NCBI RefSeq assembly: GCF_003583925.1
Contig: NZ_QYCN01000012.1
Location: forward strand, 116,533 to 180,532
Source of the DNA: Hymenobacter rubripertinctus
GTDB taxonomy: Bacteria; Bacteroidota; Bacteroidia; Cytophagales; Hymenobacteraceae
DNA: 64,000 bases
Direction: 5' to 3'
The notes under the pieces were generated by a model. It did no database searches, was not told the origin of the DNA, and saw only the letters and a program-made list of their open reading frames with translations. The position numbers and the translations under genes were made by a program. The first letter of the stretch is position 1, and the number at the start of each line of letters is the position of its first letter. This document shows, in pieces, positions 1-64,000 of this stretch.

Positions 1-127
1 GGGGGTCGGAGGTAAGGTACCCGCCGGGCGCGCCGGTCAGGGGCAGCGGCGGAGCTGTATCTACGCAAAGTACGCCCCCGCGAGTTTTACAGCGCGGATG
101 GCTGCTGGCCTGGCGGCGGCTCTTGGC

Positions 128-1246
128 TCACTGTTGAGCCAGTTCGGGCGGCGGCGGCAGCTCGGCCGCCACGGGCCAGCTGCTGCTGCGGAACGCTACC
201 GTACGCAGCCCCTTGTGCGGAAAAGCAGTAGTCGGCGGTAGCTGCATCGGCCGGGCCGCCGGTTGCGCCAGCGCCTCCCCCACCGTGCGCACGGCCCCGG
301 CGGGTACGGCGCGCGCCGCCAGCGCCGCCAGCAGCCCAGCTCCCGGCACTTCGGCCAGGCGGGCGCGCAGCAACTCTTCCAGCTCCTGGCGGTGCGCTAC
401 CCGGGCCGGATTGGTGCTGAACCGCGCATCGGTGGCCCACCCGGGCCGGGCCAGCACGGCGCAGAGCTGGCGAAACTGCCCATCGGAACCCACGGCCAGC
501 AGGAGCCGCGTACCATCAGCGGCCCGGTATACGGTGCCGTAGGGCACAATGCTGGGGTGGCCCGAACCCAGCGGCTGCGGGTCGTGGCCCGTGACGAGGT
601 ACGTAGCCGCCTGATTGGCCAGCGAGGCCAGGGCGCTGTCGTGGAGGGAAACTTCGAGCAGGCTGCCGTGGCCGGTTCGTGCGCGCTGGTAGAGAGCCAG
701 CAGCACTGCCTCTTTGAGTTGGTGGGCCGTAAGCACATCGAGCAGGGCCACCGGCATTTTCTGGGGCAGTTGGCCAGGACCGGGGGCATTCAGGTGCATG
801 AAGCCGGTTTCGGCCTGGAGCACGGCGTCGTAGCCGGACCGGGGGCTGGCGGGGCCATAGCCGGTGATGGAGCCGTAAATCAGGCGCGGATTGCGGGCGG
901 CCAGGGTGGCGTAATCGGCGCGGAGCTTTTCGGCGTCGCCGGGCTTGTAGCTGGTCAGCACGATGTCGGCGGTGGCGGCCAGCGCGTGCAGCTCCTGCTG
1001 ACCGGCGGCGGTGGTCAGGTCGAGAATACGGCTGCGCTTGCCCCAGTTAGCGCTGCTGAAGTAAGCCGTAACGGTACTGTCGGCCGGCTCGGCGGCAGTG
1101 CGCCAGGTGCGGGTCACGTCGCCGGCCGGGGCTTCGAGCTTGAGCACGTCGGCACCCAGCTCGGCCAGAAACTGGCCTACCTGCGGCCCGGCCAGCACCG
1201 ACGCCAGCTCCAGCACCCGTAGCCCGTGCAACGGTAATTCGGACAT
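128..1246 (-). CDS. CaiB/BaiF (class III) CoA-transferase
   Basis: Class III CoA-transferases move CoA between organic acids through an aspartyl-CoA intermediate in the cytoplasm. The 372-residue protein starts MSELPLHGLRVLELAS and continues LAGPQVGQFLAELGADVLKLE, the typical family N-terminus. The segment GYDAVLQAETGF (near residue 170) holds the Asp expected as nucleophile. I chose the ATG at 1246: a longer in-frame reading up to 1327 is made almost entirely of translated heptanucleotide repeat (LLTSHFS repeated) and is not credible. The repeat abuts the start codon, so no ordinary ribosome site is seen. Substrate is unknown; no fatty-acid or carnitine genes lie next to it. The stretch 1-127 holds no gene I can support. 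Confidence 0.85.
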   Translation of the reverse strand: MSELPLHGLRVLELASVLAGPQVGQFLAELGADVLKLEAPAGDVTRTWRTAAEPADSTVTAYFSSANWGKRSRILDLTTAAGQQELHALAATADIVLTSYKPGDAEKLRADYATLAARNPRLIYGSITGYGPASPRSGYDAVLQAETGFMHLNAPGPGQLPQKMPVALLDVLTAHQLKEAVLLALYQRARTGHGSLLEVSLHDSALASLANQAATYLVTGHDPQPLGSGHPSIVPYGTVYRAADGTRLLLAVGSDGQFRQLCAVLARPGWATDARFSTNPARVAHRQELEELLRARLAEVPGAGLLAALAARAVPAGAVRTVGEALAQPAARPMQLPPTTAFPHKGLRTVAFRSSSWPVAAELPPPPELAQQ

Positions 1247-1294
1247 GAGAAGTGAGAAGTGAGAAGTGAGAAGTGAGAAGTGAGAAGTGAGAAG
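1247..1294. repeat. Heptanucleotide tandem repeat (GAGAAGT)n
   Basis: Six full copies of the 7-nt unit GAGAAGT plus GAGAAG, ending directly at the start codon of the CoA-transferase on the minus strand. The same unit recurs at 57104-57157. Confidence 0.95.
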
Positions 1295-1317
1295 CGGTAC
1301 GGAAATCCGGGTTTCAA

Positions 1318-1355
1318 AGAACGTCATTCCCCGGCTCCGCTCGGAATAACGTTCG
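1318..1355. repeat. Short REP-like inverted repeat
   Basis: Arms GAACGTCATTCC and GGAATAACGTTC pair with one mismatch around a GC-rich centre (CCGGCTCCGCTC). The core GTCATTCC plus GCTCCGCTCGG resembles the larger palindromes at 13869, 19576 and 36726, so this is probably a short relative. Confidence 0.55.
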
Positions 1356-1379
1356 TTCTCACACGTAACTTCTCACCTC

Positions 1380-2051
1380 TTATTTCAGATACCCCCGGTC
1401 GCGGAGGCCGGAGAGCGGATCGGGCAGACATTCCAGGCGGCCGTCGTGCAGCAGGTAAACTACGTCGCAGAGGGCCAGCACTTCGGCGTAACGGTGGTCG
1501 GTGAGCAGGATTCCTTTGCGCTGTTTTAGGTCGCGGATTACCTGGGCCAGCGCGTCGATGTGCACGGGCATGACGCCGGTGAAGGGCTCATCCAGGAGCG
1601 AGAAGGCCGTATTGGTGTGCAGCAGCAGCAGTACCTCCAGCAGCCGCGCGGTACCGCCCGACAGCTCGCCCACGGGCCGGTGCCGCTGTTCGAGCAGCTC
1701 CGGAAAGGCAGCCAGGGCCTGCTCAACATCAACGCCCAGCAGGCGGGCGGCCCCGGTGGCGGTAAGATGAGCGGGCAGCAGGGGCACCTGGGGCAGGTAA
1801 CTGAGCAGTCCCGGCTGGCGGTAGGCCGGCACCACCCGTCGGCCATCCACGCGCACCGAGGCATCGGCCACCCGCTGGGTTCCGAACACGGCTTGGAGCA
1901 GGGTGGATTTACCGCAGCCATTGCGACCCAGCAGCCCCACCACCTGCCCCGTTGTTACGCGCAGATACACGTCCGACAGCAGCACGCGCCCGCCCAACGT
2001 GAGCTGAATTCCATCGGCCTCCAGCAAGTGGGGCGTTGAATTCCTCTCCAT
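1380..2051 (-). CDS. ABC transporter ATP-binding protein
   Basis: A 223-residue ATPase subunit. Walker A is GLLGRNGCGKSTLL, the signature is LSGGTARLLE (Thr-Ala where Gln-Gln/Glu is usual), Walker B is AFSLLDEPFTG and the H-loop is LLTDHRY. Start MERNSTPHLL at 2051 is favoured because it overlaps the upstream gene's stop as TGATG, implying translational coupling; an ATG at 2060 (MGLMERN) is also in frame. A much longer in-frame reading up to 2474 runs over the upstream gene in another frame and is rejected. Its partner is presumably the 111-residue membrane protein just upstream. Substrate unknown; the two-gene unit looks like a small exporter or a retention/regulatory ABC module. Confidence 0.85.
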   Translation of the reverse strand: MERNSTPHLLEADGIQLTLGGRVLLSDVYLRVTTGQVVGLLGRNGCGKSTLLQAVFGTQRVADASVRVDGRRVVPAYRQPGLLSYLPQVPLLPAHLTATGAARLLGVDVEQALAAFPELLEQRHRPVGELSGGTARLLEVLLLLHTNTAFSLLDEPFTGVMPVHIDALAQVIRDLKQRKGILLTDHRYAEVLALCDVVYLLHDGRLECLPDPLSGLRDRGYLK

Positions 2052-2386
2052 CAGGCCCATAGTTGATTCAGTAGGCCAACGAATGCCCCGAAGCCCACCG
2101 TATCGAGAACCAGCACCGGTGCCCACAGCTGCCCGGGCGAGAGGTGGAGGTTCCGAAAAAGCCAGTGCTGCTCCGGCCGCAGGCGCTGTCCCAGATAGGC
2201 CACGACCGGAAACGTGGCCAGCTTCATCAGAACAAGCCCCGGACCCAGCCGGGGTGGCCAGGGCGTATTCAGCAGGCCCGCTCCCAGCCAGGTAGCCCCC
2301 AGCACCACGGCCGAAAGCAGCGCGGTCTGGGGCAGTAGCAGTCGGTAGAACAGGGCCAGCGCCCGCAGATAGTTGAATAGCGTCAT
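2051..2386 (-). CDS. Small membrane protein, partner of the ABC ATPase
   Basis: A 111-residue, strongly hydrophobic protein with about three predicted membrane segments (ALALFYRLLLPQTALLSAVVLGA, LVLMKLATFPVVAYLG, and APVLVLDTVGFGAFVGLL). No family is recognised. Its stop codon overlaps the ATPase start (TGATG), so the two are almost certainly co-translated. At 111 residues it is too small for a usual ABC permease (six helices), so it would have to work as an oligomer or the pair is not a classical transporter. Confidence 0.75.
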   Translation of the reverse strand: MTLFNYLRALALFYRLLLPQTALLSAVVLGATWLGAGLLNTPWPPRLGPGLVLMKLATFPVVAYLGQRLRPEQHWLFRNLHLSPGQLWAPVLVLDTVGFGAFVGLLNQLWA

Positions 2387-2491
2387 GATAGCAGCCGTGA
2401 AATCCGCTGCTCCAACGCGGCCGCAGGCGGATTAGTATGTCGGGGAGGCCGGCCGGTAGAATGGACAGTCCCACTCACGGCCCTACTAACG

Positions 2492-2528
2492 AAAAAACCC
2501 CTCACCACGAAGCGTAGTGAGGGGTTTT
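2492..2528 (-). terminator. Intrinsic terminator after tRNA-Lys
   Basis: Arms 2494-2505 and 2517-2528 (AAAACCCCTCAC / GTGAGGGGTTTT) pair perfectly. On the minus strand the hairpin starts at the CCA end of tRNA-Lys and is followed by a T-run. Confidence 0.85.
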
Positions 2529-2603
2529 GGTGATCCCGCTGGGATTCGAACCCAGGACCCATACATTAAAAGTGTATTGCTCTACCAGCTGAGCTACAGA
2601 ATC
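2528..2603 (-). tRNA. tRNA-Lys (anticodon TTT)
   Basis: Read on the minus strand, GATTCTG pairs with CGGGATC as the acceptor stem. The anticodon stem ATACA/TGTAT closes the loop CTTTTAA, giving anticodon TTT. The T-loop GGTTCGAATCC is canonical, and CCA is encoded at 2530-2528. Confidence 0.97.
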
Positions 2604-2645
2604 CTTTACTTTGCAACCGGCGTCGATTATTCGCTGATTGTGGCA

Positions 2646-2676
2646 CAAAAGTAGAGGCCCAGACTTAACCGTGCAA
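2646..2676 (-). promoter_or_regulatory. Bacteroidota-type promoter of tRNA-Lys
   Basis: On the minus strand: TTG (2676-2674), 20 nt, then TACTTTTG (2653-2646), matching TTG-N20-TAnnTTTG. Start of transcription is expected about 35 nt before the tRNA. Confidence 0.75.
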
Positions 2677-2681
2677 CTGTT

Positions 2682-3398
2682 TTGCGTAAAAAAGCCTTCC
2701 TTTTTTTCTTATTCCTGATGGTGGTTGCTCAACCTATTCAGGCCCAAAAAGTTAGTTTCGCGCTTCAAAAGGCGGATTCTCTGTTTCAGGCTGGTCAAGT
2801 GGCCCAGTCCTACCCCTGGTTCCGGCAGGCCCGGGAGCAGGATGGCATCCAATCGGCGCGGCAGTTGCTGCGCATGGCTTACATTCAGGAAACGCTGGGG
2901 CACTATCCGGCGGCACTCTACTACCTGAGCGTGGCCCAGGTCTGGCAGCCCCGGTATGGCACCTGGCGCAAGATGGTTGCCCTGGCTCAGGAGCACCGCC
3001 TGATTGGCTATCCTGATACCTGGCGGCAGAGCCTGCTCATTACCCTGCACCGGTACTATTACCGCCTGTTACAGGGTTCGTTGCTGCTGGCCATTGTGGG
3101 CGGAGCCGCCCTGCTGGCGCGCCGCCGCACCGCCGACCGGGCCTGGTGGGGCATTTATGCCGCTTACCTGGTCGGAATCGGGCTGTTTCTGAATCTGCTG
3201 GCTCCGGTTCGGGTAGGACTGGTAGCCCGCGCCCGCGCCCCCCTCATGGCCGGCCCCAGCGCCGGATCGGCCTGGCTGACCACGGCCGCCGCCGGCGACC
3301 GGTTTGAGGTGCGCGGCCACCAGGATATCTGGTACCGCGTGCAGTGGCAGGGCCGCGACGCCTACATCCGCCGCCCCGATCTGCTGGTAGTGGAGTAG
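2682..3398 (+). CDS. BatE-like TPR/SH3 protein
   Basis: A 238-residue exported protein. It has a signal peptide (MRKKAFLFFLFLMVVAQPIQAQ), an all-helical TPR-like region (residues 25-110, for example LQKADSLFQAGQVAQSYPWF), a membrane helix (LLLAIVGGAALLA, near 135) and a second one (IYAAYLVGIGLFLNLLAPV), and a C-terminal SH3-like segment (RFEVRGHQDIWYRVQW...YIRRPDLLVV). This order matches BatE of the Bacteroides aerotolerance operon, but no batA-D genes adjoin it. The start is TTG at 2682; the next ATG would delete the charged head of the signal peptide. Confidence 0.75.
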   Translation: MRKKAFLFFLFLMVVAQPIQAQKVSFALQKADSLFQAGQVAQSYPWFRQAREQDGIQSARQLLRMAYIQETLGHYPAALYYLSVAQVWQPRYGTWRKMVALAQEHRLIGYPDTWRQSLLITLHRYYYRLLQGSLLLAIVGGAALLARRRTADRAWWGIYAAYLVGIGLFLNLLAPVRVGLVARARAPLMAGPSAGSAWLTTAAAGDRFEVRGHQDIWYRVQWQGRDAYIRRPDLLVVE

Positions 3399-3403
3399 CA
3401 TAT

Positions 3404-3476
3404 CCAGTTGCCAGTGTCCAGTTGCCAGTGTCCAGTTGCCAGTTCGTTCTCAACACTGGCAACTGAACACTGGACA
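3404..3476. repeat. 7-nt based tandem repeat with inverted copy
   Basis: CCAGTTGCCAGTGT occurs at 3404-3417 and 3418-3431, with a partial copy at 3432-3443. The inverse ACTGGCAACTG (3454-3464) and ACACTGGACA follow. The region fills the gap between convergent genes and can fold into a hairpin. Confidence 0.85.
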
Positions 3477-3478
3477 CG

Positions 3479-4285
3479 CTATAGGTTGAAGTCGGGCTCT
3501 TCCTTGCGAAAGTGCTTGAGCACGAGTTTGTCGGCCAGGCCGGGTAGTAGCTTGTTGAGCAGTACGGTGAGTTTGCCCTGGCCGGTAAGTACCAGGTCGC
3601 GGCGGCGCTGGACCACGGCCGTGAGCAGGTGCTGGGCCACTTCTGCGCTGCTCATCATCTGCTGCTCGTTGCGGGGCGACTCGCCCTGCGGGGAGCCATC
3701 GGCGGCCAGGGCCACGTTGCGGATGTTGGAGGCCGTGAAGCCGGGGCAGGCCAGCAGCACGTGTACGCCCTGGGGCAGCAGCTCGGTGCGCAGGGCTTCC
3801 AGAAACCCGTGCATGGCAAACTTGGAAGCCGAGTAGCCCGTGCGCCCCGGCAGCCCCCGGTAGCCGGCAATGCTGCTGATGCCCACAATCGAGCCCCTGA
3901 CGGCCGTGATATGGGGCAGGGCAAACTTGGTGGCGTAAACCGTGCCGAAGAAATTGGTTTGCATCAGCTGGCGAATCACGTCCAGGTCGGCGTCGCGGAA
4001 CAAGGCGCGCATACTGATGCCGGCGTTGTTGATGAGCACATCGAGGCGGCCGAAAGCGGTTACCGTTTCCTGCACGGCCCGCGCCGAATCCTGCTCCACG
4101 CCCACGTCGGCCCGGATGGTGAGGTGAACGATGCCGAGGCGCGTGAGTTCCCGGGCGGTTTCGCGAAGGCGCGCCTCATTGCGGCCCGTGATGGCCACCC
4201 GGGCTCCGGCCTGGCCAAAGGCCAGGGCCGTGGCCCGGCCAATGCCGGAGGTACCACCCGTAATGAGCACTACTTTATCTTTCAT
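3479..4285 (-). CDS. Short-chain dehydrogenase/reductase (SDR)
   Basis: A 268-residue NAD(P)-dependent oxidoreductase of the classical SDR family. The Rossmann glycine motif is TGGTSGIG (residue 9 onward), followed by NNAG near residue 87, the catalytic Ser in GISSIAG and the YSASK Tyr/Lys pair near 155. Start MKDKVVLITGG at 4285 gives the canonical SDR N-terminus. An in-frame extension on this strand up to 6220 is antisense to a clear secreted-protein gene and is not real. The C-terminal tail (KLTVLLNKLLPGLADKLVLKHF) is the type found in SDRs acting on lipids or other hydrophobic substrates, but the substrate cannot be read from sequence. Confidence 0.9.
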   Translation of the reverse strand: MKDKVVLITGGTSGIGRATALAFGQAGARVAITGRNEARLRETARELTRLGIVHLTIRADVGVEQDSARAVQETVTAFGRLDVLINNAGISMRALFRDADLDVIRQLMQTNFFGTVYATKFALPHITAVRGSIVGISSIAGYRGLPGRTGYSASKFAMHGFLEALRTELLPQGVHVLLACPGFTASNIRNVALAADGSPQGESPRNEQQMMSSAEVAQHLLTAVVQRRRDLVLTGQGKLTVLLNKLLPGLADKLVLKHFRKEEPDFNL

Positions 4286-4504
4286 AATCCGGGGAAAATA
4301 CGAGAAGGCCGAAGCCCTGCGTGAGGCCCGCAAACCTACGGCAAATTCCCCCGATCTGCCCGCGCGCTGCCCTGCTTGGCCGCCCGTAGCACCCGGCAAA
4401 ACTATTCCTGTGCCTCGTAAAATCGCCCCCCCGGAAAGCGTATTTTGTCCCGGATTGCGGTTACCTTCGACCTTTGTCTTACGCCCGCTTCTATTCCGAT
4501 TTAT

Positions 4505-6745
4505 ATGAACCAACCTGTACCCCTGCTCCGGGGTGGGAAAACCGGGTTTGCCACGGCCGTTCTGGCCCTGGTACTGCCGTTGTTTCCACTGCTGACGCAA
4601 GCCCAGAGCTGCCCGGCCGCTCCCAGTAATTGCACGCCCGGCAACGCGCCCACCGCAAATGTGGCCTACGGCATGGGTATTTTCAACGTGACCCTGGGCA
4701 GCCTCAACAATACCACCTCCGGGGCTCAGGAGGGCTACAAGGACTACTCCTGCACGCTGGCGGCGGCTACGCTGGCCGTGGGCACCGATGTACCGATCAG
4801 TATCCGGACCAACAACAACGCCGACGAAACCGTGCGGGTATGGGCCGACCTGAACAACGACGGCGTGTTCAACACCACCACCGAGCTGCTGTTCAGCTCC
4901 GATGCCAAGCGCCTGCACACCGGCACGGTGCGCCTGCCCGCTACCACCGTACCGGGCGTGCGCCTGCGCCTGCGCGTGGCCGCCGACTACGCCAACGCCC
5001 CCGTGCCGGCTCCCTGTTCTACCCCCCAGTATTCCCAGACCGAGGATTACGCCCTGATTGCCACCAGCAGCACCCAGACCCCGGTGGCCGACTTTCAGGC
5101 CGCCCCCACTCAAACCTGTTCCGGAGTGGTGCAGTTTACCGACCTGAGCCAGAACGGCCCCACCAGCTGGCTCTGGAACTTTGGCGACGGCACCACCAGC
5201 ACCCTGCGCAGCCCTTCGCATTCCTACGCCACGGCGGGCACATTCACGGTGATGCTCACGGCTACCAACGCGGTGGGCAGCAGCTCGAAAACCCGCGCCA
5301 GCTACATCACCTACGACAACGTGGTGCCCGTGGCGGCTACCTGCACCCCGGCTACGGCGGCCTACTGCTGCGGCTACGGCATCACGCAGTTCACGCTGGG
5401 CAACTTCACCCAGGCGTCGGCCAACGGCCAGGTGGGCTACCAGGATTTCACCTGCTCCGGGAAGGCGGAAGTGACGGCTGGCAACCGCTATCCGGTGAGC
5501 CTGACTACCGGCCCGAGCAACCCCCAGGATACCCGTATATGGCTGGATGCCAACAACGACGGCATTTTTGGGGCCACCGAACTGCTCTACGAGGCCCTGA
5601 ATACCACCAGCCCCGCCGGCACGCTCCAGATTCCGGCCACGGCCGTGCTCGATAAGCCGCTGCGCCTGCGGGTGATATCCGATTTCGTGGGTTCGGGCTT
5701 TACGGCCTGCGGCGGTATTCAGTACGGACAGGCCGAAGATTACACCCTCACGGTGCGCGTGAATGCGTTTCCGCCCACCCCGGAATTCACTTCCGATTAC
5801 GTGGCCGGCAGCTGTCAGACCGGCATCCGCTTCACCGACCTGAGCCAGAACGGCCCCACCAGCTGGCGCTGGGATTTTGGCGACGGCACGACCAGTACCC
5901 TCCAGAACCCCACCCACACCTACGCCACCACCGGCACCTACACGGTAGCCCTGGCCGCCACCAATGCCTACGGCACGGCAACCAGCACCCGCGCCAACTA
6001 CGTGGTCGTGACGGTGCCCTGCCTGCAATACTGCGCGGCCTCGGGCCTCAACTCGGCCTTCTGGATTACCAACGTCACCCTTACCACCCCCCAGTCGGCA
6101 GCCTTCGTCAACAACTCCGCGGCCGACGCCAACGGCTATGGCAACTACGCGGGCCAGGTGATGACCGTACGCCAGGGCCAGAACTCCACTCTCAGCGTAA
6201 CGACCAACGCTGCTTTCCAACGCGTGACCAGCGTGTGGGTCGACTGGAACCGGGACGGCTTTTTCGCTACATCGGAACTGGTGTCCAATGCCATCAGCAC
6301 CAACCCGGCCAGCATTGTGCTCACCGTACCGACCACCCAGGGGCTGGCCGGCATCACCCGCATGCGCATCATGGCCCGCCTCGACAACAACACGGCCGTG
6401 GCCTGCACGGGCACTCAGCCCCGCAACAACAGCGAGATTGAGGATTACAGCGTGCTGGTAGTACCCGTTACGGCCACCACGGCGGCCCTTTCGCTGCCCA
6501 CGCTGGCCGTGTATCCCAACCCTACCCCCGACGGCCGGCTCCGGCTAACGGAAACCAGCGCCCCCGACACCTACACGGTGGAGGTGGAAAATGTGCTCGG
6601 AGCCCGCCTCTACCGGGGACAGCTTCGGCTGGGGGCCGGCCTGGAAACCAGCCTCGACCTGAGCCAGCTGCCCCGGGGCCTGTATGTGCTGCGCCTGCGC
6701 GGCACCCACGGCCAGAGCGCCGTGCGCCGCCTCGTGCGCGACTAA
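4505..6745 (+). CDS. Secreted GEVED/PKD repeat protein, T9SS type A
   Basis: A 746-residue exported protein. After a signal peptide ending near TQAQ it alternates three GEVED-type domains (VWADLNNDGVF...EDYAL near 118-185; IWLDANNDGIF...EDYTL near 355-415; VWVDWNRDGFF...EDYSV near 585-655) with two PKD domains (WLWNFGDGTTSTL...H.YATAGTFTV near 225; WRWDFGDGTTSTL near 460). The end (AVYPNPTPDGRLRL to VRRLVRD) is a T9SS type A sorting domain, so the product is expected to cross the outer membrane and be surface-attached or released. The PKD copies share QFTDLSQNGPTSW-like segments, which suggests internal duplication. Probably adhesive or matrix-forming; no catalytic domain seen. Confidence 0.88.
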   Translation: MNQPVPLLRGGKTGFATAVLALVLPLFPLLTQAQSCPAAPSNCTPGNAPTANVAYGMGIFNVTLGSLNNTTSGAQEGYKDYSCTLAAATLAVGTDVPISIRTNNNADETVRVWADLNNDGVFNTTTELLFSSDAKRLHTGTVRLPATTVPGVRLRLRVAADYANAPVPAPCSTPQYSQTEDYALIATSSTQTPVADFQAAPTQTCSGVVQFTDLSQNGPTSWLWNFGDGTTSTLRSPSHSYATAGTFTVMLTATNAVGSSSKTRASYITYDNVVPVAATCTPATAAYCCGYGITQFTLGNFTQASANGQVGYQDFTCSGKAEVTAGNRYPVSLTTGPSNPQDTRIWLDANNDGIFGATELLYEALNTTSPAGTLQIPATAVLDKPLRLRVISDFVGSGFTACGGIQYGQAEDYTLTVRVNAFPPTPEFTSDYVAGSCQTGIRFTDLSQNGPTSWRWDFGDGTTSTLQNPTHTYATTGTYTVALAATNAYGTATSTRANYVVVTVPCLQYCAASGLNSAFWITNVTLTTPQSAAFVNNSAADANGYGNYAGQVMTVRQGQNSTLSVTTNAAFQRVTSVWVDWNRDGFFATSELVSNAISTNPASIVLTVPTTQGLAGITRMRIMARLDNNTAVACTGTQPRNNSEIEDYSVLVVPVTATTAALSLPTLAVYPNPTPDGRLRLTETSAPDTYTVEVENVLGARLYRGQLRLGAGLETSLDLSQLPRGLYVLRLRGTHGQSAVRRLVRD

Positions 6746-6814
6746 TTTTCGTTGTCTTTGCTTTTTACGCCGGATCGCGCAGCGGTCCGGCCCTCTCTTT
6801 TCTTATTCTGATTT

Positions 6815-9800
6815 ATGCACCCTCGTTTACTGCGTATTGGGTTTCTCGTGTTTTGGCTGGCACTGCTGGCCGGGGCGCGGCCAGCGGCGGCCACTCACCT
6901 GCTGGGAGGCGAAATGAACTATAAGTACCTCGATGCCAACGGCCCGGCCAGCGCCCCGTTTCGCTACCAGGTAACGGTACTGGTGTATCTGAACAAGGAA
7001 GCCGGCTCCGTTGCTCCCGACGGCCGGCCCAGCGTGGACATTTCCTTTTATAATAAGTCGCAGAGCGGGGCGCGCATTATGGTGGTAACGGTGCCGCGCA
7101 CCAGCTTCGCGGAAGTGACGCCGCCTAGTCCGGTCAGCTGTACGCTGCCCAACAGCCAGCCGCCCCGCGTGACGCTGGCTAAGTACGTGACCATCGTCAA
7201 TCTGCCGCTCTCGTTTGATGGCTACTACGCCGTGTACACGGACCTGGCGCGCAACGTGGACGTGACCAACCTCCAGAACCCGGGCAATACCAACCTGACC
7301 CTGTACACGGACATGGCCCCGCCGCTGTTGCCCAACACCTCCCCCGTTTTCTCCGATACGGCCGTGGCCGTCATCTGCCAGGGCGATACCAGCTTCATCC
7401 TCAACAACGCCTACGATGCCGACGGCGACCGGCTGATTTACTCCTTCGGCACGCCCTACCAGGGCCAGGCGCCCTTCGGTAATTTCACCCCGCCCCCGCC
7501 CTCGGTGGTGTATGCGTCGGGCTATAGCGCCACCCAGCCCTTCGGGCCGGGCAGCTATGCCGCCCTGAACGCCAGCACCGGCCTGAGCCAGTACGCGGCC
7601 CCCATGCAGGGCAAGTACGTGGTGGCCGTTGATGTGAAGGAGTACCGGACCATCAATGGCCGGGAGGTGCTCGTGGGCACTACCCGGCGCGACATTCAGC
7701 TGGTGTCGCGCCCCTGCCAGGCCAACCAGCCTCCGGTGTTCACCCCACCCTCAGTAGCGGTGAAAAATTACACCGTGGAAGAAGGCCGGCCCCTGAGCTT
7801 CAGCGTAACCGGCACCGACCCCGAAGGCAAGTCGCTGACCATGAAAGTGAGCAGCCCGCTGCTGGATGGCACCGGGCCGTTTGACTTCAGCGTAAACGGC
7901 AGCCAGGGTACCGTGCCGGTGAACAACCCGATTGGCAGCGTGAGTGTAACGGCCACGGCAAGCGTAACGGGCCAGTTTCAGTTCAACTCCCACTGCGGCG
8001 ATGCCCGCGCCACGCCCTACGACGTGGTGGTAACCGTGACGGACAATACCTGCGGCAGCAAGAGCGTATCGGACGTGTTCCGCATTACCGTAACCCGGGC
8101 TGCCGGCCCCACCGGCATCGTGGGCGACTCCACGGTATGCGACCGGGGGCAGGTGCGCACTTATACCGCCACCGGCCCCGCCGCCAATACTTACCGCTGG
8201 ACGGTGCGGGGCGGCACCATTCAGGGGCCGGCTACGGCCGGCAGCATCCAGGTGTTGTGGGGTAACAGCGCACTGGGCACCGTTACTTTACGGGGCGTTT
8301 CGGCCGTGGGCTGTCCCAGCGACTCGGTGTCACGCAGCATTACCTTCGACCAGGGTACGCTGAACGTGACCCCCAACGTGAGCATCTGCGCGGGGGCCTC
8401 CACCACCCTCACCGCCAGCGGCGGCCAGACCTACACCTGGACCGGCGGCGGCCAGACGTTCACCGGAGCCAGCATCACCGTTTCGCCGACCCAGACCACC
8501 ACTTACACCGTCACCACCACCGGCACAACCTGCGTGCTGACCCGCCAGGTAACGGTGAGTGTGAATGCCGCGGGCATCGCCAACGCGGGGGCCAACCGCA
8601 CCGTGTGCGTGGGCGAAACCACGATGCTCGGCGCGGCCGCCCTCACGGGCTACACCTACCAGTGGAGTCCGGCCACCGGCCTGAGCAGCGCCACCGCTGC
8701 CCAGCCCGTGTTTACGGCTGCCACCCCCGGCACCTACACGTTCACGCTTGTAGCCACGGCTCCGGGCAATTGCACGGCTACCAACACGGTAACGGTGACG
8801 GTGAACCCGGCCGCCGTAGCCAATGCCGGGGCCAATCAGGCCCTGTGCTCGGGCAGCGCCGTGACGCTGGGTTCGGCCGCCCTCACGGGCTACACATATC
8901 AGTGGAGCCCTGCTACCGGCTTGAGCAGCGCCACCTCTGCCCAGCCCACGCTCACGCTCGCCAACACCACCAACGCGCCCATCACGGCTACCTACACGCT
9001 CACGGCCACCACGGTCCAGGGCTGCGCGGCCACCAGCACCGTAACGGTGACGGTGAACCCGGCCGCCGTAGCCAATGCCGGGGCCAATCAGGCCCTGTGC
9101 TCGGGCAGCGCCGTGACGCTGGGTTCGGCCGCCCTCACGGGCTACACCTATCAGTGGAGCCCGGCCACCGGCCTGAGCAGCAGCACTACGGCCCAGCCCA
9201 CGCTCACGCTCGCCAACACCACCAACGCGCCCATCACGGCTACCTACACGCTCACGGCCACCACGGCCCAGGGCTGCGCGGCCACCAGCACCGTAACGGT
9301 GACGGTGAACCCGGCCGCCGTAGCCAACGCCGGGGCCAGCCGGGCCATTTGTTCGGGCGAAACCACGATGCTCGGCGCGGCTGCTCTCGCGGGCTACATC
9401 TACCAGTGGAGCCCGGCCACTGGCCTGAGCAGCAGCACTACGGCCCAGCCAACGCTCACGCTTGCCAATACCACCAACGCGCCCATCACGGCTACCTACA
9501 CGCTCACGGCCACCACGGTCCAGGGCTGCGCGGCCACCAGCACCGTAACGGTGACGGTGAACCCGGCCGCCGTAGCCAACGCTGGGGCCAGCCGGGCCAT
9601 TTGTTCGGGCGAAACCACGACACTCGGCGCGGCCGCCCTCACGGGCTACACCTATCAGTGGAGCCCGGCTACCGGGCTGAGCAGCCCCACCGCTGCCCAG
9701 CCGGTAGTTAACCGGGTGAATTCCGGCCCGACGCCCATCACGTACACCTACACGCTCACGGTCACCACGGCCCAAGGATGCGCGGCCACCAGCACGGTTG

Positions 9801-11914
9801 CCGTCACCATCAACCCGGCCGCCGTGGCCAACGCCGGGGCCGATGCCGCGCTGTGCGACGGCCAGCAGCGGACCATCGGTTCGGCCGCCCTCACGGGCTA
9901 CACCTACCAGTGGAGCCCTGCTACCGGCCTGAGCAGCAGCACCGCCGCCCAGCCCGTGTTTACGGGCCGCAATACCACCGCCACGCCCCTCACCCTGACC
10001 TACGTGCTCACGGCCACCACGGCCCAGGGCTGCGCGGCCACCAGCACGGTACGCCTGACGGTGAACCCCCGCCCCGCCCCCGACAGCATCCGGGGCTCGG
10101 TTTCGGTCTGCCCCACGGTACAGGGCGTGGCCTATAGCATTCTGAACCCCACCAACACCGCCTACCAGTGGCAAGTAACAGGCGGCACCATTGCCAGCGG
10201 CCAGGGCACCCCTGCCATTACCGTAAACTGGGGCGCGGCTACCCCCAACGCCTCGGTGCGGGCCTTCCAGTTCAACTCCTTTGGCTGCTCCTCCGATACC
10301 ATTGCCCTGCCGGTGCGGGTGAATCAGCAGCTGGCCACGGCCCGGCCCACCGGCCCGCTGCGCGTCTGCCTCGCCGACGGCCCTTTCACTTACCAGACGC
10401 CCTACACCAACGGCTCGGTTTATGGCTGGCAGATTGTGGGCGGCACCCAGATCAGCTCTACTCAGTCTTCGGTTCAGATTCGCTTTACCCAGCCCGGCAT
10501 TGCTAAGCTGGTCGTAACCGAATCGAGCAACCCGGCCGGCGGTGTCTGCCGGGGCCAGAGCGATACGCTCTACGTGACGGTGCTGCCTTCACCGGCCACC
10601 ACGCTGGCCGTAGCCGGCCCCGACCGGGTGTGTGCCAACAGCGGCAACCTCACCTTCACGCTGCCCGGAGCCGCCAATTCGGCCTACCTCTTCACCCTGA
10701 ACGGGGCAACCGTAACCGGCACCGGCACAACCGTAACGCTGCCCGTGCCGCCCGTGAGCGCCACGCCATACACGCTCACCATCCGCGAAACCAATGCCAG
10801 CGGCTGCGCGGGTCCGCTCTACACCAAAACGTTCCTGGTAGTACCGGCCCTGGCCATTGCCGGTCCGGCCAGCTACTGCCCCGAGACCCGCACGGGGCTG
10901 CGCTTCACGGTGCCTACCTACACCGGCAGCCAGCTACAGTGGACGGCCCCCGGGGCGACCATTACGGCCGGCCAGGGCACTAACACCGTGACCCTCGATG
11001 TACCGGCGGGCACCACTACCGTTACGCTGAGCGTAGCCGACGCCAACCCCGCCGTCCGGAGCTGCGCGGCCACCTTCACCCTCCGGCCCGATAACGCCGC
11101 CGTGGCCCTGAGTACCGCTTCGGTAGAAGCGGCCAGCCAGGACCGCAGCATCACGCTGGCCCTGGCCGTGCCCAATAATACTGGCAACGGCAACCGGGTC
11201 CAGATTCTGCGGCGCGACGCGGGCAGCACTGCCGCCTACGTGGCCGTGGGCAACGTGGCCAACACGGCTGCCACCTTCACCGATACCGGCGTGGATGCCG
11301 ATGCCCGCGCCTACCAGTACCGCCTCGACCTGACCAACGCCTGCGGCACCGTGCTCAGCAGCCAGGAGCACACCACCATCCTGACCAAGGCCGCCGCCAC
11401 CGAAAGCTCCGACACCCGCCTCCCCGGCCAGGTGAAGGTGAGCTGGACGGCTTACCAGGGCTTCGCGGTGAAGGAGTACCGCATCAGCCGGGTGGCCGAT
11501 AACGGCACGGCCGAATTGGTGGCGACGGTAAGCGGCACCACCCTCAGCCTGGAGCAAACCAGCAGCACGGCCGGTTTCAGCCAGTGCTTCCGGGTGCAGG
11601 CAGTGAGTACCGATGCCACCGCCCGCGCGGCTTTCTCGAACGACGCCTGCGTATCGTTCGACAACAAGCTGGGCTTCTACAACATCATCACGCCCAACGG
11701 CGACGGCAAGAACGATTTTCTCGTCATCGACAACGTGCAGCTCTACCCCAGCAATACGCTCACCGTGTACAGCCGCTGGGGCAAGCAGCTGTACGAAACC
11801 CGCAACTACCGCAACACCTTCGGCGGCGAAGGGTGCAGCCCGGGCATGTACTACTACCTCTTCAAGCTCGATAACGGCACCAGCTACAAGGGTTGGTTCG
11901 AGATTACCCGCTAG
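6815..11914 (+). CDS. Giant secreted repeat protein, T9SS type B
   Basis: A 1,699-residue protein with signal peptide (LLRIGFLVFWLALLAGARPAAA), then HLLGGEMNYKYL, a start common among Bacteroidota gliding-associated surface proteins. Cadherin/PKD-like modules follow, then six tandem 80-84-residue units (residues about 582-1082) with the core AALTGYTYQWSPATGLSS. More PKD-like modules lead to the C-terminal domain (ITPNGDGKNDFLVIDNVQLYP...VYSRWGKQLYE...GMYYYLF), the gliding-motility-associated or CHU_C type B sorting domain. Type B cargo such as SprB relies on its own T9SS accessory proteins; none is in this window. Adhesin or motility function is inference. Confidence 0.88.
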   Translation: MHPRLLRIGFLVFWLALLAGARPAAATHLLGGEMNYKYLDANGPASAPFRYQVTVLVYLNKEAGSVAPDGRPSVDISFYNKSQSGARIMVVTVPRTSFAEVTPPSPVSCTLPNSQPPRVTLAKYVTIVNLPLSFDGYYAVYTDLARNVDVTNLQNPGNTNLTLYTDMAPPLLPNTSPVFSDTAVAVICQGDTSFILNNAYDADGDRLIYSFGTPYQGQAPFGNFTPPPPSVVYASGYSATQPFGPGSYAALNASTGLSQYAAPMQGKYVVAVDVKEYRTINGREVLVGTTRRDIQLVSRPCQANQPPVFTPPSVAVKNYTVEEGRPLSFSVTGTDPEGKSLTMKVSSPLLDGTGPFDFSVNGSQGTVPVNNPIGSVSVTATASVTGQFQFNSHCGDARATPYDVVVTVTDNTCGSKSVSDVFRITVTRAAGPTGIVGDSTVCDRGQVRTYTATGPAANTYRWTVRGGTIQGPATAGSIQVLWGNSALGTVTLRGVSAVGCPSDSVSRSITFDQGTLNVTPNVSICAGASTTLTASGGQTYTWTGGGQTFTGASITVSPTQTTTYTVTTTGTTCVLTRQVTVSVNAAGIANAGANRTVCVGETTMLGAAALTGYTYQWSPATGLSSATAAQPVFTAATPGTYTFTLVATAPGNCTATNTVTVTVNPAAVANAGANQALCSGSAVTLGSAALTGYTYQWSPATGLSSATSAQPTLTLANTTNAPITATYTLTATTVQGCAATSTVTVTVNPAAVANAGANQALCSGSAVTLGSAALTGYTYQWSPATGLSSSTTAQPTLTLANTTNAPITATYTLTATTAQGCAATSTVTVTVNPAAVANAGASRAICSGETTMLGAAALAGYIYQWSPATGLSSSTTAQPTLTLANTTNAPITATYTLTATTVQGCAATSTVTVTVNPAAVANAGASRAICSGETTTLGAAALTGYTYQWSPATGLSSPTAAQPVVNRVNSGPTPITYTYTLTVTTAQGCAATSTVAVTINPAAVANAGADAALCDGQQRTIGSAALTGYTYQWSPATGLSSSTAAQPVFTGRNTTATPLTLTYVLTATTAQGCAATSTVRLTVNPRPAPDSIRGSVSVCPTVQGVAYSILNPTNTAYQWQVTGGTIASGQGTPAITVNWGAATPNASVRAFQFNSFGCSSDTIALPVRVNQQLATARPTGPLRVCLADGPFTYQTPYTNGSVYGWQIVGGTQISSTQSSVQIRFTQPGIAKLVVTESSNPAGGVCRGQSDTLYVTVLPSPATTLAVAGPDRVCANSGNLTFTLPGAANSAYLFTLNGATVTGTGTTVTLPVPPVSATPYTLTIRETNASGCAGPLYTKTFLVVPALAIAGPASYCPETRTGLRFTVPTYTGSQLQWTAPGATITAGQGTNTVTLDVPAGTTTVTLSVADANPAVRSCAATFTLRPDNAAVALSTASVEAASQDRSITLALAVPNNTGNGNRVQILRRDAGSTAAYVAVGNVANTAATFTDTGVDADARAYQYRLDLTNACGTVLSSQEHTTILTKAAATESSDTRLPGQVKVSWTAYQGFAVKEYRISRVADNGTAELVATVSGTTLSLEQTSSTAGFSQCFRVQAVSTDATARAAFSNDACVSFDNKLGFYNIITPNGDGKNDFLVIDNVQLYPSNTLTVYSRWGKQLYETRNYRNTFGGEGCSPGMYYYLFKLDNGTSYKGWFEITR
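8561..10060 (+). repeat. In-frame tandem repeat: one 240-bp and five 252-bp units
   Basis: Units begin at about 8561, 8801, 9053, 9305, 9557 and 9809. The first is 240 bp and the other five are exactly 252 bp (84 codons). Units starting at 8801 and 9053 are near-identical over long stretches, including synonymous positions, which suggests recent duplication or gene conversion. Confidence 0.95.
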
Positions 11915-11938
11915 CGAATACTGACTTACCCTGAAAGG

Positions 11939-11968
11939 GCCGTTCGGAGCTTCCGAGCGGCTCTTTTG
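11939..11968 (+). terminator. Intrinsic terminator
   Basis: GCCGTTCGGA and TCCGAGCGGC pair (one G-U pair) around a short loop and are followed by CTCTTTTG, 25 nt after the giant gene's stop. Confidence 0.75.
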
Positions 11969-12098
11969 CTTTACCGGCTTCGTACCTTCTGTGGTGCGGC
12001 CCCTGGCCGTCCGACCAGGTTCCAGGGCGTGGCACCACCCCTGCTTACCACCGCTCACAAAATCCGCGCAATCCCGAAAATCCGCGGCAATCCGTGAT

Positions 12099-12106
12099 TA
12101 CCTTTG
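12099..12106 (+). promoter_or_regulatory. Candidate -7 element before rlmD-like gene
   Basis: TACCTTTG fits TAnnTTTG exactly; no good TTG lies 19-20 nt upstream. If used, transcription would begin within a few nt of the GTG at 12112. Confidence 0.4.
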
Positions 12107-12111
12107 TGCCC

Positions 12112-13521
12112 GTGAGGAAATCCGTTAAAAACATCCCCGCGGAGCTGCTCCGCGAAGTCGAAATTACCAACATGGTGGCCGAGGGCAAGTGCCTGGTGCG
12201 CCGCGAGAATCTGGTGATATTCGTGACCCAGGTAGCGCCCGGCGACGTGGTGGACCTGCGCGTGACCAAGGCCAAGAAGAACTTTCTGGAGGCCGTGCCC
12301 ACCAAGTTTCATAAGTATTCCGAGCTGCGCGTAACGCCGTTCTGCGAGCATTTCGGCACCTGCGGGGGCTGCAAGTGGCAGCACTTGGGCTACGAAACCC
12401 AACTCAAGTTCAAGCACCAGCAGGTGGCCGACACCTTGCAACGCATCGGCAAAGTGGCCCTACCCGAAATCCTGCCCATCACGCCCTCGCCCGACCAGAC
12501 CTATTACCGCAACAAGCTGGAATACACCTTCAGCCACAACGGCTGGCTGACCAACGAGCAGATTGCCAGCGGCCACGATTACGAGCGGCGCGTGCTGGGC
12601 TTCCACACCCCCGGCCGCTTCGATAAGATTCTGGACGTGAACCACTGCTGGCTCCAACCCGACCCGAGCAACCAGATTCGGCTGGCGGTGCGCGACTATG
12701 CCCTGGAGCACGAGCTGCCCTTCAACAACCTCGTGACCCAGGAGGGCTTTTTGCGCAACCTCATCATCCGGACGGCCAACACCGGCGACCTGATGGTGAT
12801 TTTGCAGTGCTACTACGCCCACGACGCGCTGGTGCCGCTACTGGATTTCCTGGCCGAGCGGTTCCCGCAAATCACCTCCCTCAACTACGTGCTCAACGAA
12901 AAGGGCAACGAAACCTTCAACGACCTGGAGGTGGTCTGCTACCGGGGCGAGCCACACATCCACGAGGAAATGGAAGGCCTGCGCTTCCGCGTGGGGCCAA
13001 AATCGTTCTACCAAACCAACTCGGAGGGCGCCTACAACCTCTATAAAATCACCCGCGACTTCGCCCAGCTTACCGGCTCGGAACTGGTGTACGACCTCTA
13101 CACCGGGGCCGGCACCATTGCCAACTTCGTGGCCCGGCAGGCCCGGCACGTGGTGGGCGTCGAGTACGTGGAGTCGGCGGTACAGGACGCCTACCTCAAC
13201 TCCGAAATCAACGGCACGACCAACACCGAGTTCTACGCCGGCGACATGAAGGACGTGCTCAACGCCGAGTTCATTGCCAAGCACGGCCGCCCCGACGTCG
13301 TCATCACCGACCCGCCCCGCGCCGGCATGCACCCCGACGTGGTGGCCCGCCTGCTCGAAATGCGCGCCCCCCGCATCGTCTACGTCAGCTGCAACCCCGC
13401 CACCCAGGCCCGGGATTTGGAGCTACTGGATGAAGCGTACAGCGTGGTGAAAGTGCAGCCCGTGGATATGTTCCCGCACACCCACCACATGGAGAACGTG
13501 GTGCTGCTGGAGTTGCGGTAA
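12112..13521 (+). CDS. rlmD: 23S rRNA (uracil-5-)-methyltransferase, RlmD/TrmA family
   Basis: Transfers a methyl group from SAM to C5 of a uridine in rRNA. It has the family's iron-sulfur cysteine cluster (CEHFGTCGGCKWQH near residue 80, with a further Cys in NHCWLQ), the SAM-binding segment VYDLYTGAGTIANFVA, the TDPPRAGMH motif and the catalytic Cys in VYVSCNPATQARDL. The protein is 469 residues from GTG at 12112 (MRKSVKNIPAELL); the in-frame GTG at 12094 adds six residues but precedes or overlaps the likely -7 element. Which uridine is modified cannot be told from sequence: Bacteroidota usually carry one or two members annotated RlmD. Confidence 0.85.
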   Translation: MRKSVKNIPAELLREVEITNMVAEGKCLVRRENLVIFVTQVAPGDVVDLRVTKAKKNFLEAVPTKFHKYSELRVTPFCEHFGTCGGCKWQHLGYETQLKFKHQQVADTLQRIGKVALPEILPITPSPDQTYYRNKLEYTFSHNGWLTNEQIASGHDYERRVLGFHTPGRFDKILDVNHCWLQPDPSNQIRLAVRDYALEHELPFNNLVTQEGFLRNLIIRTANTGDLMVILQCYYAHDALVPLLDFLAERFPQITSLNYVLNEKGNETFNDLEVVCYRGEPHIHEEMEGLRFRVGPKSFYQTNSEGAYNLYKITRDFAQLTGSELVYDLYTGAGTIANFVARQARHVVGVEYVESAVQDAYLNSEINGTTNTEFYAGDMKDVLNAEFIAKHGRPDVVITDPPRAGMHPDVVARLLEMRAPRIVYVSCNPATQARDLELLDEAYSVVKVQPVDMFPHTHHMENVVLLELR

Positions 13522-13527
13522 CCACCT

Positions 13528-13562
13528 ATCATCCTGAGCGGAGCGAAGGACCTTATCACGCT
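13528..13562 (+). repeat. Half copy of REP-like palindrome (left arm)
   Basis: Carries ATCCTGAGCGGAGCGAAGG and continues CCTTATCACG, identical to the left arm of the full element at 13869 except at its outer end. It lies just 5' of the GIY-YIG gene; no right arm follows. Confidence 0.9.
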
Positions 13563-13578
13563 CAGACATGTCGTTGCT

Positions 13579-13860
13579 ATGTCCTACTATGTGTACATCA
13601 CTACAAACCCAGCGAGGAAAGTTTTGTACATCGGCATTACCAACGACCTTGCAAATCGAATGGCTCAGCACTATGCTAATCGTGGTTCAGCCCAAACTTT
13701 TGCAGGCAAGTACTTCTGTTATAATCTGATCTACTTTGAAGAGCATCAGAATAGCAAAGCTGCTATTGCCCGTGAGAAGGAATTGAAGGGCTGGACGCGA
13801 GCAAAGAAAGAAGCATTGATTGCAGTTGACAACTCTAACTGGGTCTTTCTAGAAACGTGA
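13579..13860 (+). CDS. GIY-YIG nuclease domain protein
   Basis: A 93-residue protein that is a single GIY-YIG domain of the URI/UPF0213-like type. YYVYITT...VLYIGITNDLANRMAQHY carries the Tyr pair, the catalytic Arg and the His, and the C-terminal part has the metal-binding Glu region (NSKAAIAREKELKGWTRAKKEALI). The gene is visibly more AT-rich than its neighbours, with many A/T third positions, unlike the GC-rich genome, which suggests transfer. It is bounded on both sides by arms of a REP-like palindrome, within 20 nt of each end. Known relatives include uncharacterised endonucleases; a role in mobility of the flanking repeat is inference. Confidence 0.88.
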   Translation: MSYYVYITTNPARKVLYIGITNDLANRMAQHYANRGSAQTFAGKYFCYNLIYFEEHQNSKAAIAREKELKGWTRAKKEALIAVDNSNWVFLET

Positions 13861-13868
13861 ATATTTAC

Positions 13869-13957
13869 CTGTCATCCTGAGCGGAGCGAAGGACCTTATC
13901 ACGCTTGAACGTATCGTTTACACGTGATAAGGTCCTTCGCTCCGCTCAGGATGACAG
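13869..13957. repeat. Full REP-like palindrome, 35-bp perfect arms
   Basis: Arms 13869-13903 and 13923-13957 are perfectly complementary, separated by a 19-nt loop. The core is GTCATCCTGAGCGGAGCG. Translation of the right arm gives DKVLRSAQDD, a false N-terminal extension of the next gene. Confidence 0.95.
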
Positions 13958-13973
13958 ATGTACACCATACCAC

Positions 13974-14348
13974 ATGGACTACACCAACGACCCCGAACTG
14001 AACGGCAAATACCTCGGCACCATCACCAAGGATTTCGCCACCGTGTCCGATACGCTCAGCGAAGCCTCGTCGCAAATCCGCAAGCGCGACATTTCGAAGT
14101 ACCCCATCTTCGTGTTTGCCCGCCAGGAAGTACCACTGGGCGGCCTGCTGGTAAATGCCGATGAAATGGACCTGGAGTGGCACGTTTTCGCCAGCTACCT
14201 GGAGTTGTTTGTGCAGCAGGGCATCATCAGCGAAGAAGGCATCGAAGCCTTCCAAAGCACCTACCGCGACGCCAATGAGTACTGCTGCCTGTTCGTGCTC
14301 GACGAGGAGTTTACCAACTTCGTATATATCCCCTACCCGGAAGACTAA
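13974..14348 (+). CDS. Conserved small acidic protein, unknown function
   Basis: A 124-residue, acidic protein (MDYTNDPELNGKYLG ... VYIPYPED). No signal peptide or membrane segment. It reads like a cytoplasmic Bacteroidota protein with a compact alpha/beta fold (IFVFARQEVPLGGLLVNADEMDLEWHVFASYLELFVQQGII). I do not recognise its function. The ATG at 13974 is chosen because everything upstream in frame is translated palindromic repeat. It ends exactly one base before the inverted-repeat element that separates it from convergent thiL. Confidence 0.75.
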   Translation: MDYTNDPELNGKYLGTITKDFATVSDTLSEASSQIRKRDISKYPIFVFARQEVPLGGLLVNADEMDLEWHVFASYLELFVQQGIISEEGIEAFQSTYRDANEYCCLFVLDEEFTNFVYIPYPED

Positions 14349-14504
14349 ATCACAGATGTTGCTGATGTTGCTGATGAAAAAGGATTCGTTCTGACGCTGG
14401 ATTTGTTCGACAATCAAATTTGCTGACTTCAGAAATCTGTCGTTGAACGAATCTACTAGCAGAACGAATCCATTTTCATCTGCAACATCTGCAACATCTG
14501 TGAT
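14349..14504. repeat. 156-bp inverted-repeat element
   Basis: Left arm 14349-14393 and right arm 14460-14504 are near-perfect complements (about 45 bp). They begin ATCACAGATGTTGCTGATG and end CATCTGCAACATCTGTGAT. It starts right after one stop codon and its last base is the first base of the convergent thiL stop codon. Internal 9-nt doublets (TGTTGCTGA) are present. Confidence 0.9.
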
Positions 14505-15523
14505 TAAAAATGGCTAAACCCCTGCGCCTTCAACGGCACAGGCTGGCCGGCTTTGGTGATGAGGTTGGCCCCTTCGCTCTTGTCCACCATGTGGCCGATG
14601 ATGGTGATGTCGGGGTGGTTTTTGAGCTTGGCGTGGTCGGCGAGCGGGACGGTGAACAGCAGCTCGTAGTCTTCGCCGCCGTTGAGCATGCACATGATGG
14701 GGTCGAGGTTGAATTCTTCGGCCACTTCCAGCGTGGGGTTGGCAATGGGCAGGTTCTCGGTGAAGATGCGCGCGCCGGTGCCGCTGGCCTGGCAGAGGTG
14801 GAGCACCTCGGAAGCCAGCCCGTCGGATACGTCAATCATGCTGGTGGGCGTCACGCCCAGGTCGCGCAGCTCGTGGATGACGTCCATGCGGGCCTCGGGA
14901 CGGAGCTGGCGCTGGAGCACGTAGGGATACTTATCCAGTTCAGGCTGGGTTTCGGGGTCGGCCTGCCAGGCCAGTTTTTCGCGCTCCAGCACCTGCAAGC
15001 CTAAGTAGGCCCCGCCCAGGTCGCCGGTTACGCAGAGCAAATCGTTGGGGCCAGCCCCGCTGCGGCGCACAGCCTGGCCGGCCTCGGCCTGGCCCAGGGC
15101 CGTAATGCTGATGGTGAGGCCGGCGCGGCTGCCGGTAGTGTCGCCGCCCACTAAGTCCACGTTGTAGGCTTCGCAGGCCAGCTTTACGCCTTCGAAGAGC
15201 TCTTCCACGGCTTCCACCGTGAAGCGGGCCGGAATGCTGACCGCCACCACAATCTGGGTGGGCAAGGCATTCATAGCGGCAATGTCGGACACGTTCACGG
15301 CCACGGCTTTGTAGCCCAGGTGCTTAAGGGGGCAGAACGTAAGGTCGAAATGCACGCCTTCCACCAATAAGTCGGTGCTGATGACGAGCTCCTGCCCGGC
15401 GGCCGGAGCCAGAATGGCCGCGTCGTCGCCGATGCCGAGGATGGTACTGGGTTGGGTGAGCTGCACGGTTTCCTGAATCCGACGGATCAGGCCGAACTCA
15501 CCTACTTGGTCAAGGGGCGTCAT
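14504..15523 (-). CDS. thiL: Thiamine-monophosphate kinase
   Basis: Phosphorylates thiamine monophosphate to thiamine diphosphate, the last step of cofactor synthesis, in the cytoplasm. The 339-residue protein shows the AIR-synthase-like fold motifs: GEFGLIRRI at the N-terminus, GIGDDAAIL, STDLLVEGVHFD, the NVSDIAAMNA segment, VGGDTTGS, VTGDLGGAYLGL, DVSDGLASEV and GGEDYELLFT near the C-terminus. Start MTPLDQVGEF at 15523 places GEFGLI at the usual position; an upstream reading to 15601 adds unrelated residues. No TPP riboswitch or other thi gene is seen nearby. Confidence 0.95.
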   Translation of the reverse strand: MTPLDQVGEFGLIRRIQETVQLTQPSTILGIGDDAAILAPAAGQELVISTDLLVEGVHFDLTFCPLKHLGYKAVAVNVSDIAAMNALPTQIVVAVSIPARFTVEAVEELFEGVKLACEAYNVDLVGGDTTGSRAGLTISITALGQAEAGQAVRRSGAGPNDLLCVTGDLGGAYLGLQVLEREKLAWQADPETQPELDKYPYVLQRQLRPEARMDVIHELRDLGVTPTSMIDVSDGLASEVLHLCQASGTGARIFTENLPIANPTLEVAEEFNLDPIMCMLNGGEDYELLFTVPLADHAKLKNHPDITIIGHMVDKSEGANLITKAGQPVPLKAQGFSHF

Positions 15524-15672
15524 AGTAATCACGGAGTATGTTGATTGCTCACTGATTTCGCTGATTCGGACGGCGCGGGTCCGTTGCCAACGAGTAGGCA
15601 CAAAGGTAAGGTCCCCAAAGACAAGTGCCGCACCAGCTGCTTGCCTGGCCCCTCCCCCCTGCCAACCAGAAC

Positions 15673-15705
15673 AAAAGAGGCCGCCCGTATAGGGCGGCCT
15701 CTTTG
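15673..15705. terminator. Bidirectional terminator
   Basis: AAAGAGGCCGCCC (15674-15686) and GGGCGGCCTCTTT (15692-15704) pair perfectly around GTATA, with A and T tracts on both sides. It serves the minus-strand lamin-tail gene. Confidence 0.85.
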
Positions 15706-15760
15706 TTTATCCTAAGCCAATAATCAAGAACATCAGGATCAATCAGCGGGTATCCGTGCG

Positions 15761-16834
15761 TTACTTCACCAGCAGTTCCTTGTATACTTTCAGCTGGCCA
15801 TCCTGGGAGATAAACTGCACGAAGTACAGGCCGGGGGAAAGGCGCGAGATGTCGAGCTTCACGGTCTCCTCGTTCAGGCCCCGGGGCTGGGCCATAATGG
15901 TTTGGCCCACCGAGTTGAGCACCGTGATAGAGCCCACTTTGGCCCCTTTGATTTCTACAATGGCCTGGCCGCTGGCCGGGTTCGGGTAAATGCCGATGGA
16001 CGAGTTGAACTTCGCAAGCGTTTTGAGGGGCGCGTAGGCGCCGTACGGGCCGTTGTAGTCGTTGTGCTCGCCCAGGCGGGCGTAGCTCTGGGCCGCCGGA
16101 TCCTGCACCCCGCCGGGGAAAGCCGTAGAGTACGAATCCCACTCAGTGGAAATGTTGTAGCCGGTACGCGCCTTCGGATCATTACCGCCCTGGGGCTGGG
16201 GGTTCACTTTGGTACCCGCCGAAACGGAGGGGCGGCGCATCAGCGACTGGTTAGCCGAGGTAACCAATACCCCGTTCGCATCTTCCGCCGACCACGAGAT
16301 ACCCGGATCCTGGCCGATTACGCCGAAAATGTCCACCAGAATGCCCGTGCCCTGACCGGCCGTAGCACCCGTCCAGCGCACCAGCGCCAGCGCATCGTTG
16401 CCGTTGAAATAGGCAATGCCGCTCTTGGTAATCGTGTTGGGGCCAACCGTACCGTAGGGCGAGGCGCCCAGCTGATCCACCACGTTCAGAATGGCGGGCA
16501 GGGTCGATTCGCCGTTGGCGTACACGAACACGTCGGCCGAGTTGAGCACGTTGGAGCCCGTGGTGCGCTTTAGTTTTTCTTCCTCCGAAGGCGTGCTGGA
16601 GCCGTTGGAATAGCGACGAACCGAATACTTGTCGAGGCTGACGCCGGCTACGGTCGGGTTGAACACCTCAATAGCCCGCTCGTTACCGGTTGAAGGAGTT
16701 GTACCGCCGTAAGTAGTGCCCGACTGGTGAGCGCCCTCGATATATTCTGAGAAGAACAGCTCAGTTCCTTGTCCAAACGAAGTAGTGGCCGTCGCCAGCA
16801 GCAAGGCCGAAGCCAGAATGTAGTTCTTTTTCAT
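15761..16834 (-). CDS. Lamin-tail domain protein, T9SS type A
   Basis: A 357-residue secreted protein. Signal peptide MKKNYILASALLLATATTSFGQ is followed by a lamin-tail domain (ELFFSEYIEGAHQSG...RAIEVFNPTVAGVSLDKYSVRRYSNG...DVFVYANGES...GNDALALVRW...DIFGVIGQDPG), as found in secreted Bacteroidota proteins often fused to nucleases or phosphatases. Here no enzyme domain is present. The C-terminus (SSIGIYPNPASGQAIVEI to VYKELLVK) is a T9SS type A sorting signal. A similar lamin-tail module sits in the secreted endonuclease at 41036. Function is probably surface binding; this is inference. Confidence 0.87.
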   Translation of the reverse strand: MKKNYILASALLLATATTSFGQGTELFFSEYIEGAHQSGTTYGGTTPSTGNERAIEVFNPTVAGVSLDKYSVRRYSNGSSTPSEEEKLKRTTGSNVLNSADVFVYANGESTLPAILNVVDQLGASPYGTVGPNTITKSGIAYFNGNDALALVRWTGATAGQGTGILVDIFGVIGQDPGISWSAEDANGVLVTSANQSLMRRPSVSAGTKVNPQPQGGNDPKARTGYNISTEWDSYSTAFPGGVQDPAAQSYARLGEHNDYNGPYGAYAPLKTLAKFNSSIGIYPNPASGQAIVEIKGAKVGSITVLNSVGQTIMAQPRGLNEETVKLDISRLSPGLYFVQFISQDGQLKVYKELLVK

Positions 16835-16999
16835 GCGTACAAATGGTAAAGGTGTGATTTAACCGACCGCTAAGATAAGGCTTTTGGGCCGGTCGTGGGC
16901 AATACGTGCATCAGAAAATGGATAACGCCTCCTCGCATCACCCTTGGCAGAGCCGCTGACTGTCTGGGCACTAGCCAGTGAAAAGCTTTAAACTTTTTC

Positions 17000-17030
17000 T
17001 TGCTAACGAACGTTAGCAATGGTATATTTG
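17000..17030 (+). promoter_or_regulatory. Promoter of the TetR/paa unit
   Basis: TTG (17000-17002), 20 nt, TATATTTG (17023-17030): exact Bacteroidota -33/-7 geometry. The spacer carries the palindromic operator at 17001-17018. Confidence 0.75.
17001..17018. promoter_or_regulatory. PaaR-type operator
   Basis: TGCTAACG-AA-CGTTAGCA is a perfect 8-bp inverted repeat. It contains CTAACGAACGTTAG, which fits the CNAACGNNCGTTNG site I recall for the TetR-family phenylacetate repressor PaaR of Thermus. It overlaps the -33 element, so bound repressor would block transcription of its own gene. Confidence 0.7.
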
Positions 17031-17058
17031 GCTTTCCTTTCCCACCCGCCCTCTTCCC

Positions 17059-17649
17059 ATGGAAACCGCCCTGCTTTCCCGCAAAGACCAGATTGACCAC
17101 ACGGCCACGGTACTGTTCCGGGCTCGGGGTTTTGCGGCTACCAGCATGCGTGAACTGGCCACGGCCCTGGGCATTGAGGCCGGTAGCATTTACTCGCACA
17201 TCCGGAGCAAGGAGGAAATCCTGCACCGCATCTGCTTCCGCCTGGCCGACCAGTTTTTTGCCGGTTTCGAGGACGCCACCCAGAACAACACGCTGCCGAT
17301 AGCCGATAGCCTGCGCCGGGCAATAGAGAGCCACGTACAGGTTCTCACGGCAGACGTTGCCGCTTCGGCCGTGTTCCTGCACGAGTGGCGGCATTTGTCG
17401 GAGCCAGCCCGGACGGAGTTCCTGGCCCTGCGGGAGCAATACGAAGCGGGGTTCCGCCAGCTACTGATCAACGGGGCGGAAACCGGCACCCTGTACGCCC
17501 CCGACCCGGCCTTTGCCTCCCTCACCCTACTGGCTTCGCTCAACTGGCTGCCTACCTGGTACGCGCCCGGGGGCAAACTAGCCCCCGCCGATATTGCCCA
17601 CCGTCTCGCCAATCAGCTCCTGTTTGGGCTGGAAGTGCGGGAAAATTAG
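17059..17649 (+). CDS. TetR-family regulator, PaaR-like
   Basis: A 196-residue repressor-type protein. The N-terminal helix-turn-helix (residues about 10-56: DHTATVLFRARGFAATSMRE and LATALGIEAGSIYSHIRSKE) is typical of TetR. The C-terminal all-helical part (FLHEWRHLSEPARTEFLALR) would bind the effector. Position immediately before paaA, same strand, with an operator of the PaaR type in its own promoter, argues that it represses the phenylacetate genes and is released by phenylacetyl-CoA, as PaaR is. A separate paaA promoter in the 134-nt gap was not seen, so read-through is plausible. Confidence 0.85.
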   Translation: METALLSRKDQIDHTATVLFRARGFAATSMRELATALGIEAGSIYSHIRSKEEILHRICFRLADQFFAGFEDATQNNTLPIADSLRRAIESHVQVLTADVAASAVFLHEWRHLSEPARTEFLALREQYEAGFRQLLINGAETGTLYAPDPAFASLTLLASLNWLPTWYAPGGKLAPADIAHRLANQLLFGLEVREN

Positions 17650-17783
17650 AAGTGAAAGATTATAGAGGGGCGCAGGTGAGAGTAGCGTGCTACCATGCAC
17701 CCTGCTTTCCCCCTTCAGCTACCTCTTCCGTCTGACCACTTCATCATCTCAGTTCTCACATCCCACCTCTAACTTCTCCAGCT

Positions 17784-18773
17784 ATGTACGGTTCCGCTTC
17801 CACCCACGATATTCCCGCCAAGGCTACCACCGGCCTCGAAAATGAAGACCCGATTCTGCTGGCCGAGTTTGAGGCCCGCATTGCCCGGGGCGAGAAAATC
17901 GAGCCCACCGACTGGATGCCTCAGCTCTACCGCAAGCAGCTCACGCGCATGATCGAGCAGCACGCGCACTCCGAAATCATTGGCTCGCTGCCCGAGGGCA
18001 CCTGGATTACCCGCGCCCCCGGCTTCCGCCGCAAAATGGCCCAGATGGCCAAGGTGCAGGACGAAGTAGGTCACGCCCAGCTGCTGTATTCGGCCGCCGA
18101 AACCTTGGGCAAAACCCGCGAGCAGATGCTCTCGGACCTGGTGAACGGCAAGAGCAAGTACAGCAACGTTTTCAACTACCCCACGCCCACCTGGGCCGAC
18201 TCGAACGTAATTTCCTGGCTCATTGATGCCGGCGCCATCGTGAATCAGCTGGCCAACGCCAAGGGCAGCTACGGCCCCTACTGCCGCGCCCTCGACCGGA
18301 TCTGTGCCGAGGAAGCTTTTCACCTCAAGTACGGCCACGACGCCGTGGTGCACATGGCCACCGGCACACCCATTCAGCGGAAGATGATGCAGGAGGCCCT
18401 CAACCGCTGGTGGCCCGCCATTATGACCTTCTTCGGCCCCTCGGACAAAATGAGCACGCACACCGAAATCCTGATGCGCTGGAAGGTGAAGATGGCCACC
18501 AACGACGCCTGCCGCCAGCAGTTTCTGGATATGTACGTGCCCAAAATCTGGGAAATCGGCCTGACGCTGCCCGACGCCAACCTGCGCAAGAATGAGGACG
18601 GCGTGTGGGAATTCTCGGAGCCCGATTGGGAAGACTTCAAACGCGTCATCAACGGCGACGGCCCTTGCAACGCCGAGCGCATTGCCGTGCGCCGCGCCGC
18701 CGAGGAAAACGGTGCCTGGGTGCGCCGCGCCATGCAGCAGCCCCAGGCCCGGTACGTCCGCCCGCTGGCTTAA
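17784..18773 (+). CDS. paaA: 1,2-phenylacetyl-CoA epoxidase subunit PaaA
   Basis: Catalytic subunit of the multicomponent oxygenase that epoxidises the ring of phenylacetyl-CoA, the entry step of aerobic phenylacetate breakdown. The 329-residue length is typical. Diiron ligands are seen in [17 protein letters not shown] (E..H) and [16 protein letters not shown] (EE..H). Conserved stretches include [19 protein letters not shown] and [15 protein letters not shown]. It is first of the A-B-C-D series on this strand. It is separated from paaB by 156 nt that hold a palindromic repeat, so the operon is interrupted by structure rather than tightly packed. Confidence 0.97.
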
Positions 18774-18788
18774 TGGGTAGTGAGTATT

Positions 18789-18895
18789 CGTCACGCTGAG
18801 TGCAGCAATGCAGAGTCGAAGCATCTCTACCACCATGGTACTTCTGACTACCGCACCGAAGCGGTAGAGATGCTTCGACTCCGCTCCGCATGACA
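18789..18895. repeat. REP-like palindrome between paaA and paaB
   Basis: Left part 18789-18831 and right part 18863-18894 pair imperfectly; the shared core is GTCGAAGCATCTCTACC / GGTAGAGATGCTTCGAC. Outer ends GTCACGCTGAG and CCGCATGAC mark it as a relative of the other elements. Confidence 0.85.
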
Positions 18896-18929
18896 CTCCC
18901 AGACACGTTTAATTTTTAATTCCTTCCCT

Positions 18930-19553
18930 TTGCTTTCTTCCTTCGACCCGCGCATCAACCGGCTGGAACTGCCAGACGCCCCCTCGATTCCTACGGATAA
19001 GGTGGCCCTGGACCAGTTTCCGACTTACGAGGTATTCCATCAGCGCAAGGAAAACGCGGCCTACGCCTACGTGGGTCCGGTGCACGCGCCCGAAGCCGAC
19101 GTGGCCTTCTTGTTTGCCAAGGAGCAGTTCAGCCGGCGCTTCCCGTGCACGGGTATGTGGGTGGCTCCTACCAGCGCCATTCAGGTAACGCCCTACGGCA
19201 ACGACCAGGAATCGGTGTACAACTTGCTGCCACTGCTACCTGTGGAGTCTGCGACGGCCGACGCAACCGGCCAGCAGGCGTACGACATCTTCCACCTCAA
19301 AAAACGCGGCAAGGCCCACGCCCACGTGGGCCAGGTGTCGGCTTCTTCGCCCGAAGCGGCCCTGCAAGCTGCTAAAGCTGCTTTCGGCGACCAGCGCCCG
19401 GTAGTCAACGTGTGGGTCATTCGCAGCGCCGACCTGCTACGCTCCGACGACGAGGACCGCGACATGTGGACGACTACGCCCGACAAGAAGTACCGCGAAG
19501 CCATTTCCTACAAAGTCCAGGACCGCATCGACCGGTTCAAGCAGGAAGGCTAG
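18930..19553 (+). CDS. paaB: Phenylacetyl-CoA epoxidase subunit PaaB, tandem double form
   Basis: PaaB is the small structural subunit of the PaaABC(E) oxygenase. This protein has 207 residues, about twice the E. coli form (about 95). It contains two PaaB-like modules: YEVFHQRKENAAYAYVGPVH...AKEQFSRRFPCTGMWVAPTSAI (residues about 34-88) and YDIFHLKKRGKAHAHVGQVS...AKAAFGDQRPVVNVWVIRSADL (about 118-172). The tail carries the MWTTTPDKKYREA motif near the C-terminus. The start is TTG at 18930 (MLSSFDPRINRLEL); a stop codon lies just upstream in frame, and no ATG is available before the first module. Fusion or duplication of PaaB is inferred from the internal repeat. Confidence 0.9.
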   Translation: MLSSFDPRINRLELPDAPSIPTDKVALDQFPTYEVFHQRKENAAYAYVGPVHAPEADVAFLFAKEQFSRRFPCTGMWVAPTSAIQVTPYGNDQESVYNLLPLLPVESATADATGQQAYDIFHLKKRGKAHAHVGQVSASSPEAALQAAKAAFGDQRPVVNVWVIRSADLLRSDDEDRDMWTTTPDKKYREAISYKVQDRIDRFKQEG

Positions 19554-19575
19554 ATTCTGGCTGACACGAAATTAC

Positions 19576-19664
19576 TTGTCATCCTGAGCGGAGCGAAGGA
19601 TCTTGTCATGCGAAGACGAATTGCCCTTATCCGATGAGGTCCTTCGCTCCGCTCAGGATGACAA
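19576..19664. repeat. REP-like palindrome between paaB and paaC
   Basis: Left arm begins TTGTCATCCTGAGCGGAGCG and right arm ends CGCTCCGCTCAGGATGACAA; inner parts diverge (ATCTTGTCATG versus CCGATGAGGT). Same family as 13869-13957. Confidence 0.92.
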
Positions 19665-19693
19665 CTAGCTGCACATTTCCCCCATTCCCAAGA

Positions 19694-20443
19694 ATGAACC
19701 CCACCCTCGACCTCCTTTACCGCCTCGCCGACGACCAGTTGATTCTGGGCCACCGCAACTCCGAATGGAACGGGCTGGGTCCGATTCTGGAAGAAGACAT
19801 TGCGTTTTCGAGCATGGCCCAGGACAAGCTCGGCCACTCGTTGCAGCTCTACACGCTGCTCCACGAGTTGGGCGAAGCCGAGCCCGACACGGTGGCCTTC
19901 ACCCGCAACGCCCCCCAGTTTCATTGCTGCCAGCTCACGGAGTTGCCCATCGGCGAGTACGATTTCAGCCTGATCCGGCACTTCCTGTTTGATCATGCCG
20001 AGCTGCTCCGCTTCGAGGCCCTGGCCGACAGCTCTTACGAGCCGCTGGCCCTGGTTGCCCGCAAGATCAAGGGCGAGCTGAAGTACCACGTACTGCACGC
20101 TAACACCTGGGTGAAACGCCTGGGCACGGCCACTGAAGAGGCCATTGAGCGCATGCAGGCGGCCCTGGAATTCACGCTGCCCTACGCCCTGGGCATTTTC
20201 GAAACTACCGACGCCGAGCCCGAAATCATCAGCAGCGGCCTGTTTATCGGCGAGAAAGAACTGCAAACCCGCTGGGAAGCCAGCGTCAGCAAAGTGCTGG
20301 CCCAAACCGCCCTTACGTTACCCGACTTGCGCACCCTCACGCCCGTAGCCGGCGGCCGCCACGGCCAGCACACCGAGCACCTGCAACCGCTCCTCGACGA
20401 AATGGCCGAGGTATTCCGCCTTGACCCTACGGCCGATTGGTAG
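19694..20443 (+). CDS. paaC: Phenylacetyl-CoA epoxidase subunit PaaC
   Basis: Structural ferritin-like subunit that forms the PaaAC heterodimer in the ring-epoxidising oxygenase. The 249-residue protein starts MNPTLDLLYRLADDQLILGHRNSEWNG and shows the family segments LEEDIAFSSMAQDKLGHSLQLY, RHFLFDHAELLRFEAL and KIKGELKYHVLHANTWVKRLG. The start is the ATG at 19694; the in-frame reading from 19634 is translated palindrome (RSFAPLRMT) and should be left out. The C-terminal GGRHGQHTEHLQPLLDEM is the usual ending. Confidence 0.96.
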   Translation: MNPTLDLLYRLADDQLILGHRNSEWNGLGPILEEDIAFSSMAQDKLGHSLQLYTLLHELGEAEPDTVAFTRNAPQFHCCQLTELPIGEYDFSLIRHFLFDHAELLRFEALADSSYEPLALVARKIKGELKYHVLHANTWVKRLGTATEEAIERMQAALEFTLPYALGIFETTDAEPEIISSGLFIGEKELQTRWEASVSKVLAQTALTLPDLRTLTPVAGGRHGQHTEHLQPLLDEMAEVFRLDPTADW

Positions 20444-20461
20444 GCTGGCGCGATGCGAAGA

Positions 20462-20560
20462 AACGTCATGCAGAGCGAGCCGAAGCATCTCGCGTGTTAA
20501 CGTTGCAAGAGTAACTAAATGTCAGCACGCGAGATGCTTCGGCTCGCTCTGCATGACGTT
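20462..20560. repeat. REP-like palindrome, 35-bp perfect arms, in paaC-paaD gap
   Basis: Arms 20462-20496 and 20526-20560 are perfect complements with the core GTCATGCAGAGCGAGCCGAA and a 29-nt loop; the right arm runs into TTTTTC. Together with the element at 20604 it fills most of the 318-nt gap between paaC and paaD. Confidence 0.95.
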
Positions 20561-20603
20561 TTTCAAGCAAATTCTCCTGAAGCTGTTTAGAAAGTCAAAA
20601 AGT

Positions 20604-20706
20604 CTGTCATCCTGAGCTTGCGAAGCACCTCATCGCGTCCGCACAACTCGGAAAGAAGGTGAAATACGCCCACGTAATAAGGCCCTTCGCAAGCTCAGGG
20701 TGACAG
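20604..20706. repeat. Second REP-like palindrome in paaC-paaD gap
   Basis: CTGTCATCCTGAGCTTGCGA at the left and TCGCAAGCTCAGGGTGACAG at the right pair with one mismatch; inner arms diverge. It is 43 nt from the previous element. Confidence 0.9.
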
Positions 20707-20761
20707 CTAACCAACAAAGCAGACATTCTAAATAGCTTCCCTAACTAAGCACCCACCCGCC

Positions 20762-21247
20762 ATGCCCACTGAAACCCAGATTCTCGACTGGCTTCAAGCC
20801 GTGACTGACCCCGAGATTCCGACGATTTCGCTCGTGGACCTCGGCGTGATTCGGGAGGTGCGGGTGGAGGATGACGGCGGCGTGTACGTGCGCCTCACGC
20901 CCACCTTCGCCGGTTGCCCGGCCATGGACTACATGCGCCGCGATGTGGAAACGACGCTCAAAGCCCACGGCATCCCGCGCGTAACCACCGAAATCAGCCT
21001 GCGCGACCCCTGGACCTCGGATATGGTGACCGACCGGGGCCGGGAGGGCCTGCGCCGCCACGGGCTGGCCACGCCGCCCAAGCTCAACGGCGGCCTCCTC
21101 GACCTCGATATTCTGGAGTACGCCGAGTGCCCGCGCTGCCACACCACCAATACGGAGCTGCGCACGCCCTTCGGGGCCACCCTCTGCCGGGCCGTGCACT
21201 ACTGCCACGACTGCCGCCAGCTCTTCGAGCAGTTCAAACCCATCTAA
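20762..21247 (+). CDS. paaD: Phenylacetate degradation protein PaaD
   Basis: A 161-residue protein of the MIP18/SufT-like (DUF59) type needed for maturation of the phenylacetyl-CoA oxygenase, probably for iron-sulfur cluster insertion. The N-terminal domain has TDPEIPTISLVDLGVIREV and TFAGCPAMDYMR with the conserved Cys. The C-terminal zinc-ribbon is ECPRCHTTNTELRTPFG...CRAVHYCHDCRQLFEQFKPI, as in PaaD. It is last of the A-D series and is followed by a terminator-like hairpin, so a paaE gene does not follow here. Confidence 0.95.
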   Translation: MPTETQILDWLQAVTDPEIPTISLVDLGVIREVRVEDDGGVYVRLTPTFAGCPAMDYMRRDVETTLKAHGIPRVTTEISLRDPWTSDMVTDRGREGLRRHGLATPPKLNGGLLDLDILEYAECPRCHTTNTELRTPFGATLCRAVHYCHDCRQLFEQFKPI

Positions 21248-21253
21248 CAACAT

Positions 21254-21298
21254 GCTCCCGGGTGCCTTCCGGGAGCGGGCTGGTGGGCGTTTTTTTTG
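21254..21298 (+). terminator. Terminator-like hairpin after paaD
   Basis: GCTCCCGG (21254-21261) and CCGGGAGC (21269-21276) pair; a run of eight T follows 13 nt later, so the spacing is looser than in a classic intrinsic terminator. Confidence 0.5.
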
Positions 21299-21368
21299 GA
21301 GTTAGACTGATTGATTTTCGGGTTGTTTTCGTTGGGCTGCTACACGCTCTTTTCTTGTCTGCCTTTTT

Positions 21369-21956
21369 ATGAAGCGCTTTACCTCGCTGCTGCTGCTGGT
21401 GGCGGCCCTCGTTTTTGCCAGCTGTAACCGTACGCCCAAACCCCTCGATCCGGCTTCGGCGGAAGCAGTAAAGGTGCAACTCAACATTCTGCGCGACACC
21501 GTGGCGGCCAACTGGAGCGAAATGCTGGAATCCGACGATGCCAAGCTGCGCGATACCCGCCGGTTGCTGCGCGAACTAACCACCCAACCCGGTACCGACC
21601 GCGCCCGGGTAGCCCAACTGCAATACGCCAACGACAAATTACCCAAGCGCCGCTACACCCAGCAGACGATGGCCGAATCGGCCCGCATTGATGCCTACGA
21701 TGCTGCCCAGGACTCTTTATTGCGCGTTGTTTACGCCCTGGCACTACCCGAAAACCGGGAGCCGGCCCCCATCATCCGGGAACTGACCGAGCGTATCCAG
21801 ACCGCTGATGTGGACCTGATTGCCTACCGCGTGCACTACGATCAGTCGGTGACCCGCTTCAACAATTACCTGGTGGTACACGCTCAGGAGTTGCAGCAGC
21901 TCGGCGGTACGTACGCCAAGCTCCAGCCCCTGCCCCTGTTTACCATTGTGGAGTAG
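21369..21956 (+). CDS. Predicted lipoprotein, unknown function
   Basis: A 195-residue protein with a lipoprotein signal (MKRFTSLLLLVAALVFASC, Cys 19), then a mostly helical, charged body (ILRDTVAANWSEMLESDDAK, DTRRLLRELTTQPGTDRARV, IIRELTERIQTADVDLIAYR). The ending YDQSVTRFNNYLVVHAQELQ...LPLFTIVE loosely recalls LemA-type proteins, but I would not assign it. Expected location is a membrane-anchored periplasmic face. Confidence 0.75.
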   Translation: MKRFTSLLLLVAALVFASCNRTPKPLDPASAEAVKVQLNILRDTVAANWSEMLESDDAKLRDTRRLLRELTTQPGTDRARVAQLQYANDKLPKRRYTQQTMAESARIDAYDAAQDSLLRVVYALALPENREPAPIIRELTERIQTADVDLIAYRVHYDQSVTRFNNYLVVHAQELQQLGGTYAKLQPLPLFTIVE

Positions 21957-22056
21957 TAGCCGGAGTGGTTAGTTACTGTCTTCCGGTGATAAGTGGAGTG
22001 CATTACGGGTATGGGAGCGGTGTTTTCTACCTGGAGGGAACAACTCCCCCAGGCGT

Positions 22057-22088
22057 TTTGTACTTATGAATAAATGATCATAGATTTA
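22057..22088 (+). promoter_or_regulatory. Promoter of ArsR-type gene
   Basis: TTTG (22057-22060), 20 nt, TAGATTTA (22081-22088). Transcription would start near 22093, which rules out an ATG at 22074 as the usual start. Confidence 0.6.
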
Positions 22089-22097
22089 CAACACGTT

Positions 22098-22415
22098 ATG
22101 ACAACTCCCATCTCCTCCGCTGAGTTAAACATGTCCATTGAGAAGATGGAAAAGGTGGCGTTTATTCTCAAAACCACCGCCCACCCTACCCGCATTGCCA
22201 TTGTGCAGCTCCTCGCCCAGCACGAGAGCTTATCGGTGAACGATATCTGCGAACGGCTGACCATTGAGCAAAGCCTGGCTTCCCATCATTTGTCGGGCAT
22301 GAAGCTCAAGGGTATCCTGAGCAGCACCCGCGAGGGCAAGCACGTGTTCTACTCGCTCAAAATGCGCGAAGTGGTGGACGTGATTCAGTGCCTGGCCGCG
22401 TGCACGTTCCTGTAG
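22098..22415 (+). CDS. ArsR-family winged-helix regulator
   Basis: A 105-residue regulator. The winged helix spans roughly residues 15-95: LKTTAHPTRIAIVQLLAQHE, SVNDICERLTIEQSLASHHL and LKGILSSTREGKHVFYSLKM. No CxC metal site of the ArsR/SmtB kind is visible in the recognition region; a single Cys pair-like end (CLAACTFL) is present. The ATG at 22098 is chosen from the promoter position; ATG at 22131 (MSIEKMEK) is the alternative. Regulated genes are unknown. The following 369-nt stretch (22416-22784) shows only a short T-rich tail and no gene I can support before the methyltransferase. Confidence 0.85.
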   Translation: MTTPISSAELNMSIEKMEKVAFILKTTAHPTRIAIVQLLAQHESLSVNDICERLTIEQSLASHHLSGMKLKGILSSTREGKHVFYSLKMREVVDVIQCLAACTFL

Positions 22416-22784
22416 GGCGGTGCGGCTTTTTTTACCTCAACACATGAATGCCCCTTCATTATTTCATGCGTTTTTTTCTCGCCCATAGTTTGCTCCTACG
22501 GCTATGGTGCGGCCTTCTGCGCTGGTCTTTCCTCTGGACACCACGGGCGGCGGCCAGTACGGCTCAATACCGTCCTGTAGCACCCGCCTGCCACCTCCTG
22601 ATTGCATGCTCAACTTTCTGAAACCTTCCACTTGGGCTCACCAGAGCCGCAAATCCGCCAGGTTCTCCGTACACCTGTGCTAACCCGGCGTGTTGCTGCC
22701 CAATGTGCGCCGGCCCGATGCGTGTGCCAGCGGCTACCTGCGCGGCAGCGTGTTCAACTGGTCCCAAACCCTAATCCACTAACT

Positions 22785-23420
22785 ATGGCCACCCCCAATT
22801 CCAAGCAGCACTGGGAAACCGTATATGGCACCCGTCAGCCCCACCAGGTCAGCTGGACCGAGACGGTACCCGCCACCTCGCTCGAATTCATTCACGATTT
22901 CCGGTTACCCCGCCAGGCGCCCATCATTGATGTGGGCGGGGGCGACAGTCGGCTGGTAGACCATCTGCTGGCCGAGGGCTACGAGAACCTAACGGTACTC
23001 GATATTTCGGGGGCGGCGCTGGCGCGGGCCCGCCAGCGGCTGGGGCCGCTGGCCGCGCGGGTGCACTGGGTGGAAGCCGATGTGCGCGACTTCGAGCCCG
23101 CCCAGCCTTATGCGCTCTGGCACGACCGGGCCGCGTTTCACTTCCTGACCACCGCCCCCGACGTGGCCCGTTACCTCACGCTGGCCCGGGCGGCAGTGGC
23201 CCCCGGCGGCTACCTCACCATGGGCACGTTTTCGCCCACCGGCCCTACTTCGTGCAGCGGTTTGCCCATCCGCCAGTACAGCGAGCAGGAGTTGAGCACG
23301 CAGCTGCAAACCGGCTTCACGAAGCTGCGCTGCCGCACCGAGGACCACTGCACGCCCTTCCAAACCACCCAGAATTTCCTGTTTTGCTCCTTCCGTCGCC
23401 AGCTGCGCGACGTGGCTTAA
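22785..23420 (+). CDS. Class I SAM-dependent methyltransferase
   Basis: A 211-residue soluble methyltransferase. SAM-binding motif I is IIDVGGGDSRLVDHLLAEGY (residue 45 onward), motif II follows as LTVLDISGAALARARQRL, then VHWVEADVRDF and the product-side LWHDRAAFHFLTT. N-terminal QHWETVYGTRQPHQVSWTE is typical of tellurite-resistance or thiopurine-like methyltransferases in this size class. The C-terminal CSGLPIRQYSEQEL fits too. Start MATPNSKQHWE at 22785; the reading back to 22602 lacks family similarity. Target unknown. Confidence 0.9.
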   Translation: MATPNSKQHWETVYGTRQPHQVSWTETVPATSLEFIHDFRLPRQAPIIDVGGGDSRLVDHLLAEGYENLTVLDISGAALARARQRLGPLAARVHWVEADVRDFEPAQPYALWHDRAAFHFLTTAPDVARYLTLARAAVAPGGYLTMGTFSPTGPTSCSGLPIRQYSEQELSTQLQTGFTKLRCRTEDHCTPFQTTQNFLFCSFRRQLRDVA

Positions 23421-23493
23421 GGACTTACTATTTCCCTGATTTTTTCCTTGACCGACAAGCAAGGGCCAGTTGAAAACAGCCTGCCGGCCCGGC

Positions 23494-25023
23494 CTATTTC
23501 CAGTCGGGCAACGTGGCGTTCTGGAACAGCCGTACCCGGTTGCGGCCATCCAGGTCCATCACCCAGGTATCCGGCACCGACTGCGCGACGTTGTTCACCT
23601 GCACGAAAATAATGCGCGCCCCGTCCGGGGCGTACCGGGGCAGCACATCATTAAACCCCAGTGGCTTGCCCGACGTGGTGGTGCCACTCACTCCGGCCGA
23701 TACATCGACTAGGCCGGTGCCGTCCAGGTTTTGGGTGAACACGTGGGCATTGAGCTGGCGGCCGGTGCCGTCCTCGTACCCGTCCACGTCGCGGGTGTAG
23801 AGCAGGCGGCGGCCATCCACGCTGAAGGAAGGCGAATCGAGCCGGCCGGGCTGGTTGCTGACGGCCAGCGTAGGGTTGGTGCCATCGGCGTTGAGCAGGT
23901 AGATTTCCGCATCGTAGACGCTCACGCCCACCGTTTGCACGGCAATGCGGTTGCCCAGCGCCGTCCAGTCGCACTCCCGGAAGTGGCGGTTGGCGGGGGC
24001 CGTGGCCAGCAGCGTCAGGCCGGTTCCGTCGCGGTTGATGCGGTAGAGCTTGTTGTAGCTGCTGTAAATAAGCTGCGCCCCGTCGGGCGACCACCGGTAG
24101 CCGATGCCCTGGTTGAAATAGCCATCCACGGGCAGTAGCGTTACCTGGCGGCTATCCGAGCCGTCGCGGTTCATGGTGTAGAGCTGAAACTGGCCGGTAG
24201 CATTGGACGTGTACGCCACCCGGTCGCGGTTGGGGCTGAGCTGGGGGGCCGTTTCCACGAACGGCGAGGACGTGAGTCGGAGCAGGCTGGCCCCGGTTTC
24301 GTCGGACGAGTAGATGTCGGTGTTGCCGTTTTGGGTGCGCGCAAACAGGTAGCGGTTGTCGGGCTGGCTCTTGGTCTGGAAGCTCCAGACGTCGCCCCGC
24401 ACGGTTTCGCCGGCCTTGTCGCGTACGGTCACCTGCCAGAAATAGGTAGTGTTATACTTCAGATTTGTCGCACTCACCGTCGTGTCGCGGGAGTTGGTGA
24501 GCAGCTGGCGGCGGTCGGTGGAGTTACTTTCGTAGAGCAGCACGTCGTTGCGGAGCGTGTCGCTCTTACCATCGGGGTCACTCACCCGCCACTTCAGCGT
24601 GAGGGTAGTGTTCTGGTCGGTGGCCTTGTCGGCGGGGCTGGGGCTGGCGGGCACGTTCGGTCGGCGGTTGGTGCCCGCCGATTTCTCCAGGATAACCCTT
24701 ACCTCCGTGGTAGCGCCCAGGTTGACCTGCACGTTCACGGTCTCCTGCTTGTAATCGGTCTTCTTAATGCTCAGCGCGTATTTGCCCACCAGCAGGCTGG
24801 GAATGTCAAACCGCCCCTGCGCATCGGTCGTGTAAGATGAGGTAGCCGGATTAGTGGTAATGGCCACGTTGGCCAAGGGCTGATTGTCTTTACTATCGAG
24901 CACCACGCCCGTGAGGCCGCCGTTCCGGGCCGGTTCAATCGTCGTATCCTCACATCCCAACAGGGCTTGCACGCATAGTACAACCATCAGCAGCCGGGCT
25001 GCCAGGCGCAGATAAGAAAACAT
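23494..25023 (-). CDS. TolB-like beta-propeller lipoprotein
   Basis: A 509-residue lipoprotein (signal ...VVLCVQALLGC, Cys near 24). Domains in order: a carboxypeptidase-regulatory-like beta-sandwich (GLTGVVLDSKDNQPLANVAI...YALSIKKTDY, about 33-115), a fibronectin-III-like segment (LKWRVSDPDGKSDTL...TTYFWQVTVRD, about 120-215), then a TolB/PD40-like propeller (RTQNGNTDIYSSDETG, RDRVAYTSNATGQFQLYTMN, YRWSPDGAQLIYSS, RYAPDGARIIFVQ). It is downstream of the curli genes on the same strand, 67 nt from csgH, and may be co-transcribed. A role in curli is not known; surface or periplasmic binding is inference. Confidence 0.85.
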   Translation of the reverse strand: MFSYLRLAARLLMVVLCVQALLGCEDTTIEPARNGGLTGVVLDSKDNQPLANVAITTNPATSSYTTDAQGRFDIPSLLVGKYALSIKKTDYKQETVNVQVNLGATTEVRVILEKSAGTNRRPNVPASPSPADKATDQNTTLTLKWRVSDPDGKSDTLRNDVLLYESNSTDRRQLLTNSRDTTVSATNLKYNTTYFWQVTVRDKAGETVRGDVWSFQTKSQPDNRYLFARTQNGNTDIYSSDETGASLLRLTSSPFVETAPQLSPNRDRVAYTSNATGQFQLYTMNRDGSDSRQVTLLPVDGYFNQGIGYRWSPDGAQLIYSSYNKLYRINRDGTGLTLLATAPANRHFRECDWTALGNRIAVQTVGVSVYDAEIYLLNADGTNPTLAVSNQPGRLDSPSFSVDGRRLLYTRDVDGYEDGTGRQLNAHVFTQNLDGTGLVDVSAGVSGTTTSGKPLGFNDVLPRYAPDGARIIFVQVNNVAQSVPDTWVMDLDGRNRVRLFQNATLPDWK

Positions 25024-25089
25024 CAGCAGGGGAAAACGGGTGGGAAACAAGCGAAAAAAATCGGGGAGCAGGAGCGGAAATCGGGCCAA

Positions 25090-25452
25090 TCAGGGCCGGA
25101 TGAGGGAATCCTGGGCGAGCAGGCGGTTATCGGCCCCAAACAGGCGCAAGTGCACCGCGTAGTGGTCGGCCTCGCCCACATTCATGGTACTCTGCGAAAG
25201 CACGCCGCTTTCCCGGGCCGCAACGGTCACGTACCCCGACTGGGCGTTGTGGCTGGTGCCCGCCGCGCCGCGCTTGTCGGTCACCATTTCGTAGCGCACC
25301 TCCATGGGCTGGTCAGAAGTATTCTGACAATGGCCGACCAGCGTCAGCAGTTCGCCCGTACGCTGGGCGTCAAGGCGCGCCTGACAGGGGCCGGTGGGCT
25401 GCGGCCACATACCGGCCAGGGGCGTCAGTAATACGAATAGCAGAGGGTACAT
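25090..25452 (-). CDS. csgH: CsgH-like curli chaperone
   Basis: A 120-residue exported protein (signal MYPLLFVLLTPLAGMWP). The mature part reads CQARLDAQRTGELLTLVGHC...YEMVTDKRGAAGTSHNAQSG...GVLSQSTMNVGE...LRLFGADNRLLAQDSL. The AGTSHNAQSG segment and the beta-sandwich pattern match CsgH, the functional counterpart of CsgC that keeps curlin from forming amyloid in the periplasm. It lies directly downstream of the curlin genes, as expected. The start at 25452 is chosen because the in-frame upstream reading is translated direct repeat (SRVPPAVHL twice). Confidence 0.75.
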   Translation of the reverse strand: MYPLLFVLLTPLAGMWPQPTGPCQARLDAQRTGELLTLVGHCQNTSDQPMEVRYEMVTDKRGAAGTSHNAQSGYVTVAARESGVLSQSTMNVGEADHYAVHLRLFGADNRLLAQDSLIRP

Positions 25453-25473
25453 ACAAAAGGAGTTTAGCCAGGT

Positions 25474-25568
25474 GAGGTGAACCGCAGGAGGCACCCGAGA
25501 ACGGTATCCCGGTACCGTCATCTGCCGAGAGCGCAGCAAGAGGTGAACCGCAGGAGGCACCCGAGAAC
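25474..25568. repeat. 29-bp direct repeat in csgB-csgH gap
   Basis: The sequence GAGGTGAACCGCAGGAGGCA continuing CCCGAGAAC occurs at 25474-25502 and again at 25540-25568, 66 bp apart, identical in both. Confidence 0.9.
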
Positions 25569-25594
25569 CCCCCGAATGCCTCCGAAACGGGGTT

Positions 25595-26179
25595 TCAGGG
25601 TTGCGCCGAGACTCGGCCCTGCTCAATCATTACCTTGATGCCGTTGCCGTGCATCGTCACGTTGTAGCCCGGGGCATTGCCCCCGGTTTCGCGTTGCAAC
25701 AGGTTGTTGCCGTTGCCCTGCTGCTCCACCGAATAGCGCTGATTATCCCGTACCAGTTGCTGATTCACCTGATTAAGGTTACCGGTCTGCGAAATGGTCG
25801 ATTCCGTGTTGTAGCCCGTCACGTCGCTGACGACCACATTGCCCGCTCCTACCTGCGTGATGGTAGTGCGGTTGGCCAATCCGGTTTGCAGGGCAGCAGC
25901 GGCGTTGCCGTTACCGGTTTGCAGAATGGTTGCCACGTTGCCCCGACCGGCACTCAGCAGTTGCTGCTCGATGGTGGCCTGGTTGCCGTTGCCCTGCTGA
26001 TTCAGAATGGCCTGGTTCTCGGTGGCACTAGCCGCTGCCCCCCCCTGCATGGTGCCGCCCTGCTGAATCAGTTGCTGGCCCGTGCTGATATCGGCCGGGT
26101 CCTGACGACTCTGGGCCTGGGCCTGCGTGGCGACCAGCAGCGCCAGGCCCCAGAACAAATACTTGGATGATGGTATCAT
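25595..26179 (-). CDS. csgB: Curlin nucleator-like protein (CsgB-like)
   Basis: A 194-residue exported protein (signal ...LALLVATQAQAQ) with curlin-type repeats spaced about 22 residues: NQAILNQQGNGNQATIEQQL, NVATILQTGNGNAAAALQTG, NRTTITQVGAGNVVVSDVTG, STISQTGNLNQVNQQ and YSVEQQGNGNNLLQRE. The basic C-terminal segment (NVTMHGNGIKVMIEQGRVSAQP) resembles the anchoring end of CsgB nucleators, so it is more likely nucleator than major subunit; this is inference. Its own upstream region (26180-26521, 342 nt) is AT-rich and holds the csgA terminator; no clean promoter was identified there. Confidence 0.8.
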   Translation of the reverse strand: MIPSSKYLFWGLALLVATQAQAQSRQDPADISTGQQLIQQGGTMQGGAAASATENQAILNQQGNGNQATIEQQLLSAGRGNVATILQTGNGNAAAALQTGLANRTTITQVGAGNVVVSDVTGYNTESTISQTGNLNQVNQQLVRDNQRYSVEQQGNGNNLLQRETGGNAPGYNVTMHGNGIKVMIEQGRVSAQP

Positions 26180-26319
26180 AGCTCACAAGATTGAATGCGT
26201 GGAAGAAGAGGTTGACTACCCGATAATGGCCGGTAAGTACGTGGATAACGGATGGCACGTATAAAAATAAGGTTATTTATTAACAATAAAATTATAATGC
26301 AAATTATATTCATAAACCA

Positions 26320-26361
26320 CAAAAGCACCAGCCGGCTACGTGCAGCGGCATGGTGCTTTTA
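26320..26361 (-). terminator. Hairpin after csgA
   Basis: AAAAGCACCAGCCG and CGGCATGGTGCTTTT pair with one mismatch around an 11-nt loop, with T-rich flank on the minus strand. It separates csgA from csgB. Confidence 0.7.
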
Positions 26362-26521
26362 TAGGAGAGAACGTACGCGCAGACAACTGCAATCAGTGCG
26401 CTATCGGTTGGCAGGCACACGAACCGGGGCGGTTGGTGGAGGCCCGGACTGAGCCGACGGAACCCCGCCGGGCCACTCTGCACCTCCCCGGCGCACCAGC
26501 CGGCTGATTAGCAGACCCCGA

Positions 26522-27475
26522 TTACGGATGGTTCTGCTTCACCAGGCTATTGTTGTTGTTACCCAGTTGCAGCACGTCGCTGGAGTTGCCGCTCATGCCT
26601 TGGTAGGTTGAGGCCGCGTTGCCGGAGCCCAGCTGGCGCTGACGGGCATAATTCGAGCTGCCATCCTGATCGATGTAGGCGCTGTTACCGGGCCGGAAGT
26701 CGGCGGCGGCACTTTGTTCCTGCACGGCCGTATTGCTGAAGCCATCCTGCTCAATGCGGGCGTTCTGCTCGTCCAGCAGCTGGGTCTGGGAGGCGCGGTT
26801 GTTGCCCCCGATCTGCTCCACGTAGGCCCGGCTGTTGAAGCTGTGAATCAGCCCGCCCTGGGTTTGGGTGGAGGTGTTCTCGTAGCCGCTTTGAGTGGCC
26901 GTAGCCTGGTTGAGCAGCCCGCGCTGATCCTGATCCGCGTTATTGGCGCGGCCAATCTGCGAGATGCTGGCCTTGTTGTCGAAGGCCCCGTAGTCCAGCG
27001 AAGCCCGCTGGCGCTGGCGCGCCACGTTGCTCTCGCTGCCACTCTGGAAGATGGTGGCCTCATTGTTGGCCCCGGTCTGCTCCTGGGTGGAGCGGTTGAG
27101 GCCGCTGAGCTGGGTGGCCGTGGCTTTATTGCCGTTGCCGTTCTGGGTCTGGGTAGCCACGTTACCGTTGTCGAGCGGAATGAAGTCCCCCTGCGTTACC
27201 CGAGCCTGGTTGTTGCTACCCGTCTGGGTCTGGGTTGAGGTCTGAAAACTGTTCTTCTGATCCGAAGAAGCTAAGTTGGATGAGCCGGCATTCTGCGTTT
27301 GGGTAATTTTATTGCTGTTGCCCGTCTGGGTACCCAGAGCCGTACTGGAGCTGCCGGATTGGGTAACGGTTACATTGTTACTGCTACCCGTAGAAGTGGA
27401 AGACTGCGTATTGCCCTGGGCAAAAGCGCCTCCGGCAATGAACAACGATGCGGCGAAGAAAGAGAGCTTTTTCAT
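26522..27475 (-). CDS. csgA: Curlin major subunit-like protein (CsgA-like)
   Basis: A 317-residue exported protein (signal MKKLSFFAASLFIAGGAFAQ). It is rich in Gln, Asn, Ser and Gly and built from curlin repeats of the Q-X-G-X-X-N type: VTQSGSSSTALGTQTGNSN, TQTQTGSNNQARVTQG, TQTQNGNGNKATATQLSG, STQEQTGANNEATIFQSG, QDQRGLLNQATATQSG and TSTYQGMSGNSSDVLQLG-like units, about a dozen in all. E. coli CsgA has five repeats, so this fibre subunit is more than twice as long. It has its own consensus promoter and terminator, fitting high expression apart from the csgEFG secretion genes. Confidence 0.88.
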   Translation of the reverse strand: MKKLSFFAASLFIAGGAFAQGNTQSSTSTGSSNNVTVTQSGSSSTALGTQTGNSNKITQTQNAGSSNLASSDQKNSFQTSTQTQTGSNNQARVTQGDFIPLDNGNVATQTQNGNGNKATATQLSGLNRSTQEQTGANNEATIFQSGSESNVARQRQRASLDYGAFDNKASISQIGRANNADQDQRGLLNQATATQSGYENTSTQTQGGLIHSFNSRAYVEQIGGNNRASQTQLLDEQNARIEQDGFSNTAVQEQSAAADFRPGNSAYIDQDGSSNYARQRQLGSGNAASTYQGMSGNSSDVLQLGNNNNSLVKQNHP

Positions 27476-27549
27476 GATGGGAGTGGGGTTTGACGTTAAC
27501 TTTTCTTGCATTAAAATTCTATTTTCTTATTACCTCCGGAGTAATAATA

Positions 27550-27579
27550 CAAATCTATATAGTTAAAATTAAAAGTCAA
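27550..27579 (-). promoter_or_regulatory. csgA promoter
   Basis: On the minus strand: TTG (27579-27577), 19 nt, TAGATTTG (27557-27550). It sits in a strongly AT-rich 220-bp upstream region (27476-27695). Confidence 0.75.
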
Positions 27580-27695
27580 GTGTTATCTAATAAAAAAAGT
27601 TAAAATATTATTTGAAATAATCATAAAACAGACCAACAGTTACCCAACCCAACTTAACTTTCTGATAACCAGTTGAAAAACCCGTATTTTAGCAC

Positions 27696-29102
27696 TTAAC
27701 GAATAGGCTCACTCCGGCCGGCCGGGTTGCGGCCCAGGTAAAATGTAAGCCCGGCGCGTAATGTGCCATAGGAATCGTTATACTTCCCCAGCGTAATTCT
27801 ATCCAACTTATCCGTGAGGAAGTAGCGGCCCTCCACGCCCAGGCTCAGTCCCAACCGGTCGGTGGCCAGATACTCCATCCCTGCTCCGGCCGTCAGGTGG
27901 GTCAGGGCAGTGCGCGTACTGTTGCCCTGGGCGCGGGCCGTAACGCCTCCCCCCGCCAGCAGGAACGGCGTGAACCGGTCCTGGGGAAACAGCCGATACT
28001 GCCCGCAAACTTCCAGGTAGTTGAACGTTTCCCGGTAGAAGTCGCCGGCCCCCAGCTCGAAGCGGCCCACGCTCACGGTCGCCGCCAGTTTAGGGTTGGC
28101 GGCCTGGTAATGCAGGCTGAGCTGCCCCCCGGCCCGTAGCTGCGGGCTTTTGAAGTCGCCGTTGTAGCGCGTGACGGCCCCGCTCAGGCCAATACCCAAA
28201 CGGCCGCGCCGTTCCCGCTGGGTCCGGCCCAGCACGTCGGTTTGCTGGTTTTCTTCTTTTTCGCGCAAGTAAGCGGCCACGGCGGGGCCTTGTCCATCGG
28301 CTTCCTTGAGCGGGAACCACAGATTGTCGCGGATTCCCTCGTACACCATGGCTTCCACCGATTTCTCAATGGCTTCCTTCACAGCCATTTCAGTAGGCTC
28401 ATTGTAGGTGAAACCGGTTTCGGTTTCCAGCAGACGCTTGAAGTTCACGAACCGGAACAGGCTGGCATCCACCTGCTGGGAGAGGATGGTTTTGGAGGTG
28501 TACACGGTTTTGAGGATTTCGCCCGTGCTGGTGCTGATGGCCCGCAGGTACACCGTCACGCGGTCCTGGCGGTACTGGCCCGAGGCCCCGGCCCCGAAGT
28601 AGCGCAGGCCCGCCCCGCCGGTAATCACGTTGGCATCGTAGGAGACCACCCCGCCTTCGAGCAGAATGCCGGCGAACAGCAGCGAAGGCAGCGCCGGCTG
28701 CCGCTGACCGGTCAGGTCCTGGTACTCGGCCCGACTGGAACGGATGATTTTGCGCTCATTCAGCAGGTTGCCCAGGTTTTCGCGCTCAATGGGGTTGAAC
28801 CAGCGCGACTCTTCCAAAGCCCGCAGCAGAATGCTGGTACTGCCCTGGGTAATGGCCGTCGAGAAGCTCGACCCGTTCTGGCTGGGCTTGTACTGGCCGG
28901 TCTGGTCCCGGAACTTGTACACGGCGGCCACAATCCGTTCCCGCGGCGGGGGCAGCTGGTAGAGGGAGCGGTTGGCATCCGCGTCGGCCCCCAACCGGGC
29001 TTTCTCCTGGCTAAACGGCTGATGAAAAAACGGGGCGCAGGCCGTAGCGCACCCCCAAACCCCCACTCCCAACAACACCCGACGACATGCGGAACGTACC
29101 AT
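27696..29102 (-). CDS. csgG: Curli secretion channel CsgG with C-terminal beta-barrel
   Basis: Outer-membrane lipoprotein pore that exports curlin subunits. The N-terminal 290 residues align well with E. coli CsgG: lipobox ending CATAC, RIVAAVYKFRDQTGQYKP, SRWFNPIERENLGNLLNERK, IIRSSRAEYQDLT, GGAGLRYFGAG, STGEILKTVYTSKTIL and LFRFVNFKRLLETETGFTYN. The protein then continues about 170 residues (about 300-468) as an OmpA-like barrel (GRLGIGLSGAVTRYNGDFKS...LEVCGQYRLFPQDRFTPFLL to RAGLTFYLG), which E. coli CsgG (277 residues) lacks. The pore-constriction loop reads KPSQNGSSFSTAI against KPYPASNFSTAV. Confidence 0.95.
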   Translation of the reverse strand: MVRSACRRVLLGVGVWGCATACAPFFHQPFSQEKARLGADADANRSLYQLPPPRERIVAAVYKFRDQTGQYKPSQNGSSFSTAITQGSTSILLRALEESRWFNPIERENLGNLLNERKIIRSSRAEYQDLTGQRQPALPSLLFAGILLEGGVVSYDANVITGGAGLRYFGAGASGQYRQDRVTVYLRAISTSTGEILKTVYTSKTILSQQVDASLFRFVNFKRLLETETGFTYNEPTEMAVKEAIEKSVEAMVYEGIRDNLWFPLKEADGQGPAVAAYLREKEENQQTDVLGRTQRERRGRLGIGLSGAVTRYNGDFKSPQLRAGGQLSLHYQAANPKLAATVSVGRFELGAGDFYRETFNYLEVCGQYRLFPQDRFTPFLLAGGGVTARAQGNSTRTALTHLTAGAGMEYLATDRLGLSLGVEGRYFLTDKLDRITLGKYNDSYGTLRAGLTFYLGRNPAGRSEPIR

Positions 29103-29120
29103 AGGTAAGAGTTGGCAGAA

Positions 29121-29555
29121 TTAGAAATAAGGCACCGTAACCGTGGTCTGGTTACCGGTGTTGGTGTCCGTTATCTGAATAGAAAAGCCCCCGCTGGAGG
29201 GCACCACGTTGATCTGGTAGGAGCCCACGTTGTAGTTGCCCGCCTGCAAGCCCTGCCCGGCACTGCCGAACTGGTTGCCCACCAGCTTTTGGGCCAGCTG
29301 CCCCAGAATCTGCTGGTTCAGGTTCTGCTCGAACTGCTTGATCGGGTCCTGCTGAAAGGGGTTGGAGGTGGCGGCGGCCGGGTCGGCAATGGCGTTCTGG
29401 GACTGGGCCGAGCTCAGGAGCCAGGAATAGTTGAACGTGTTGCCGCCCCCAAAAGCGGGGTTTTTGGGCTCATACACGAAATCCTGGGCCAGCGCGCAGT
29501 GAGAAACCAGGGCCAGCAGCGCCACCAGCGCAGCGCGGAGTACGGGAGAGTTCAT
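29121..29555 (-). CDS. csgF: Curli assembly protein CsgF
   Basis: Binds the CsgG channel at the outer face and couples it to the nucleator. The 144-residue protein has a signal (ALVALLALVSHCALAQ) and mature start DFVYEPKNPAFGGGNTFNYS with the conserved NPxFGG motif, then LLSSAQSQN, IKQFEQNLNQQILGQLAQ and an Ig-like end (SIQITDTNTGNQTTVTVPYF). It ends 19 nt before csgG starts; same operon. A long in-frame upstream reading to 30236 overlaps csgE in another frame and is ignored. Confidence 0.95.
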   Translation of the reverse strand: MNSPVLRAALVALLALVSHCALAQDFVYEPKNPAFGGGNTFNYSWLLSSAQSQNAIADPAAATSNPFQQDPIKQFEQNLNQQILGQLAQKLVGNQFGSAGQGLQAGNYNVGSYQINVVPSSGGFSIQITDTNTGNQTTVTVPYF

Positions 29556-29596
29556 AACGATGGGAATAGTGGGAAGAACAGAGCAGAATCGGCATT

Positions 29597-30220
29597 TCAG
29601 AAAACTTCGGGCGGCACCCGGCCCCCATGCTCCAGCTGGCGACTTTCCTCGCGGGCCTGGATCAGGAAGCTCTGCGCCACCGACAGGGCATAGGCGGCCA
29701 GCTCTTCCACTACTTCCGCCTTGGGCTGGAGCGGCAGTTCGAGTAGCTCGTTGTCGTTGACTTCCAGCGAAATCAGGGTGCTGGTGCCCCGGGCGGGCTT
29801 TTCGCGCACTACAATGGTGAAATCGGTCACGCCCGGCGGCACTTCCCAATGGGTGTAAAACTGGTCGTAGAAGTCGTGGCCGAATTTGGAAATCGTCTGG
29901 TCCATCACCAGCCCATCGATTTCGGTGGCCTTGAACTGCCGCCGCGCCTGCCCCGCCGACGAATCGGAAACCACCTGCAAAAGCAGGCGCAGGGCTTCTT
30001 CCAGCTTCTTGGGTGGCAGCGCGGCCGCCTCCGATTCCTTGACTACGGCCTCTTTGGGCGGCGACGGCGGCGGCGGGAGTTCGGGGGACGCTATCTGCGC
30101 CTCTGCCGTTGCACTCAGCAAACAGAGCAGCAAGCAGCACACACCCCACACCCACGGCCGCCACCACAGGGAGCAAACGATGGGGTGAGCAGTAGCAGGC
30201 GGCGGCGGGGTTGCGGGCAT
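29597..30220 (-). CDS. csgE: Curli specificity factor CsgE
   Basis: Periplasmic cap of the CsgG channel that selects curlin subunits. The mature core (residues about 95-190) is clear: DGLVMDQTISKFGHDFYDQF, HWEVPPGVTDFTIVVREKPA, STLISLEVND, ELPLQPKAEVVEELAAYALS. Between the signal peptide (VCCLLLCLLSATAEAQ) and the core is a 50-residue linker, proline-rich at first (ASPELPPPPSPPKEAVVKE) then helical, not present in the E. coli protein. The start at 30220 (MPATPPPP) is preferred; an ATG at 30295 lies within 11-12 nt of the predicted transcription start. Confidence 0.93.
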   Translation of the reverse strand: MPATPPPPATAHPIVCSLWWRPWVWGVCCLLLCLLSATAEAQIASPELPPPPSPPKEAVVKESEAAALPPKKLEEALRLLLQVVSDSSAGQARRQFKATEIDGLVMDQTISKFGHDFYDQFYTHWEVPPGVTDFTIVVREKPARGTSTLISLEVNDNELLELPLQPKAEVVEELAAYALSVAQSFLIQAREESRQLEHGGRVPPEVF

Positions 30221-30312
30221 AACGAGCGGGGACCAAGCAGGTACATAGCGGGCCAACACAGCCAGATTCGTTAGTTGAATCTTATCAAGTAGCAACCGCC
30301 ATTAAATCGACA

Positions 30313-30343
30313 TAAATGTAATTATATAATAAAATAATACAAA
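30313..30343 (-). promoter_or_regulatory. csgEFG promoter
   Basis: On the minus strand: TTTG (30343-30340), 19 nt, TACATTTA (30320-30313), in an AT-rich block. Transcription start expected near 30308. Confidence 0.65.
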
Positions 30344-30431
30344 TCAATATTCTTCCCGTTATGGTCCCTTCTTCTTGGTTGGAACCGAAAAGCGGCTGTA
30401 CGGTGCTGTCAGCCAACTAATGGCGCACATA

Positions 30432-30474
30432 AAAAGTAATACCCGGTTGACCGCCGGAGCGCCAACCGGGTACT
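30432..30474 (-). terminator. murI terminator
   Basis: ACCCGGTTG (30441-30449) and CAACCGGGT (30463-30471) pair perfectly; on the minus strand CTTTTTATG follows the hairpin. Confidence 0.75.
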
Positions 30475-30505
30475 ACACCCGTTCGGAAATTGTGTGTCGC
30501 AACGG

Positions 30506-31342
30506 CTACTCCCAGAGCGGGTAATGCTCCAGTTGTACCTCCTGCCCGAAGAAAATGCGGGTGCTCTCCTCGAAGGAGCGCGTGAAATCCGATACGTAGA
30601 AGTGGTGGCGCGGGGGTGTGGGGCTGGTTTCGGCCAGCAACTGCCGGCCTTCGAGGTAACTACGCACGTGCCGGGCCACTACGTCGGAGGCGTCAAGCAC
30701 CTCGGTGCCGCCCTGGTAAAAGGCAGTAATCTGCTGCTTGATGAGCGGGTAATGGGTGCAGGCCAGCACCAGCGCCTCAATGCCGTCGAGGGCCGGGTTG
30801 GAGAGGTAGGTTTCGATGACGTTGCTGGCAATGGAGCCGTTGAAAAAGCCTTCCTCAATCATGGGGGCCAGCAGCGGGGTAGCCAGGCTGCGCAAATCAA
30901 CGCCCGCATCCAAGTCGTCGATTTTCTTCTTATACACGTTGCTGTTCACCGTTTGCTTGGTCCCAATCAGGCCCACCGTGCGGCCGGCGTACTGCTGCCC
31001 TACGTGCTCTACGATGGGGTCGATGACGTTGAGCACCCGCGCCTTGGAACCCACGTACTCGCGCACCAGCTCGTAGGCAGCCGCCGAAGCCGAGTTGCAG
31101 GCAATGAGAATGACTTTGCACTGCTGGCGCAGCAGCAGGTCGCAGATTTTAACCGCGTACGCCTGAATGGCGGCCGTGCTTTTGTCGCCGTAGGGCAGGT
31201 GGGCCGTGTCGCCGAAGTACACCAGTCGCTCGTGGGGTAGCGCCTGGGCCACCGCCCGGGCCACGGTGAGGCCGCCAATGCCGCTATCGAAGATACCGAT
31301 GGGGCGGGTAGTCAGGTCGGAAGGGGAGGAAATTGCTGCCAT
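30506..31342 (-). CDS. murI: Glutamate racemase
   Basis: Converts L- to D-glutamate for peptidoglycan. The 278-residue protein has both catalytic cysteines in their motifs, ACNSASAAA (near 80) and LACTHYPLI (near 190), plus the family start IGIFDSGIGGLTVARAV and FGDTAHLPYGDKS. The start at 31342 (MAAISSPSDLTTRPIGIFDSG) is reasonable for length; a longer reading to 31393 adds residues overlapping the recQ-side hairpin. It lies downstream of recQ on the same strand but is separated by a strong perfect hairpin. Confidence 0.95.
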   Translation of the reverse strand: MAAISSPSDLTTRPIGIFDSGIGGLTVARAVAQALPHERLVYFGDTAHLPYGDKSTAAIQAYAVKICDLLLRQQCKVILIACNSASAAAYELVREYVGSKARVLNVIDPIVEHVGQQYAGRTVGLIGTKQTVNSNVYKKKIDDLDAGVDLRSLATPLLAPMIEEGFFNGSIASNVIETYLSNPALDGIEALVLACTHYPLIKQQITAFYQGGTEVLDASDVVARHVRSYLEGRQLLAETSPTPPRHHFYVSDFTRSFEESTRIFFGQEVQLEHYPLWE

Positions 31343-31395
31343 TGGGTAGCGAAGATACAAGATGCGGACAGGGTTCTGCGGCAATGTGATCATGC

Positions 31396-31444
31396 GCTTT
31401 TGGTAGGTTATTTTCCTGCACCAGCAAAATAACCTACCAAAAGC
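31396..31444. terminator. Perfect 19-bp hairpin between recQ and murI
   Basis: GCTTTTGGTAGGTTATTTT (31396-31414) and its exact complement (31426-31444) flank an 11-nt loop. It begins 10 nt after the recQ stop on the minus strand; probable terminator or transcript end protector. Confidence 0.75.
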
Positions 31445-31453
31445 AGTGAGTTC

Positions 31454-33382
31454 CTATCCACTCAGCCGGCCGTCGGCGGTGTAGCGCAGTTCGCCCAGCT
31501 CCACCAAATCGCGCAGCAGGGCCGTAATGGCCGAAGCCTGACCGGGGGCATAGTGCGCGAGCACCTCGCGGGGCGTCTGGGGCGTGACCCTCACCAACTC
31601 CAGCAGCTGGGTCCGCAACTCGGGCAGCGGGGTGGCATCCTGGCGGGCCTTTTTGCGGGCCAGGCAGAAATCGCACACCCCGCAGGCCGGCGCGTCGAGC
31701 TCCCCGAAATACTCCAGTAGCAGCTGCTGGCGGCAGCGGCTGCCGGCAGCGTACCGAATCACGGAATCGGTTTTGTGAATGGCCAGGTCGCGCTGCTGGT
31801 GCAGGCGCTTCTGCTCCAGCGGCAGCTTGTCGGCGTCGTGGCGCGGGGTGGTGAACAGGGCCTGGGGCGACTCGTGGCGGGGCTGGAACTGGATGATGCC
31901 CGAACGGTGCAGGAACACCAGCATCTTGCGCAAATCCACCACGCTCAGGCGCAGGTGCTGGGCGATGCTGTTTTCGGAAATCCGCTGGAAACCGGCGAAC
32001 ATCTCACCCCCGTGAAAGCGCAGCAGGCTCTTGATGAGCTGATCGTGCTGGGCATTGGCTACCTGGAAGCGGTAGAGGTCGGTATGGTCGATGGGGATGT
32101 GGACCCGGGCGGGGTTGCTGACGGCTTCGTTGAGCTGCACGAACCCCTCGCGGGCCAGGGTGCGCAGGCTGTTGTGGGCGTCGAGGGCCCGGATGCGGTA
32201 GGTTTCGGCAAACTGCTGCAAGTCGAAATCGAAGGCCACCAGCTCGCCCCCGCCCACGGCCGTGCGCGAAAAATTGGCCAGCGCCTGGTACACCCGCCGC
32301 ACGGTATCCAGCGGCGGGAAGCTCAGGCGGGTGCGGCGGCGCAGCTCGTCGGCGTCGTTGGGGCCGGTCAGCAACACGGCAAAGGCATATTTCTCGTCGC
32401 GGCCGGCGCGGCCCGCCTCCTGGTAGTAGGCCTCCAGGTTATCGGGCGCGTCGAGGTGGACTACCAGGCGCACGTCGGGCTTATCGATGCCCATGCCGAA
32501 GGCGTTGGTGGCCACAATGCAGCGGGTTTTGTTCTGCATCCAGTCCTGCTGCACGCGGGTGCGCTGGTCGGAGGGCAGGCCGGCATGGTAGGCGGCGGCG
32601 GCAATGCGCTGCTGCTGCAAATAGTGGGCGGCGTCCTCGGTCTGGCGGCGGGTGCGGGCGTACACGATGCTCGTTTTCTCGGCCCCCACCCCGCGCACCA
32701 CTTCCAGCATCCGTTTCAGCTTGTCCTCGGTACTCAGCACTGAGTACGACAGGTTGGGCCGGGCGAAGCTCTGCTGAAAAACGCGGTGTGTGGCCCCGAA
32801 CAGCAGCTTTTCCACAATATCGAGGCGCACCTGCTCGGTGGCGGTAGCCGTGAGGGCGATGCAGGGCACCCCGGGTAGCAGTGCCCGCAGCTCGGCAATG
32901 CGCAGGTAGGGCGGCCGGAAATCGTAGCCCCACTGGGAGAGGCAGTGCGCCTCATCAATGGCCAATAAGCTCACTTTCATCTTCGACACCCGGGCCCGGA
33001 ACATATCGGTCAGCAGGCGCTCAGGACTCACATACAGGAACTTCACCGGCCCGTACACGCAGTTGTCGAGGGTCTGGTCGATTTCCTGGTGGCTCATGCC
33101 GGCGTACACGGCTTCGGCCTTGATGCCGCGCTGGCGCAGGTTTTCCACCTGGTCCTTCATCAGCGCAATCAGCGGCGACACCACCAGGCACAGCCCCGGC
33201 CGGGCCAGCGCCGGCACCTGGAAGCAGATGCTTTTGCCCCCGCCGGTGGGCAGCAGCGCCAGCGTATCCTGCCCCGCCAGCACCGCCCGGATAATGTCTT
33301 CCTGCAAGGGCCGGAACCGGGTGTGCCCCCAGGTCTGGCGCAGCACGTGCAGAATATCGTCGGTCGCGAGTTCAGAGGGCAT
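31454..33382 (-). CDS. recQ: ATP-dependent DNA helicase RecQ
   Basis: Superfamily 2 3'-5' helicase acting in recombination and fork repair. The 642-residue protein shows Walker A ALLPTGGGKSICFQVPAL (near 38), DEAH box LLAIDEAHCLSQWGYDF, ALTATATEQVR, STEDKLKRM, FGMGIDKPDVRLVVH, and QEAGRAGRDE. The RQC zinc-binding cysteines follow (SRCRQQLLLEYFGE...CGVCDFCLARK). After the zinc site there is only a short winged-helix tail and no HRDC domain, so this is the short RecQ form common in Bacteroidota. The start is at 33382 (MPSELATDDILHVLRQTWG). Confidence 0.94.
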   Translation of the reverse strand: MPSELATDDILHVLRQTWGHTRFRPLQEDIIRAVLAGQDTLALLPTGGGKSICFQVPALARPGLCLVVSPLIALMKDQVENLRQRGIKAEAVYAGMSHQEIDQTLDNCVYGPVKFLYVSPERLLTDMFRARVSKMKVSLLAIDEAHCLSQWGYDFRPPYLRIAELRALLPGVPCIALTATATEQVRLDIVEKLLFGATHRVFQQSFARPNLSYSVLSTEDKLKRMLEVVRGVGAEKTSIVYARTRRQTEDAAHYLQQQRIAAAAYHAGLPSDQRTRVQQDWMQNKTRCIVATNAFGMGIDKPDVRLVVHLDAPDNLEAYYQEAGRAGRDEKYAFAVLLTGPNDADELRRRTRLSFPPLDTVRRVYQALANFSRTAVGGGELVAFDFDLQQFAETYRIRALDAHNSLRTLAREGFVQLNEAVSNPARVHIPIDHTDLYRFQVANAQHDQLIKSLLRFHGGEMFAGFQRISENSIAQHLRLSVVDLRKMLVFLHRSGIIQFQPRHESPQALFTTPRHDADKLPLEQKRLHQQRDLAIHKTDSVIRYAAGSRCRQQLLLEYFGELDAPACGVCDFCLARKKARQDATPLPELRTQLLELVRVTPQTPREVLAHYAPGQASAITALLRDLVELGELRYTADGRLSG

Positions 33383-33438
33383 GGGGCAAAAGTACAAACC
33401 CCACCCCGGCCTTCGGGGAAGCATTAGGAAAGGAACCC

Positions 33439-33470
33439 AAAAAAGCCCGATTCCTTGCGGAACCGGGCTC
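33439..33470 (-). terminator. Terminator of the 267-residue gene
   Basis: GCCCGATTCC (33445-33454) and GGAACCGGGC (33459-33468) pair around TTGC, and the minus-strand side continues into six T. Confidence 0.8.
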
Positions 33471-33491
33471 TTGTAAGGCAGTGTCAGCGGA

Positions 33492-34295
33492 TTAGGCGGC
33501 CACGGCCGTCGGTCCGTTCTCACGGTCGTCGATGGCCTTTTTCAGCTTGGCAATGGCCTGGGTGGCGCGCTCCTCGTCAAGGCGGTTGATGTTGAGCAGC
33601 ATTTTGGTCTTCTCGGCCCGCGTAACGACCGGGTGATTCAACAGGCGAATGATTTCCTCCTTCTGCGAAGCCGAGGCATACGCCAAAGCCGCAGGCTCCG
33701 AAACAGCCGCGACGGCCGACTCAGCGGGAACGGCCTTCATGGCGACGGCAGCAGGAGTTGCAACCGGCTGGGCCACCGGAGCGGGGGGCGTTTCAGCTAC
33801 GGCGGGCATGTTGTTGCCGTAGTCCATTTCCTCGGCCGGGGTGGGCTCGTAGCCGGCGGCGCGGATAATCCAGGCCAGAATGTTGCGGTAGGCCTTGCCA
33901 ATGGCGCGGGTCTGGGCCATGCTCATGATGGCAAACTCCTGGTAGAATTTCTTGCCCTGCTCCTTGCTGGAGCACACTGCAAAGCCGGCACCTACCGTCT
34001 GCCCGCTTTTCAGATCGAAGAGGATGACTTTGGCCTGGTACTTAATTTCCTGGTCGTTGCTCACGTTGATGACGTGCTCAACCACGGGCACGATGCCCAG
34101 GCGGGAGCCGGCGTACTGCCAGCCTTCCACATTCACGAACTCCTTGCCCTGGACGTTGGTCGTAAGCTTGTTTTCCTTGATGAACTTAGCCAGATCCGTG
34201 GCCAGATGCAGCGTCTCATCGGAATGCGACAAGTCGTAGCTTTCTACTTTGGGCTTGCGGATGGGCTCTTTGGGGGCTTTCACTGCTTGGCTCAT
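33492..34295 (-). CDS. Putative Rad52/ERF-like single-strand annealing protein
   Basis: A 267-residue soluble protein. The N-terminal half (residues about 30-150) reads LAKFIKENKLTTNVQGKEFV, NVEGWQYAGSRLGIVPVVEH, YQAKVILFDLKSGQTVGAGF and IMSMAQTRAIGKAYRNILAW followed by IIRAAGYEPTPAEEMD. The pattern of a beta core followed by SMAQTRAIGKA.RN.L and AGYE.TPAEEM resembles ERF/Rad52-type annealing proteins of phage and bacteria. This is motif-level recognition only. A Pro/Ala-rich linker (155-205) and a helical C-terminal domain (EEIIRLLNHPVVTRAEKTKM) follow. It lies upstream of recQ on the same strand, separated by a terminator. Confidence 0.7.
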   Translation of the reverse strand: MSQAVKAPKEPIRKPKVESYDLSHSDETLHLATDLAKFIKENKLTTNVQGKEFVNVEGWQYAGSRLGIVPVVEHVINVSNDQEIKYQAKVILFDLKSGQTVGAGFAVCSSKEQGKKFYQEFAIMSMAQTRAIGKAYRNILAWIIRAAGYEPTPAEEMDYGNNMPAVAETPPAPVAQPVATPAAVAMKAVPAESAVAAVSEPAALAYASASQKEEIIRLLNHPVVTRAEKTKMLLNINRLDEERATQAIAKLKKAIDDRENGPTAVAA

Positions 34296-34434
34296 GGTGT
34301 TTTCCGTTAGGTTCCTGTAATACCGTACTTGTTTACGTAAATATAACCGAGCCAGTCCGTAAAACGTGCAATAATTAGCAGGTTTTTATATAATTTTTAT
34401 CGTTGATATACAGACACTTACAAATAATATTACC

Positions 34435-34481
34435 AATCAGGTTAGCCGAAAGTATTTTCATCCAATCCAGCTAACCTGATT
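34435..34481. repeat. 12-bp inverted repeat in AT-rich gap
   Basis: AATCAGGTTAGC (34435-34446) and GCTAACCTGATT (34470-34481) are exact complements. Gap 34296-34762 is otherwise AT-rich upstream sequence of the 267-residue gene plus an unremarkable stretch; no gene seen. Confidence 0.75.
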
Positions 34482-34703
34482 TGCACCGACCGACCCCTTT
34501 CCACCAAACTGAAAACCCGCAGCCCCGTCTGCTTGCGCATCAACGGAAGTGCGGGTTACTTGGCACGGCACGGTCCGGCTCTGAACGGACGCGTAACCGG
34601 GGTCGAATACAGGCTAAACCCCAGCGCGCCTTTGCTTAGTTGCCCAACAACCGGCACAAAATACGGGGCTGCTTGTCAGCAACTCAGCGGCCTGTTGGCC
34701 CAT

Positions 34704-34732
34704 GAAAACGCCGGCTCGGGGCCGGCGTTTTC
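34704..34732 (-). terminator. lolD terminator
   Basis: GAAAACGCCGGC and GCCGGCGTTTTC pair perfectly over 12 bp around TCGGG, 31 nt past the lolD stop. Confidence 0.85.
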
Positions 34733-34762
34733 CGTTGCGCAGGGCGTGCCTGACTTCTGCTA

Positions 34763-35425
34763 TTAATGGTCGCCCTCCCAGATGTTACCATCCTTCATCG
34801 TAATGGTACGGTCGGCCATTTCGGCCAGCTGGTCGTTGTGGGTGACGATGACGAAGGTCTGGCCCAGCTCTTTGCGCAGCAGGAAGAAAATCTGGTGCAG
34901 TTCGTGGGCGTTCTGCGAGTCGAGGTTGCCGCTGGGCTCATCGGCGAAGATGATTTCGGGCGAGTTGATCAGGGCCCGGGCCACGGCCGTGCGTTGCTGC
35001 TCACCCCCGCTCATTTCCGAGGGCTTGTGGTCGGCGCGGCGCTCCAGGTTCAGCATTCCGAGCAGTTCGCGGGCCCGCACCCGGGTTTCCTTCTCCGAGC
35101 GCCCTGCCAGGTAGGCCGGCAGGCACACGTTTTCGAGGGCCGTGAACTCGGGCAACAGGTTGTGAAACTGGAAGATGAACCCAATGTGGCGGTTGCGGAA
35201 CCGGGCCAGATCGGAGCGGCCCAGCGAACTGACCGACTCGCCATCGAAGAGCACTTCCCCCGAGTCGGGGTTGTCGAGCGTGCCCAGAATATGAAGCAGC
35301 GTGCTTTTACCGGCCCCCGACGAGCCCACGATGGATACGATTTCCGACTTTTCGATGGTCAGGTCGATGCCTTTGAGCACCTCCAGCGTATTGTAGCTTT
35401 TACGGACGTTGATGGCTTGCAGCAA
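34763..35425 (-). CDS. lolD: Lipoprotein-release ABC ATPase LolD-like
   Basis: ATPase of the MacB/LolCDE type, which extracts lipoproteins from the inner membrane or drives related export. The 220-residue protein has Walker [22 protein letters not shown]-loop [18 protein letters not shown], the signature [16 protein letters not shown], Walker [14 protein letters not shown] and H-loop VIVTHND. No TM partner (LolC/E) adjoins it. A TTG start at 35425 ([20 protein letters not shown]) gives the usual length; the in-frame reading to 35521 adds a basic, non-homologous stretch. Confidence 0.85.
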
Positions 35426-35563
35426 AACGGAGCGAGGGGTAAAGTGAGCCGGAGTACGGAAAACAAATCTACGGAATGTCGGGCGTTGCGGTGGTAAATA
35501 AGCAGGAGTTGTGCGTGGCATGCGCCCAAACGCTTCGGAATTCGCCTATCTTCCCTCCTACCT

Positions 35564-36691
35564 ATGCCTGTTGCCACCTTGTCAAACCGTTTTCTCGTCT
35601 TTTCCCGGCTACTGCTGGCAGTGCTGCTGCTACTGGCCCTGGGCGCGGGCTGGTGGCTGCGGCCCCGCTTGGTTCCGGGCTCGCCCGTAGCCGCAACTAC
35701 ATCCGCCGCTGCCGCGCCCGGGCGCTTCCCGGAGCGGATGCGGGGCGTGAGTTGGGTGGGCACCGACTCGGTTTCGTCCCTGGATATGGCCCCGCTTACC
35801 CGGGCCGGCGTCAGCTGGATTGCCCAGACGCCCTTCGGCTGGCAGGCCGGTGCGGCTACGCCCGCAGTGCGCCTGAGCATCGGCAAAGGCAACCGCCACT
35901 ACTGGGGGGAGAGCGACGCGGGTCTGATTGCAACGGCGCAACGGGCGCGGGAGCAGGGCATCCGGACGCTGCTCAAACCCCACCTGTGGCTGCGCGGCGG
36001 GGGCGGCACCTGGCCCGGTGATGTAAAAATGACCTCCGAAGCCGACTGGCAGGCCTGGTTTGCCAGCTACTCCACGTTCATCCTGCACTATGCCCGCCTG
36101 GCTGAATCGGCGCAGCTGGACGGCCTGTGCATCGGCACGGAGCTGGCCCAGACGGTGAGCCACGAGGCCGAGTGGCGGGCCCTGATCAAGCAAATCCGGC
36201 AGGCGTACCATGGGCCGCTCACGTACGCGGCCAACTGGAGCGGGGAGTTCGAGCAGGTCGGTTTCTGGGACGCGCTGGACTTCATTGGCGTGCAGGCCTA
36301 CTTCCCGCTCAGCACCACGGAGCGGCCCACGAAGAAGGCCCTGCTGGTGGCCTGGCGGGAGCCGCTGCGCCGGCTGGAAGCCGTGCAGAAGAAGTACGGC
36401 AAGCCCCTCGTGTTCACCGAAATCGGCTACAAAACCACCCCCGACGCCGCCGTGGAGCCCTGGGCCTGGCCCAACCACCTGGACGTGCTCACGCCCCCCG
36501 ACGAGGCGACCCAGGCGGCCTGCTACGCGGCCATGTTCGAGACGTTCTGGCCCCGGCCCTGGTTCGGGGGTCTGTTCATCTGGAAGTGGTACCCCGCCCT
36601 CCAGCCCGACGGCCCCGCCCGCCGCCACCTCGATTTCACACCCCAGCACAAACCCGCCGAGCACATTATGGCCGAGTGGTTTCGGAAGTGA
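35564..36691 (+). CDS. GH113-like glycoside hydrolase, membrane-anchored
   Basis: A 375-residue protein with one N-terminal membrane anchor (FLVFSRLLLAVLLLLALGAGWWL) and a TIM-barrel domain. It shows family segments RMRGVSWVGTDSVSSLD, GIRTLLKPHLWLRGGGGTWP, DGLCIGTELAQTVSHEAEWR (acid/base Glu in GTEL), DFIGVQAYFPLS and PLVFTEIGYKTTPDA (nucleophile Glu in FTEIGY). Ending FGGLFIWKWYPALQPDGP is typical. GH113 members are beta-mannanases or related; substrate is not certain here. A weak TATCTTCC element at 35547 might be its -7 box. Confidence 0.85.
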   Translation: MPVATLSNRFLVFSRLLLAVLLLLALGAGWWLRPRLVPGSPVAATTSAAAAPGRFPERMRGVSWVGTDSVSSLDMAPLTRAGVSWIAQTPFGWQAGAATPAVRLSIGKGNRHYWGESDAGLIATAQRAREQGIRTLLKPHLWLRGGGGTWPGDVKMTSEADWQAWFASYSTFILHYARLAESAQLDGLCIGTELAQTVSHEAEWRALIKQIRQAYHGPLTYAANWSGEFEQVGFWDALDFIGVQAYFPLSTTERPTKKALLVAWREPLRRLEAVQKKYGKPLVFTEIGYKTTPDAAVEPWAWPNHLDVLTPPDEATQAACYAAMFETFWPRPWFGGLFIWKWYPALQPDGPARRHLDFTPQHKPAEHIMAEWFRK

Positions 36692-36725
36692 GAGGTGGTA
36701 CGGAGGAATGAGCAAAAAAGAGCTT

Positions 36726-36839
36726 GTCATCCTGAGCCTCTCGCGCATCAAGCGAGGGCGAAGGATTTTATCACGTTAGAACGGCTGCATCAACGGCTCG
36801 TTCTAACGTGATAAGATCCTTCGCTCCGCTCAGGATGAC
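36726..36839. repeat. REP-like palindrome with insertion in left arm
   Basis: Right arm CGTTCTAACGTGATAAGATC continuing CTTCGCTCCGCTCAGGATGAC (36799-36839) matches the left arm 36726-36785 except that the left arm has CCTCTCGCGCATCAAGCGAGG where GGAGC-type sequence is expected. The insert itself can fold (CCTCTCGC / GCGAGG). Confidence 0.9.
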
Positions 36840-36915
36840 CCGGTTTTGACGCTTCTACCTGCGGCCAAGCCCCAACTATTCCCGCGCCTTTACCAACTCC
36901 CAACTCAATTCTCCC

Positions 36916-36923
36916 TACTTTCG
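36916..36923 (+). promoter_or_regulatory. Candidate -7 element of sucC
   Basis: TACTTTCG fits TAnnTTTG with one change; start would be about 38 nt before the ATG. No clear TTG at -33. Confidence 0.45.
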
Positions 36924-36965
36924 CGGTTAGAAAACACCCCCATAACGGATCCATAACTGACCTCT

Positions 36966-38168
36966 ATGAACATTCACGAGTATCAGGGCAAAGACATTCT
37001 GAAGCGCTACGGCGTGCGCGTGCAGGAAGGCCTCGTGGCCGATACGGCCGAAGAAGCCGTGGCAGCGGCCCAAAAGCTGACGGAACAAACCGGCACCAGC
37101 TGGTACGTGATCAAAGCCCAGATTCATGCGGGCGGCCGCGGCAAAGGGGGCGGGGTGAAACTCGCCAAAAGCCTGGAGCAGGTAAAAGAAATTGCCGGCC
37201 AGATCATCGGCATGCAGCTCGTTACCAAGCAAACCGGCGCCGAAGGCCGCAAAGTACACAAGGTGCTGGTAGCCCAGGACGTGTACTACCCCGGCGAGTC
37301 GGAAACCAAGGAGTACTACATGAGCGTGCTGTTGGACCGCGCGACCGGCAAGAACGTGATTATCTATACCACCGAAGGCGGCATGGACATCGAGGAAGTT
37401 GCCGAAGCGCACCCCGAGAAAATCCACCGCGAGCACATTGACCCGCGCGTGGGTCTGCGCCCCTTCCAGGCCGCTAAAATCGCCTTCAACCTGGGCCTGA
37501 CCGGTCCGGCGCAGAAGGAGATGGTGAAGTTCGTAATGGCCCTTTATAAGGCTTATGACGAAACCGACTCGGCTATGTTCGAAATCAACCCCGTGTTGAA
37601 GACCTCGGACAACAAAATCCTGGCCGTGGACGCCAAGGTAACGCTCGACGAAAACGCCCTCTACCGTCACAAGGACTTCATCGAGCTGCGCGACACCAAC
37701 GAGGAAGACCCGCTGGAAGTAGAAGCGTCGCTTTCCAACCTCAACTATGTGAAGCTCGATGGCAACGTGGGCTGCATGGTGAACGGCGCTGGCCTGGCCA
37801 TGGCCACCATGGACATCATCAAGCTCAGCGGCGGCGAGCCGGCCAACTTCCTCGACGTAGGGGGTGGAGCCAACGCCCAGACGGTGGAAGCCGGTTTCCG
37901 CATCATCCTGAAGGACCCCAACGTAAAAGCCATCCTGATCAACATCTTCGGTGGCATCGTACGTTGCGACCGGGTTGCCAACGGCGTAGTGGAAGCCTAC
38001 AAGAACATCGGCGACATTAAGGTGCCCATCATCGTGCGTCTGCAAGGTACCAACGCCGAAGAAGGAGCCCGCATCATTGATGAGAGCGGCCTGAAGGTAT
38101 TCTCGGCCGTGTTGCTGAAGGATGCGGCCCAGAAAGTGAAGGAAGTTCTGGCAGCCCAGAGCATTTAA
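36966..38168 (+). CDS. sucC: Succinyl-CoA synthetase beta subunit
   Basis: TCA-cycle enzyme subunit that couples succinyl-CoA hydrolysis to ADP/GDP phosphorylation; carries the ATP-grasp nucleotide site. The 400-residue protein starts [20 protein letters not shown] and has [40 protein letters not shown], and the C-terminal [55 protein letters not shown]. It stands alone: sucD is not adjacent and a terminator follows, as in other Bacteroidota where the two genes are apart. Confidence 0.97.
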
Positions 38169-38198
38169 CTCAGCTTTTTTCGACTAGTTTGCTAAACG

Positions 38199-38230
38199 AA
38201 AAGCTCGTCCGTTCCTCGGGCGGGCTTTTT
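38199..38230 (+). terminator. sucC terminator
   Basis: AAAGCTCGTCCG and CGGGCGGGCTTT pair with G-U wobble around TTCCT and are followed by TTTGTTT. Confidence 0.8.
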
Positions 38231-38294
38231 GTTTGCCCGCTTCTCAACCCGCACCCGCCCGCCCGCGTTAAGAGCAGCTCATTGGCTTTATTTT

Positions 38295-39179
38295 ATGAAA
38301 AGCAAGACTTTTACCCTGCTGCTAACCGCGCTGAGCCTGACGTTTGCTGCTCAGGCTCAGGACGCTAACGTGAGCAACCGGGAACACGACTACCCTTACC
38401 TCACCACCCTCGACCCGGTAGCGTATCCGTTTGAGTTCAGTTCATCGGGTACCCCTTACCTGACCCGCTTCCGGGAAATGTTCGGGCTGAAAGGCGTCGT
38501 TGCCAAAGAAACCTCCGATTTAGGCCGCGCCCGCGCCCTGTGCGAATGGGTGCACTTCCGGCTGGAACACGACGGGCACAAGACGTTCAAGTCCCAGGAC
38601 CCGTTCGCCATCCTGAAAGCCGCCCAGGCTGGGCAGGAAGTGCAGTGCGTGGAATATGGGCTGGTTCTGACGGCAGCCTTTAACGCCGTGGGCATTCCGG
38701 CCCGCCCCTTGTACCTGAAGTCGGCCGATGTTCAAACCCGCAGCTCCGCCGCCGGCCATGCCCTGGCCGAAGCCTGGCTCCCCGACCTGGGCAAGTGGGT
38801 CATGGTTGATGCCCAGGCCAATATCATTCCCATGCTGGCTGACAAGCCGCTGAATGCCGTGGAGTTGCAACAGGCGTTGCTGGCCAAGAACGACGAGCTG
38901 ACCGTACTCAGCTCCACGAACGCGCGGGCCGGCTCCTACTTCCGATGGGTAAATCAATACCTGTTCTACTTCGATACCGTGATGGACAACCGCTACGATG
39001 TAAAGTCGGCGCGCACAGGCCTGATGCTGGTACCGGTGGGTGCCCATAAGCCCGTGGTGTTCCAGCGGACCGAGTCCATTCATAACATCCGCTATACCAA
39101 TTCCGCCGCTACTTTTTATGCGTCGCCTTCCCAGTCAGATCTGCCCACGGCTAAGTCGGCCAGTGCGAATGGGCTGTAA
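38295..39179 (+). CDS. Exported transglutaminase-like protein
   Basis: A 294-residue protein with signal peptide (SKTFTLLLTALSLTFAAQAQ). The papain-like transglutaminase core is visible: LCEWVHFRLEHDGHKTFKSQ, Cys in QEVQCVEYGLVLTAAFNAVG, His in SSAAGHALAEAWLPDLG and Asp in WVMVDAQANI, so a complete Cys-His-Asp triad. Members act as peptidases or cross-linkers, and the target cannot be read. Start MKSKTFTLL at 38295 rather than the longer reading from 38229. Convergent with the Ohr gene across a long perfect hairpin. Confidence 0.85.
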   Translation: MKSKTFTLLLTALSLTFAAQAQDANVSNREHDYPYLTTLDPVAYPFEFSSSGTPYLTRFREMFGLKGVVAKETSDLGRARALCEWVHFRLEHDGHKTFKSQDPFAILKAAQAGQEVQCVEYGLVLTAAFNAVGIPARPLYLKSADVQTRSSAAGHALAEAWLPDLGKWVMVDAQANIIPMLADKPLNAVELQQALLAKNDELTVLSSTNARAGSYFRWVNQYLFYFDTVMDNRYDVKSARTGLMLVPVGAHKPVVFQRTESIHNIRYTNSAATFYASPSQSDLPTAKSASANGL

Positions 39180-39189
39180 ACGCGAATAG

Positions 39190-39271
39190 CTGATTGCAGC
39201 GCCCGAATGCCCGAACGGCCCCGGAATCCTAAGGTTCCGGGGCCGTTCGGGCATTCGGGCGCTGCAATCAG
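39190..39271. terminator. Giant 37-bp perfect hairpin between convergent genes
   Basis: Arms 39190-39226 and 39235-39271 are exact complements (core CGCCCGAATGCCCGAACGGC), loop TCCTAAGG. It lies between two stop codons only 96 nt apart and probably terminates both genes. No U-tract flanks it. Confidence 0.85.
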
Positions 39272-39275
39272 GCAG

Positions 39276-39728
39276 TTAGCCTGCCACGGGCATGAGTTCC
39301 CCCTTCACGCGCAGTTCTACTTCCATATTGCCGCGGGTACCCACGGAATACGGGCAGATCTGGTGGGCCTGGCGAACCATGTCCATCGTTTTCTGCTCGT
39401 CAAAGGCTTTCAGGTCCACGTCGAGCACGGCGCTCAGGCCGTAGCCCTCTCCCTGCTGAAACAGAGAAACGGCGCATTTCACTTCGGTCTGGGGGTCGAG
39501 TTTGTCGCCGGCGCGCTGGGCAACAACGAGCAGGGCCTGCTGAAAACAGGACGCGTAACCGGCAGCGAAAAGCTCTTCGGGATTGGTAGCGCCTTTTTTG
39601 CCCCCCAGTCCTTCGGGTACCGACATATCCATGTCGATGAGGCCGGTGGCGGAACGGACGTGGCCACTCCGGCCGCCAATGGCGGTGGCATCGGCGGTGT
39701 ACAGGGTCTTCTTTTCAGTGCTTGCCAT
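39276..39728 (-). CDS. ohr: Organic hydroperoxide resistance protein (Ohr/OsmC)
   Basis: Thiol peroxidase that reduces organic hydroperoxides. The 150-residue protein has both reactive cysteines in place: ELFAAGYASCFQQALLVVAQ and the resolving one in AHQICPYSVGTRGN. The N-terminal KTLYTADATAIGGRSGHVRS and PEGLGGKKGATNPEEL are Ohr-type rather than OsmC-type. No MarR-type ohrR gene is next to it. Confidence 0.94.
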   Translation of the reverse strand: MASTEKKTLYTADATAIGGRSGHVRSATGLIDMDMSVPEGLGGKKGATNPEELFAAGYASCFQQALLVVAQRAGDKLDPQTEVKCAVSLFQQGEGYGLSAVLDVDLKAFDEQKTMDMVRQAHQICPYSVGTRGNMEVELRVKGELMPVAG

Positions 39729-39833
39729 AAGGGGAATATGTAGTCAGAAAGTGGTTTTGCGTAAATAACTCTGCTGAGTACCGGAAGGTTACCTTTAGCA
39801 GGTACAGGATTTCGCAGAAAAAGGCAGTGCTGG

Positions 39834-39865
39834 TTTGGCAAACGAGTGTTTTCTATCTAGTTTTG
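39834..39865 (+). promoter_or_regulatory. tRNA-Arg promoter
   Basis: TTTG (39834-39837), 20 nt, TAGTTTTG (39858-39865); transcription start about 8 nt before the tRNA. Confidence 0.8.
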
Positions 39866-39878
39866 CCCCTCACTACCG

Positions 39879-39950
39879 GGTTGCGTAGTACAACGGATAG
39901 TATGGGAGCCTCCGAAGCTCTAGATCTAGGTTCGATTCCTAGCGCGACCA
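39879..39950 (+). tRNA. tRNA-Arg (anticodon CCG)
   Basis: GGTTGCG pairs with CGCGACC (one G-U). D-stem GTAC/GTAT, anticodon stem GGAGC/GCTCT around CTCCGAA giving CCG, and T-arm CTAGG/CCTAG around TTCGATT. CCA is not encoded. Confidence 0.95.
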
Positions 39951-39952
39951 CT

Positions 39953-39992
39953 AAAAAGCTTTTCTGCATTGCGCAGAGGAGCTTTTTTTCTT
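39953..39992 (+). terminator. tRNA-Arg terminator
   Basis: AAAAAGCTTTTCTGC and GCAGAGGAGCTTTTTTT pair (one bulge) and end in a T-run. Confidence 0.8.
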
Positions 39993-40119
39993 TTCCGGCA
40001 TCCCTTGTCCAGGGTATAGCGCCGGTATAGGCATTGCCCGGTTTATATCTTTATCCGGCGGATAAGCGTACAAGGCGGGCACTTACCTGATGTGCATCCT
40101 CACTTTACCCCCCTCCGCC

Positions 40120-40845
40120 ATGAATAAGTACCTGCTCTCCGCTTTGGCCCTCTCGTTTACCCTGACTACCGGCTCGGCCGTAGCTCAGGGGAAGACGAAA
40201 AAGAAATCGGATGATGAGAAAACCAAAGTCACAACCGATGATGGCATGATGACCAAGACCAAGGTAGCCGACGACGGCAAGACCAAGGTGAAAGGCAAAT
40301 CGGCCAACGGAGCCAAAATGAAGGCCACCACCAAGCCCCGCGAAGGTTCTGATATGGCCGATATGAAAATGAATACCCCAGCCGGTGTGATGGTTGGCGG
40401 AGCCATGATGACGGCCGATAAGGATATCGTGGATAATGCCGTCAACTCGGCCGACCATACTACGCTGGTGGCGGCCGTAAAGGCTGCCAACTTGGTTAGT
40501 ACGCTCAAAAGCGACGGGCCATTCACCGTTTTTGCTCCGACCAACGCCGCCTTCGACAAGCTGCCGGCCGGTACGGTAAGCGCATTGGTCATGCCCGAGA
40601 ACAAGATGAAGCTCACTACCATTCTGACCTACCACGTGGTGCCCGGCCGGTTGCTGGCCGCCGACCTGAAGGACGGCCAGATGCTGACAACCGTGGAAGG
40701 GGAACAGCTAACCGTGCACCGCAGTGGCAACATGGTTATGATTCATGATGCCAAAGGAGGCATGGCCAACGTAGTTGTGGCCGATGCCGTGTCGAAAAAC
40801 GGGGTTACGCACGTTATCGACACCGTTCTGATGCCGACCAAATAA
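40120..40845 (+). CDS. Secreted fasciclin (FAS1) domain protein
   Basis: A 241-residue exported protein. Signal peptide MNKYLLSALALSFTLTTGSAVAQ is followed by a 90-residue Lys/Met-rich low-complexity stretch (KKKSDDEKTKVTTDDGMMTK...KGKSANGAKMKATTKPREG), then one FAS1 domain (residues about 105-240): IVDNAVNSADHTTLVAAVKA, FTVFAPTNAAFDKLPAGTVS, LTYHVVPGRLLAADLKDGQM and GVTHVIDTVLMP. FAS1 domains mediate adhesion. The charged linker with repeated KTKV/DDG is unusual and may be disordered. Confidence 0.9.
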   Translation: MNKYLLSALALSFTLTTGSAVAQGKTKKKSDDEKTKVTTDDGMMTKTKVADDGKTKVKGKSANGAKMKATTKPREGSDMADMKMNTPAGVMVGGAMMTADKDIVDNAVNSADHTTLVAAVKAANLVSTLKSDGPFTVFAPTNAAFDKLPAGTVSALVMPENKMKLTTILTYHVVPGRLLAADLKDGQMLTTVEGEQLTVHRSGNMVMIHDAKGGMANVVVADAVSKNGVTHVIDTVLMPTK

Positions 40846-40865
40846 GCTAACCGAATTTCACTGAT

Positions 40866-40901
40866 GCACGACTGCCAGCCCTCACCGGCTGGCAGTCGTG
40901 C
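40866..40901. terminator. 15-bp perfect hairpin
   Basis: GCACGACTGCCAGCC and GGCTGGCAGTCGTGC are exact complements around CTCACC, 20 nt after the fasciclin gene. It lacks a T-tract. Confidence 0.65.
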
Positions 40902-41035
40902 GTTGTGCCCCTGCCTTGGCGCAAAATTCAGCGCTGGCCGGGGCATAATGCACTACCTGGGGGCCACTGGACCAATGCTGAAAGTTTCCCGATATTTGAA
41001 GTCGGTTCTTTTTCACACACCTGATCCACTGGTTC

Positions 41036-43366
41036 ATGAAACACTTCTTTACCCGGATGCTGGCCGTTGTCCTGAGCTTCGGCCTGGCTACTGCTACGGC
41101 CCAAACCCTGCCAGCCGCCCCTGCCACCAGCCTGCAAGGTCAGAACCTGAAAGACTGGCTCCGCCAGAACTGGTACGACGGCAAGCGGGTGGAACTGAGC
41201 TACAGTGCGGCCCGGGGCAAGATGTATAACTACGTGGATAACCAGAGCGGCCGCGTAGTATGCGTGTACTCGGGTTATACTGAAACCGTCAAACTGGATT
41301 CTTCAAATACGAGCCCCGGCGTAGTGAGCCGCATCAACTGCGAGCATACGGTGCCGCAGTCGTGGTTCAATGAGGTGGTGCGGATGCGCTCCGATATTCA
41401 CCACCTGTTTCCGACCTACGATACCTGGAACTCGAACCGGGGCTCCGATCCGTTTGCCGAGATTCCGGACGCGCAAACCCAGCTCTGGATGCGCAATACG
41501 CAGAGTCAGACGGCCATTCCTACCAGCAATATCGATGAGTACAGCGAGGATACCAACTCGCAGTTCGAGCCCCGGGAAGACCATAAAGGCAATCTGGCCC
41601 GGGCCGTTTTCTACTTCTACACCATGCACCAGAATCAGTCGTTTGATCCGGGCAAGGGAGTAATTACGGCCGCTGCCGACCTCAACACGCTCTACCAGTG
41701 GCACCTGGCCGACCCAGTGGATGCCCGCGAGCGGGAACGGAACCGGCGGGCAGCTAAAAGCCAGGGCAACTTCAACCCCTACGTGGCTTATCCGGACTTG
41801 GTGGCCCGTGCCTGGGGCTTCCAGGTGCTGCCGACCTTCTCGTTTGCTACCGCTACGGGCAGCATTCTGGAGGGCAACTCCGGCACGGCTGCCTACACCG
41901 TTAACGTAACCATTGCACCAGCCCCCACGGCGGCGCTGACGGTGCAGGTGGGCTTCGAGGCGGCTAATTCCACGGCTACCAGCGGCCAGGATTTCACCTT
42001 CAGCTCACCCCAAATCCTGACCTTCGCGGCGGGCCAGACTTCGCAGCCGGTGACGGTGACGGTGAATGGCGACACGACGCCCGAGGCCGACGAAACCGTT
42101 GTGCTGGCGCTGAGCAACCCCTCCAGCGGGGCGGCCGTAGGTGGCCCCGCCCAGCACGAACTCACCATCACCAACGACGATGGCGCGGCCCCAACTATCC
42201 GCTTTGCTACGGCGGCGGGCAGCATTCCGGAAGGCAACGCGGGTACCAGCCTCTACACGGTCAGCGTGACGCTGAGTGGCAGCGCTCCTTCGGCGGCCGT
42301 GACTATTCCGGTAACGGTAAGTGCCAGCGGCACCTCGGCCACCAGCCCCGATGATTACGTGCTGAACACCACCTCCCTGACCTTCAGCGCGGGCCAGGCC
42401 AGCCAGACGCAGACCGTAACTGTAACCATCGTGGGCGACACGCAGCCCGAACCCAACGAAACCGTCCGGCTGGTGCTGGGCACGCCCACCACGGGAGGGG
42501 CCATCCTGGGTTCTCCGGCGGCTCACGTACTCACCATCGCCAACGACGACCAGGCCCCCGCCAACTCCCCCTGCACCGACCTCTACTTCTCGGAGTACGT
42601 GGAGGGCTCGGCCACTAATACCAAGGCCCTGGAAATCTACAATCCGTCGGCCGCGCCCATCAGCCTGAGCGGTATTGAGGTGCGGCTGTTTGCCAACGGG
42701 GCCACCACTCCCACCGCTACCCAGGCCCTGACCGGCATCATCGCCCCCGGCGACGTGTACGTTATTGCCAATACCGGCGTGGCATCGCCCATCGTTCAGG
42801 CCCAGGCCGATCTGCAATCCAGCGTGTGCTTTTTCAATGGCGATGATGCCCTCCTACTCATGGACGGCACCGATACGCTGGACATCATTGGGGTAATCGG
42901 CCAACAGCCGGCGGGCGGCTGGCAGCTGCCGGGCGGCGGCAGCACCACCAACGCCACCATCGTGCGCAAGGCCAGCGTGCAGGGCGGCCAGAAGCGCTGG
43001 AGCAACGCGGCGGGCGAATGGCAGTTCCTCGGCACCGATGTGTACACCAACGTAGGCAGCCACACCAGCACCTGCGCCACCGTTACGGCCGCCACGCAGG
43101 CCGCTCCGCTGAATCGTGGAATCGAGGTATTCCCGAACCCGGCCGTGGGCAGCCTACAAGTGCGCCTGCCGGGCCTGCGGGGCCGCCAGACGGCCGTTAT
43201 CAGCCTCTGCAACGCTCTGGGGCAGGAAGTGCTGCACTATACGCAAACCCTTACCGCCACCGAGGCCGCGACGCTGGATGTGCAGGCAGTAACCAGCGGA
43301 CTGTACTTCGTACGCGTTACGGCCGCCGGCGTGCGCTACACCAGCCGCGTAGCCATACAACGCTAA
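41036..43366 (+). CDS. Secreted endonuclease I with Calx-beta and lamin-tail domains
   Basis: A 776-residue T9SS cargo. Order: signal peptide (LAVVLSFGLATATAQ), endonuclease I domain (about 25-265) with the His-Asn-type catalytic region RINCEHTVPQSWFN and RSDIHHLFPTYDTWNSNRGSDPF, HKGNLARAVFYFYTMH, two Calx-beta domains (about 268-385: FATATGSILEGNSGTAAYTV; about 388-505: FATAAGSIPEGNAGTSLYTV), a lamin-tail domain (TDLYFSEYVEGSATNTKALE, about 515-640) and a T9SS type A end (RGIEVFPNPAVGSLQVRL to RVAIQR). Likely degrades extracellular DNA or RNA for nutrients or biofilm turnover. Confidence 0.92.
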   Translation: MKHFFTRMLAVVLSFGLATATAQTLPAAPATSLQGQNLKDWLRQNWYDGKRVELSYSAARGKMYNYVDNQSGRVVCVYSGYTETVKLDSSNTSPGVVSRINCEHTVPQSWFNEVVRMRSDIHHLFPTYDTWNSNRGSDPFAEIPDAQTQLWMRNTQSQTAIPTSNIDEYSEDTNSQFEPREDHKGNLARAVFYFYTMHQNQSFDPGKGVITAAADLNTLYQWHLADPVDARERERNRRAAKSQGNFNPYVAYPDLVARAWGFQVLPTFSFATATGSILEGNSGTAAYTVNVTIAPAPTAALTVQVGFEAANSTATSGQDFTFSSPQILTFAAGQTSQPVTVTVNGDTTPEADETVVLALSNPSSGAAVGGPAQHELTITNDDGAAPTIRFATAAGSIPEGNAGTSLYTVSVTLSGSAPSAAVTIPVTVSASGTSATSPDDYVLNTTSLTFSAGQASQTQTVTVTIVGDTQPEPNETVRLVLGTPTTGGAILGSPAAHVLTIANDDQAPANSPCTDLYFSEYVEGSATNTKALEIYNPSAAPISLSGIEVRLFANGATTPTATQALTGIIAPGDVYVIANTGVASPIVQAQADLQSSVCFFNGDDALLLMDGTDTLDIIGVIGQQPAGGWQLPGGGSTTNATIVRKASVQGGQKRWSNAAGEWQFLGTDVYTNVGSHTSTCATVTAATQAAPLNRGIEVFPNPAVGSLQVRLPGLRGRQTAVISLCNALGQEVLHYTQTLTATEAATLDVQAVTSGLYFVRVTAAGVRYTSRVAIQR

Positions 43367-43396
43367 CTGGCCACCGGCTTTCCCCTTGATTAGGCC

Positions 43397-43433
43397 CTAC
43401 GCCCCGGTTTCCGCTCTGGAAGCCGGGGCGTAG
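43397..43433. terminator. Bidirectional hairpin between convergent genes
   Basis: CTACGCCCCGGTTTCC and GGAAGCCGGGGCGTAG pair over 16 bp (one G-U) around GCTCT. Confidence 0.75.
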
Positions 43434-43473
43434 CACTTATCGGGCCATCGGGCCATCTGAGCGCGGTGAACCG

Positions 43474-44370
43474 TCAGGCTTCGGGCACGGCCAGGACCGG
43501 AATCCGGCTGTGGGCCAGCAGGCCGGCCGTGACGCTGCGCAGAAACCGGGGGCCGGCACAGGTGCGCTGCCGGGCGATAAAAACCAGCAACTCGGCCCCG
43601 TGGCGCATAGCGGCGTGGCGGATACCTTCTTCGACGCTGGAATGGCGCACCGTAGCAACGGTATGGGCCAGGTCGCTTACCAGTCCCGTCTGCCGGATCT
43701 GGTGGGCCGTTTCCCGCAATTCCGGCGCTTTTTCACCGGTATACACGTGCAAACCGAGAATAGCCGGAATAACCTGTTGCAGCAGGTGGTCCACATCGGC
43801 AGGTAGGTGGGTAAGGGTGAGCGGGCGGGGTGAGGCCGTAAGCCGGGCCAGCAGAGCCGCAATGGTCTCGGCAGTTACCGGCACCCGGACCGCCCGGTGG
43901 TCGGTGTCCAGCACAATCCGGCGCGGAATGCCTCCCACCCGATACGTCAGCGGCACGACCAGCAGAGGGTGCCGCATCGTCCGGATGAGATGGAGGGCAG
44001 TGCTGGTTTCCGCCGAACTCACAGACTTGATGGGGCGGCTATTGCCAACGACCAGCACGTGGTGGGCCGGGCCGCCACCGGCAGGGGCAGCCAGGTCGTG
44101 AAGCGCGGCGGCAGATATCAGGGCGGCCTGGCAAGGCACCAATCGGTTGACCTGCCGGCTTTGCTGCGTGAGTAGTTGCAGGGCTTGCGCAGGCGTCAGG
44201 GGTTGGGCAGGCAGCGAGAAATAAGCCGTTGCCACTGCCCCGATTCCCGCATCCGCTGCAATGTGCCAGAGTTGAATCCGGGCTCCAACGTACTGCGCCA
44301 GCACCACCGCATAATGCAGCGCGTTGGCCGCAGCGCCAGAAAAATCGGTCAAGACATTAAATATCAACAT
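43474..44370 (-). CDS. Universal stress protein, tandem UspA domains
   Basis: A 298-residue cytoplasmic protein with two UspA-like folds. The first starts MLIFNVLTDFSGAAANALHY and ends VLVVGNSRPIKSV...MRHPLLVVPLTY; the second runs from IPRRIVLDTDHRAVRVPVTA to LLVFIARQRTCAGPRFLRSV followed by TAGLLAHSRIPVLAVPEA. The ATP-binding G-2X-G-9X-G motif is not clear in either half. The start at 44370 follows the usual hydrophobic strand. The upstream gap 44371-44644 is AT-rich; no consensus promoter was found on this strand. Confidence 0.85.
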   Translation of the reverse strand: MLIFNVLTDFSGAAANALHYAVVLAQYVGARIQLWHIAADAGIGAVATAYFSLPAQPLTPAQALQLLTQQSRQVNRLVPCQAALISAAALHDLAAPAGGGPAHHVLVVGNSRPIKSVSSAETSTALHLIRTMRHPLLVVPLTYRVGGIPRRIVLDTDHRAVRVPVTAETIAALLARLTASPRPLTLTHLPADVDHLLQQVIPAILGLHVYTGEKAPELRETAHQIRQTGLVSDLAHTVATVRHSSVEEGIRHAAMRHGAELLVFIARQRTCAGPRFLRSVTAGLLAHSRIPVLAVPEA

Positions 44371-44644
44371 ACTGTCGTAATGAAGATGCAGTTTAAAGGC
44401 TCCCCGATCAGACAATATATCAGTTTATCGGATGGAAGGAGGCGCTAATCCATTAAATTTTTTCTTGACATAATATAGTTTAATCAAGATTTACCGCTAC
44501 TCTCCAGCTTCCAAGCGGTCTGCCGGCGGGGATTCTCTCCAACGAAAAGGGGCGGCCATACTGCGCCCAGTACCCGGGCTGCCGCAGCCAACAAGTAGCC
44601 GCCGCGCCGCATTGTCCCACGTATTTCGTTCGTTTAGGCGGCTT

Positions 44645-44923
44645 TTACTCCAGCAGGGAACTGTACTCCGCATGAGCGGCAACAAACTGGCGCATGAACG
44701 AGCAGCTGGTGCGCACCCGCAGCTGGTGCTGACGGGCATATGCCAGGCCGGCATGGGCCAGCTGCTGCCCCACCCCCTGCCCGCGCAGGGCTTCATCGAC
44801 GAAGGTGTGCGTGAAGTCCATGATTCCTTCAGCAGGCACGCTGTACGCTAACTCGGCCGAGTGGCCGCTTTTGGTAGTGGTAAACTCCTGGTTTTGGGGG
44901 TGGTGCTGAACAGTGGCGGACAT
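44645..44923 (-). CDS. Small GNAT-fold N-acetyltransferase
   Basis: A 92-residue protein of the short GNAT type (YjdJ/COG2388-like). FTTTKSGHSAELAYSVPAEG, IMDFTHTFVDEALRGQGVGQ (acetyl-CoA pyrophosphate loop RGQGVG) and RTSCSFMRQFVAAHAEY cover the whole small domain. Substrate unknown. The start at 44923 (MSATVQHHPQNQEF) is normal for the family; a longer reading adds unrelated residues. Confidence 0.85.
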   Translation of the reverse strand: MSATVQHHPQNQEFTTTKSGHSAELAYSVPAEGIMDFTHTFVDEALRGQGVGQQLAHAGLAYARQHQLRVRTSCSFMRQFVAAHAEYSSLLE

Positions 44924-45076
44924 AAGAAAGGGAATAGCGGAGACGGGCCGGTGAGCGGAGCATTCCGGGGGAAATTTGCCGGACACCGCCGTTTGCCGAG
45001 GTTTTACGTATGCAGAGCTACGGTGGCCGTTTACCCGGCGGCTTCTTTTCTATTCTTCTCTCCTACGCTCCATCTC

Positions 45077-45556
45077 ATGCAGAACAACGCGCCCAATTCC
45101 CCCGCTACGCCCGAAAACGCTTCCAACGGCCACGATACGCCCAACTATGGGGAGTTTGGCAAGCCCGAAAACGCTACCCCGGCTACTCCCGACGACAGCG
45201 TTACCCAGGGCGGACAGGCCGCCCCGTCCATCGCTTTTGCCGAGCAGCGCGGTAGTACCCCCCAGAACCTCGACCCGGCCGCCGTGCGTGCGGTGCAGGA
45301 CGCCGAATACGAAGAGCAGCGCGAAGGCTGGGCCAAGGACGACCCGCGCTACGGTGGCGGTACCCGCAACTGGCCCACCAACGAGCCCGCCAACCACACC
45401 GATGCCCCCGCTCCCGAGGGCGACGAGCACCGCGAAAACCCGAACGTGGGCAAGAACGACAACCCTGACGAGTTCAGCGCCTTCCGGCCCGACGAAGGGC
45501 GCGGTATTCCCGGCTCCGGCAAAGGCGATGAAATGCCCAAGCCCGACAAAGAGTAG
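45077..45556 (+). CDS. Disordered hydrophilic protein
   Basis: A 159-residue protein with no hydrophobic segment, very rich in Pro, Asn, Asp, Glu and Gly (MQNNAPNSPATPENASNGHD ... FRPDEGRGIPGSGKGDEMPK). It looks intrinsically disordered over its entire length. Codon use is GC-rich like neighbours and there is clear frame bias, so I accept it as real. It forms a probable two-gene unit with the 97-residue gene 45 nt downstream, between stress-type genes. No function recognised. Confidence 0.65.
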   Translation: MQNNAPNSPATPENASNGHDTPNYGEFGKPENATPATPDDSVTQGGQAAPSIAFAEQRGSTPQNLDPAAVRAVQDAEYEEQREGWAKDDPRYGGGTRNWPTNEPANHTDAPAPEGDEHRENPNVGKNDNPDEFSAFRPDEGRGIPGSGKGDEMPKPDKE

Positions 45557-45601
45557 GCGCATCGTCTTCCCTGTTTCCGTTCACCCCTGACTGACTTTAC
45601 T

Positions 45602-45895
45602 ATGAGCACTGATAAAAAGAAAGAATCGGCCCCCCAACTCAACCAGGATCCTGCGGCCGCCCTGGATGCCGAGAACAGCAACCTGACCGAGGAGCAGCTC
45701 AAGCACCGCCGTGAGCTTTACGGCTACAAGCGCGACGAAGAAGGCACGCTGGACACGTCTACCCGCCTCGAAAACGCCATGTCGGGTACCCCGGCCGGCA
45801 GCGCCACCACGGGGCCGGATCCGGATAACTCCAGCATGACCGATGAGATAATGAATCCTGGGTTCAACAACCCGATCGACGACAACAACCGCTAA
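45602..45895 (+). CDS. Small hydrophilic protein
   Basis: A 97-residue, charged protein (MSTDKKKESAPQLNQDPAAA...LTEEQLKHRRELYGYKRDEE...MNPGFNNPIDDNNR) with one short helical patch and disordered ends. It follows the 159-residue disordered gene by 45 nt on the same strand and is followed by a strong terminator. Function unknown; the setting suggests stress or desiccation tolerance, which is inference only. Confidence 0.65.
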   Translation: MSTDKKKESAPQLNQDPAAALDAENSNLTEEQLKHRRELYGYKRDEEGTLDTSTRLENAMSGTPAGSATTGPDPDNSSMTDEIMNPGFNNPIDDNNR

Positions 45896-45924
45896 TCACG
45901 GGTCGGCCTTCATCCCGTATCAGG

Positions 45925-45957
45925 AGCCCTCCTACCGAGTGTAGGGGGGCTTTTTTG
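45925..45957 (+). terminator. Intrinsic terminator
   Basis: AGCCCTCCTAC (45925-45935) and GTAGGGGGGCT (45941-45951) pair with one wobble around CGAGT and end in TTTTTT. Confidence 0.85.
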
Positions 45958-46143
45958 ACGCCTGCTCCTCCTCTACACCGAACTTCACGGCTTCACCGGC
46001 CCCGGGGCCGACCGGGGGCGGAGTCCTGCGTACCGCGCGTTGGCGGCAGAGGCAGCTTTTTTTGCTGGTTCCGACGGTCTAGCGCGGGTTTTTACGTATA
46101 CTGCTCCCGGCATATACACCGTTTTTCTCACGCTTAATTCGTT

Positions 46144-46971
46144 ATGCTTATGGCTACGTCCTTCCTCGTCCTGACTGATTTCACCCCAGCCGCCGACCAG
46201 GCGCTACGTTATGCCGCTGCCCTGGCGGTGCCCGTGAAGGCGGCGCTGGTCGTGCTGCATATCCGACGCGAAACCCTGCTCGACCCCGATACTTTTAATG
46301 GGAGTATCCGGCACCTGAGCGAGGGCGAAGTAGCTGCCGCTTTGCAGGAGCGCGTGAAGGCGCTGGCCGTTCCGGTAACCGTGGAATCGACGGTGGACAG
46401 CGTGGAGGACGCGCTGGCGGAGGCCGTGCGCCGCTATGCGCCGGCCCTGGTGGTACTGGGCAAACCCAATACCGAAGGCACCCCCGACGAACTGGTAAGC
46501 AGTACATCCCTGAAATTGCTGCGCGCTACCCACACGCCCTTGCTGGTGATTCCTCAGGACAGTGCTGCCACCGCCCCGCCCCGGCGGCTTAACATTGCGG
46601 CCGATAACTCCCCCATTCATTTTGGAGTGCCGCCGGAAGGGGTGCGGGAGCTGCTGCGGGTGCTTCAGCCCCACCTGACGGTGACCCACATAGCCGCCCC
46701 CGAATACAGTGATACCTGCACCGCCGCCCTGGATGCCGTGACGACCAGCGGGCTGGTTACCGGACTGGCGACCCGGCTGCATGCCCACGGCACCCGACAC
46801 CGGAGTGTGCCGGCCGGCATTTTGCAGGCCGCCGCCGAAACCCACGCCGATCTGCTGGTGCTCATAGCCCGTCGGCGCAGTTTTTGGGGGCAGTTGTTTA
46901 ACCGGAGCGTTACCTCCCAGGTTATTCTGCACGGCCGCCTGCCCATGCTGCTGCTGCCTACCGCAGACTAA
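46144..46971 (+). CDS. Universal stress protein, tandem UspA domains
   Basis: A 275-residue cytoplasmic protein with two UspA-type folds: MATSFLVLTDFTPAADQALR...LVVLGKPNTEGTPDELVSST...THTPLLVIPQDS, then RRLNIAADNSPIHFGVPPEG to LLVLIARRRSFWGQLFNRSV and ILHGRLPMLLLP. It resembles the divergently placed USP at 43474 in layout. The ATG at 46144 and the one at 46150 are both usable. A GC-rich hairpin lies at 46995-47023. The rest of the 326-nt gap to 47297 shows nothing I can support. Confidence 0.87.
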   Translation: MLMATSFLVLTDFTPAADQALRYAAALAVPVKAALVVLHIRRETLLDPDTFNGSIRHLSEGEVAAALQERVKALAVPVTVESTVDSVEDALAEAVRRYAPALVVLGKPNTEGTPDELVSSTSLKLLRATHTPLLVIPQDSAATAPPRRLNIAADNSPIHFGVPPEGVRELLRVLQPHLTVTHIAAPEYSDTCTAALDAVTTSGLVTGLATRLHAHGTRHRSVPAGILQAAAETHADLLVLIARRRSFWGQLFNRSVTSQVILHGRLPMLLLPTAD

Positions 46972-46994
46972 CGACATGCACCGCTCCGAAATAC

Positions 46995-47023
46995 GGGGCA
47001 CCCCAGGCGGCTGGGGGTGCCCC
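46995..47023. terminator. Hairpin after universal stress gene
   Basis: GGGGCACCCC and GGGGTGCCCC pair over 10 bp; no T-tract. Confidence 0.5.
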
Positions 47024-47297
47024 ATTGCCTTGCGTGCTGAACGTGTAGCTGCGCGGCAATGACTCTGCGGTATGAACAGCCGCTGCTGGCGGATACTGCG
47101 GGGCCGGCAGCCGGTGATTTCAGGCAGAAGACGGGTAAAAGGCCTACACCACTCTGGGGCCGGCTACTGCCCCGGAAGCAGCGCGGCCGGCGGCCGCAGT
47201 TCCCGCAGCAGGCCCCCGCACTCCCGGCCGGTTGGCACAGTACGCCGGGTTCGGCACCTGAACGGCGTGTGAAGGGGCGAATTCCGCGCGTTCTACC

Positions 47298-49412
47298 TCA
47301 CCATTTTACTGCCACCCCGGCGTACCAGTTGCGGGCGGGGGCGGGCTGGAAGTAGCGGCCCCCGAAGGCATTGAGGTCGTTGCCGAGCGAGTAGCGGCGG
47401 TCGGTCAGGTTTTCGCCGCCCCCGAACACGTCCAGTACCAGCGGGCCGAGGCGGCCGCGCCAGCCGCCCCGGCCGCCGAAGGTCCAGTAGCCGGCGGCGT
47501 ACTCGGTGTTGGCATCGTTGAGGGGCAGGCGGCTTTGGTGGTTGACGGTGGGACTGAGGTAGAAGCCCTGGCGTTGGCTGAAATCGAGGCCGGCCGTGAG
47601 CGTATGGGGGGCGGTGCCGGTGAGGCGGTGGCCGCTGAAATCCTGCCCGGCCCGCTGATAGCTGCCGAAGCGGTAGTGGTTGTAGGCATAGCTCACGAAG
47701 GCGCGCAGGCTAGATTCAGTACGGGTCTGCTGATGTGAACCTCCCGAAAAGTATTGGTTTCGTACCCAACGGCGGCGCCATAACAACCCATTCACGGCCA
47801 CCTCCACCCCGCGCTGGCGGGTGGTGCCGGCGTTCAGGAACAATTGGGTGCCCAGGTCGGTGGTGCGGGTGGTGATGGTCTGGCGCTGGCGCTGGTCGTA
47901 GAGGGCCACCTCGTAGCGCAGGCGCTGGTGCCAGATGGTGCCCCGCGCCCCTACTTCGTAGCTGGTGGCCCGCTCGGCCTGCAACGCCCGGTTGATGGAA
48001 CCATCGGAGGGCCGGATTTCCTCTTCGGTGGGCGGCGAGAAGCCCGTGCTCACGCTCCCGTACACCGCCAGGGCCGGCCCAAATTCGCGCAGCAATGCCA
48101 CCCGGGGCGACACCTGGGGCCGGAAATCGCGCGTCAGCTCGTAGCCGGTAGGGTTGGTGGCGGCATCGGATAAGCGGCTGATGCGGTAGCGGAGGCGGTT
48201 GTAGCTGGCCCCGGCCGTGAGCAGCAATCCGGCGGGCAGTTCGTAGTCGGCCTGGGCGAAGGCGAAACCCGTGAGGGTGCGAATCTCGTCGTCGTAGCGC
48301 AGGGCACCGGGCTGGCCGGCGCGGTTCTGGTAGCTGCGGGCGCTTTCGAAACCACTTTGCCCCTCGGCCCCGGCCTGGAGGCGCAGCGTGCGGCCGGCCA
48401 GGGCCGTGCGGTAGCTGAGCACCGTGCGCCCGCCCCCGCCCAGCAGGGTGTTGCGCTCGAAATCAATCAGGTAGGGCGTGTTGATGCGGCTGCCGCTCAG
48501 GTAAAGCACCGAGCGCAGGCTGAGCCGTTCGGTGAACCGGGCTTCGTGGGTAGCCCCGAGCAGGGCCGTGCGCGAGGCGTAGTAGGTGCGCTGGGCCACC
48601 GTGCCGGGGGCCGTAGCGGTACCCGGCCGGGCCTGGCGCGGGTCGGCCGCGAACTGCGCCCGGGTAAGGCCGCCGGGCAGCTGGTAGTCGATATCGGTGT
48701 AAAGTGCGTGCAGGCCTACCGTTTGGCGGGTGGTGGGCTGCCACTCGCCATCCATGGTAAGTACGTCGCGGCGCAGGGCGCTTTGCTGGCGGTAGCCGTC
48801 GAGGGTCTGGCGGGCGTAGGCGGCGCGCCAGTAGCCGGTGGCGGTGCCCGTTTCGACGGCTGCCGTGGTGCGCCGCAGCCCGAAGCTGCCAGCCGTGAAC
48901 CCGGCCGATACGTGGGTTTCGCCGGCGGCCGGGCGGCGGCCGGTGAGCAGCACCGCCCCGCCGGTGCCGGCCCCGTACACGCTGGCGGCCGGCCCCTTAA
49001 TCACCTCTAGGCCGCCCAGCAGACTGGGGTCGAGCAGGTTGAGGGGTGTACTGCCGCTGGCTTCGGTGAACGGGATGCCCTGGTAGTATACCTTGGTGTT
49101 GCGTACTCCGAAGGGCGAGCGGAGCGTGCTGCCCCGCACGCTGAGGCGGTAGCTGGCCGTGGCCCGCTCCTCCAGCCGCACACCGGGCAGCGTGTTCACG
49201 GCCTGGGTGAGGGCGTTCTGCGGAAACCGCTCGAAATCGGCCTGGCTCAGCACGCCCACGGCGGCGGCCGTGCGGCGGAGCGGCAACTGCTGGCCATAGC
49301 CCGTGATGGTAGCTTCGGGCAGGGCTACGGCCCGGGTAGTATCGGGCGGGGCGGAAGTTTGGGCCAGAGCCGGCAGAGGGAAGAGTAGCAGCGCGGCGGA
49401 ACGGTAACGCAT
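47298..49412 (-). CDS. TonB-dependent outer-membrane receptor
   Basis: A 704-residue receptor that imports a ligand across the outer membrane using TonB energy. After the signal peptide (SAALLLFPLPALAQ) comes a TonB-box-like start, then the plug (ADFERFPQNALTQAVNTLPG, RLEERATASYRLSVRGSTLR, LEVIKGPAASVYGAGTGGAV) and the 22-strand barrel to the terminal aromatic (WYAGVAVKW). The N-terminus lacks the carboxypeptidase-regulatory domain common in Bacteroidota SusC proteins, so this is an iron- or cofactor-type receptor; the ligand is unknown. The start is ATG 49412; TTG 49415 precedes it. Confidence 0.92.
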   Translation of the reverse strand: MRYRSAALLLFPLPALAQTSAPPDTTRAVALPEATITGYGQQLPLRRTAAAVGVLSQADFERFPQNALTQAVNTLPGVRLEERATASYRLSVRGSTLRSPFGVRNTKVYYQGIPFTEASGSTPLNLLDPSLLGGLEVIKGPAASVYGAGTGGAVLLTGRRPAAGETHVSAGFTAGSFGLRRTTAAVETGTATGYWRAAYARQTLDGYRQQSALRRDVLTMDGEWQPTTRQTVGLHALYTDIDYQLPGGLTRAQFAADPRQARPGTATAPGTVAQRTYYASRTALLGATHEARFTERLSLRSVLYLSGSRINTPYLIDFERNTLLGGGGRTVLSYRTALAGRTLRLQAGAEGQSGFESARSYQNRAGQPGALRYDDEIRTLTGFAFAQADYELPAGLLLTAGASYNRLRYRISRLSDAATNPTGYELTRDFRPQVSPRVALLREFGPALAVYGSVSTGFSPPTEEEIRPSDGSINRALQAERATSYEVGARGTIWHQRLRYEVALYDQRQRQTITTRTTDLGTQLFLNAGTTRQRGVEVAVNGLLWRRRWVRNQYFSGGSHQQTRTESSLRAFVSYAYNHYRFGSYQRAGQDFSGHRLTGTAPHTLTAGLDFSQRQGFYLSPTVNHQSRLPLNDANTEYAAGYWTFGGRGGWRGRLGPLVLDVFGGGENLTDRRYSLGNDLNAFGGRYFQPAPARNWYAGVAVKW

Positions 49413-49531
49413 CAAGAGGAAAAACAGGTAGATTGAGTCGTACTAACCCCAAAATTACCCCCGGAGTTGGTTTCGCCCGAACATCGGCCCGAAACCGTCT
49501 ATTCATTCCTGATTATCTGCCCCCTAGCTCT

Positions 49532-50224
49532 GTGCTCCTGTTACCCCTACCCCGCCGCCACCGCCGCCGCCTGCTGCTCCCCCCGGGCCTGCTGGCGCTG
49601 GCGTGGCTGCTGTGGCTGGGCTGCGTGGCGGTGCCGCAGTTGCGGGGGATGAAGCAGCAGACTGTCATGCAAATTACAATGCCTCCCTTATTGGAGTCCG
49701 GCAATCTGTCTTGGGGACGCCCTTACGATGCTTCCGTGCTGGAGCTGGAGCATTTTCGTCCCTGGCAGAATTTCAAACTTACCGGGAATCTGTGGCTTGA
49801 CTATTTTGACTTACGCACATTACTTGCGGCGTATCGCCAACTCCATAGTTTTCCGAATGACGAGGATGGAATCCGCGTAACGCTCGGCCCGCAATCCACT
49901 TATGGGCACTTGGTTCAACTCTACGACTGGGCCAATCAATACGAACTCAAGAGATATTGGCTGGACATAAGACATGAACCAATCACGTTCTATTTATACA
50001 CCGTGAAAGGCAGCACTGCTGGTATTGCTCTTTGGAATGACGTAGTGAATATCGACGCGCCGCCACCAGTACGGCCTACCTCAAAAGCAAGAATTCTCAA
50101 CTGGCTGAGCTTGATTTCTGCTCCTGCCACCTACATCCCACTCCTCACCCCCGACTGGCGCAACTCCCTGCTCCTGCTGCTGCTCATCGGGAGCCTGAAC
50201 GCCGTGCGGATATGGCGTAGGTAG
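49532..50224 (+). CDS. Membrane protein of unknown function
   Basis: A protein of about 230 residues with an N-terminal membrane helix ([24 protein letters not shown]) after a short basic patch, a soluble middle ([20 protein letters not shown]...[20 protein letters not shown]) and a second helix at the end ([20 protein letters not shown]). No family is recognised. The GTG at 49532 is a guess; the reading from 49433 is also open. The middle part has notably lower GC than the flanks (49700-50100), which may mark transfer. Confidence 0.55.
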
Positions 50225-50261
50225 GGGGAATTCGGCGGCGGGTGGCTTATTTTGCCGGGGT

Positions 50262-51512
50262 ATGCCGAAACTGTTTCGTAACCTCACCGTGCAGGTGCTC
50301 GTGGCCATTGGGCTGGGCGTGCTGGTGGGCGCTTTCTTTCCCGCCTTCGGGGCCGGCCTCAAGCCCCTCGGCGACGCCTTCATCGGCCTCATCAAAATGC
50401 TCATTGCCCCCATCATCTTCCTCACGGTGGTGCTGGGCATGGGCAACATCGGCGACCTGAAGAAGGTGGGCCGCCTGGGCGGCAAGGCCCTGCTCTACTT
50501 CGAACTCGTGACCACCCTGGCCCTCATCATTGGGGTGGCTGCCGCCAACCTCATCCAGCCCGGCGCGGGCGTGGATACCGGCCCGGTGGCCGCCGGGGCC
50601 GCCGCCACCCGCCAGTACACCGAAAAAGCCGCCGACATGGACTGGCTGGCCTTCTTCACCCACATCATCCCCGATAACTTCCTGGGGGCCTTCACCAGCG
50701 GCGAGGTGTTGCAGGTGTTGCTGGTGGCCGTGCTGTTCGGGGCGGCGCTGGCCCGCGTGCCGGTGGCCGTGAGCGGGCCGCTGCTGGGTACGCTGGAGCG
50801 CCTGAGCCGGGTGTTTTTCGGCGTGCTGAGCCTCGTGATGAAGCTGGCCCCGCTGGGCGCGTTCGGGGGCATGGCCTTCACCATCGGCAAGTACGGGCTG
50901 GCGGCGCTGCGGCCCCTGGCTTTGCTCATGGGCTCGGTCTACCTGACCATGTTCGTGTTCATTTTCGGAGTGCTGGGCGGTATTGCGCGCTTTTACGGGT
51001 TCAGCTTGTGGCGGCTACTGGTCTTCATCCGGGAAGAGCTGCTGATTGTGCTGGGCACTTCGTCGTCGGAGTCGGCGCTGCCGGGGCTCATGGACAAGCT
51101 CACGGCCTTCGGGTGCGCCCGGCCGGTGGTGGGCTTGGTGGTGCCCACGGGCTACTCCTTCAACCTCGATGGCACTACCATCTACCTCTCCATGTGCAGC
51201 ATTTTCCTGGCCCAGGCCTTCCACGTGCCGCTTACACTGGGCCAGCAGCTCACCATTATCGGCATCCTGATGCTCACCAGCAAGGGCGCGGCGGGCGTTA
51301 CGGGTTCGGGCTTTATCGTGCTGGCCTCCACGCTGGCGGCCATCAAAGTTATTCCGGTGGAGGGCATGGCGTTGCTGCTGGGCGTGGATCGGTTCATGTC
51401 GGAAGCCCGCGCCATTACCAACCTCATCGGCAACGCCGTGGCCACCGTCGTCATCGCCAAGAGTGAGGGCGAGTTCGACGAGGACAAGAACCGGCAGGCT
51501 ATTGGCGCATGA
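50262..51512 (+). CDS. dctA: Dicarboxylate/amino acid:cation symporter (DctA family)
   Basis: A 416-residue inner-membrane carrier for C4-dicarboxylates or acidic amino acids with Na+ or H+. Characteristic segments are present: [20 protein letters not shown], the serine-rich re-entrant loop [32 protein letters not shown] and the second loop [17 protein letters not shown], plus [20 protein letters not shown]. Ligand preference between succinate-type and glutamate-type cannot be set from sequence. It stands 37 nt after the membrane-protein gene and ends in a strong hairpin. Confidence 0.93.
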
Positions 51513-51596
51513 GTGACTGCTGTTAGGCGGCAGTTGCCCAAGCATCTGCTTTGGTTGTGGGTTGCCTTTCTGCCGTCCGCGTATCAAGCTACCCGC

Positions 51597-51654
51597 CCGA
51601 AAAAGTTGTATGGGTATTTTCAGTTTTCTAAAAATACCCATACAACTTTTTCGG
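51597..51654. terminator. 24-bp perfect hairpin after dctA
   Basis: CCGAAAAAGTTGTATGGGTA continuing TTTT (51597-51620) and its exact complement (51631-51654) enclose CAGTTTTCTA. The design is similar to the recQ-murI hairpin (AT-rich inner ends). Confidence 0.75.
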
Positions 51655-51764
51655 CGCGATGCCGCGTCGTTCTTTCTTGTCCGCCGCTTGGCACGGCGCA
51701 GAGCAGCGGGCGGATTGTTTCGCTTCGCTCGCCCAAACAGCACGCATCTTCATCCGTTTGCCCT

Positions 51765-52313
51765 ATGCCCGCCCTCTCCCCCGACCTGCGCAAAGCCCTG
51801 TTGAACCTTCCGCAAAAGGAAAAAGACCAGTTGCTGGCCCGCCTCGTGGCCCAGGATGCCGTGCTGACCGAGCAGCTCGCGTTCCGGTTGCTGGAGGGCG
51901 AAGACGGGCTGGAGCTGCGCCGGGAGCGGCTGCGCCAGCAGGTGGACGACCCGGTGCGCGGCTTCCACCAAACGCCCAACGACCTGCTCCACATTCTCCG
52001 CCAGCTCCAGCAACGGCTGAACTACCACGCCAAAATAACGGGCGACGTGCCCGGCGAAATCGAGCTGACGCTGCGGCTGCTGCGCAACGTGTTGCACCAC
52101 CAGCCCGGAGCCACCCGTCGCCTGCACGGCCCCACCCAGCCCCTGCTCCAACACCTGGTTCGCCGTACCCAGGAGGTGCTCGGGGCCATCGGCAAGCGCC
52201 ACGAAGACTACCAAGTGGAGTACGCCCCCGCCGTGAACGAGCTGCTGGCCCTGCTCTACGCCTCGGCCGCCGCCCCCCTGGCCCGGGAGCTGGGTATACC
52301 GGTGAGGTGGTGA
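51765..52313 (+). CDS. Conserved helical protein, unknown function
   Basis: A 182-residue soluble, mainly helical protein (MPALSPDLRKALLNLPQKEK; DQLLARLVAQDAVLTEQLAF; DDPVRGFHQTPNDLLHILRQ; YEVEYAPAVNEL-like end). No signal or membrane segment. I do not recognise the family. The ATG at 51765 is preferred over upstream in-frame sequence, which translates the dctA-side hairpin. Strong GC third-position bias supports a real gene. Confidence 0.7.
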   Translation: MPALSPDLRKALLNLPQKEKDQLLARLVAQDAVLTEQLAFRLLEGEDGLELRRERLRQQVDDPVRGFHQTPNDLLHILRQLQQRLNYHAKITGDVPGEIELTLRLLRNVLHHQPGATRRLHGPTQPLLQHLVRRTQEVLGAIGKRHEDYQVEYAPAVNELLALLYASAAAPLARELGIPVRW

Positions 52314-52390
52314 GTTTGACGTTCCGGAATCCTTACTGCGCGGCAAAAATAATCTGCGCCATTCGCGCAATCAGAACGTCAAACTCACCA
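52308..52390. repeat. Inverted repeat between convergent genes
   Basis: GGTGAGTTTGACGTTC (52308-52323) and GAACGTCAAACTCACC (52375-52390) are exact complements; it begins inside the last codons of the upstream gene. The interior carries an AATCTGCGCCATTCGCGCAA motif. Confidence 0.8.
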
Positions 52391-52400
52391 TCTCACCACC

Positions 52401-52889
52401 TCAATTAAGAGCCCGGAAGGTGATGGGCAACGTGTAGGACAGGCGCACGGGCTGGCCGCCGATGCGGGCGGGCGTCCACCAGGGCATAATGCGCACCAGG
52501 CGCAGGGCCTCTTCGTCGAGGCCAGCACCGAGGCCCTTAACCACTTCCGCGTCCTGGATGTGGCCGGCTTCGGTGATGAGAAAGCGCACGTACACCCTTC
52601 CCGACAGCCCCTGACGCAGGGCCGACTCGGGGTAGTGCAGCTCCTTGCTGAGAAACTTCTGGAGGGCGGCCGGGCCGCCTGGGAAAGCGGGCGGCAGCTC
52701 GGCGGTATGGTACACCGGCGGCGCCGTTGCGGCGGGTGCCGTTGCGGCGGGCGCGGGGTCAGCTTCGGGTGCGGCGGGTGGTATAGTATGGCCGCTGTCG
52801 ACGAGGGCAACGGGGCCAGTCTGGGCCAGTGTGCCCGAAGGTAACGCCAGGCCCAGGGCGGCAAGCAGTAGTTTTGGCAGCATAATCAT
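52401..52889 (-). CDS. TonB-domain protein with signal peptide
   Basis: A 162-residue exported protein: signal peptide (MLPKLLLAALGLALPSGTLA), a Pro/Ala linker (AAPEADPAPAATAPAATAPP) and a C-terminal TonB-type domain (PAFPGGPAALQKFLSKELHY...GLSGRVYVRFLITEAGHIQD...WWTPARIGGQPVRLSYTLPI). Unlike true TonB it has a cleavable signal and no obvious membrane anchor, a form common in Bacteroidota. The start is ATG 52889 or 52883. A perfect TAGCTTTG (52918-52911, minus strand) may be its -7 box. Confidence 0.83.
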   Translation of the reverse strand: MIMLPKLLLAALGLALPSGTLAQTGPVALVDSGHTIPPAAPEADPAPAATAPAATAPPVYHTAELPPAFPGGPAALQKFLSKELHYPESALRQGLSGRVYVRFLITEAGHIQDAEVVKGLGAGLDEEALRLVRIMPWWTPARIGGQPVRLSYTLPITFRALN

Positions 52890-52910
52890 CTGAATGATAA
52901 CAGGTACCGA

Positions 52911-52918
52911 CAAAGCTA
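52911..52918 (-). promoter_or_regulatory. Candidate -7 element of TonB-domain gene
   Basis: Minus-strand TAGCTTTG is an exact TAnnTTTG; no TTG found at the right distance. Confidence 0.45.
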
Positions 52919-53072
52919 GAAAACATGCCCGGGAGCAGCATGAGCGTATTATTATGGCTATATTGTTGAATTGTTAGTGCTATAGGCTGCATCCCTTTTC
53001 ATCCGCCTATAGCACTATTTACCAGCCTTGCCGCTGCCTGGCACGCGCCCCTCCTACCCGTCACCGCTTTCT

Positions 53073-53396
53073 ATGGCTACCACTCCCGCCCCCGACCACA
53101 TGCGCGCGCCGGCCAACCTCAGCCCCGACGCCCTGCACCAGGCCCTGACCGAGCTGGACGCGAAAATCCGGACCCTGCACAACCGGGCTCACGCCACGGT
53201 GGCCGGCTCCACGGCCACCTACCACCAGCACGCGGTGGCCCTGGAAGCCAAGCGCGCCCTGCTCGTGAAGCGCCTGCACCAGGCCATGCCGCCGGCCCCC
53301 AATGCCCACGCCATCCCCCAGCAGGACCACAATGCCTGGGACGAAATCTGGCGCGGCATCGAGAACCTGCGTCAGGACCTGCGCGACATTTTTTAG
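53073..53396 (+). CDS. Small helical protein, unknown function
   Basis: A 107-residue, soluble, helix-rich protein (LSPDALHQALTELDAKIRTL, HQHAVALEAKRALLVKRLHQ, AWDEIWRGIENLRQDLRDIF) with a likely coiled coil. No family recognised. The ATG at 53073 is chosen over the reading from 53028, which lacks pattern. It converges on the alginate-lyase-like gene with 52 nt between stops. Confidence 0.65.
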   Translation: MATTPAPDHMRAPANLSPDALHQALTELDAKIRTLHNRAHATVAGSTATYHQHAVALEAKRALLVKRLHQAMPPAPNAHAIPQQDHNAWDEIWRGIENLRQDLRDIF

Positions 53397-53448
53397 CCGG
53401 ACTCGGCTCCCGCAGTAAGCCGGACCGGAAAAGCGGGTGCTTTCTCTC

Positions 53449-54636
53449 CTATTCGAGCCAGAGGAGCGGGTGGCGTACGGGCAGATTGCGCAGTACCTCC
53501 GCCACCCGGGGCGAGTGGTCGAGGCGCTGCCAGGTGGCCAGCCACTGGCAGTTGCGGAACTGCACCGCGCCCAGTACCAGCGCGGGCGGGGCCACGGGCC
53601 AGTTTTCCCAATACATCACATCGGGGGCGAAGGGCCAGCGGCTTTTGTCGCTGAGGTAGGGATGCAGGAACTCGATGCCCCGGCGAATACTGCGGCCGTC
53701 GGGGGTCTGGTAAGTCCAGAGGTTGTCGGTGGGCGTGCTCAGGATGGCACAGAGCGTGGTGAAGGCATCGAGGTTGAAGAGGGAGTAGCCGTAGGGCTTG
53801 GTGCGCTTGAGCTCCAGCGGGAAGCTGCCGTCGGCGGCCATCTGGGTGGGCAGCAGCACCGTTTTGTACCGTTCCCGGCAGAAGCCTAGCAGCTCCTCGT
53901 TGCCGGTGAGGCGGGCAAAGGCGGCCACCTGCATGGTCCAGCAGGTACCGTGGTTGTTGGCCGCGTTCCTCTCGTCCTGGCCGTAGGGGTGGGTGGTGAG
54001 CCAGGTCAGGTAACGGCTGAACCAGTCCTTTATGCCAGCCACATCGGCGGCCCCGAAGCAACGGGCACCCTCAAAAACGCGCACGCCCTGGGCCACCTCC
54101 AGCAGCTGAATGGTGTCGATGATACCAATGCCGCGCCCGGTAAAGCGCCCCGAAATAGCCTGGGCGTAGAGCAGCGACGGATGCATACGCGTGGCCGGAT
54201 CGAGGAACCAGGCCCGCAGGTGCACCAGGGCGTGGCGGGCGTATTTTTCCCGGTGCGTGAGCTGGTAGGCCGAGGCCAGCGCCCCCACAATGCGGCTGAA
54301 CCGGATCATGGCCCGGCGGTGAGCCCCGAAGTTGGCGGGGTTGGTCTGGCCGTCGCGCTGCACGTAGGGGCCGCCGGGATGGGCCGGGTCGGGCCACCAG
54401 TAGTCGCCTTCGGAGAAGAAGTCGTGGGGGCCGCCCGCGCTCCGGGCCGCCACGCTGTCGGTTACGGTGCGCGGCGCCTGTTGCAAAGCCCAGGCGGCTT
54501 CGGCCAGCACCGTGGCCCGCAGCGTGCGGACTACGGCCGGCCGCAAACCGGACGCCGCCGACTGGTGGGGCAGGCCGGCAGCGGGCCGGAGCAGGCTCAG
54601 CCAACAGGTGAGCAGCAGCGTGAAGTGGACAAGCAT
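53449..54636 (-). CDS. Alginate-lyase-like (PL5-type) exported enzyme
   Basis: A 395-residue exported protein with the alpha/alpha-barrel signature of the alginate lyase family: FSEGDYWWPDPAHPGGPYVQ, NPANFGAHRRAMIRFSRIVG, LDPATRMHPSLLYAQAISGR, IIDTIQLLEV, the NNHGTCW motif (catalytic Asn-His region) and LPTQMAADGSFPLELKRTKP followed by YGYSLFNLDAF. The signal peptide is LLLTCWLSLLRPAAG. Family members cut polyuronides by beta-elimination; actual substrate not determined. It stands alone, without other polysaccharide genes. Confidence 0.88.
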   Translation of the reverse strand: MLVHFTLLLTCWLSLLRPAAGLPHQSAASGLRPAVVRTLRATVLAEAAWALQQAPRTVTDSVAARSAGGPHDFFSEGDYWWPDPAHPGGPYVQRDGQTNPANFGAHRRAMIRFSRIVGALASAYQLTHREKYARHALVHLRAWFLDPATRMHPSLLYAQAISGRFTGRGIGIIDTIQLLEVAQGVRVFEGARCFGAADVAGIKDWFSRYLTWLTTHPYGQDERNAANNHGTCWTMQVAAFARLTGNEELLGFCRERYKTVLLPTQMAADGSFPLELKRTKPYGYSLFNLDAFTTLCAILSTPTDNLWTYQTPDGRSIRRGIEFLHPYLSDKSRWPFAPDVMYWENWPVAPPALVLGAVQFRNCQWLATWQRLDHSPRVAEVLRNLPVRHPLLWLE

Positions 54637-54859
54637 GAACGGGGGGATTCGGATGGGCGGAACAACGGCCCGGACCAGCGGCCCGGAACCTCAAGTTGCG
54701 CACTTTCCGGCGGCCTGCCGGGCACTATCAGCAGTTTATCTACGCAAACGATTACGGCTCCGACTCCAGCCCGGACCCTTTTGCGGACTCCGGCGGCCAA
54801 CCATTCGGCGGGGCTTCCGCACCGTTCGGCCGCCGCTGGTACCATTCGCCCAAAAACCG

Positions 54860-54890
54860 TTTCCCGGCGCGGCCGGCAGTAGTAGGTTTG
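54860..54890 (+). promoter_or_regulatory. Promoter of alpha/beta hydrolase
   Basis: TTTC (54860-54863), 19 nt, TAGGTTTG (54883-54890); ATG follows 45 nt later. Confidence 0.6.
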
Positions 54891-54934
54891 ACTCATTCTT
54901 CCGCCTCAATCCTCGCTTTTAACCGCTTTTCGCC

Positions 54935-55894
54935 ATGAAACTGACCGCCTTCCTCCGCCCCCTGACTGCCGCCCTGCTCCTCAGCGCCGCGCTGCCCCTG
55001 GCCGCTACCAACGCCGCCGCTGCTACCGCCGGCCACCCCGCCGCCGCCGTGGCCCAGCTCACCGATAACCCGGCCGACCACCCCAACTTCACGGTGCGGG
55101 TGGTGGGCAAGGGCCGGCCGATGCTGCTGATTCCGGGCCTGACCTGCCCCGGTGCGGTCTGGGACGAAACCGTGGCCCACTACCAGAAGCAGTACCAGTG
55201 CCACATCATCAGCCTGGCCGGGTTCGGGGGCAACGCCGCCCCGGCCAGCCCCGACCACCTGCTGCAAAACGTGCGCGACCAGCTCCTGGCCTACGTTAAA
55301 ACCCAGAAGCTCAGCCAGCCGACCGTTATCGGCCACAGCCTGGGCGGGTTCATGGCCCTCTGGATGAGCAGCACCGACCCCGGGGCGCTGGGGCCGCTGG
55401 TTATCGTGGATTCGCTGCCCTTCATCGGGGCCATTCAGAACCCGGCCGCCACCGTGGAGCAGGTGCGGCCGATGGCCGAAAACATGCGCCGCCAGATGAG
55501 CCTGGGCGGCATGAGTCCCGCCCAGCAGCGCCAGATGGTGGCCGGCCTGGTCACCGATACGGCCCGCATCAGCCAGGTAGCGCGCTGGGGCCAGGCCTCC
55601 GACGCGGCCACCGTGGGCCAGGCCATGTACGATATGTACGTCACCGACCTGCGCGCCGAGGTGGCCCGCATTCAGCAGCCGGTACTGGTGCTGGGCGCCT
55701 GGGCCGCCTACCAGGCCTACGGCTCGACCAAGGAGAGCACCCGGGCCATTTTTGAGCAGCAGTACGCCAAACTGCCCCAGCACCGGGTGGAAATGTCGGA
55801 GGCCGGCCGCCACTTCCTCATGTACGACGACACCCAGTGGTTTTTTCAGCAGGCCGATGCTTTTCTGAAGCAGCCTTCGGTGGCCCGGAAGTAG
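54935..55894 (+). CDS. Exported alpha/beta hydrolase
   Basis: A 319-residue protein with a signal peptide (LTAALLLSAALPLAATNAAA) and alpha/beta-hydrolase core: VVGKGRPMLLIPGLTCPGAV (oxyanion region), the nucleophile elbow TVIGHSLGGFMALWM (Ser near 143), PLVIVDSLPFIG and the terminal His in EAGRHFLMYDDTQWFFQQAD. The acid is probably in the AWAAYQAYG-ward loop but not certain. Substrate unknown; periplasmic esterase or peptidase likely. The gap 54637-54934 upstream holds only its promoter. Confidence 0.87.
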   Translation: MKLTAFLRPLTAALLLSAALPLAATNAAAATAGHPAAAVAQLTDNPADHPNFTVRVVGKGRPMLLIPGLTCPGAVWDETVAHYQKQYQCHIISLAGFGGNAAPASPDHLLQNVRDQLLAYVKTQKLSQPTVIGHSLGGFMALWMSSTDPGALGPLVIVDSLPFIGAIQNPAATVEQVRPMAENMRRQMSLGGMSPAQQRQMVAGLVTDTARISQVARWGQASDAATVGQAMYDMYVTDLRAEVARIQQPVLVLGAWAAYQAYGSTKESTRAIFEQQYAKLPQHRVEMSEAGRHFLMYDDTQWFFQQADAFLKQPSVARK

Positions 55895-56040
55895 GGCGGT
55901 TTGCCCGGTGCTACACCGGGCAAAAACCCTCTGCTGATGCTGGCCGGCTTACTTTTCGTTTCTTACCGCCGCAACGTCCGCGCCTACAACCAGCTACCGG
56001 AACAGCCCCGGGTCGCTGCCTGATTATCTTCCCGCCTCTT

Positions 56041-57126
56041 ATGCTCTCCTTCGCTTCCGTGCCCGCCCCCAGCCGGGCCTACTGGTACTGCCAGGCCCTG
56101 GGCTGGACGCTGTACGCGGGGTTCAACCTGGTGCTGTTTTCCGCGTTTGGCCGGTTTTCCCTCGATTCGGTGGCTATTACGGTGGCCATTGTGCTGCCGA
56201 TAGCGGCGCTTACTCATGCGCTCCGCTACTGTATCCGGGCGCGGGACTGGGCCAGCCTGTCGCCGCTGCCGCTGCTGGGGCGGCTGCTCGTTACCAACCT
56301 GGTATTGTCGGTGCTGAGCCAGGTAATTATCTGGGCCCTGATTTACTGGGTAGTGCGGCCGGCCCCCGACGGGCAGCCCCACGGCTGGGGCCAGTTTGTG
56401 GGCTACGTGCTCAACGTCAACTTCATTCTCTGGCTCTGGGAAGGATTCTACTTCGGCTGGCACTACCTGGGCCGCTACAAGCAGGCCGAGGTGGACAAGT
56501 GGAAGCTGGCCGCCGCCGTGCGGGAAGCCGAAATGCGCACTCTCAAGGCCCAGATCAACCCCCACTTCATGTTCAACGGGCTCAACAATATCCGGGCCCT
56601 GGTGATGGAGGACCCGGCCCGGGCCCGCCACATGATTACCCACCTCTCCGATTTGCTGCGCTACTCCATTCAGCTCAACAGCACCGAACAGGTACCCCTG
56701 CGCCGGGAGCTGGAAATTGTGGAGCACTACCTGGCCCTGGAAGCCATTCAGCTGGAAGAGCGCCTGCACTACTGCCTCGACGTGGACCCGGCCGCCCTCG
56801 ACGTGGCCATTCCGCCCATGACGCTCCAGCTGCTGGTGGAAAACGCCATCAAGCACGGCCTCGCGCCCCGGCCAGCCGGGGGCACCATTCAGCTCACGGC
56901 CCAGCTCAACGACTCCAACACGCTGCACATTACCGTGCGCAACACCGGCCACTACGCCCCTGCCTCAAGCCACCCCGGCGTGGGCGTGCGCAACGCCCGC
57001 GAACGGCTGGCCCTGCTCTTCGGCCCCGCCGCCCACCTGCACCTGGCCAACGACCCGCACACCCCCGATACCGTAGTAGCCCACCTGCAACTGCCGGTCA
57101 GGGGAGAAGTGAGAAGTGAGAAGTGA
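56041..57126 (+). CDS. LytS-type sensor histidine kinase
   Basis: A 361-residue membrane kinase. Four hydrophobic segments fill residues 15-140 (YWYCQALGWTLYAGFNLVLF, ITVAIVLPIAALTHALRYCI, LLVTNLVLSVLSQVIIWALI, VGYVLNVNFILWLWEGFYFG). The His-kinase core follows: KAQINPHFMFNGLNNIRALV with the phospho-acceptor His, and the ATP-binding LQLLVENAIKHGLAPRPAGG and GVGVRNARERLALLFG. It pairs with the LytTR regulator 104 nt downstream. Its last residues (GEVRSEK) and stop codon are made of the heptanucleotide repeat at 57104, so copy-number change would alter the C-terminus. Confidence 0.93.
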   Translation: MLSFASVPAPSRAYWYCQALGWTLYAGFNLVLFSAFGRFSLDSVAITVAIVLPIAALTHALRYCIRARDWASLSPLPLLGRLLVTNLVLSVLSQVIIWALIYWVVRPAPDGQPHGWGQFVGYVLNVNFILWLWEGFYFGWHYLGRYKQAEVDKWKLAAAVREAEMRTLKAQINPHFMFNGLNNIRALVMEDPARARHMITHLSDLLRYSIQLNSTEQVPLRRELEIVEHYLALEAIQLEERLHYCLDVDPAALDVAIPPMTLQLLVENAIKHGLAPRPAGGTIQLTAQLNDSNTLHITVRNTGHYAPASSHPGVGVRNARERLALLFGPAAHLHLANDPHTPDTVVAHLQLPVRGEVRSEK

Positions 57127-57157
57127 GAAGTGAGAAGTGAGAAGTGAGAAGTGAGAA
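57104..57157. repeat. Heptanucleotide tandem repeat (GAGAAGT)n
   Basis: Seven full GAGAAGT units (57104-57152) plus GAGAA. It overlaps the last codons and stop of the kinase gene. Same unit as 1247-1294. Confidence 0.95.
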
Positions 57158-57230
57158 AAGAACGGACGCATGATCTTCCTTGCCAAAGAAAGTCAGTGAA
57201 ATCAATTCAATCAGCGCTAATCAGTGATTC

Positions 57231-57965
57231 ATGAAGGTTCTGCTCGTTGACGATTCCCGGTTGGCCCGCACCGAGCTGCGCCACTTGCTGACGGCTTTTC
57301 CGGAGGTGGAGGTAGTGGGCGAAGCGCGCCACGCCGGGGAAGCCCGCGCCCAGCTCCAGGCCCTGAAACCCGAGGTGCTGTTTCTCGACATTCACATGCC
57401 CGGCGAAACCGGCTTCGAGCTGCTGGCCTCCCTCGACGAAGCCCCCCAGGTCATCTTCACTACCGCCTACGACGAGTACGCGCTGCGGGCCTTCGAGGTG
57501 AACGCGCTGGACTACCTGCTCAAGCCCATCCAGGAAAACCGCCTCGCCGCCGCCCTCGAAAAAGTCCGGCCCCGGCTCGCAGCCCCGGTTCTGCCGGCCA
57601 GTCCGCCGGCGGAGGCCGCTGCCACGCCGCTCGGTGCCCAGGATCAGGTGTTTGTGAAGGATGGGGAGCGGTGCTGGTTTGTGCGGCTGGCGGAAGTGCG
57701 CCTGTTTGAAATCAACGGCAGCTACACCCAAATCTATTTTGAGGACCACCGCCCCCTGATTCCGCGCACCCTCCAGCACCTGGAGCTGCGCCTCGATGCG
57801 CGGGTGTTTTTCCGGGCTAACCGCCAGCAGATCATCAACCTGGAGTGGGTGGAAAGCATTGAGCCCTGGTTCAGCAACACGCTCAAAATCCGGCTGCGGG
57901 GCGGCCCCGAAGTGGAAGTTTCGCGCCAGCAGTCGGGCCGTTTCCGGGAGCTGCTGAGCCTGTGA
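57231..57965 (+). CDS. LytTR-family response regulator
   Basis: A 244-residue DNA-binding regulator. Receiver domain (1-120): KVLLVDDSRLARTELRHLLT, phospho-acceptor Asp in VLFLDIHMPGETGFELL (near 53), TTAYDEYALRAFEVNALDYL with the switch Thr/Lys region (LLKPIQE). LytTR domain (about 140-244): VKDGERCWFVRLAEVRLFEI, NGSYTQIYFEDHRPLIPRTL, VFFRANRQQIINLEWVESIE. Partner of the upstream LytS-type kinase. LytTR regulators usually control cell-surface or export genes; targets here are unknown. Confidence 0.95.
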   Translation: MKVLLVDDSRLARTELRHLLTAFPEVEVVGEARHAGEARAQLQALKPEVLFLDIHMPGETGFELLASLDEAPQVIFTTAYDEYALRAFEVNALDYLLKPIQENRLAAALEKVRPRLAAPVLPASPPAEAAATPLGAQDQVFVKDGERCWFVRLAEVRLFEINGSYTQIYFEDHRPLIPRTLQHLELRLDARVFFRANRQQIINLEWVESIEPWFSNTLKIRLRGGPEVEVSRQQSGRFRELLSL

Positions 57966-58097
57966 AGTGAACAGAATTCTGGCAGGATTATTCCGGTTTA
58001 GGTGTATCCTTTTGGCTTTCATCGGAGTACACGGACGAGTACGTAGCTGATTTCCCGCCGGAATCAACTGCCAGTCATCCCCGTATTGCCGTTCCGT

Positions 58098-58361
58098 ATG
58101 AAAGCTTCCCTACTCTGCTCCGCCCTCGTTTTATTGTTTCTAGGTACCTCCTGCTCGGGGGAGGACAAAATGATGGAGCGCACCAGCCGCTACGGCACCG
58201 TTTCTACCCACCGCAACAAGCGCAGCAACGACAAATCGAGAGCCTATAAAAGACGCCAGAAAGTAGGGCTGGGCCTCAACCTCGACCTGAACGCCAAGGA
58301 TGCGCAGAAACACCGCACCGTGGACGCGCCTAAAAAGTACAAGTACAGCAAAGGCCACTGA
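58098..58361 (+). CDS. Small basic lipoprotein
   Basis: An 87-residue protein with a lipoprotein signal (SLLCSALVLLFLGTSC, Cys near 19) and a short, very basic body (STHRNKRSNDKSRAYKRRQK...KYKYSKGH). No family known. The ATG at 58098 (MKASLLCSALV) gives a clean lipobox. Confidence 0.65.
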   Translation: MKASLLCSALVLLFLGTSCSGEDKMMERTSRYGTVSTHRNKRSNDKSRAYKRRQKVGLGLNLDLNAKDAQKHRTVDAPKKYKYSKGH

Positions 58362-58368
58362 TTTCCTG

Positions 58369-58398
58369 AGCTGTTAGCTGTTAGCTGTTAGCTGTTAG
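58369..58398. repeat. Heptanucleotide tandem repeat (AGCTGTT)n
   Basis: Four AGCTGTT units plus AG, directly before a terminator. A third 7-nt repeat family in the window. Confidence 0.9.
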
Positions 58399-58407
58399 CG
58401 AAAACGA

Positions 58408-58443
58408 ACAAGGCCCCGTACTCGATTGAGTGCGGGGCCTTGT
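58408..58443. terminator. Bidirectional terminator
   Basis: ACAAGGCCCCGTACTC and GAGTGCGGGGCCTTGT pair over 16 bp (one mismatch/wobble) around GATT and are flanked by A and T tracts. Serves the small lipoprotein and possibly paaN. Confidence 0.8.
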
Positions 58444-58500
58444 TTTATGCGGAAAATCTATTTTCATCCGAACGAAAGCGAATAGCTCTCAGCGAACAGC

Positions 58501-60171
58501 TCAAGAAACCGGTTCGCGGAAGCCCACCCAGGTGAAGCGCTTAATCACGAACTCGGGGTTGGTAAACGAGGCGTTACCGGCCGGATTACCGCCCGTCACG
58601 TGGAAGTCGGAGAAGCCCGCGTTCTGGTTCACGTAGATGCCGCCGGTCAGGTTGAAGCTTACCGGCGTGCCGGCCAGGCTCATTTCGTCCATGATCTGCT
58701 CCTTGATGTCGGGGTCGGTGGTGTAGGCGCCGCAGGAAATGGCGCCGTGCTCGCGGGCCAGCTGGGCGGCCAGCCGGATGCTCTCCTGGGTGTTCTGGGT
58801 TTTGATCACCAGCATAATAGGCCCGAACAGCTCCTGGCTGAACTGCTCCACCCGGCTGGCATCCAGTTCATGAATGCTCGTGGAGCAGGTCCGCGCGTTC
58901 TGGAACACGGGGTTGTCTACGGTGCCGTGGGCCAGGATGCTGCGGCCCCCGTCGAAGGCCAGCTGCTGCACCCGCTCCTGGGTGGCGGCGCTCTGAATAG
59001 CGCCCAGCACGTGCGGGCCGGCCTTGGGGTTCTGGGCCAGGCCCGTTACGGCGGCCGAGAGCTTCTGCACCACGTCCTCGTAGGGCACCAGTTCGCCGGC
59101 CACGGTCACACCATCCTGCGGAATGAAGAAGTTCTGGGGGGCCGTGCACATCTGCCCCGAGTACAGGCTCACGGAGAAAGCCAGGTTCTGGGCCACCTTG
59201 TCGAGGTCGGCACAGGAATCCAGGATGATGGAGTTGACGCCGGTTTTCTCGGTGAACACCGTTTTGCCCTTCAGGCCTTCGATGTACTCGCCGAAGGCCG
59301 AGCCCCCGGTGTAGTCGATGAGTTTTACGGCGGGGTTTTCGGCCAGCTCCTTGGCAATCAGGCGGTCGTCGGCATCCACGGCCAGCTGGCAGATGCGCGG
59401 GTCGAGGCCGTGGGCGGCCAGCACCTTCTGCACCTCGGCCACCACAATAGCAATGGGCAGCACGGCCTTGGGGTGGGGCTTGATGATAACCGGGTTGCCG
59501 GTTACCAGCGAGGCATACATGCCGGGCACCGTGTTCCAGGTCGGGAACGTGGAGCAGCCGATAACCAGGGCCACGCCCTTGGGCACGGCCCGCCAGGTTT
59601 TGTTGAGCGTGATGTTGTACTTGCCCATGGGCTTCTCCCAGCGGGTTTCCTCCGGGAAGCGGGTCTGCTCCTCGTAGCCAGCGGCAATGGCTTCCAGGGC
59701 GCGGTCGGCGGCGTGGGGGCCGCTGGCCTGGAACGACATCATGTAGGCCTGGCCGGTGGTGTGCATGGTGGCGTAGGCAATTTCAAAAAACCGCTCCTTC
59801 ATGCCTTCCAGGCTCTCGGTGAGCAGGGCCGCGCGCTGGGCCGGCTTCAGCTTGCGCCACTGCCCAAACACTTCCTGGGCGTTGGCCACCAGCGTATCGG
59901 GGGCGAAAAACGGATAAGTGGTGCCCAGGGGCTGCTGCTCGTAGGGGCTTTCCTCCTGGCCGGCCCAGGCGGTGGGCTCGCCCTGCTGCAACTCGGTAAA
60001 GCGTTGGTTGCGGTGCGTTTTGAATTTCTCGCGCCCTTCCTTGTCGGCATCAGCCCCGTAGATGTCGGGCGAGGGGTTTTCGGGGAAGGCGGCGAAGAAC
60101 GTACGGCCGTGCAGGGCCGCTACGGCCGCGTCGAGGGTAGCCTGGTGCTTCTGGGTGGTTTCGGTGGTCAT
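58501..60171 (-). CDS. paaN: Phenylacetate degradation aldehyde dehydrogenase PaaN
   Basis: A 556-residue aldehyde dehydrogenase of the PaaN type, the oxidative half of what is fused in E. coli PaaZ; no MaoC-type hydratase domain follows. Key segments: FFAPDTLVANAQEVFGQWRK, GVALVIGCSTFPTWNTVPGM, IIKPHPKAVLPIAIVVAEVQ, DYTGGSAFGEYIEGLKGKTV, and the catalytic-Cys region SVSLYSGQMCTAPQNFFIPQ. Start MTTETTQKHQ at 60171. It oxidises the ring-opened semialdehyde in phenylacetate breakdown, linking it functionally to paaABCD about 37 kb away, though it is in no shared operon. Confidence 0.88.
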   Translation of the reverse strand: MTTETTQKHQATLDAAVAALHGRTFFAAFPENPSPDIYGADADKEGREKFKTHRNQRFTELQQGEPTAWAGQEESPYEQQPLGTTYPFFAPDTLVANAQEVFGQWRKLKPAQRAALLTESLEGMKERFFEIAYATMHTTGQAYMMSFQASGPHAADRALEAIAAGYEEQTRFPEETRWEKPMGKYNITLNKTWRAVPKGVALVIGCSTFPTWNTVPGMYASLVTGNPVIIKPHPKAVLPIAIVVAEVQKVLAAHGLDPRICQLAVDADDRLIAKELAENPAVKLIDYTGGSAFGEYIEGLKGKTVFTEKTGVNSIILDSCADLDKVAQNLAFSVSLYSGQMCTAPQNFFIPQDGVTVAGELVPYEDVVQKLSAAVTGLAQNPKAGPHVLGAIQSAATQERVQQLAFDGGRSILAHGTVDNPVFQNARTCSTSIHELDASRVEQFSQELFGPIMLVIKTQNTQESIRLAAQLAREHGAISCGAYTTDPDIKEQIMDEMSLAGTPVSFNLTGGIYVNQNAGFSDFHVTGGNPAGNASFTNPEFVIKRFTWVGFREPVS

Positions 60172-60453
60172 AAGTAGGAGTGGGATGGGAAAATGAAGTT
60201 CGGGCGAAGGGCGGCCCCGCCCGGCGTGGTAACAGGAAAGCGCAGCCCTTGGCAAGCAAAACCAACGCGTTAGTCGAAACATCCGTTTTCCAGGGGGCCA
60301 GCGGGCTTCGAAGTGGCTAAATTTACGTAATCACCCCCGAACCGTTCCGCCCAAACCTCTTAGGGGTGCTACTGCGTTTGTACTGATGCTGTTATGGCCG
60401 GCAACGTGCTGGCGCGCCATAGCTGGCGGCTCCTTTTCTCTTCGCCTCTCCCC

Positions 60454-63261
60454 ATGCTGCTACCCTTATTCCGGACTGTATTTTTCTGTGCGCTGCTGCT
60501 AGGCGGTGGTTTCGGGCTGACGCTGCCCGCCCGGGGGCAAACTGGTCCGCCGCCCGCCAAAACGGTGCTGCCAGGCCGCCTGGTGTTTAAGCTCCGGCCG
60601 GGCACCACCACCTTCCCCCCTGCCCTCACGGCCACGCTGCTCCGCCTGGGCGCGGGGGCGGCCCAACCCAAATTCCCGCACAGTCGCCCCCCGGGTCCCG
60701 ACCAGCCCGAAGCGGTGAACCTGGGCCTGATCTACCAGGTGCAGCTGCCGGCCAGCGTAGGCGTGGAAGCCGCCGGCCAGGCCCTGCGCAAAACCGGCGC
60801 CGTGGACTACGCCGAGCCGCTCTATGGCTACCCGGTGCTGGAGCAGCCCAACGACCCACTGGCCGACTCCACCCGGGCCGGGGGCCAGTACCACCTCAAA
60901 AACATCCGGGCCTACCAGGCCTGGGACGTGACCAAGGGGGATACCAGCCTCGTTATCGGTATCATCGACGGTGGCACCCGCCTCACGCACGAAGACCTGG
61001 CCACCCAGTTTCAGCCCAACCGCCAGGACCCGGTGGATGGCCTCGACAACGACGGCGACGGGTACGTGGATAACTACGCGGGCTGGGACTTCGCCGATAA
61101 CGACAACAACCCGGTGCGGGAGCCGGGCAGCGTGCACGGCATTCTGGTGGCCGGCTGCGCCGTGGGGGCCACCAACAACGGCAAGGGCATTGCCGGCGTG
61201 GGCTACCACTGCCGGTTTTTGCCCCTGAAAATATACCCGAGCACACCCACCGGCTCGTTCGGGGGCTACGAGGCCATTGTGTACGCCGCCGACCACGGCT
61301 GCCGGGTCATCAACCTTTCCTGGGGCGCGCCGGGGGGCTATTCCCAGTACGAGCAGGACGTTATCACCTACGCCGCCATCAACCAGGATGTGGTAGTGGT
61401 AGCCGCCGCCGGCAACACCCCCGCCGACCTCGACTTTTACCCCGCCAGCTACGCGCACGTGCTGTCGGTGGCTACTACTTCGGCCACCGACGAGCGGAGT
61501 GCTAATGCCACTTACAGCCGCCGCGTCGATTTATCGGCCCCCGGGGTGCAGATTCTGACCACGTTCGGCAACACCGATTCCGACTATATCGCCGTGGGCG
61601 GGTCTTCGTTCGCGGCCCCGCTGGTGGCGGGCGCGGCCGGCCTGGTTCGCACCCGGTTTCCGCAGTTTACGGCCGCCCAGGTAGCCGCCCAGCTCCGCCG
61701 CACCACCGACAACATTGATGCCCTGCCGGGCAATGCCGCCTACGCCGGCTTGCTCGGCTCAGGCCGCCTGAACGTTTACCGGGCCGTAACGGAAACTCAG
61801 CATTCGGCCCGCATTCAGCAAACCGACTATGCCCCCGAGCGCTACGCTTACGGGGCCGGCGACACGCTCCGCCTGAGCGTGCGCGTGCAGAACCTGTTGC
61901 AGCCGCTCAGCAACCTGAGCGTCACGCTCACCTCCCTCTCCGCTCACCTGCTTGTGCGCCAGGGCACGTTTGCGGTGGGGCCGCTGGCTACGCTGGAGCA
62001 ACGCGCCAATACCAGCGCCCCTTTCCGGCTGGCCGTGGCTGCCACCGTCCCACTCAACACCCGGGCCGTGCTCCGCTTCCGTTTGCAAGACCCGGCCACC
62101 GGCTACCAGCAGGATCAGTACGAAACCGTGCTGCTCAATCCCAGCTACGTGGTGGTGGCCGCCAACAACCTGAGCCTGACCCTGACCGGCCGGGGCAACA
62201 TCGGCTACGAAGGGCTGAACACGGCGGTGGGCCAGGGCGTGAGCTACCGCCAGGGGCCACCGCTGCTGGCCGAGGGCGGCCTGCTGCTGGGCACTTCTGC
62301 CACCCGCGTTTCCGATAACGTGCGCACGGTCCCGGGGATGAGTAATACGGACTTCGCGACCCTGGCGGCGGTGGCTTACCTGCCCACGCCGCCCCGCGCC
62401 GACCAGGAGGCCGTGGGGGTGCTGCGCGATGCCCTGCCCACCATGGCCCAGCCCCGGGCCGTGGGCGTGCGTATCCGCCAGCACGCCTACGCCTGGGCCG
62501 CCGCCTCGCACCAGGACTACGTTCTGCTGGAGTATCGGCTGACCAACCTTACCGCCGACACCCTGCGGCCTCTCCACCTGGGGCTGTTCATGGATTGGGA
62601 CCTGCCCGGCGAGGCGGCCCGGAACGTGGCCGCCTGGGATGCTTCCCGCCAGCTCGGCTACGTTTTCGACCCGGCCGCCCCCCGCCAGTACGCCGGGGTG
62701 CAGCTGCTGGCCGGCGGCGCGGCCACGGCCTACGCCATCGACAACCAGGCACCGGCCGGCACCGAAATCCGGCTGGCCGATGGCTTCAGTACCCCCGAGA
62801 AATGGCTGGCCCTCAGCAGCGGCACTACCCACGCGGCCAGCAGTCCGGCCGGAGGTACCGATGTGTCGCAGGTAATCGGGGCGCGGCTGCCCTACCTGGC
62901 ACCCGCCGATTCGGCCACGGTGGCCTTCGCCGTGCTGGCGGCCCCTTCACTGGCCCAATTACAGGCCGCCGCCGATGCCGCCCGTGCCCACTACCAACAG
63001 GTGTTGCCGGTACGGGCCGCCGCGCCGCTGGCCGGCGTGGTGCTCTACCCCAATCCGACGGCCGGCCTGTTGCGGCTCACCCTGCCGGCTGGCCCGACTT
63101 CTGTGCAGGTGCTCTCGGTGCTGGGGCAGGAGTTGGGCACGTATTCGCTGAATCAACGAGCGGCTACACTAGACCTAAGTCCATACCCGGCTGGAGTCTA
63201 TCTGATCCGCATCCGGAACGACCGGGGCGCGGCCACTTACCGCGTAGTCCGGCAGCCCTGA
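60454..63261 (+). CDS. Subtilisin-like (S8) serine protease, T9SS type A
   Basis: A 935-residue secreted protease. Signal peptide (TVFFCALLLGGGFGLTLPARG), an inhibitor-type prodomain (about 35-130, RLVFKLRPG...DYAEPLYGYPVLEQPNDP), then the S8 domain with Asp in VIGIIDGGTRLTHED (near 172), His in GSVHGILVAG (near 228) and Ser in VGGSSFAAPLVAGAAG (near 385), so the triad is intact. A 400-residue beta-rich middle region follows, and a T9SS type A end (GVVLYPNPTAGLLRLTLP to YRVVRQP). ATG 60454 gives a normal signal; ATG 60394 adds 20 residues. Probably surface or extracellular protein breakdown. Confidence 0.92.
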   Translation: MLLPLFRTVFFCALLLGGGFGLTLPARGQTGPPPAKTVLPGRLVFKLRPGTTTFPPALTATLLRLGAGAAQPKFPHSRPPGPDQPEAVNLGLIYQVQLPASVGVEAAGQALRKTGAVDYAEPLYGYPVLEQPNDPLADSTRAGGQYHLKNIRAYQAWDVTKGDTSLVIGIIDGGTRLTHEDLATQFQPNRQDPVDGLDNDGDGYVDNYAGWDFADNDNNPVREPGSVHGILVAGCAVGATNNGKGIAGVGYHCRFLPLKIYPSTPTGSFGGYEAIVYAADHGCRVINLSWGAPGGYSQYEQDVITYAAINQDVVVVAAAGNTPADLDFYPASYAHVLSVATTSATDERSANATYSRRVDLSAPGVQILTTFGNTDSDYIAVGGSSFAAPLVAGAAGLVRTRFPQFTAAQVAAQLRRTTDNIDALPGNAAYAGLLGSGRLNVYRAVTETQHSARIQQTDYAPERYAYGAGDTLRLSVRVQNLLQPLSNLSVTLTSLSAHLLVRQGTFAVGPLATLEQRANTSAPFRLAVAATVPLNTRAVLRFRLQDPATGYQQDQYETVLLNPSYVVVAANNLSLTLTGRGNIGYEGLNTAVGQGVSYRQGPPLLAEGGLLLGTSATRVSDNVRTVPGMSNTDFATLAAVAYLPTPPRADQEAVGVLRDALPTMAQPRAVGVRIRQHAYAWAAASHQDYVLLEYRLTNLTADTLRPLHLGLFMDWDLPGEAARNVAAWDASRQLGYVFDPAAPRQYAGVQLLAGGAATAYAIDNQAPAGTEIRLADGFSTPEKWLALSSGTTHAASSPAGGTDVSQVIGARLPYLAPADSATVAFAVLAAPSLAQLQAAADAARAHYQQVLPVRAAAPLAGVVLYPNPTAGLLRLTLPAGPTSVQVLSVLGQELGTYSLNQRAATLDLSPYPAGVYLIRIRNDRGAATYRVVRQP

Positions 63262-63420
63262 TTCAGTTGCTTTTTCAACTACCCTGTTTAGCTATTATAG
63301 ATATTTATAGATAATTAATATATAGTATAAAATCATTTTATGAAATTCATCAATATGGACCTCATCCCAATATCGAGTCTTTATTGACTGAATTTCATTG
63401 GTTTCAGATGAAAAATTACA

Positions 63421-63435
63421 ACTAACTTAGTTAGT
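63421..63435. promoter_or_regulatory. Palindromic operator-like site
   Basis: ACTAAC-TTA-GTTAGT in an otherwise AT-rich upstream region, about 18 nt before a TACCTTTA box (63454-63461). The gap 63262-63464 otherwise shows only AT-rich sequence. Confidence 0.45.
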
Positions 63436-63464
63436 AAAAAGCATCAATATTCGTACCTTTACAT

Positions 63465-63713
63465 ATGTCCAAAACCAAGCTTCCTATTCCTCTCCCGGTG
63501 CAGCAGTACGCGCGTTGCATTGATGCCCACGGACGCCCCGCCGACCACATCGGCGACTGGCCCGCCGCCGGGCAGGTATACCCTATTGAAATGCGGTGCA
63601 ACGCCCGTACCGGCCAGGTGCAGGTTCACGTGCTGGGCTTCTACGCCGAGCGGCCCTACGGGGCCTTCGCCCGTCGGCGCTTCGAGCCCGTGGCCCAACT
63701 CTGGCTGAACTAG
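63465..63713 (+). CDS. Small basic protein, unknown function
   Basis: An 82-residue protein (MSKTKLPIPLPVQQYARCID...DWPAAGQVYPIEMRCNARTG...VHVLGFYAERPYGAFARRRF) with no signal peptide. The likely -7 box TACCTTTA ends only 3 nt before the ATG, so the message would be almost leaderless. No family recognised. Confidence 0.65.
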   Translation: MSKTKLPIPLPVQQYARCIDAHGRPADHIGDWPAAGQVYPIEMRCNARTGQVQVHVLGFYAERPYGAFARRRFEPVAQLWLN

Positions 63714-63734
63714 CCGCTTTTTTCACCCTTTGGC

Positions 63735-63774
63735 AGGCTGCTTCCGGAAACCGCTCCGGAGGCAGCCTTTTTTT
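63735..63774 (+). terminator. Intrinsic terminator
   Basis: AGGCTGCTTCCGG (63735-63747) and CCGGAGGCAGCCT (63756-63768) pair with one mismatch and run into seven T. Confidence 0.85.
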
Positions 63775-63814
63775 GCGGGCCGCCGGGCCTGCCACAGCGC
63801 TTTATTCCCCGAAA

Positions 63815-63856
63815 AAGCCGTCGTACCCTTGAGCCTATTCAAGGGTACGACGGCTT
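63815..63856. terminator. 18-bp perfect hairpin
   Basis: AAGCCGTCGTACCCTTGA and its exact complement around GCCTAT; preceded on the plus strand by AAAAA, giving a T-run on the minus strand for the gene entering from the right. Confidence 0.8.
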
Positions 63857-63892
63857 ACCACGCCAACTGAAGCTACTTTTTTCGGTGCTTGT

Positions 63893-64000
63893 TTAGAGCC
63901 GCTCCGATTCGTCTTTACCCTGCCTGGCAATTTCCTCGGCGGGGCTTTCGCCTTCCTCGTACACAAATAAGGGCTGGTCGCTCAGGTTATAGATGGCCTG
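63893..64000 (-). CDS. Partial gene, C-terminal 35 residues
   Basis: The end of a gene that starts beyond the window. The visible part translates as QAIYNLSDQPLFVYEEGES then PAEEIARQGKDESERL and stop (TAA at 63895-63893). It is acidic with no recognisable motif. The hairpin at 63815-63856 is its likely terminator. Confidence 0.65.
   Translation of the reverse strand, partial: QAIYNLSDQPLFVYEEGESPAEEIARQGKDESERL

Follow-up and report, generated by a model that had tools for sequence, protein, structure and literature searches.

Why should the gene for a very small GIY-YIG nuclease be housed between the arms of a palindromic repeat, and could the nuclease be what inserts or spreads that repeat? 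The question is raised by a locus in the 64 000-nt stretch of Hymenobacter rubripertinctus DNA analysed here (the window). A gene for a 93-aa protein (13579–13860, + strand) lies between a conserved upstream gene (12094–13521, +), which we take to encode an RlmD-like methyltransferase, and a conserved downstream gene (13974–14348, +) that is present in 118 of 120 Hymenobacter genomes. The gene and its repeats form a unit that starts 6 nt past the upstream stop codon and stops 16 nt before the downstream start. It comprises a left REP arm (13528–13560, +; core 13529–13550, followed by CTTATCACG), an inner left segment that runs from the arm to the start codon (13561–13578, +), the nuclease gene, and a complete head-to-head REP palindrome (13869–13957), with the tag TGTC at 13870 and arm cores at 13872–13893 (+) and 13933–13954 (−). 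An initial annotation had described a 93-residue GIY-YIG gene, more AT-rich than its neighbours, with palindrome arms on either side at distances of 16 nt (left arm to gene) and 8 nt (gene to palindrome). Both distances are correct; the open reading frame encodes 93 aa that match Pfam PF01541 at 64.7 bits (cut-off 22.6), and its GC content is 43.6%, as against 61.3% upstream and 55.2% downstream.

The 22-nt arm, TCATCCTGAGCGGAGCGAAGGA, occurs with zero mismatches at 13529–13550 (+), 13872–13893 (+) and 13933–13954 (−), which bears out the description of arms on both sides of the gene, and three further mismatch-free copies lie elsewhere in the window. None was found in 100 shuffles, even when two mismatches were allowed. 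The left arm has lost its tag, GTC being mutated to ATC (ATCATCC in place of GTCATCC), and it is therefore missed by a strict REP detector. The palindrome at 13869–13957 has a folding energy of −48.3 kcal/mol (z −16.5). A palindrome of the same class, whose loop holds no gene, lies at 19577–19663, and a single arm of the class at 36817–36838 (−). A scan of Rfam returned sub-threshold matches only, the best being mir-3688 at 13871–13955 (56.8 bits; gathering threshold 84), which we take as an effect of the long hairpin; identity with a known RNA was rejected on this ground. Searches for promoter and terminator patterns found none.

The association of gene and repeat extends far beyond this locus. 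A tagged REP was defined as GTCA followed by TNNN, 7–16 nt and the complement of TNNN (7–15 nt in the 66-locus set below). In a set of 135 GIY loci, 115 had a tagged hairpin no more than 250 nt from the gene, 88 of them on both sides (87 with a tighter gene boundary), while five rearranged control tags were found at 2, 1, 5, 5 and 1 of the 135. This set leaves out L023–L046, L048, L062 and L066 (Hymenobacter loci, many of them identical to L069–L098), as well as L067 and L068, the most distant homologues, which have no REPs. No strict tagged REP was detected at the remaining 20 loci, and those with none close by include Novosphingobium L099, Sphingobium L105 and L116, R. tumorigenes L106 and Sinorhizobium K101 L113. 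A mixed set of 66 loci was drawn from genome contigs, from plasmid records and from this genome, with the window's own locus kept and L021 and L022 dropped. Of these, 53 had a REP within 250 nt, 47 of them on both sides, and near the gene REPs were 26 times as dense (5.15 per kb) as beyond 500 nt (0.196 per kb). Together with the shuffles, the control tags rule out a chance origin of the repeats.

The initial annotation had proposed scoring how often GIY-YIG genes, as compared with other small genes, lie within 50 nt of an arm, and an enrichment was seen: a tagged hairpin lay within that distance at 50 of 70 Hymenobacter GIY loci, at 2 of 30 loci of the small accessory toxin gene ParE and at none of 30 Y1-family loci. 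Counting all tagged-REP loci, the figures were 64/70, 2/30 and 0/30 (Fisher 3e-27, both controls pooled); controls cut by contig ends (3/30 for ParE, 4/30 for Y1) were kept with approximate coordinates. Loci L177–L216 had been chosen by rank before their REPs were looked at. The best GIY matches across Bacteroidota (L253–L281, the best-scoring loci, one per genome) carried a REP at 25 of 29, on both sides at 14 (aligned coordinates), and ParE at 3 of 25 full-length loci, 5 of 30 having been dropped as contig-cut. The ParE loci and the five rearranged tags also rule out an effect of AT-rich composition. A core-gene control gave 15/30 loci with a REP, two of them on both sides, and is not clean because GIY units are present at four of these loci; a second set of conserved Hymenobacter genes gave 8/29 within 250 nt and none on both sides, so that REPs at intergenic slots are not rare. 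This genome also encodes longer GIY-YIG proteins (frames of 612 and 502 aa; L021 and L022); their 3.2-kb loci, which may not cover both gene ends, showed no tagged REP.

Under the strict definition, homologues with flanking REPs were present in alpha-, beta- and gammaproteobacteria, in a cyanobacterium and in metagenome-assembled genomes (MAGs) named Nitrospirales and Fibrobacter; by eye they were also seen in MAGs named Acidobacteriaceae and Verrucomicrobia, although MAG labels may be wrong. In one homologue search, Hymenobacter contributed 27 of 46 homologous loci. The commonest layout is a single inverted arm pair around the gene (25 loci of this simplest form), followed by a complete palindrome on each side (15 loci), and among 86 two-sided loci the repeats are inverted in 61 and direct in 25 (p 1e-4). 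Two loci are recorded here in their own right. In Planktothrix agardhii (L112) the GIY gene and its REPs lie inside a DISARM cluster, between an MmeI-type gene and drmA, and in one Bacteroidota genome (L298) large tandem-repeat arrays surround several GIY copies.

If the enzyme acts on the repeat, the two might be expected to be matched, and Hymenobacter offers a comparison. Three REP classes, distinguished by outer stem (TCCT, TGCT and TTCC), are found at its GIY loci. Mapped onto the GIY protein tree, REP class changes five times over 65 labelled loci, as against 25 on average and never fewer than 20 in 1000 shuffles. Vertical inheritance at common sites, rlmD among them, accounts for part of this signal. 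Divergent pairs within one genome differ in class in eight of the nine labelled cases and agree in one (G014), nine pairs being few; a same-genome pair that is 100% identical has one common class. In this genome, the window gene is accompanied by TCCT-class repeats, and a 57% identical paralogue (L020, on contig 70) is flanked on each side by TTCC-class palindromes. The mean number of TTCC REPs is 46 for the 10 genomes that carry the TTCC nuclease clade, none of which has zero, as compared with 16 for the other 110, of which 34 have zero (p 3e-4); the clade was taken as 10 of the 13 genomes found, three with only 61–63% identity being counted with the others. High counts also occur without this clade, as in G078 with 161. 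As judged from sequence, then, REP class goes with nuclease clade, and one hallmark of the REPtrons formed by RAYT transposases, a gene flanked by its own REP class, is met by analogy. The initial annotation had compared the locus with RAYT genes and their REPs; the comparison was apt but understated, since the association crosses phyla and REP class tracks the nuclease clade.

To what family do the repeats belong? T or C precedes GTC in 304 of 313 hairpins near GIY genes, which satisfies the tag criterion of the CGTC superfamily; the window palindrome carries TGTC, and the window's left arm has lost the tag. By this tag the repeats appear to be CGTC-type REPs. The base opposite the first A of the stem is T in 215 of the 313 hairpins and C in 91. 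Mostly perfect stems of 8–9 bp with loops of 4–5 nt, often with CCA tails, are found in Azospirillum lipoferum 4B, Sinorhizobium meliloti, Shinella, Rhizobium sp. CIAT894 and Neisseria gonorrhoeae, and an 8–9 bp stem starting AT with a 4–5-nt loop characterizes most proteobacterial copies, whereas the window class has stem mismatches. In the Hymenobacter classes the stem is interrupted, with 4 bp, GA/GA, 2 bp and then a 3-nt loop. As single-stranded DNA this hairpin reaches only −2.2 kcal/mol and shuffles do equally well, so that recognition may need the whole palindrome.

A superfamily of CGTC-tagged REPs, apparently without a dedicated transposase, was described by Di Nocera et al. (2013; PMC3733652). 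Their survey covers dRS3 in Neisseria, the Rickettsia palindromic elements, Wolbachia, many alphaproteobacteria and some Bacteroidetes, and names N. aromaticivorans as a CGTC-REP species, although Novosphingobium L099 is one of the GIY loci with no REP close by. The authors report no tyrosine transposase gene flanked by CGTC REPs, nor any associated enzyme gene, and the word GIY-YIG is absent from their paper. The GIY-linked REPs share with dRS3 and with RPE-4 and RPE-6 of Rickettsia the TGTC/CGTC tag and the occurrence of head-to-head dimers; the GIY loci of S. meliloti, A. lipoferum and Neisseria, all named in 2013, mostly have the short stems and loops just described, from which the Hymenobacter classes differ by their interrupted stem. 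The term GIY is likewise absent from the main text of a 2025 REP survey (PMC12306157). Literature searches gave no link between GIY-YIG and REPs among the matches listed, and a text search with TCATCCTGAGC gave nothing that looks related among its listed matches; most subscription papers and bioRxiv preprints were outside their scope, and an unseen report is possible.

Most copies of the repeat have no gene. The pattern GTCATNCNGAGCNNNNCGAAGNA matches this genome 69 times forward and 69 times in reverse, a balance that fits head-to-head dimers; the reversed control pattern has no match. Eighteen palindromes of this genome, the window's own included, have 39–54 nt between their arms, typically beginning CCTTATCACG; having been retrieved with a head-to-head query, they cannot decide whether that orientation predominates. 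The sequences just inside the left arms had been described as alike, and the likeness is real and wider than first noted. AACGAGTCGTT is present with at most two mismatches in 14 of the 18 palindromes, the window's own among them, and when compared with 19 GIY units that have a left arm it gave a mean of 3.84 mismatches, as against a mean of 5.33 and a minimum of 4.74 in 500 shuffles. As AACGAGTCGTT was picked from the palindromes, only the test on GIY units is independent. In several of these units, the inner left end of gene-less palindromes recurs directly before the start codon, and in the window the segment at 13561–13578 resembles the loop of gene-less palindromes. The gene-less palindromes thus look like a GIY unit minus its gene, a likeness of sequence.

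Comparison of orthologous sites shows that gene and repeats come and go together. Next to the RlmD-like gene, 22 loci could be compared with the window site, and GIY is present in four, all with arms. The 18 GIY-less loci have no strict REP and hold other DNA, often with small ORFs. A gene in the same place without the repeat would have counted against the proposal of the initial annotation; none was found among the 22. L149, at the same place as L024, has degraded arms only. At the second site, L020 and its two palindromes form 556 nt between two conserved genes that are 45 nt apart in the nearest relative (G054). No GIY homologue was found there in the 29 other loci compared, and in several relatives a palindrome without a gene is all that is present; its class varies and is TTCC in one (L312). 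At the third, A. lipoferum 4B has palindrome, gene and palindrome between sufB and sufC, and the same interval in A. ramasamyi, A. oryzae, Azospirillum sp. B510, A. thermophilum and A. brasilense shows no GIY match and no tagged REP; in Shinella sp. PSBB067 it holds a different GIY/REP unit. Occupied and empty orthologous sites of the kind expected of an insertion sequence or MITE pair are therefore at hand. In genome G480, two diverged copies (L289 and L290) are homologous from outer REP end to outer REP end, give or take a base or two, in unrelated flanks. Inspection by eye of L100, L289 and L290, where the intergenic DNA is too diverged for exact joints, revealed no target-site duplication. 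Two GIY-less loci (L160 and L169) have an insert after the RlmD-like gene that starts with a partial REP arm (TGTCATCCTGAACGC and TATCATCCTGAGCGC), perhaps a remnant. The interval 13522–13973, together with L147–L176, is an accessory hot spot that holds different small AT-rich inserts in relatives.

Since gene and repeats are jointly absent from relatives at two sites, the enzyme is a candidate mover of the REP family. We think it probable that gene and palindromes are one mobile unit, REP–GIY-YIG gene–inverted REP, analogous to the RAYT REPtron with another enzyme. As in REPtrons, a small gene lies between tagged imperfect palindromes of its own class, a genome has several classes each with its own enzyme, and gene-less copies far outnumber complete units. 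REPtrons have an HUH/Y1 enzyme and a GTAG tag, whereas the GIY unit has a nuclease of ∼93 aa and a [CT]GTC-AT tag; as neither an HUH/Y1 gene nor a GTAG end is present, the arms carrying GTCAT, the unit is not a REPtron in the strict sense. Gene-less palindromes and the gene-bearing unit have their terminal arms and inner ends in common, like MITEs and an autonomous parent, but no target-site duplication has been seen and the parent would encode a hydrolytic nuclease rather than a transposase.

How might such a unit move? The protein would recognize REPs of its own class, folded as hairpin or cruciform, by the GTC tag and the imperfect stem, and would nick them as Slx1- or UvrC-like nucleases do branched DNA. 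Strand joining would have to come from host repair, since it is not expected of a hydrolytic nuclease itself; starting at the cut ends, repair synthesis or template switching could place copies of the unit, or of the short form that lacks the gene, at new intergenic positions. The gene-less palindromes would then be non-autonomous copies, and the GIY-YIG nuclease the missing dedicated enzyme of the CGTC-tagged REPs. Cutting and mobilization by the nuclease are inferred, no activity having been shown, and the insertion or spreading of repeats by it, which the initial annotation also suggested, is likewise an inference. The general form of this proposal, that a minimal GIY-YIG nuclease is the dedicated, transposase-free mobilizer of the CGTC REP superfamily across phyla, by structure-selective cutting, host repair and a clade-specific stem, goes further than the single mobile unit, and we put it forward tentatively, as a real possibility that we stop short of favouring.

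Structure-selective cutting followed by repair copying fits the data; nevertheless, homing into REPs explains much of the same data. Free-standing GIY-YIG homing endonucleases are known from the Seg type of phage T4, and such an enzyme might target the REP palindrome and be copied by repair into its loop, the REPs themselves being spread by other means. Like a Seg gene, the GIY unit has a single intergenic GIY-YIG gene that is present or absent between relatives, and homing would account for left arm, gene and right arm as the commonest layout, for the resemblance of the sequence before the start codon to the loop of gene-less palindromes, and for the pairing of nuclease with cognate REP; at the L020 site, several relatives do have a palindrome without a gene, one of the same class (L312). 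It accounts less well for the complete palindromes on both sides of the gene, for the loci within REP arrays, or for the partner, a multi-copy palindrome and not one gene; and the 93 aa include no separate DNA-binding domain. In addition, Y1 genes are not near these REPs, and we know of nothing else that spreads them. At the three compared sites, GIY-less relatives mostly lack the cognate repeats too, so that the unit seems to have arrived whole and not into an older REP, and this favours the whole mobile unit. We consider homing unlikely, though it remains the alternative to be taken most seriously.

The protein itself bears on a different explanation. No PF01797 (Y1) match was found in a Pfam search of the 93 aa, and PF01541 is matched by 32 of 32 family members at E ≤ 0.001. 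Among 104 proteins (L113 and L114 left out), Y6 is conserved in 100, Y17 in 102, R27 in 103, E66 in 103 and N85 in 104; all five, and G19, are present in the window protein, and we assume for Y, Y, R, E and N the catalytic roles that they have in I-TevI and UvrC. AlphaFold gives a mean pLDDT of 96.7 across the 93 residues, and the model predicts a bare catalytic domain with no extra DNA-binding part. The best structural match, and the only one with E < 0.001, is the UPF0213 protein 1zg2, followed by Slx1, then UvrC, with I-TevI lower down; by sequence, 1zg2 and 1ywl are the only solved relatives at E 0.01. These single-domain proteins of UPF0213/YhbQ type are similar in size and fold, but most REP-linked proteins carry a C-terminal motif, REKxLKxW-x-R-x-x-K. 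Estimates of dN/dS are ∼0.04, 0.07 and 0.04 in three Hymenobacter pairs with measurable dS, two other pairs being saturated, and the nuclease is under purifying selection. A search for defence systems (PADLOC) gave weak matches only, the best at 16 bits.

Slx1 is a structure-selective nuclease that acts on branched DNA. With this as the nearest fold of known function, and with purifying selection, a domesticated host nuclease that trims or resolves REP cruciforms could be envisaged, kept near REPs by regulation or selection and moving nothing. REPs also persist without the gene: the 21 of 120 Hymenobacter genomes in which no GIY homologue was detected (E 1e-5; one of them, G110, assigned by elimination) hold a median of 34 forward matches, as against 64 in the others (p 0.011). 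REP number is therefore not upheld as a strict consequence of the gene, and this persistence counts against strict dependence in the mobile-unit reading as well. Host use nonetheless sits poorly with a gene found patchily, in 99 of the 120 genomes, as several paralogues in the same genome (at most 13, equal to the number of candidates that were scored) and with stops in some copies, and the empty sites and unrelated insertion sites look like those of a mobile gene. We regard it as improbable, less likely than homing.

Less plausible still is that REPs are merely hot spots for small accessory genes, with the GIY gene as ordinary cargo. Other small AT-rich ORFs do occupy the rlmD slot of relatives, and the L020 slot holds gene-less REPs of several classes; but those other rlmD inserts have no strict REPs, ParE is near REPs at only the few loci given above (2/30 and 3/25), and cargo would not be expected to match REP class to nuclease clade. 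Finally, mobilization by an HUH/Y1 (RAYT) transposase, with the GIY gene incidental, can be set aside almost entirely: PF01797 is matched in 83 of 120 Hymenobacter genomes (82 over the curated cut-off), but Y1 as the linked enzyme was rejected because no tagged REP lies within 350 nt at any of the 30 Y1 loci, and the 2013 survey reports no tyrosine transposase gene with CGTC REPs on its flanks (PMC3733652).

The GIY-YIG nuclease is thus a candidate answer to what mobilizes CGTC REPs. If this is correct, mobility of palindromic repeats has arisen at least twice, through the unrelated enzymes HUH and GIY-YIG, and many of the genes now annotated as ‘GIY-YIG nuclease family protein’ gain a role. 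It offers a small, expressible enzyme candidate for the CGTC REPs of several phyla, with a built-in test of specificity in the swapping of REP classes between paralogues of one genome.

Other repeats were noted in the window. GTCAT-tagged palindromes with other stem sequences lie at 20461–20561 (GTCATGCAGAGC...) and 20604–20706 (GTCATCCTGAGCTTGCGAAGC...), so that several REP classes coexist within 64 kb. Immediately after the conserved downstream gene, at 14348–14505, is a 64-nt inverted repeat (84% complementary, 30-nt loop) without the GTCAT tag, and at 39190–39271 a 37-nt inverted repeat without mismatches encloses an 8-nt loop. An identical short tandem repeat of GTGAGAA units occurs at 1246–1300 and, 56 kb away, at 57096–57160.
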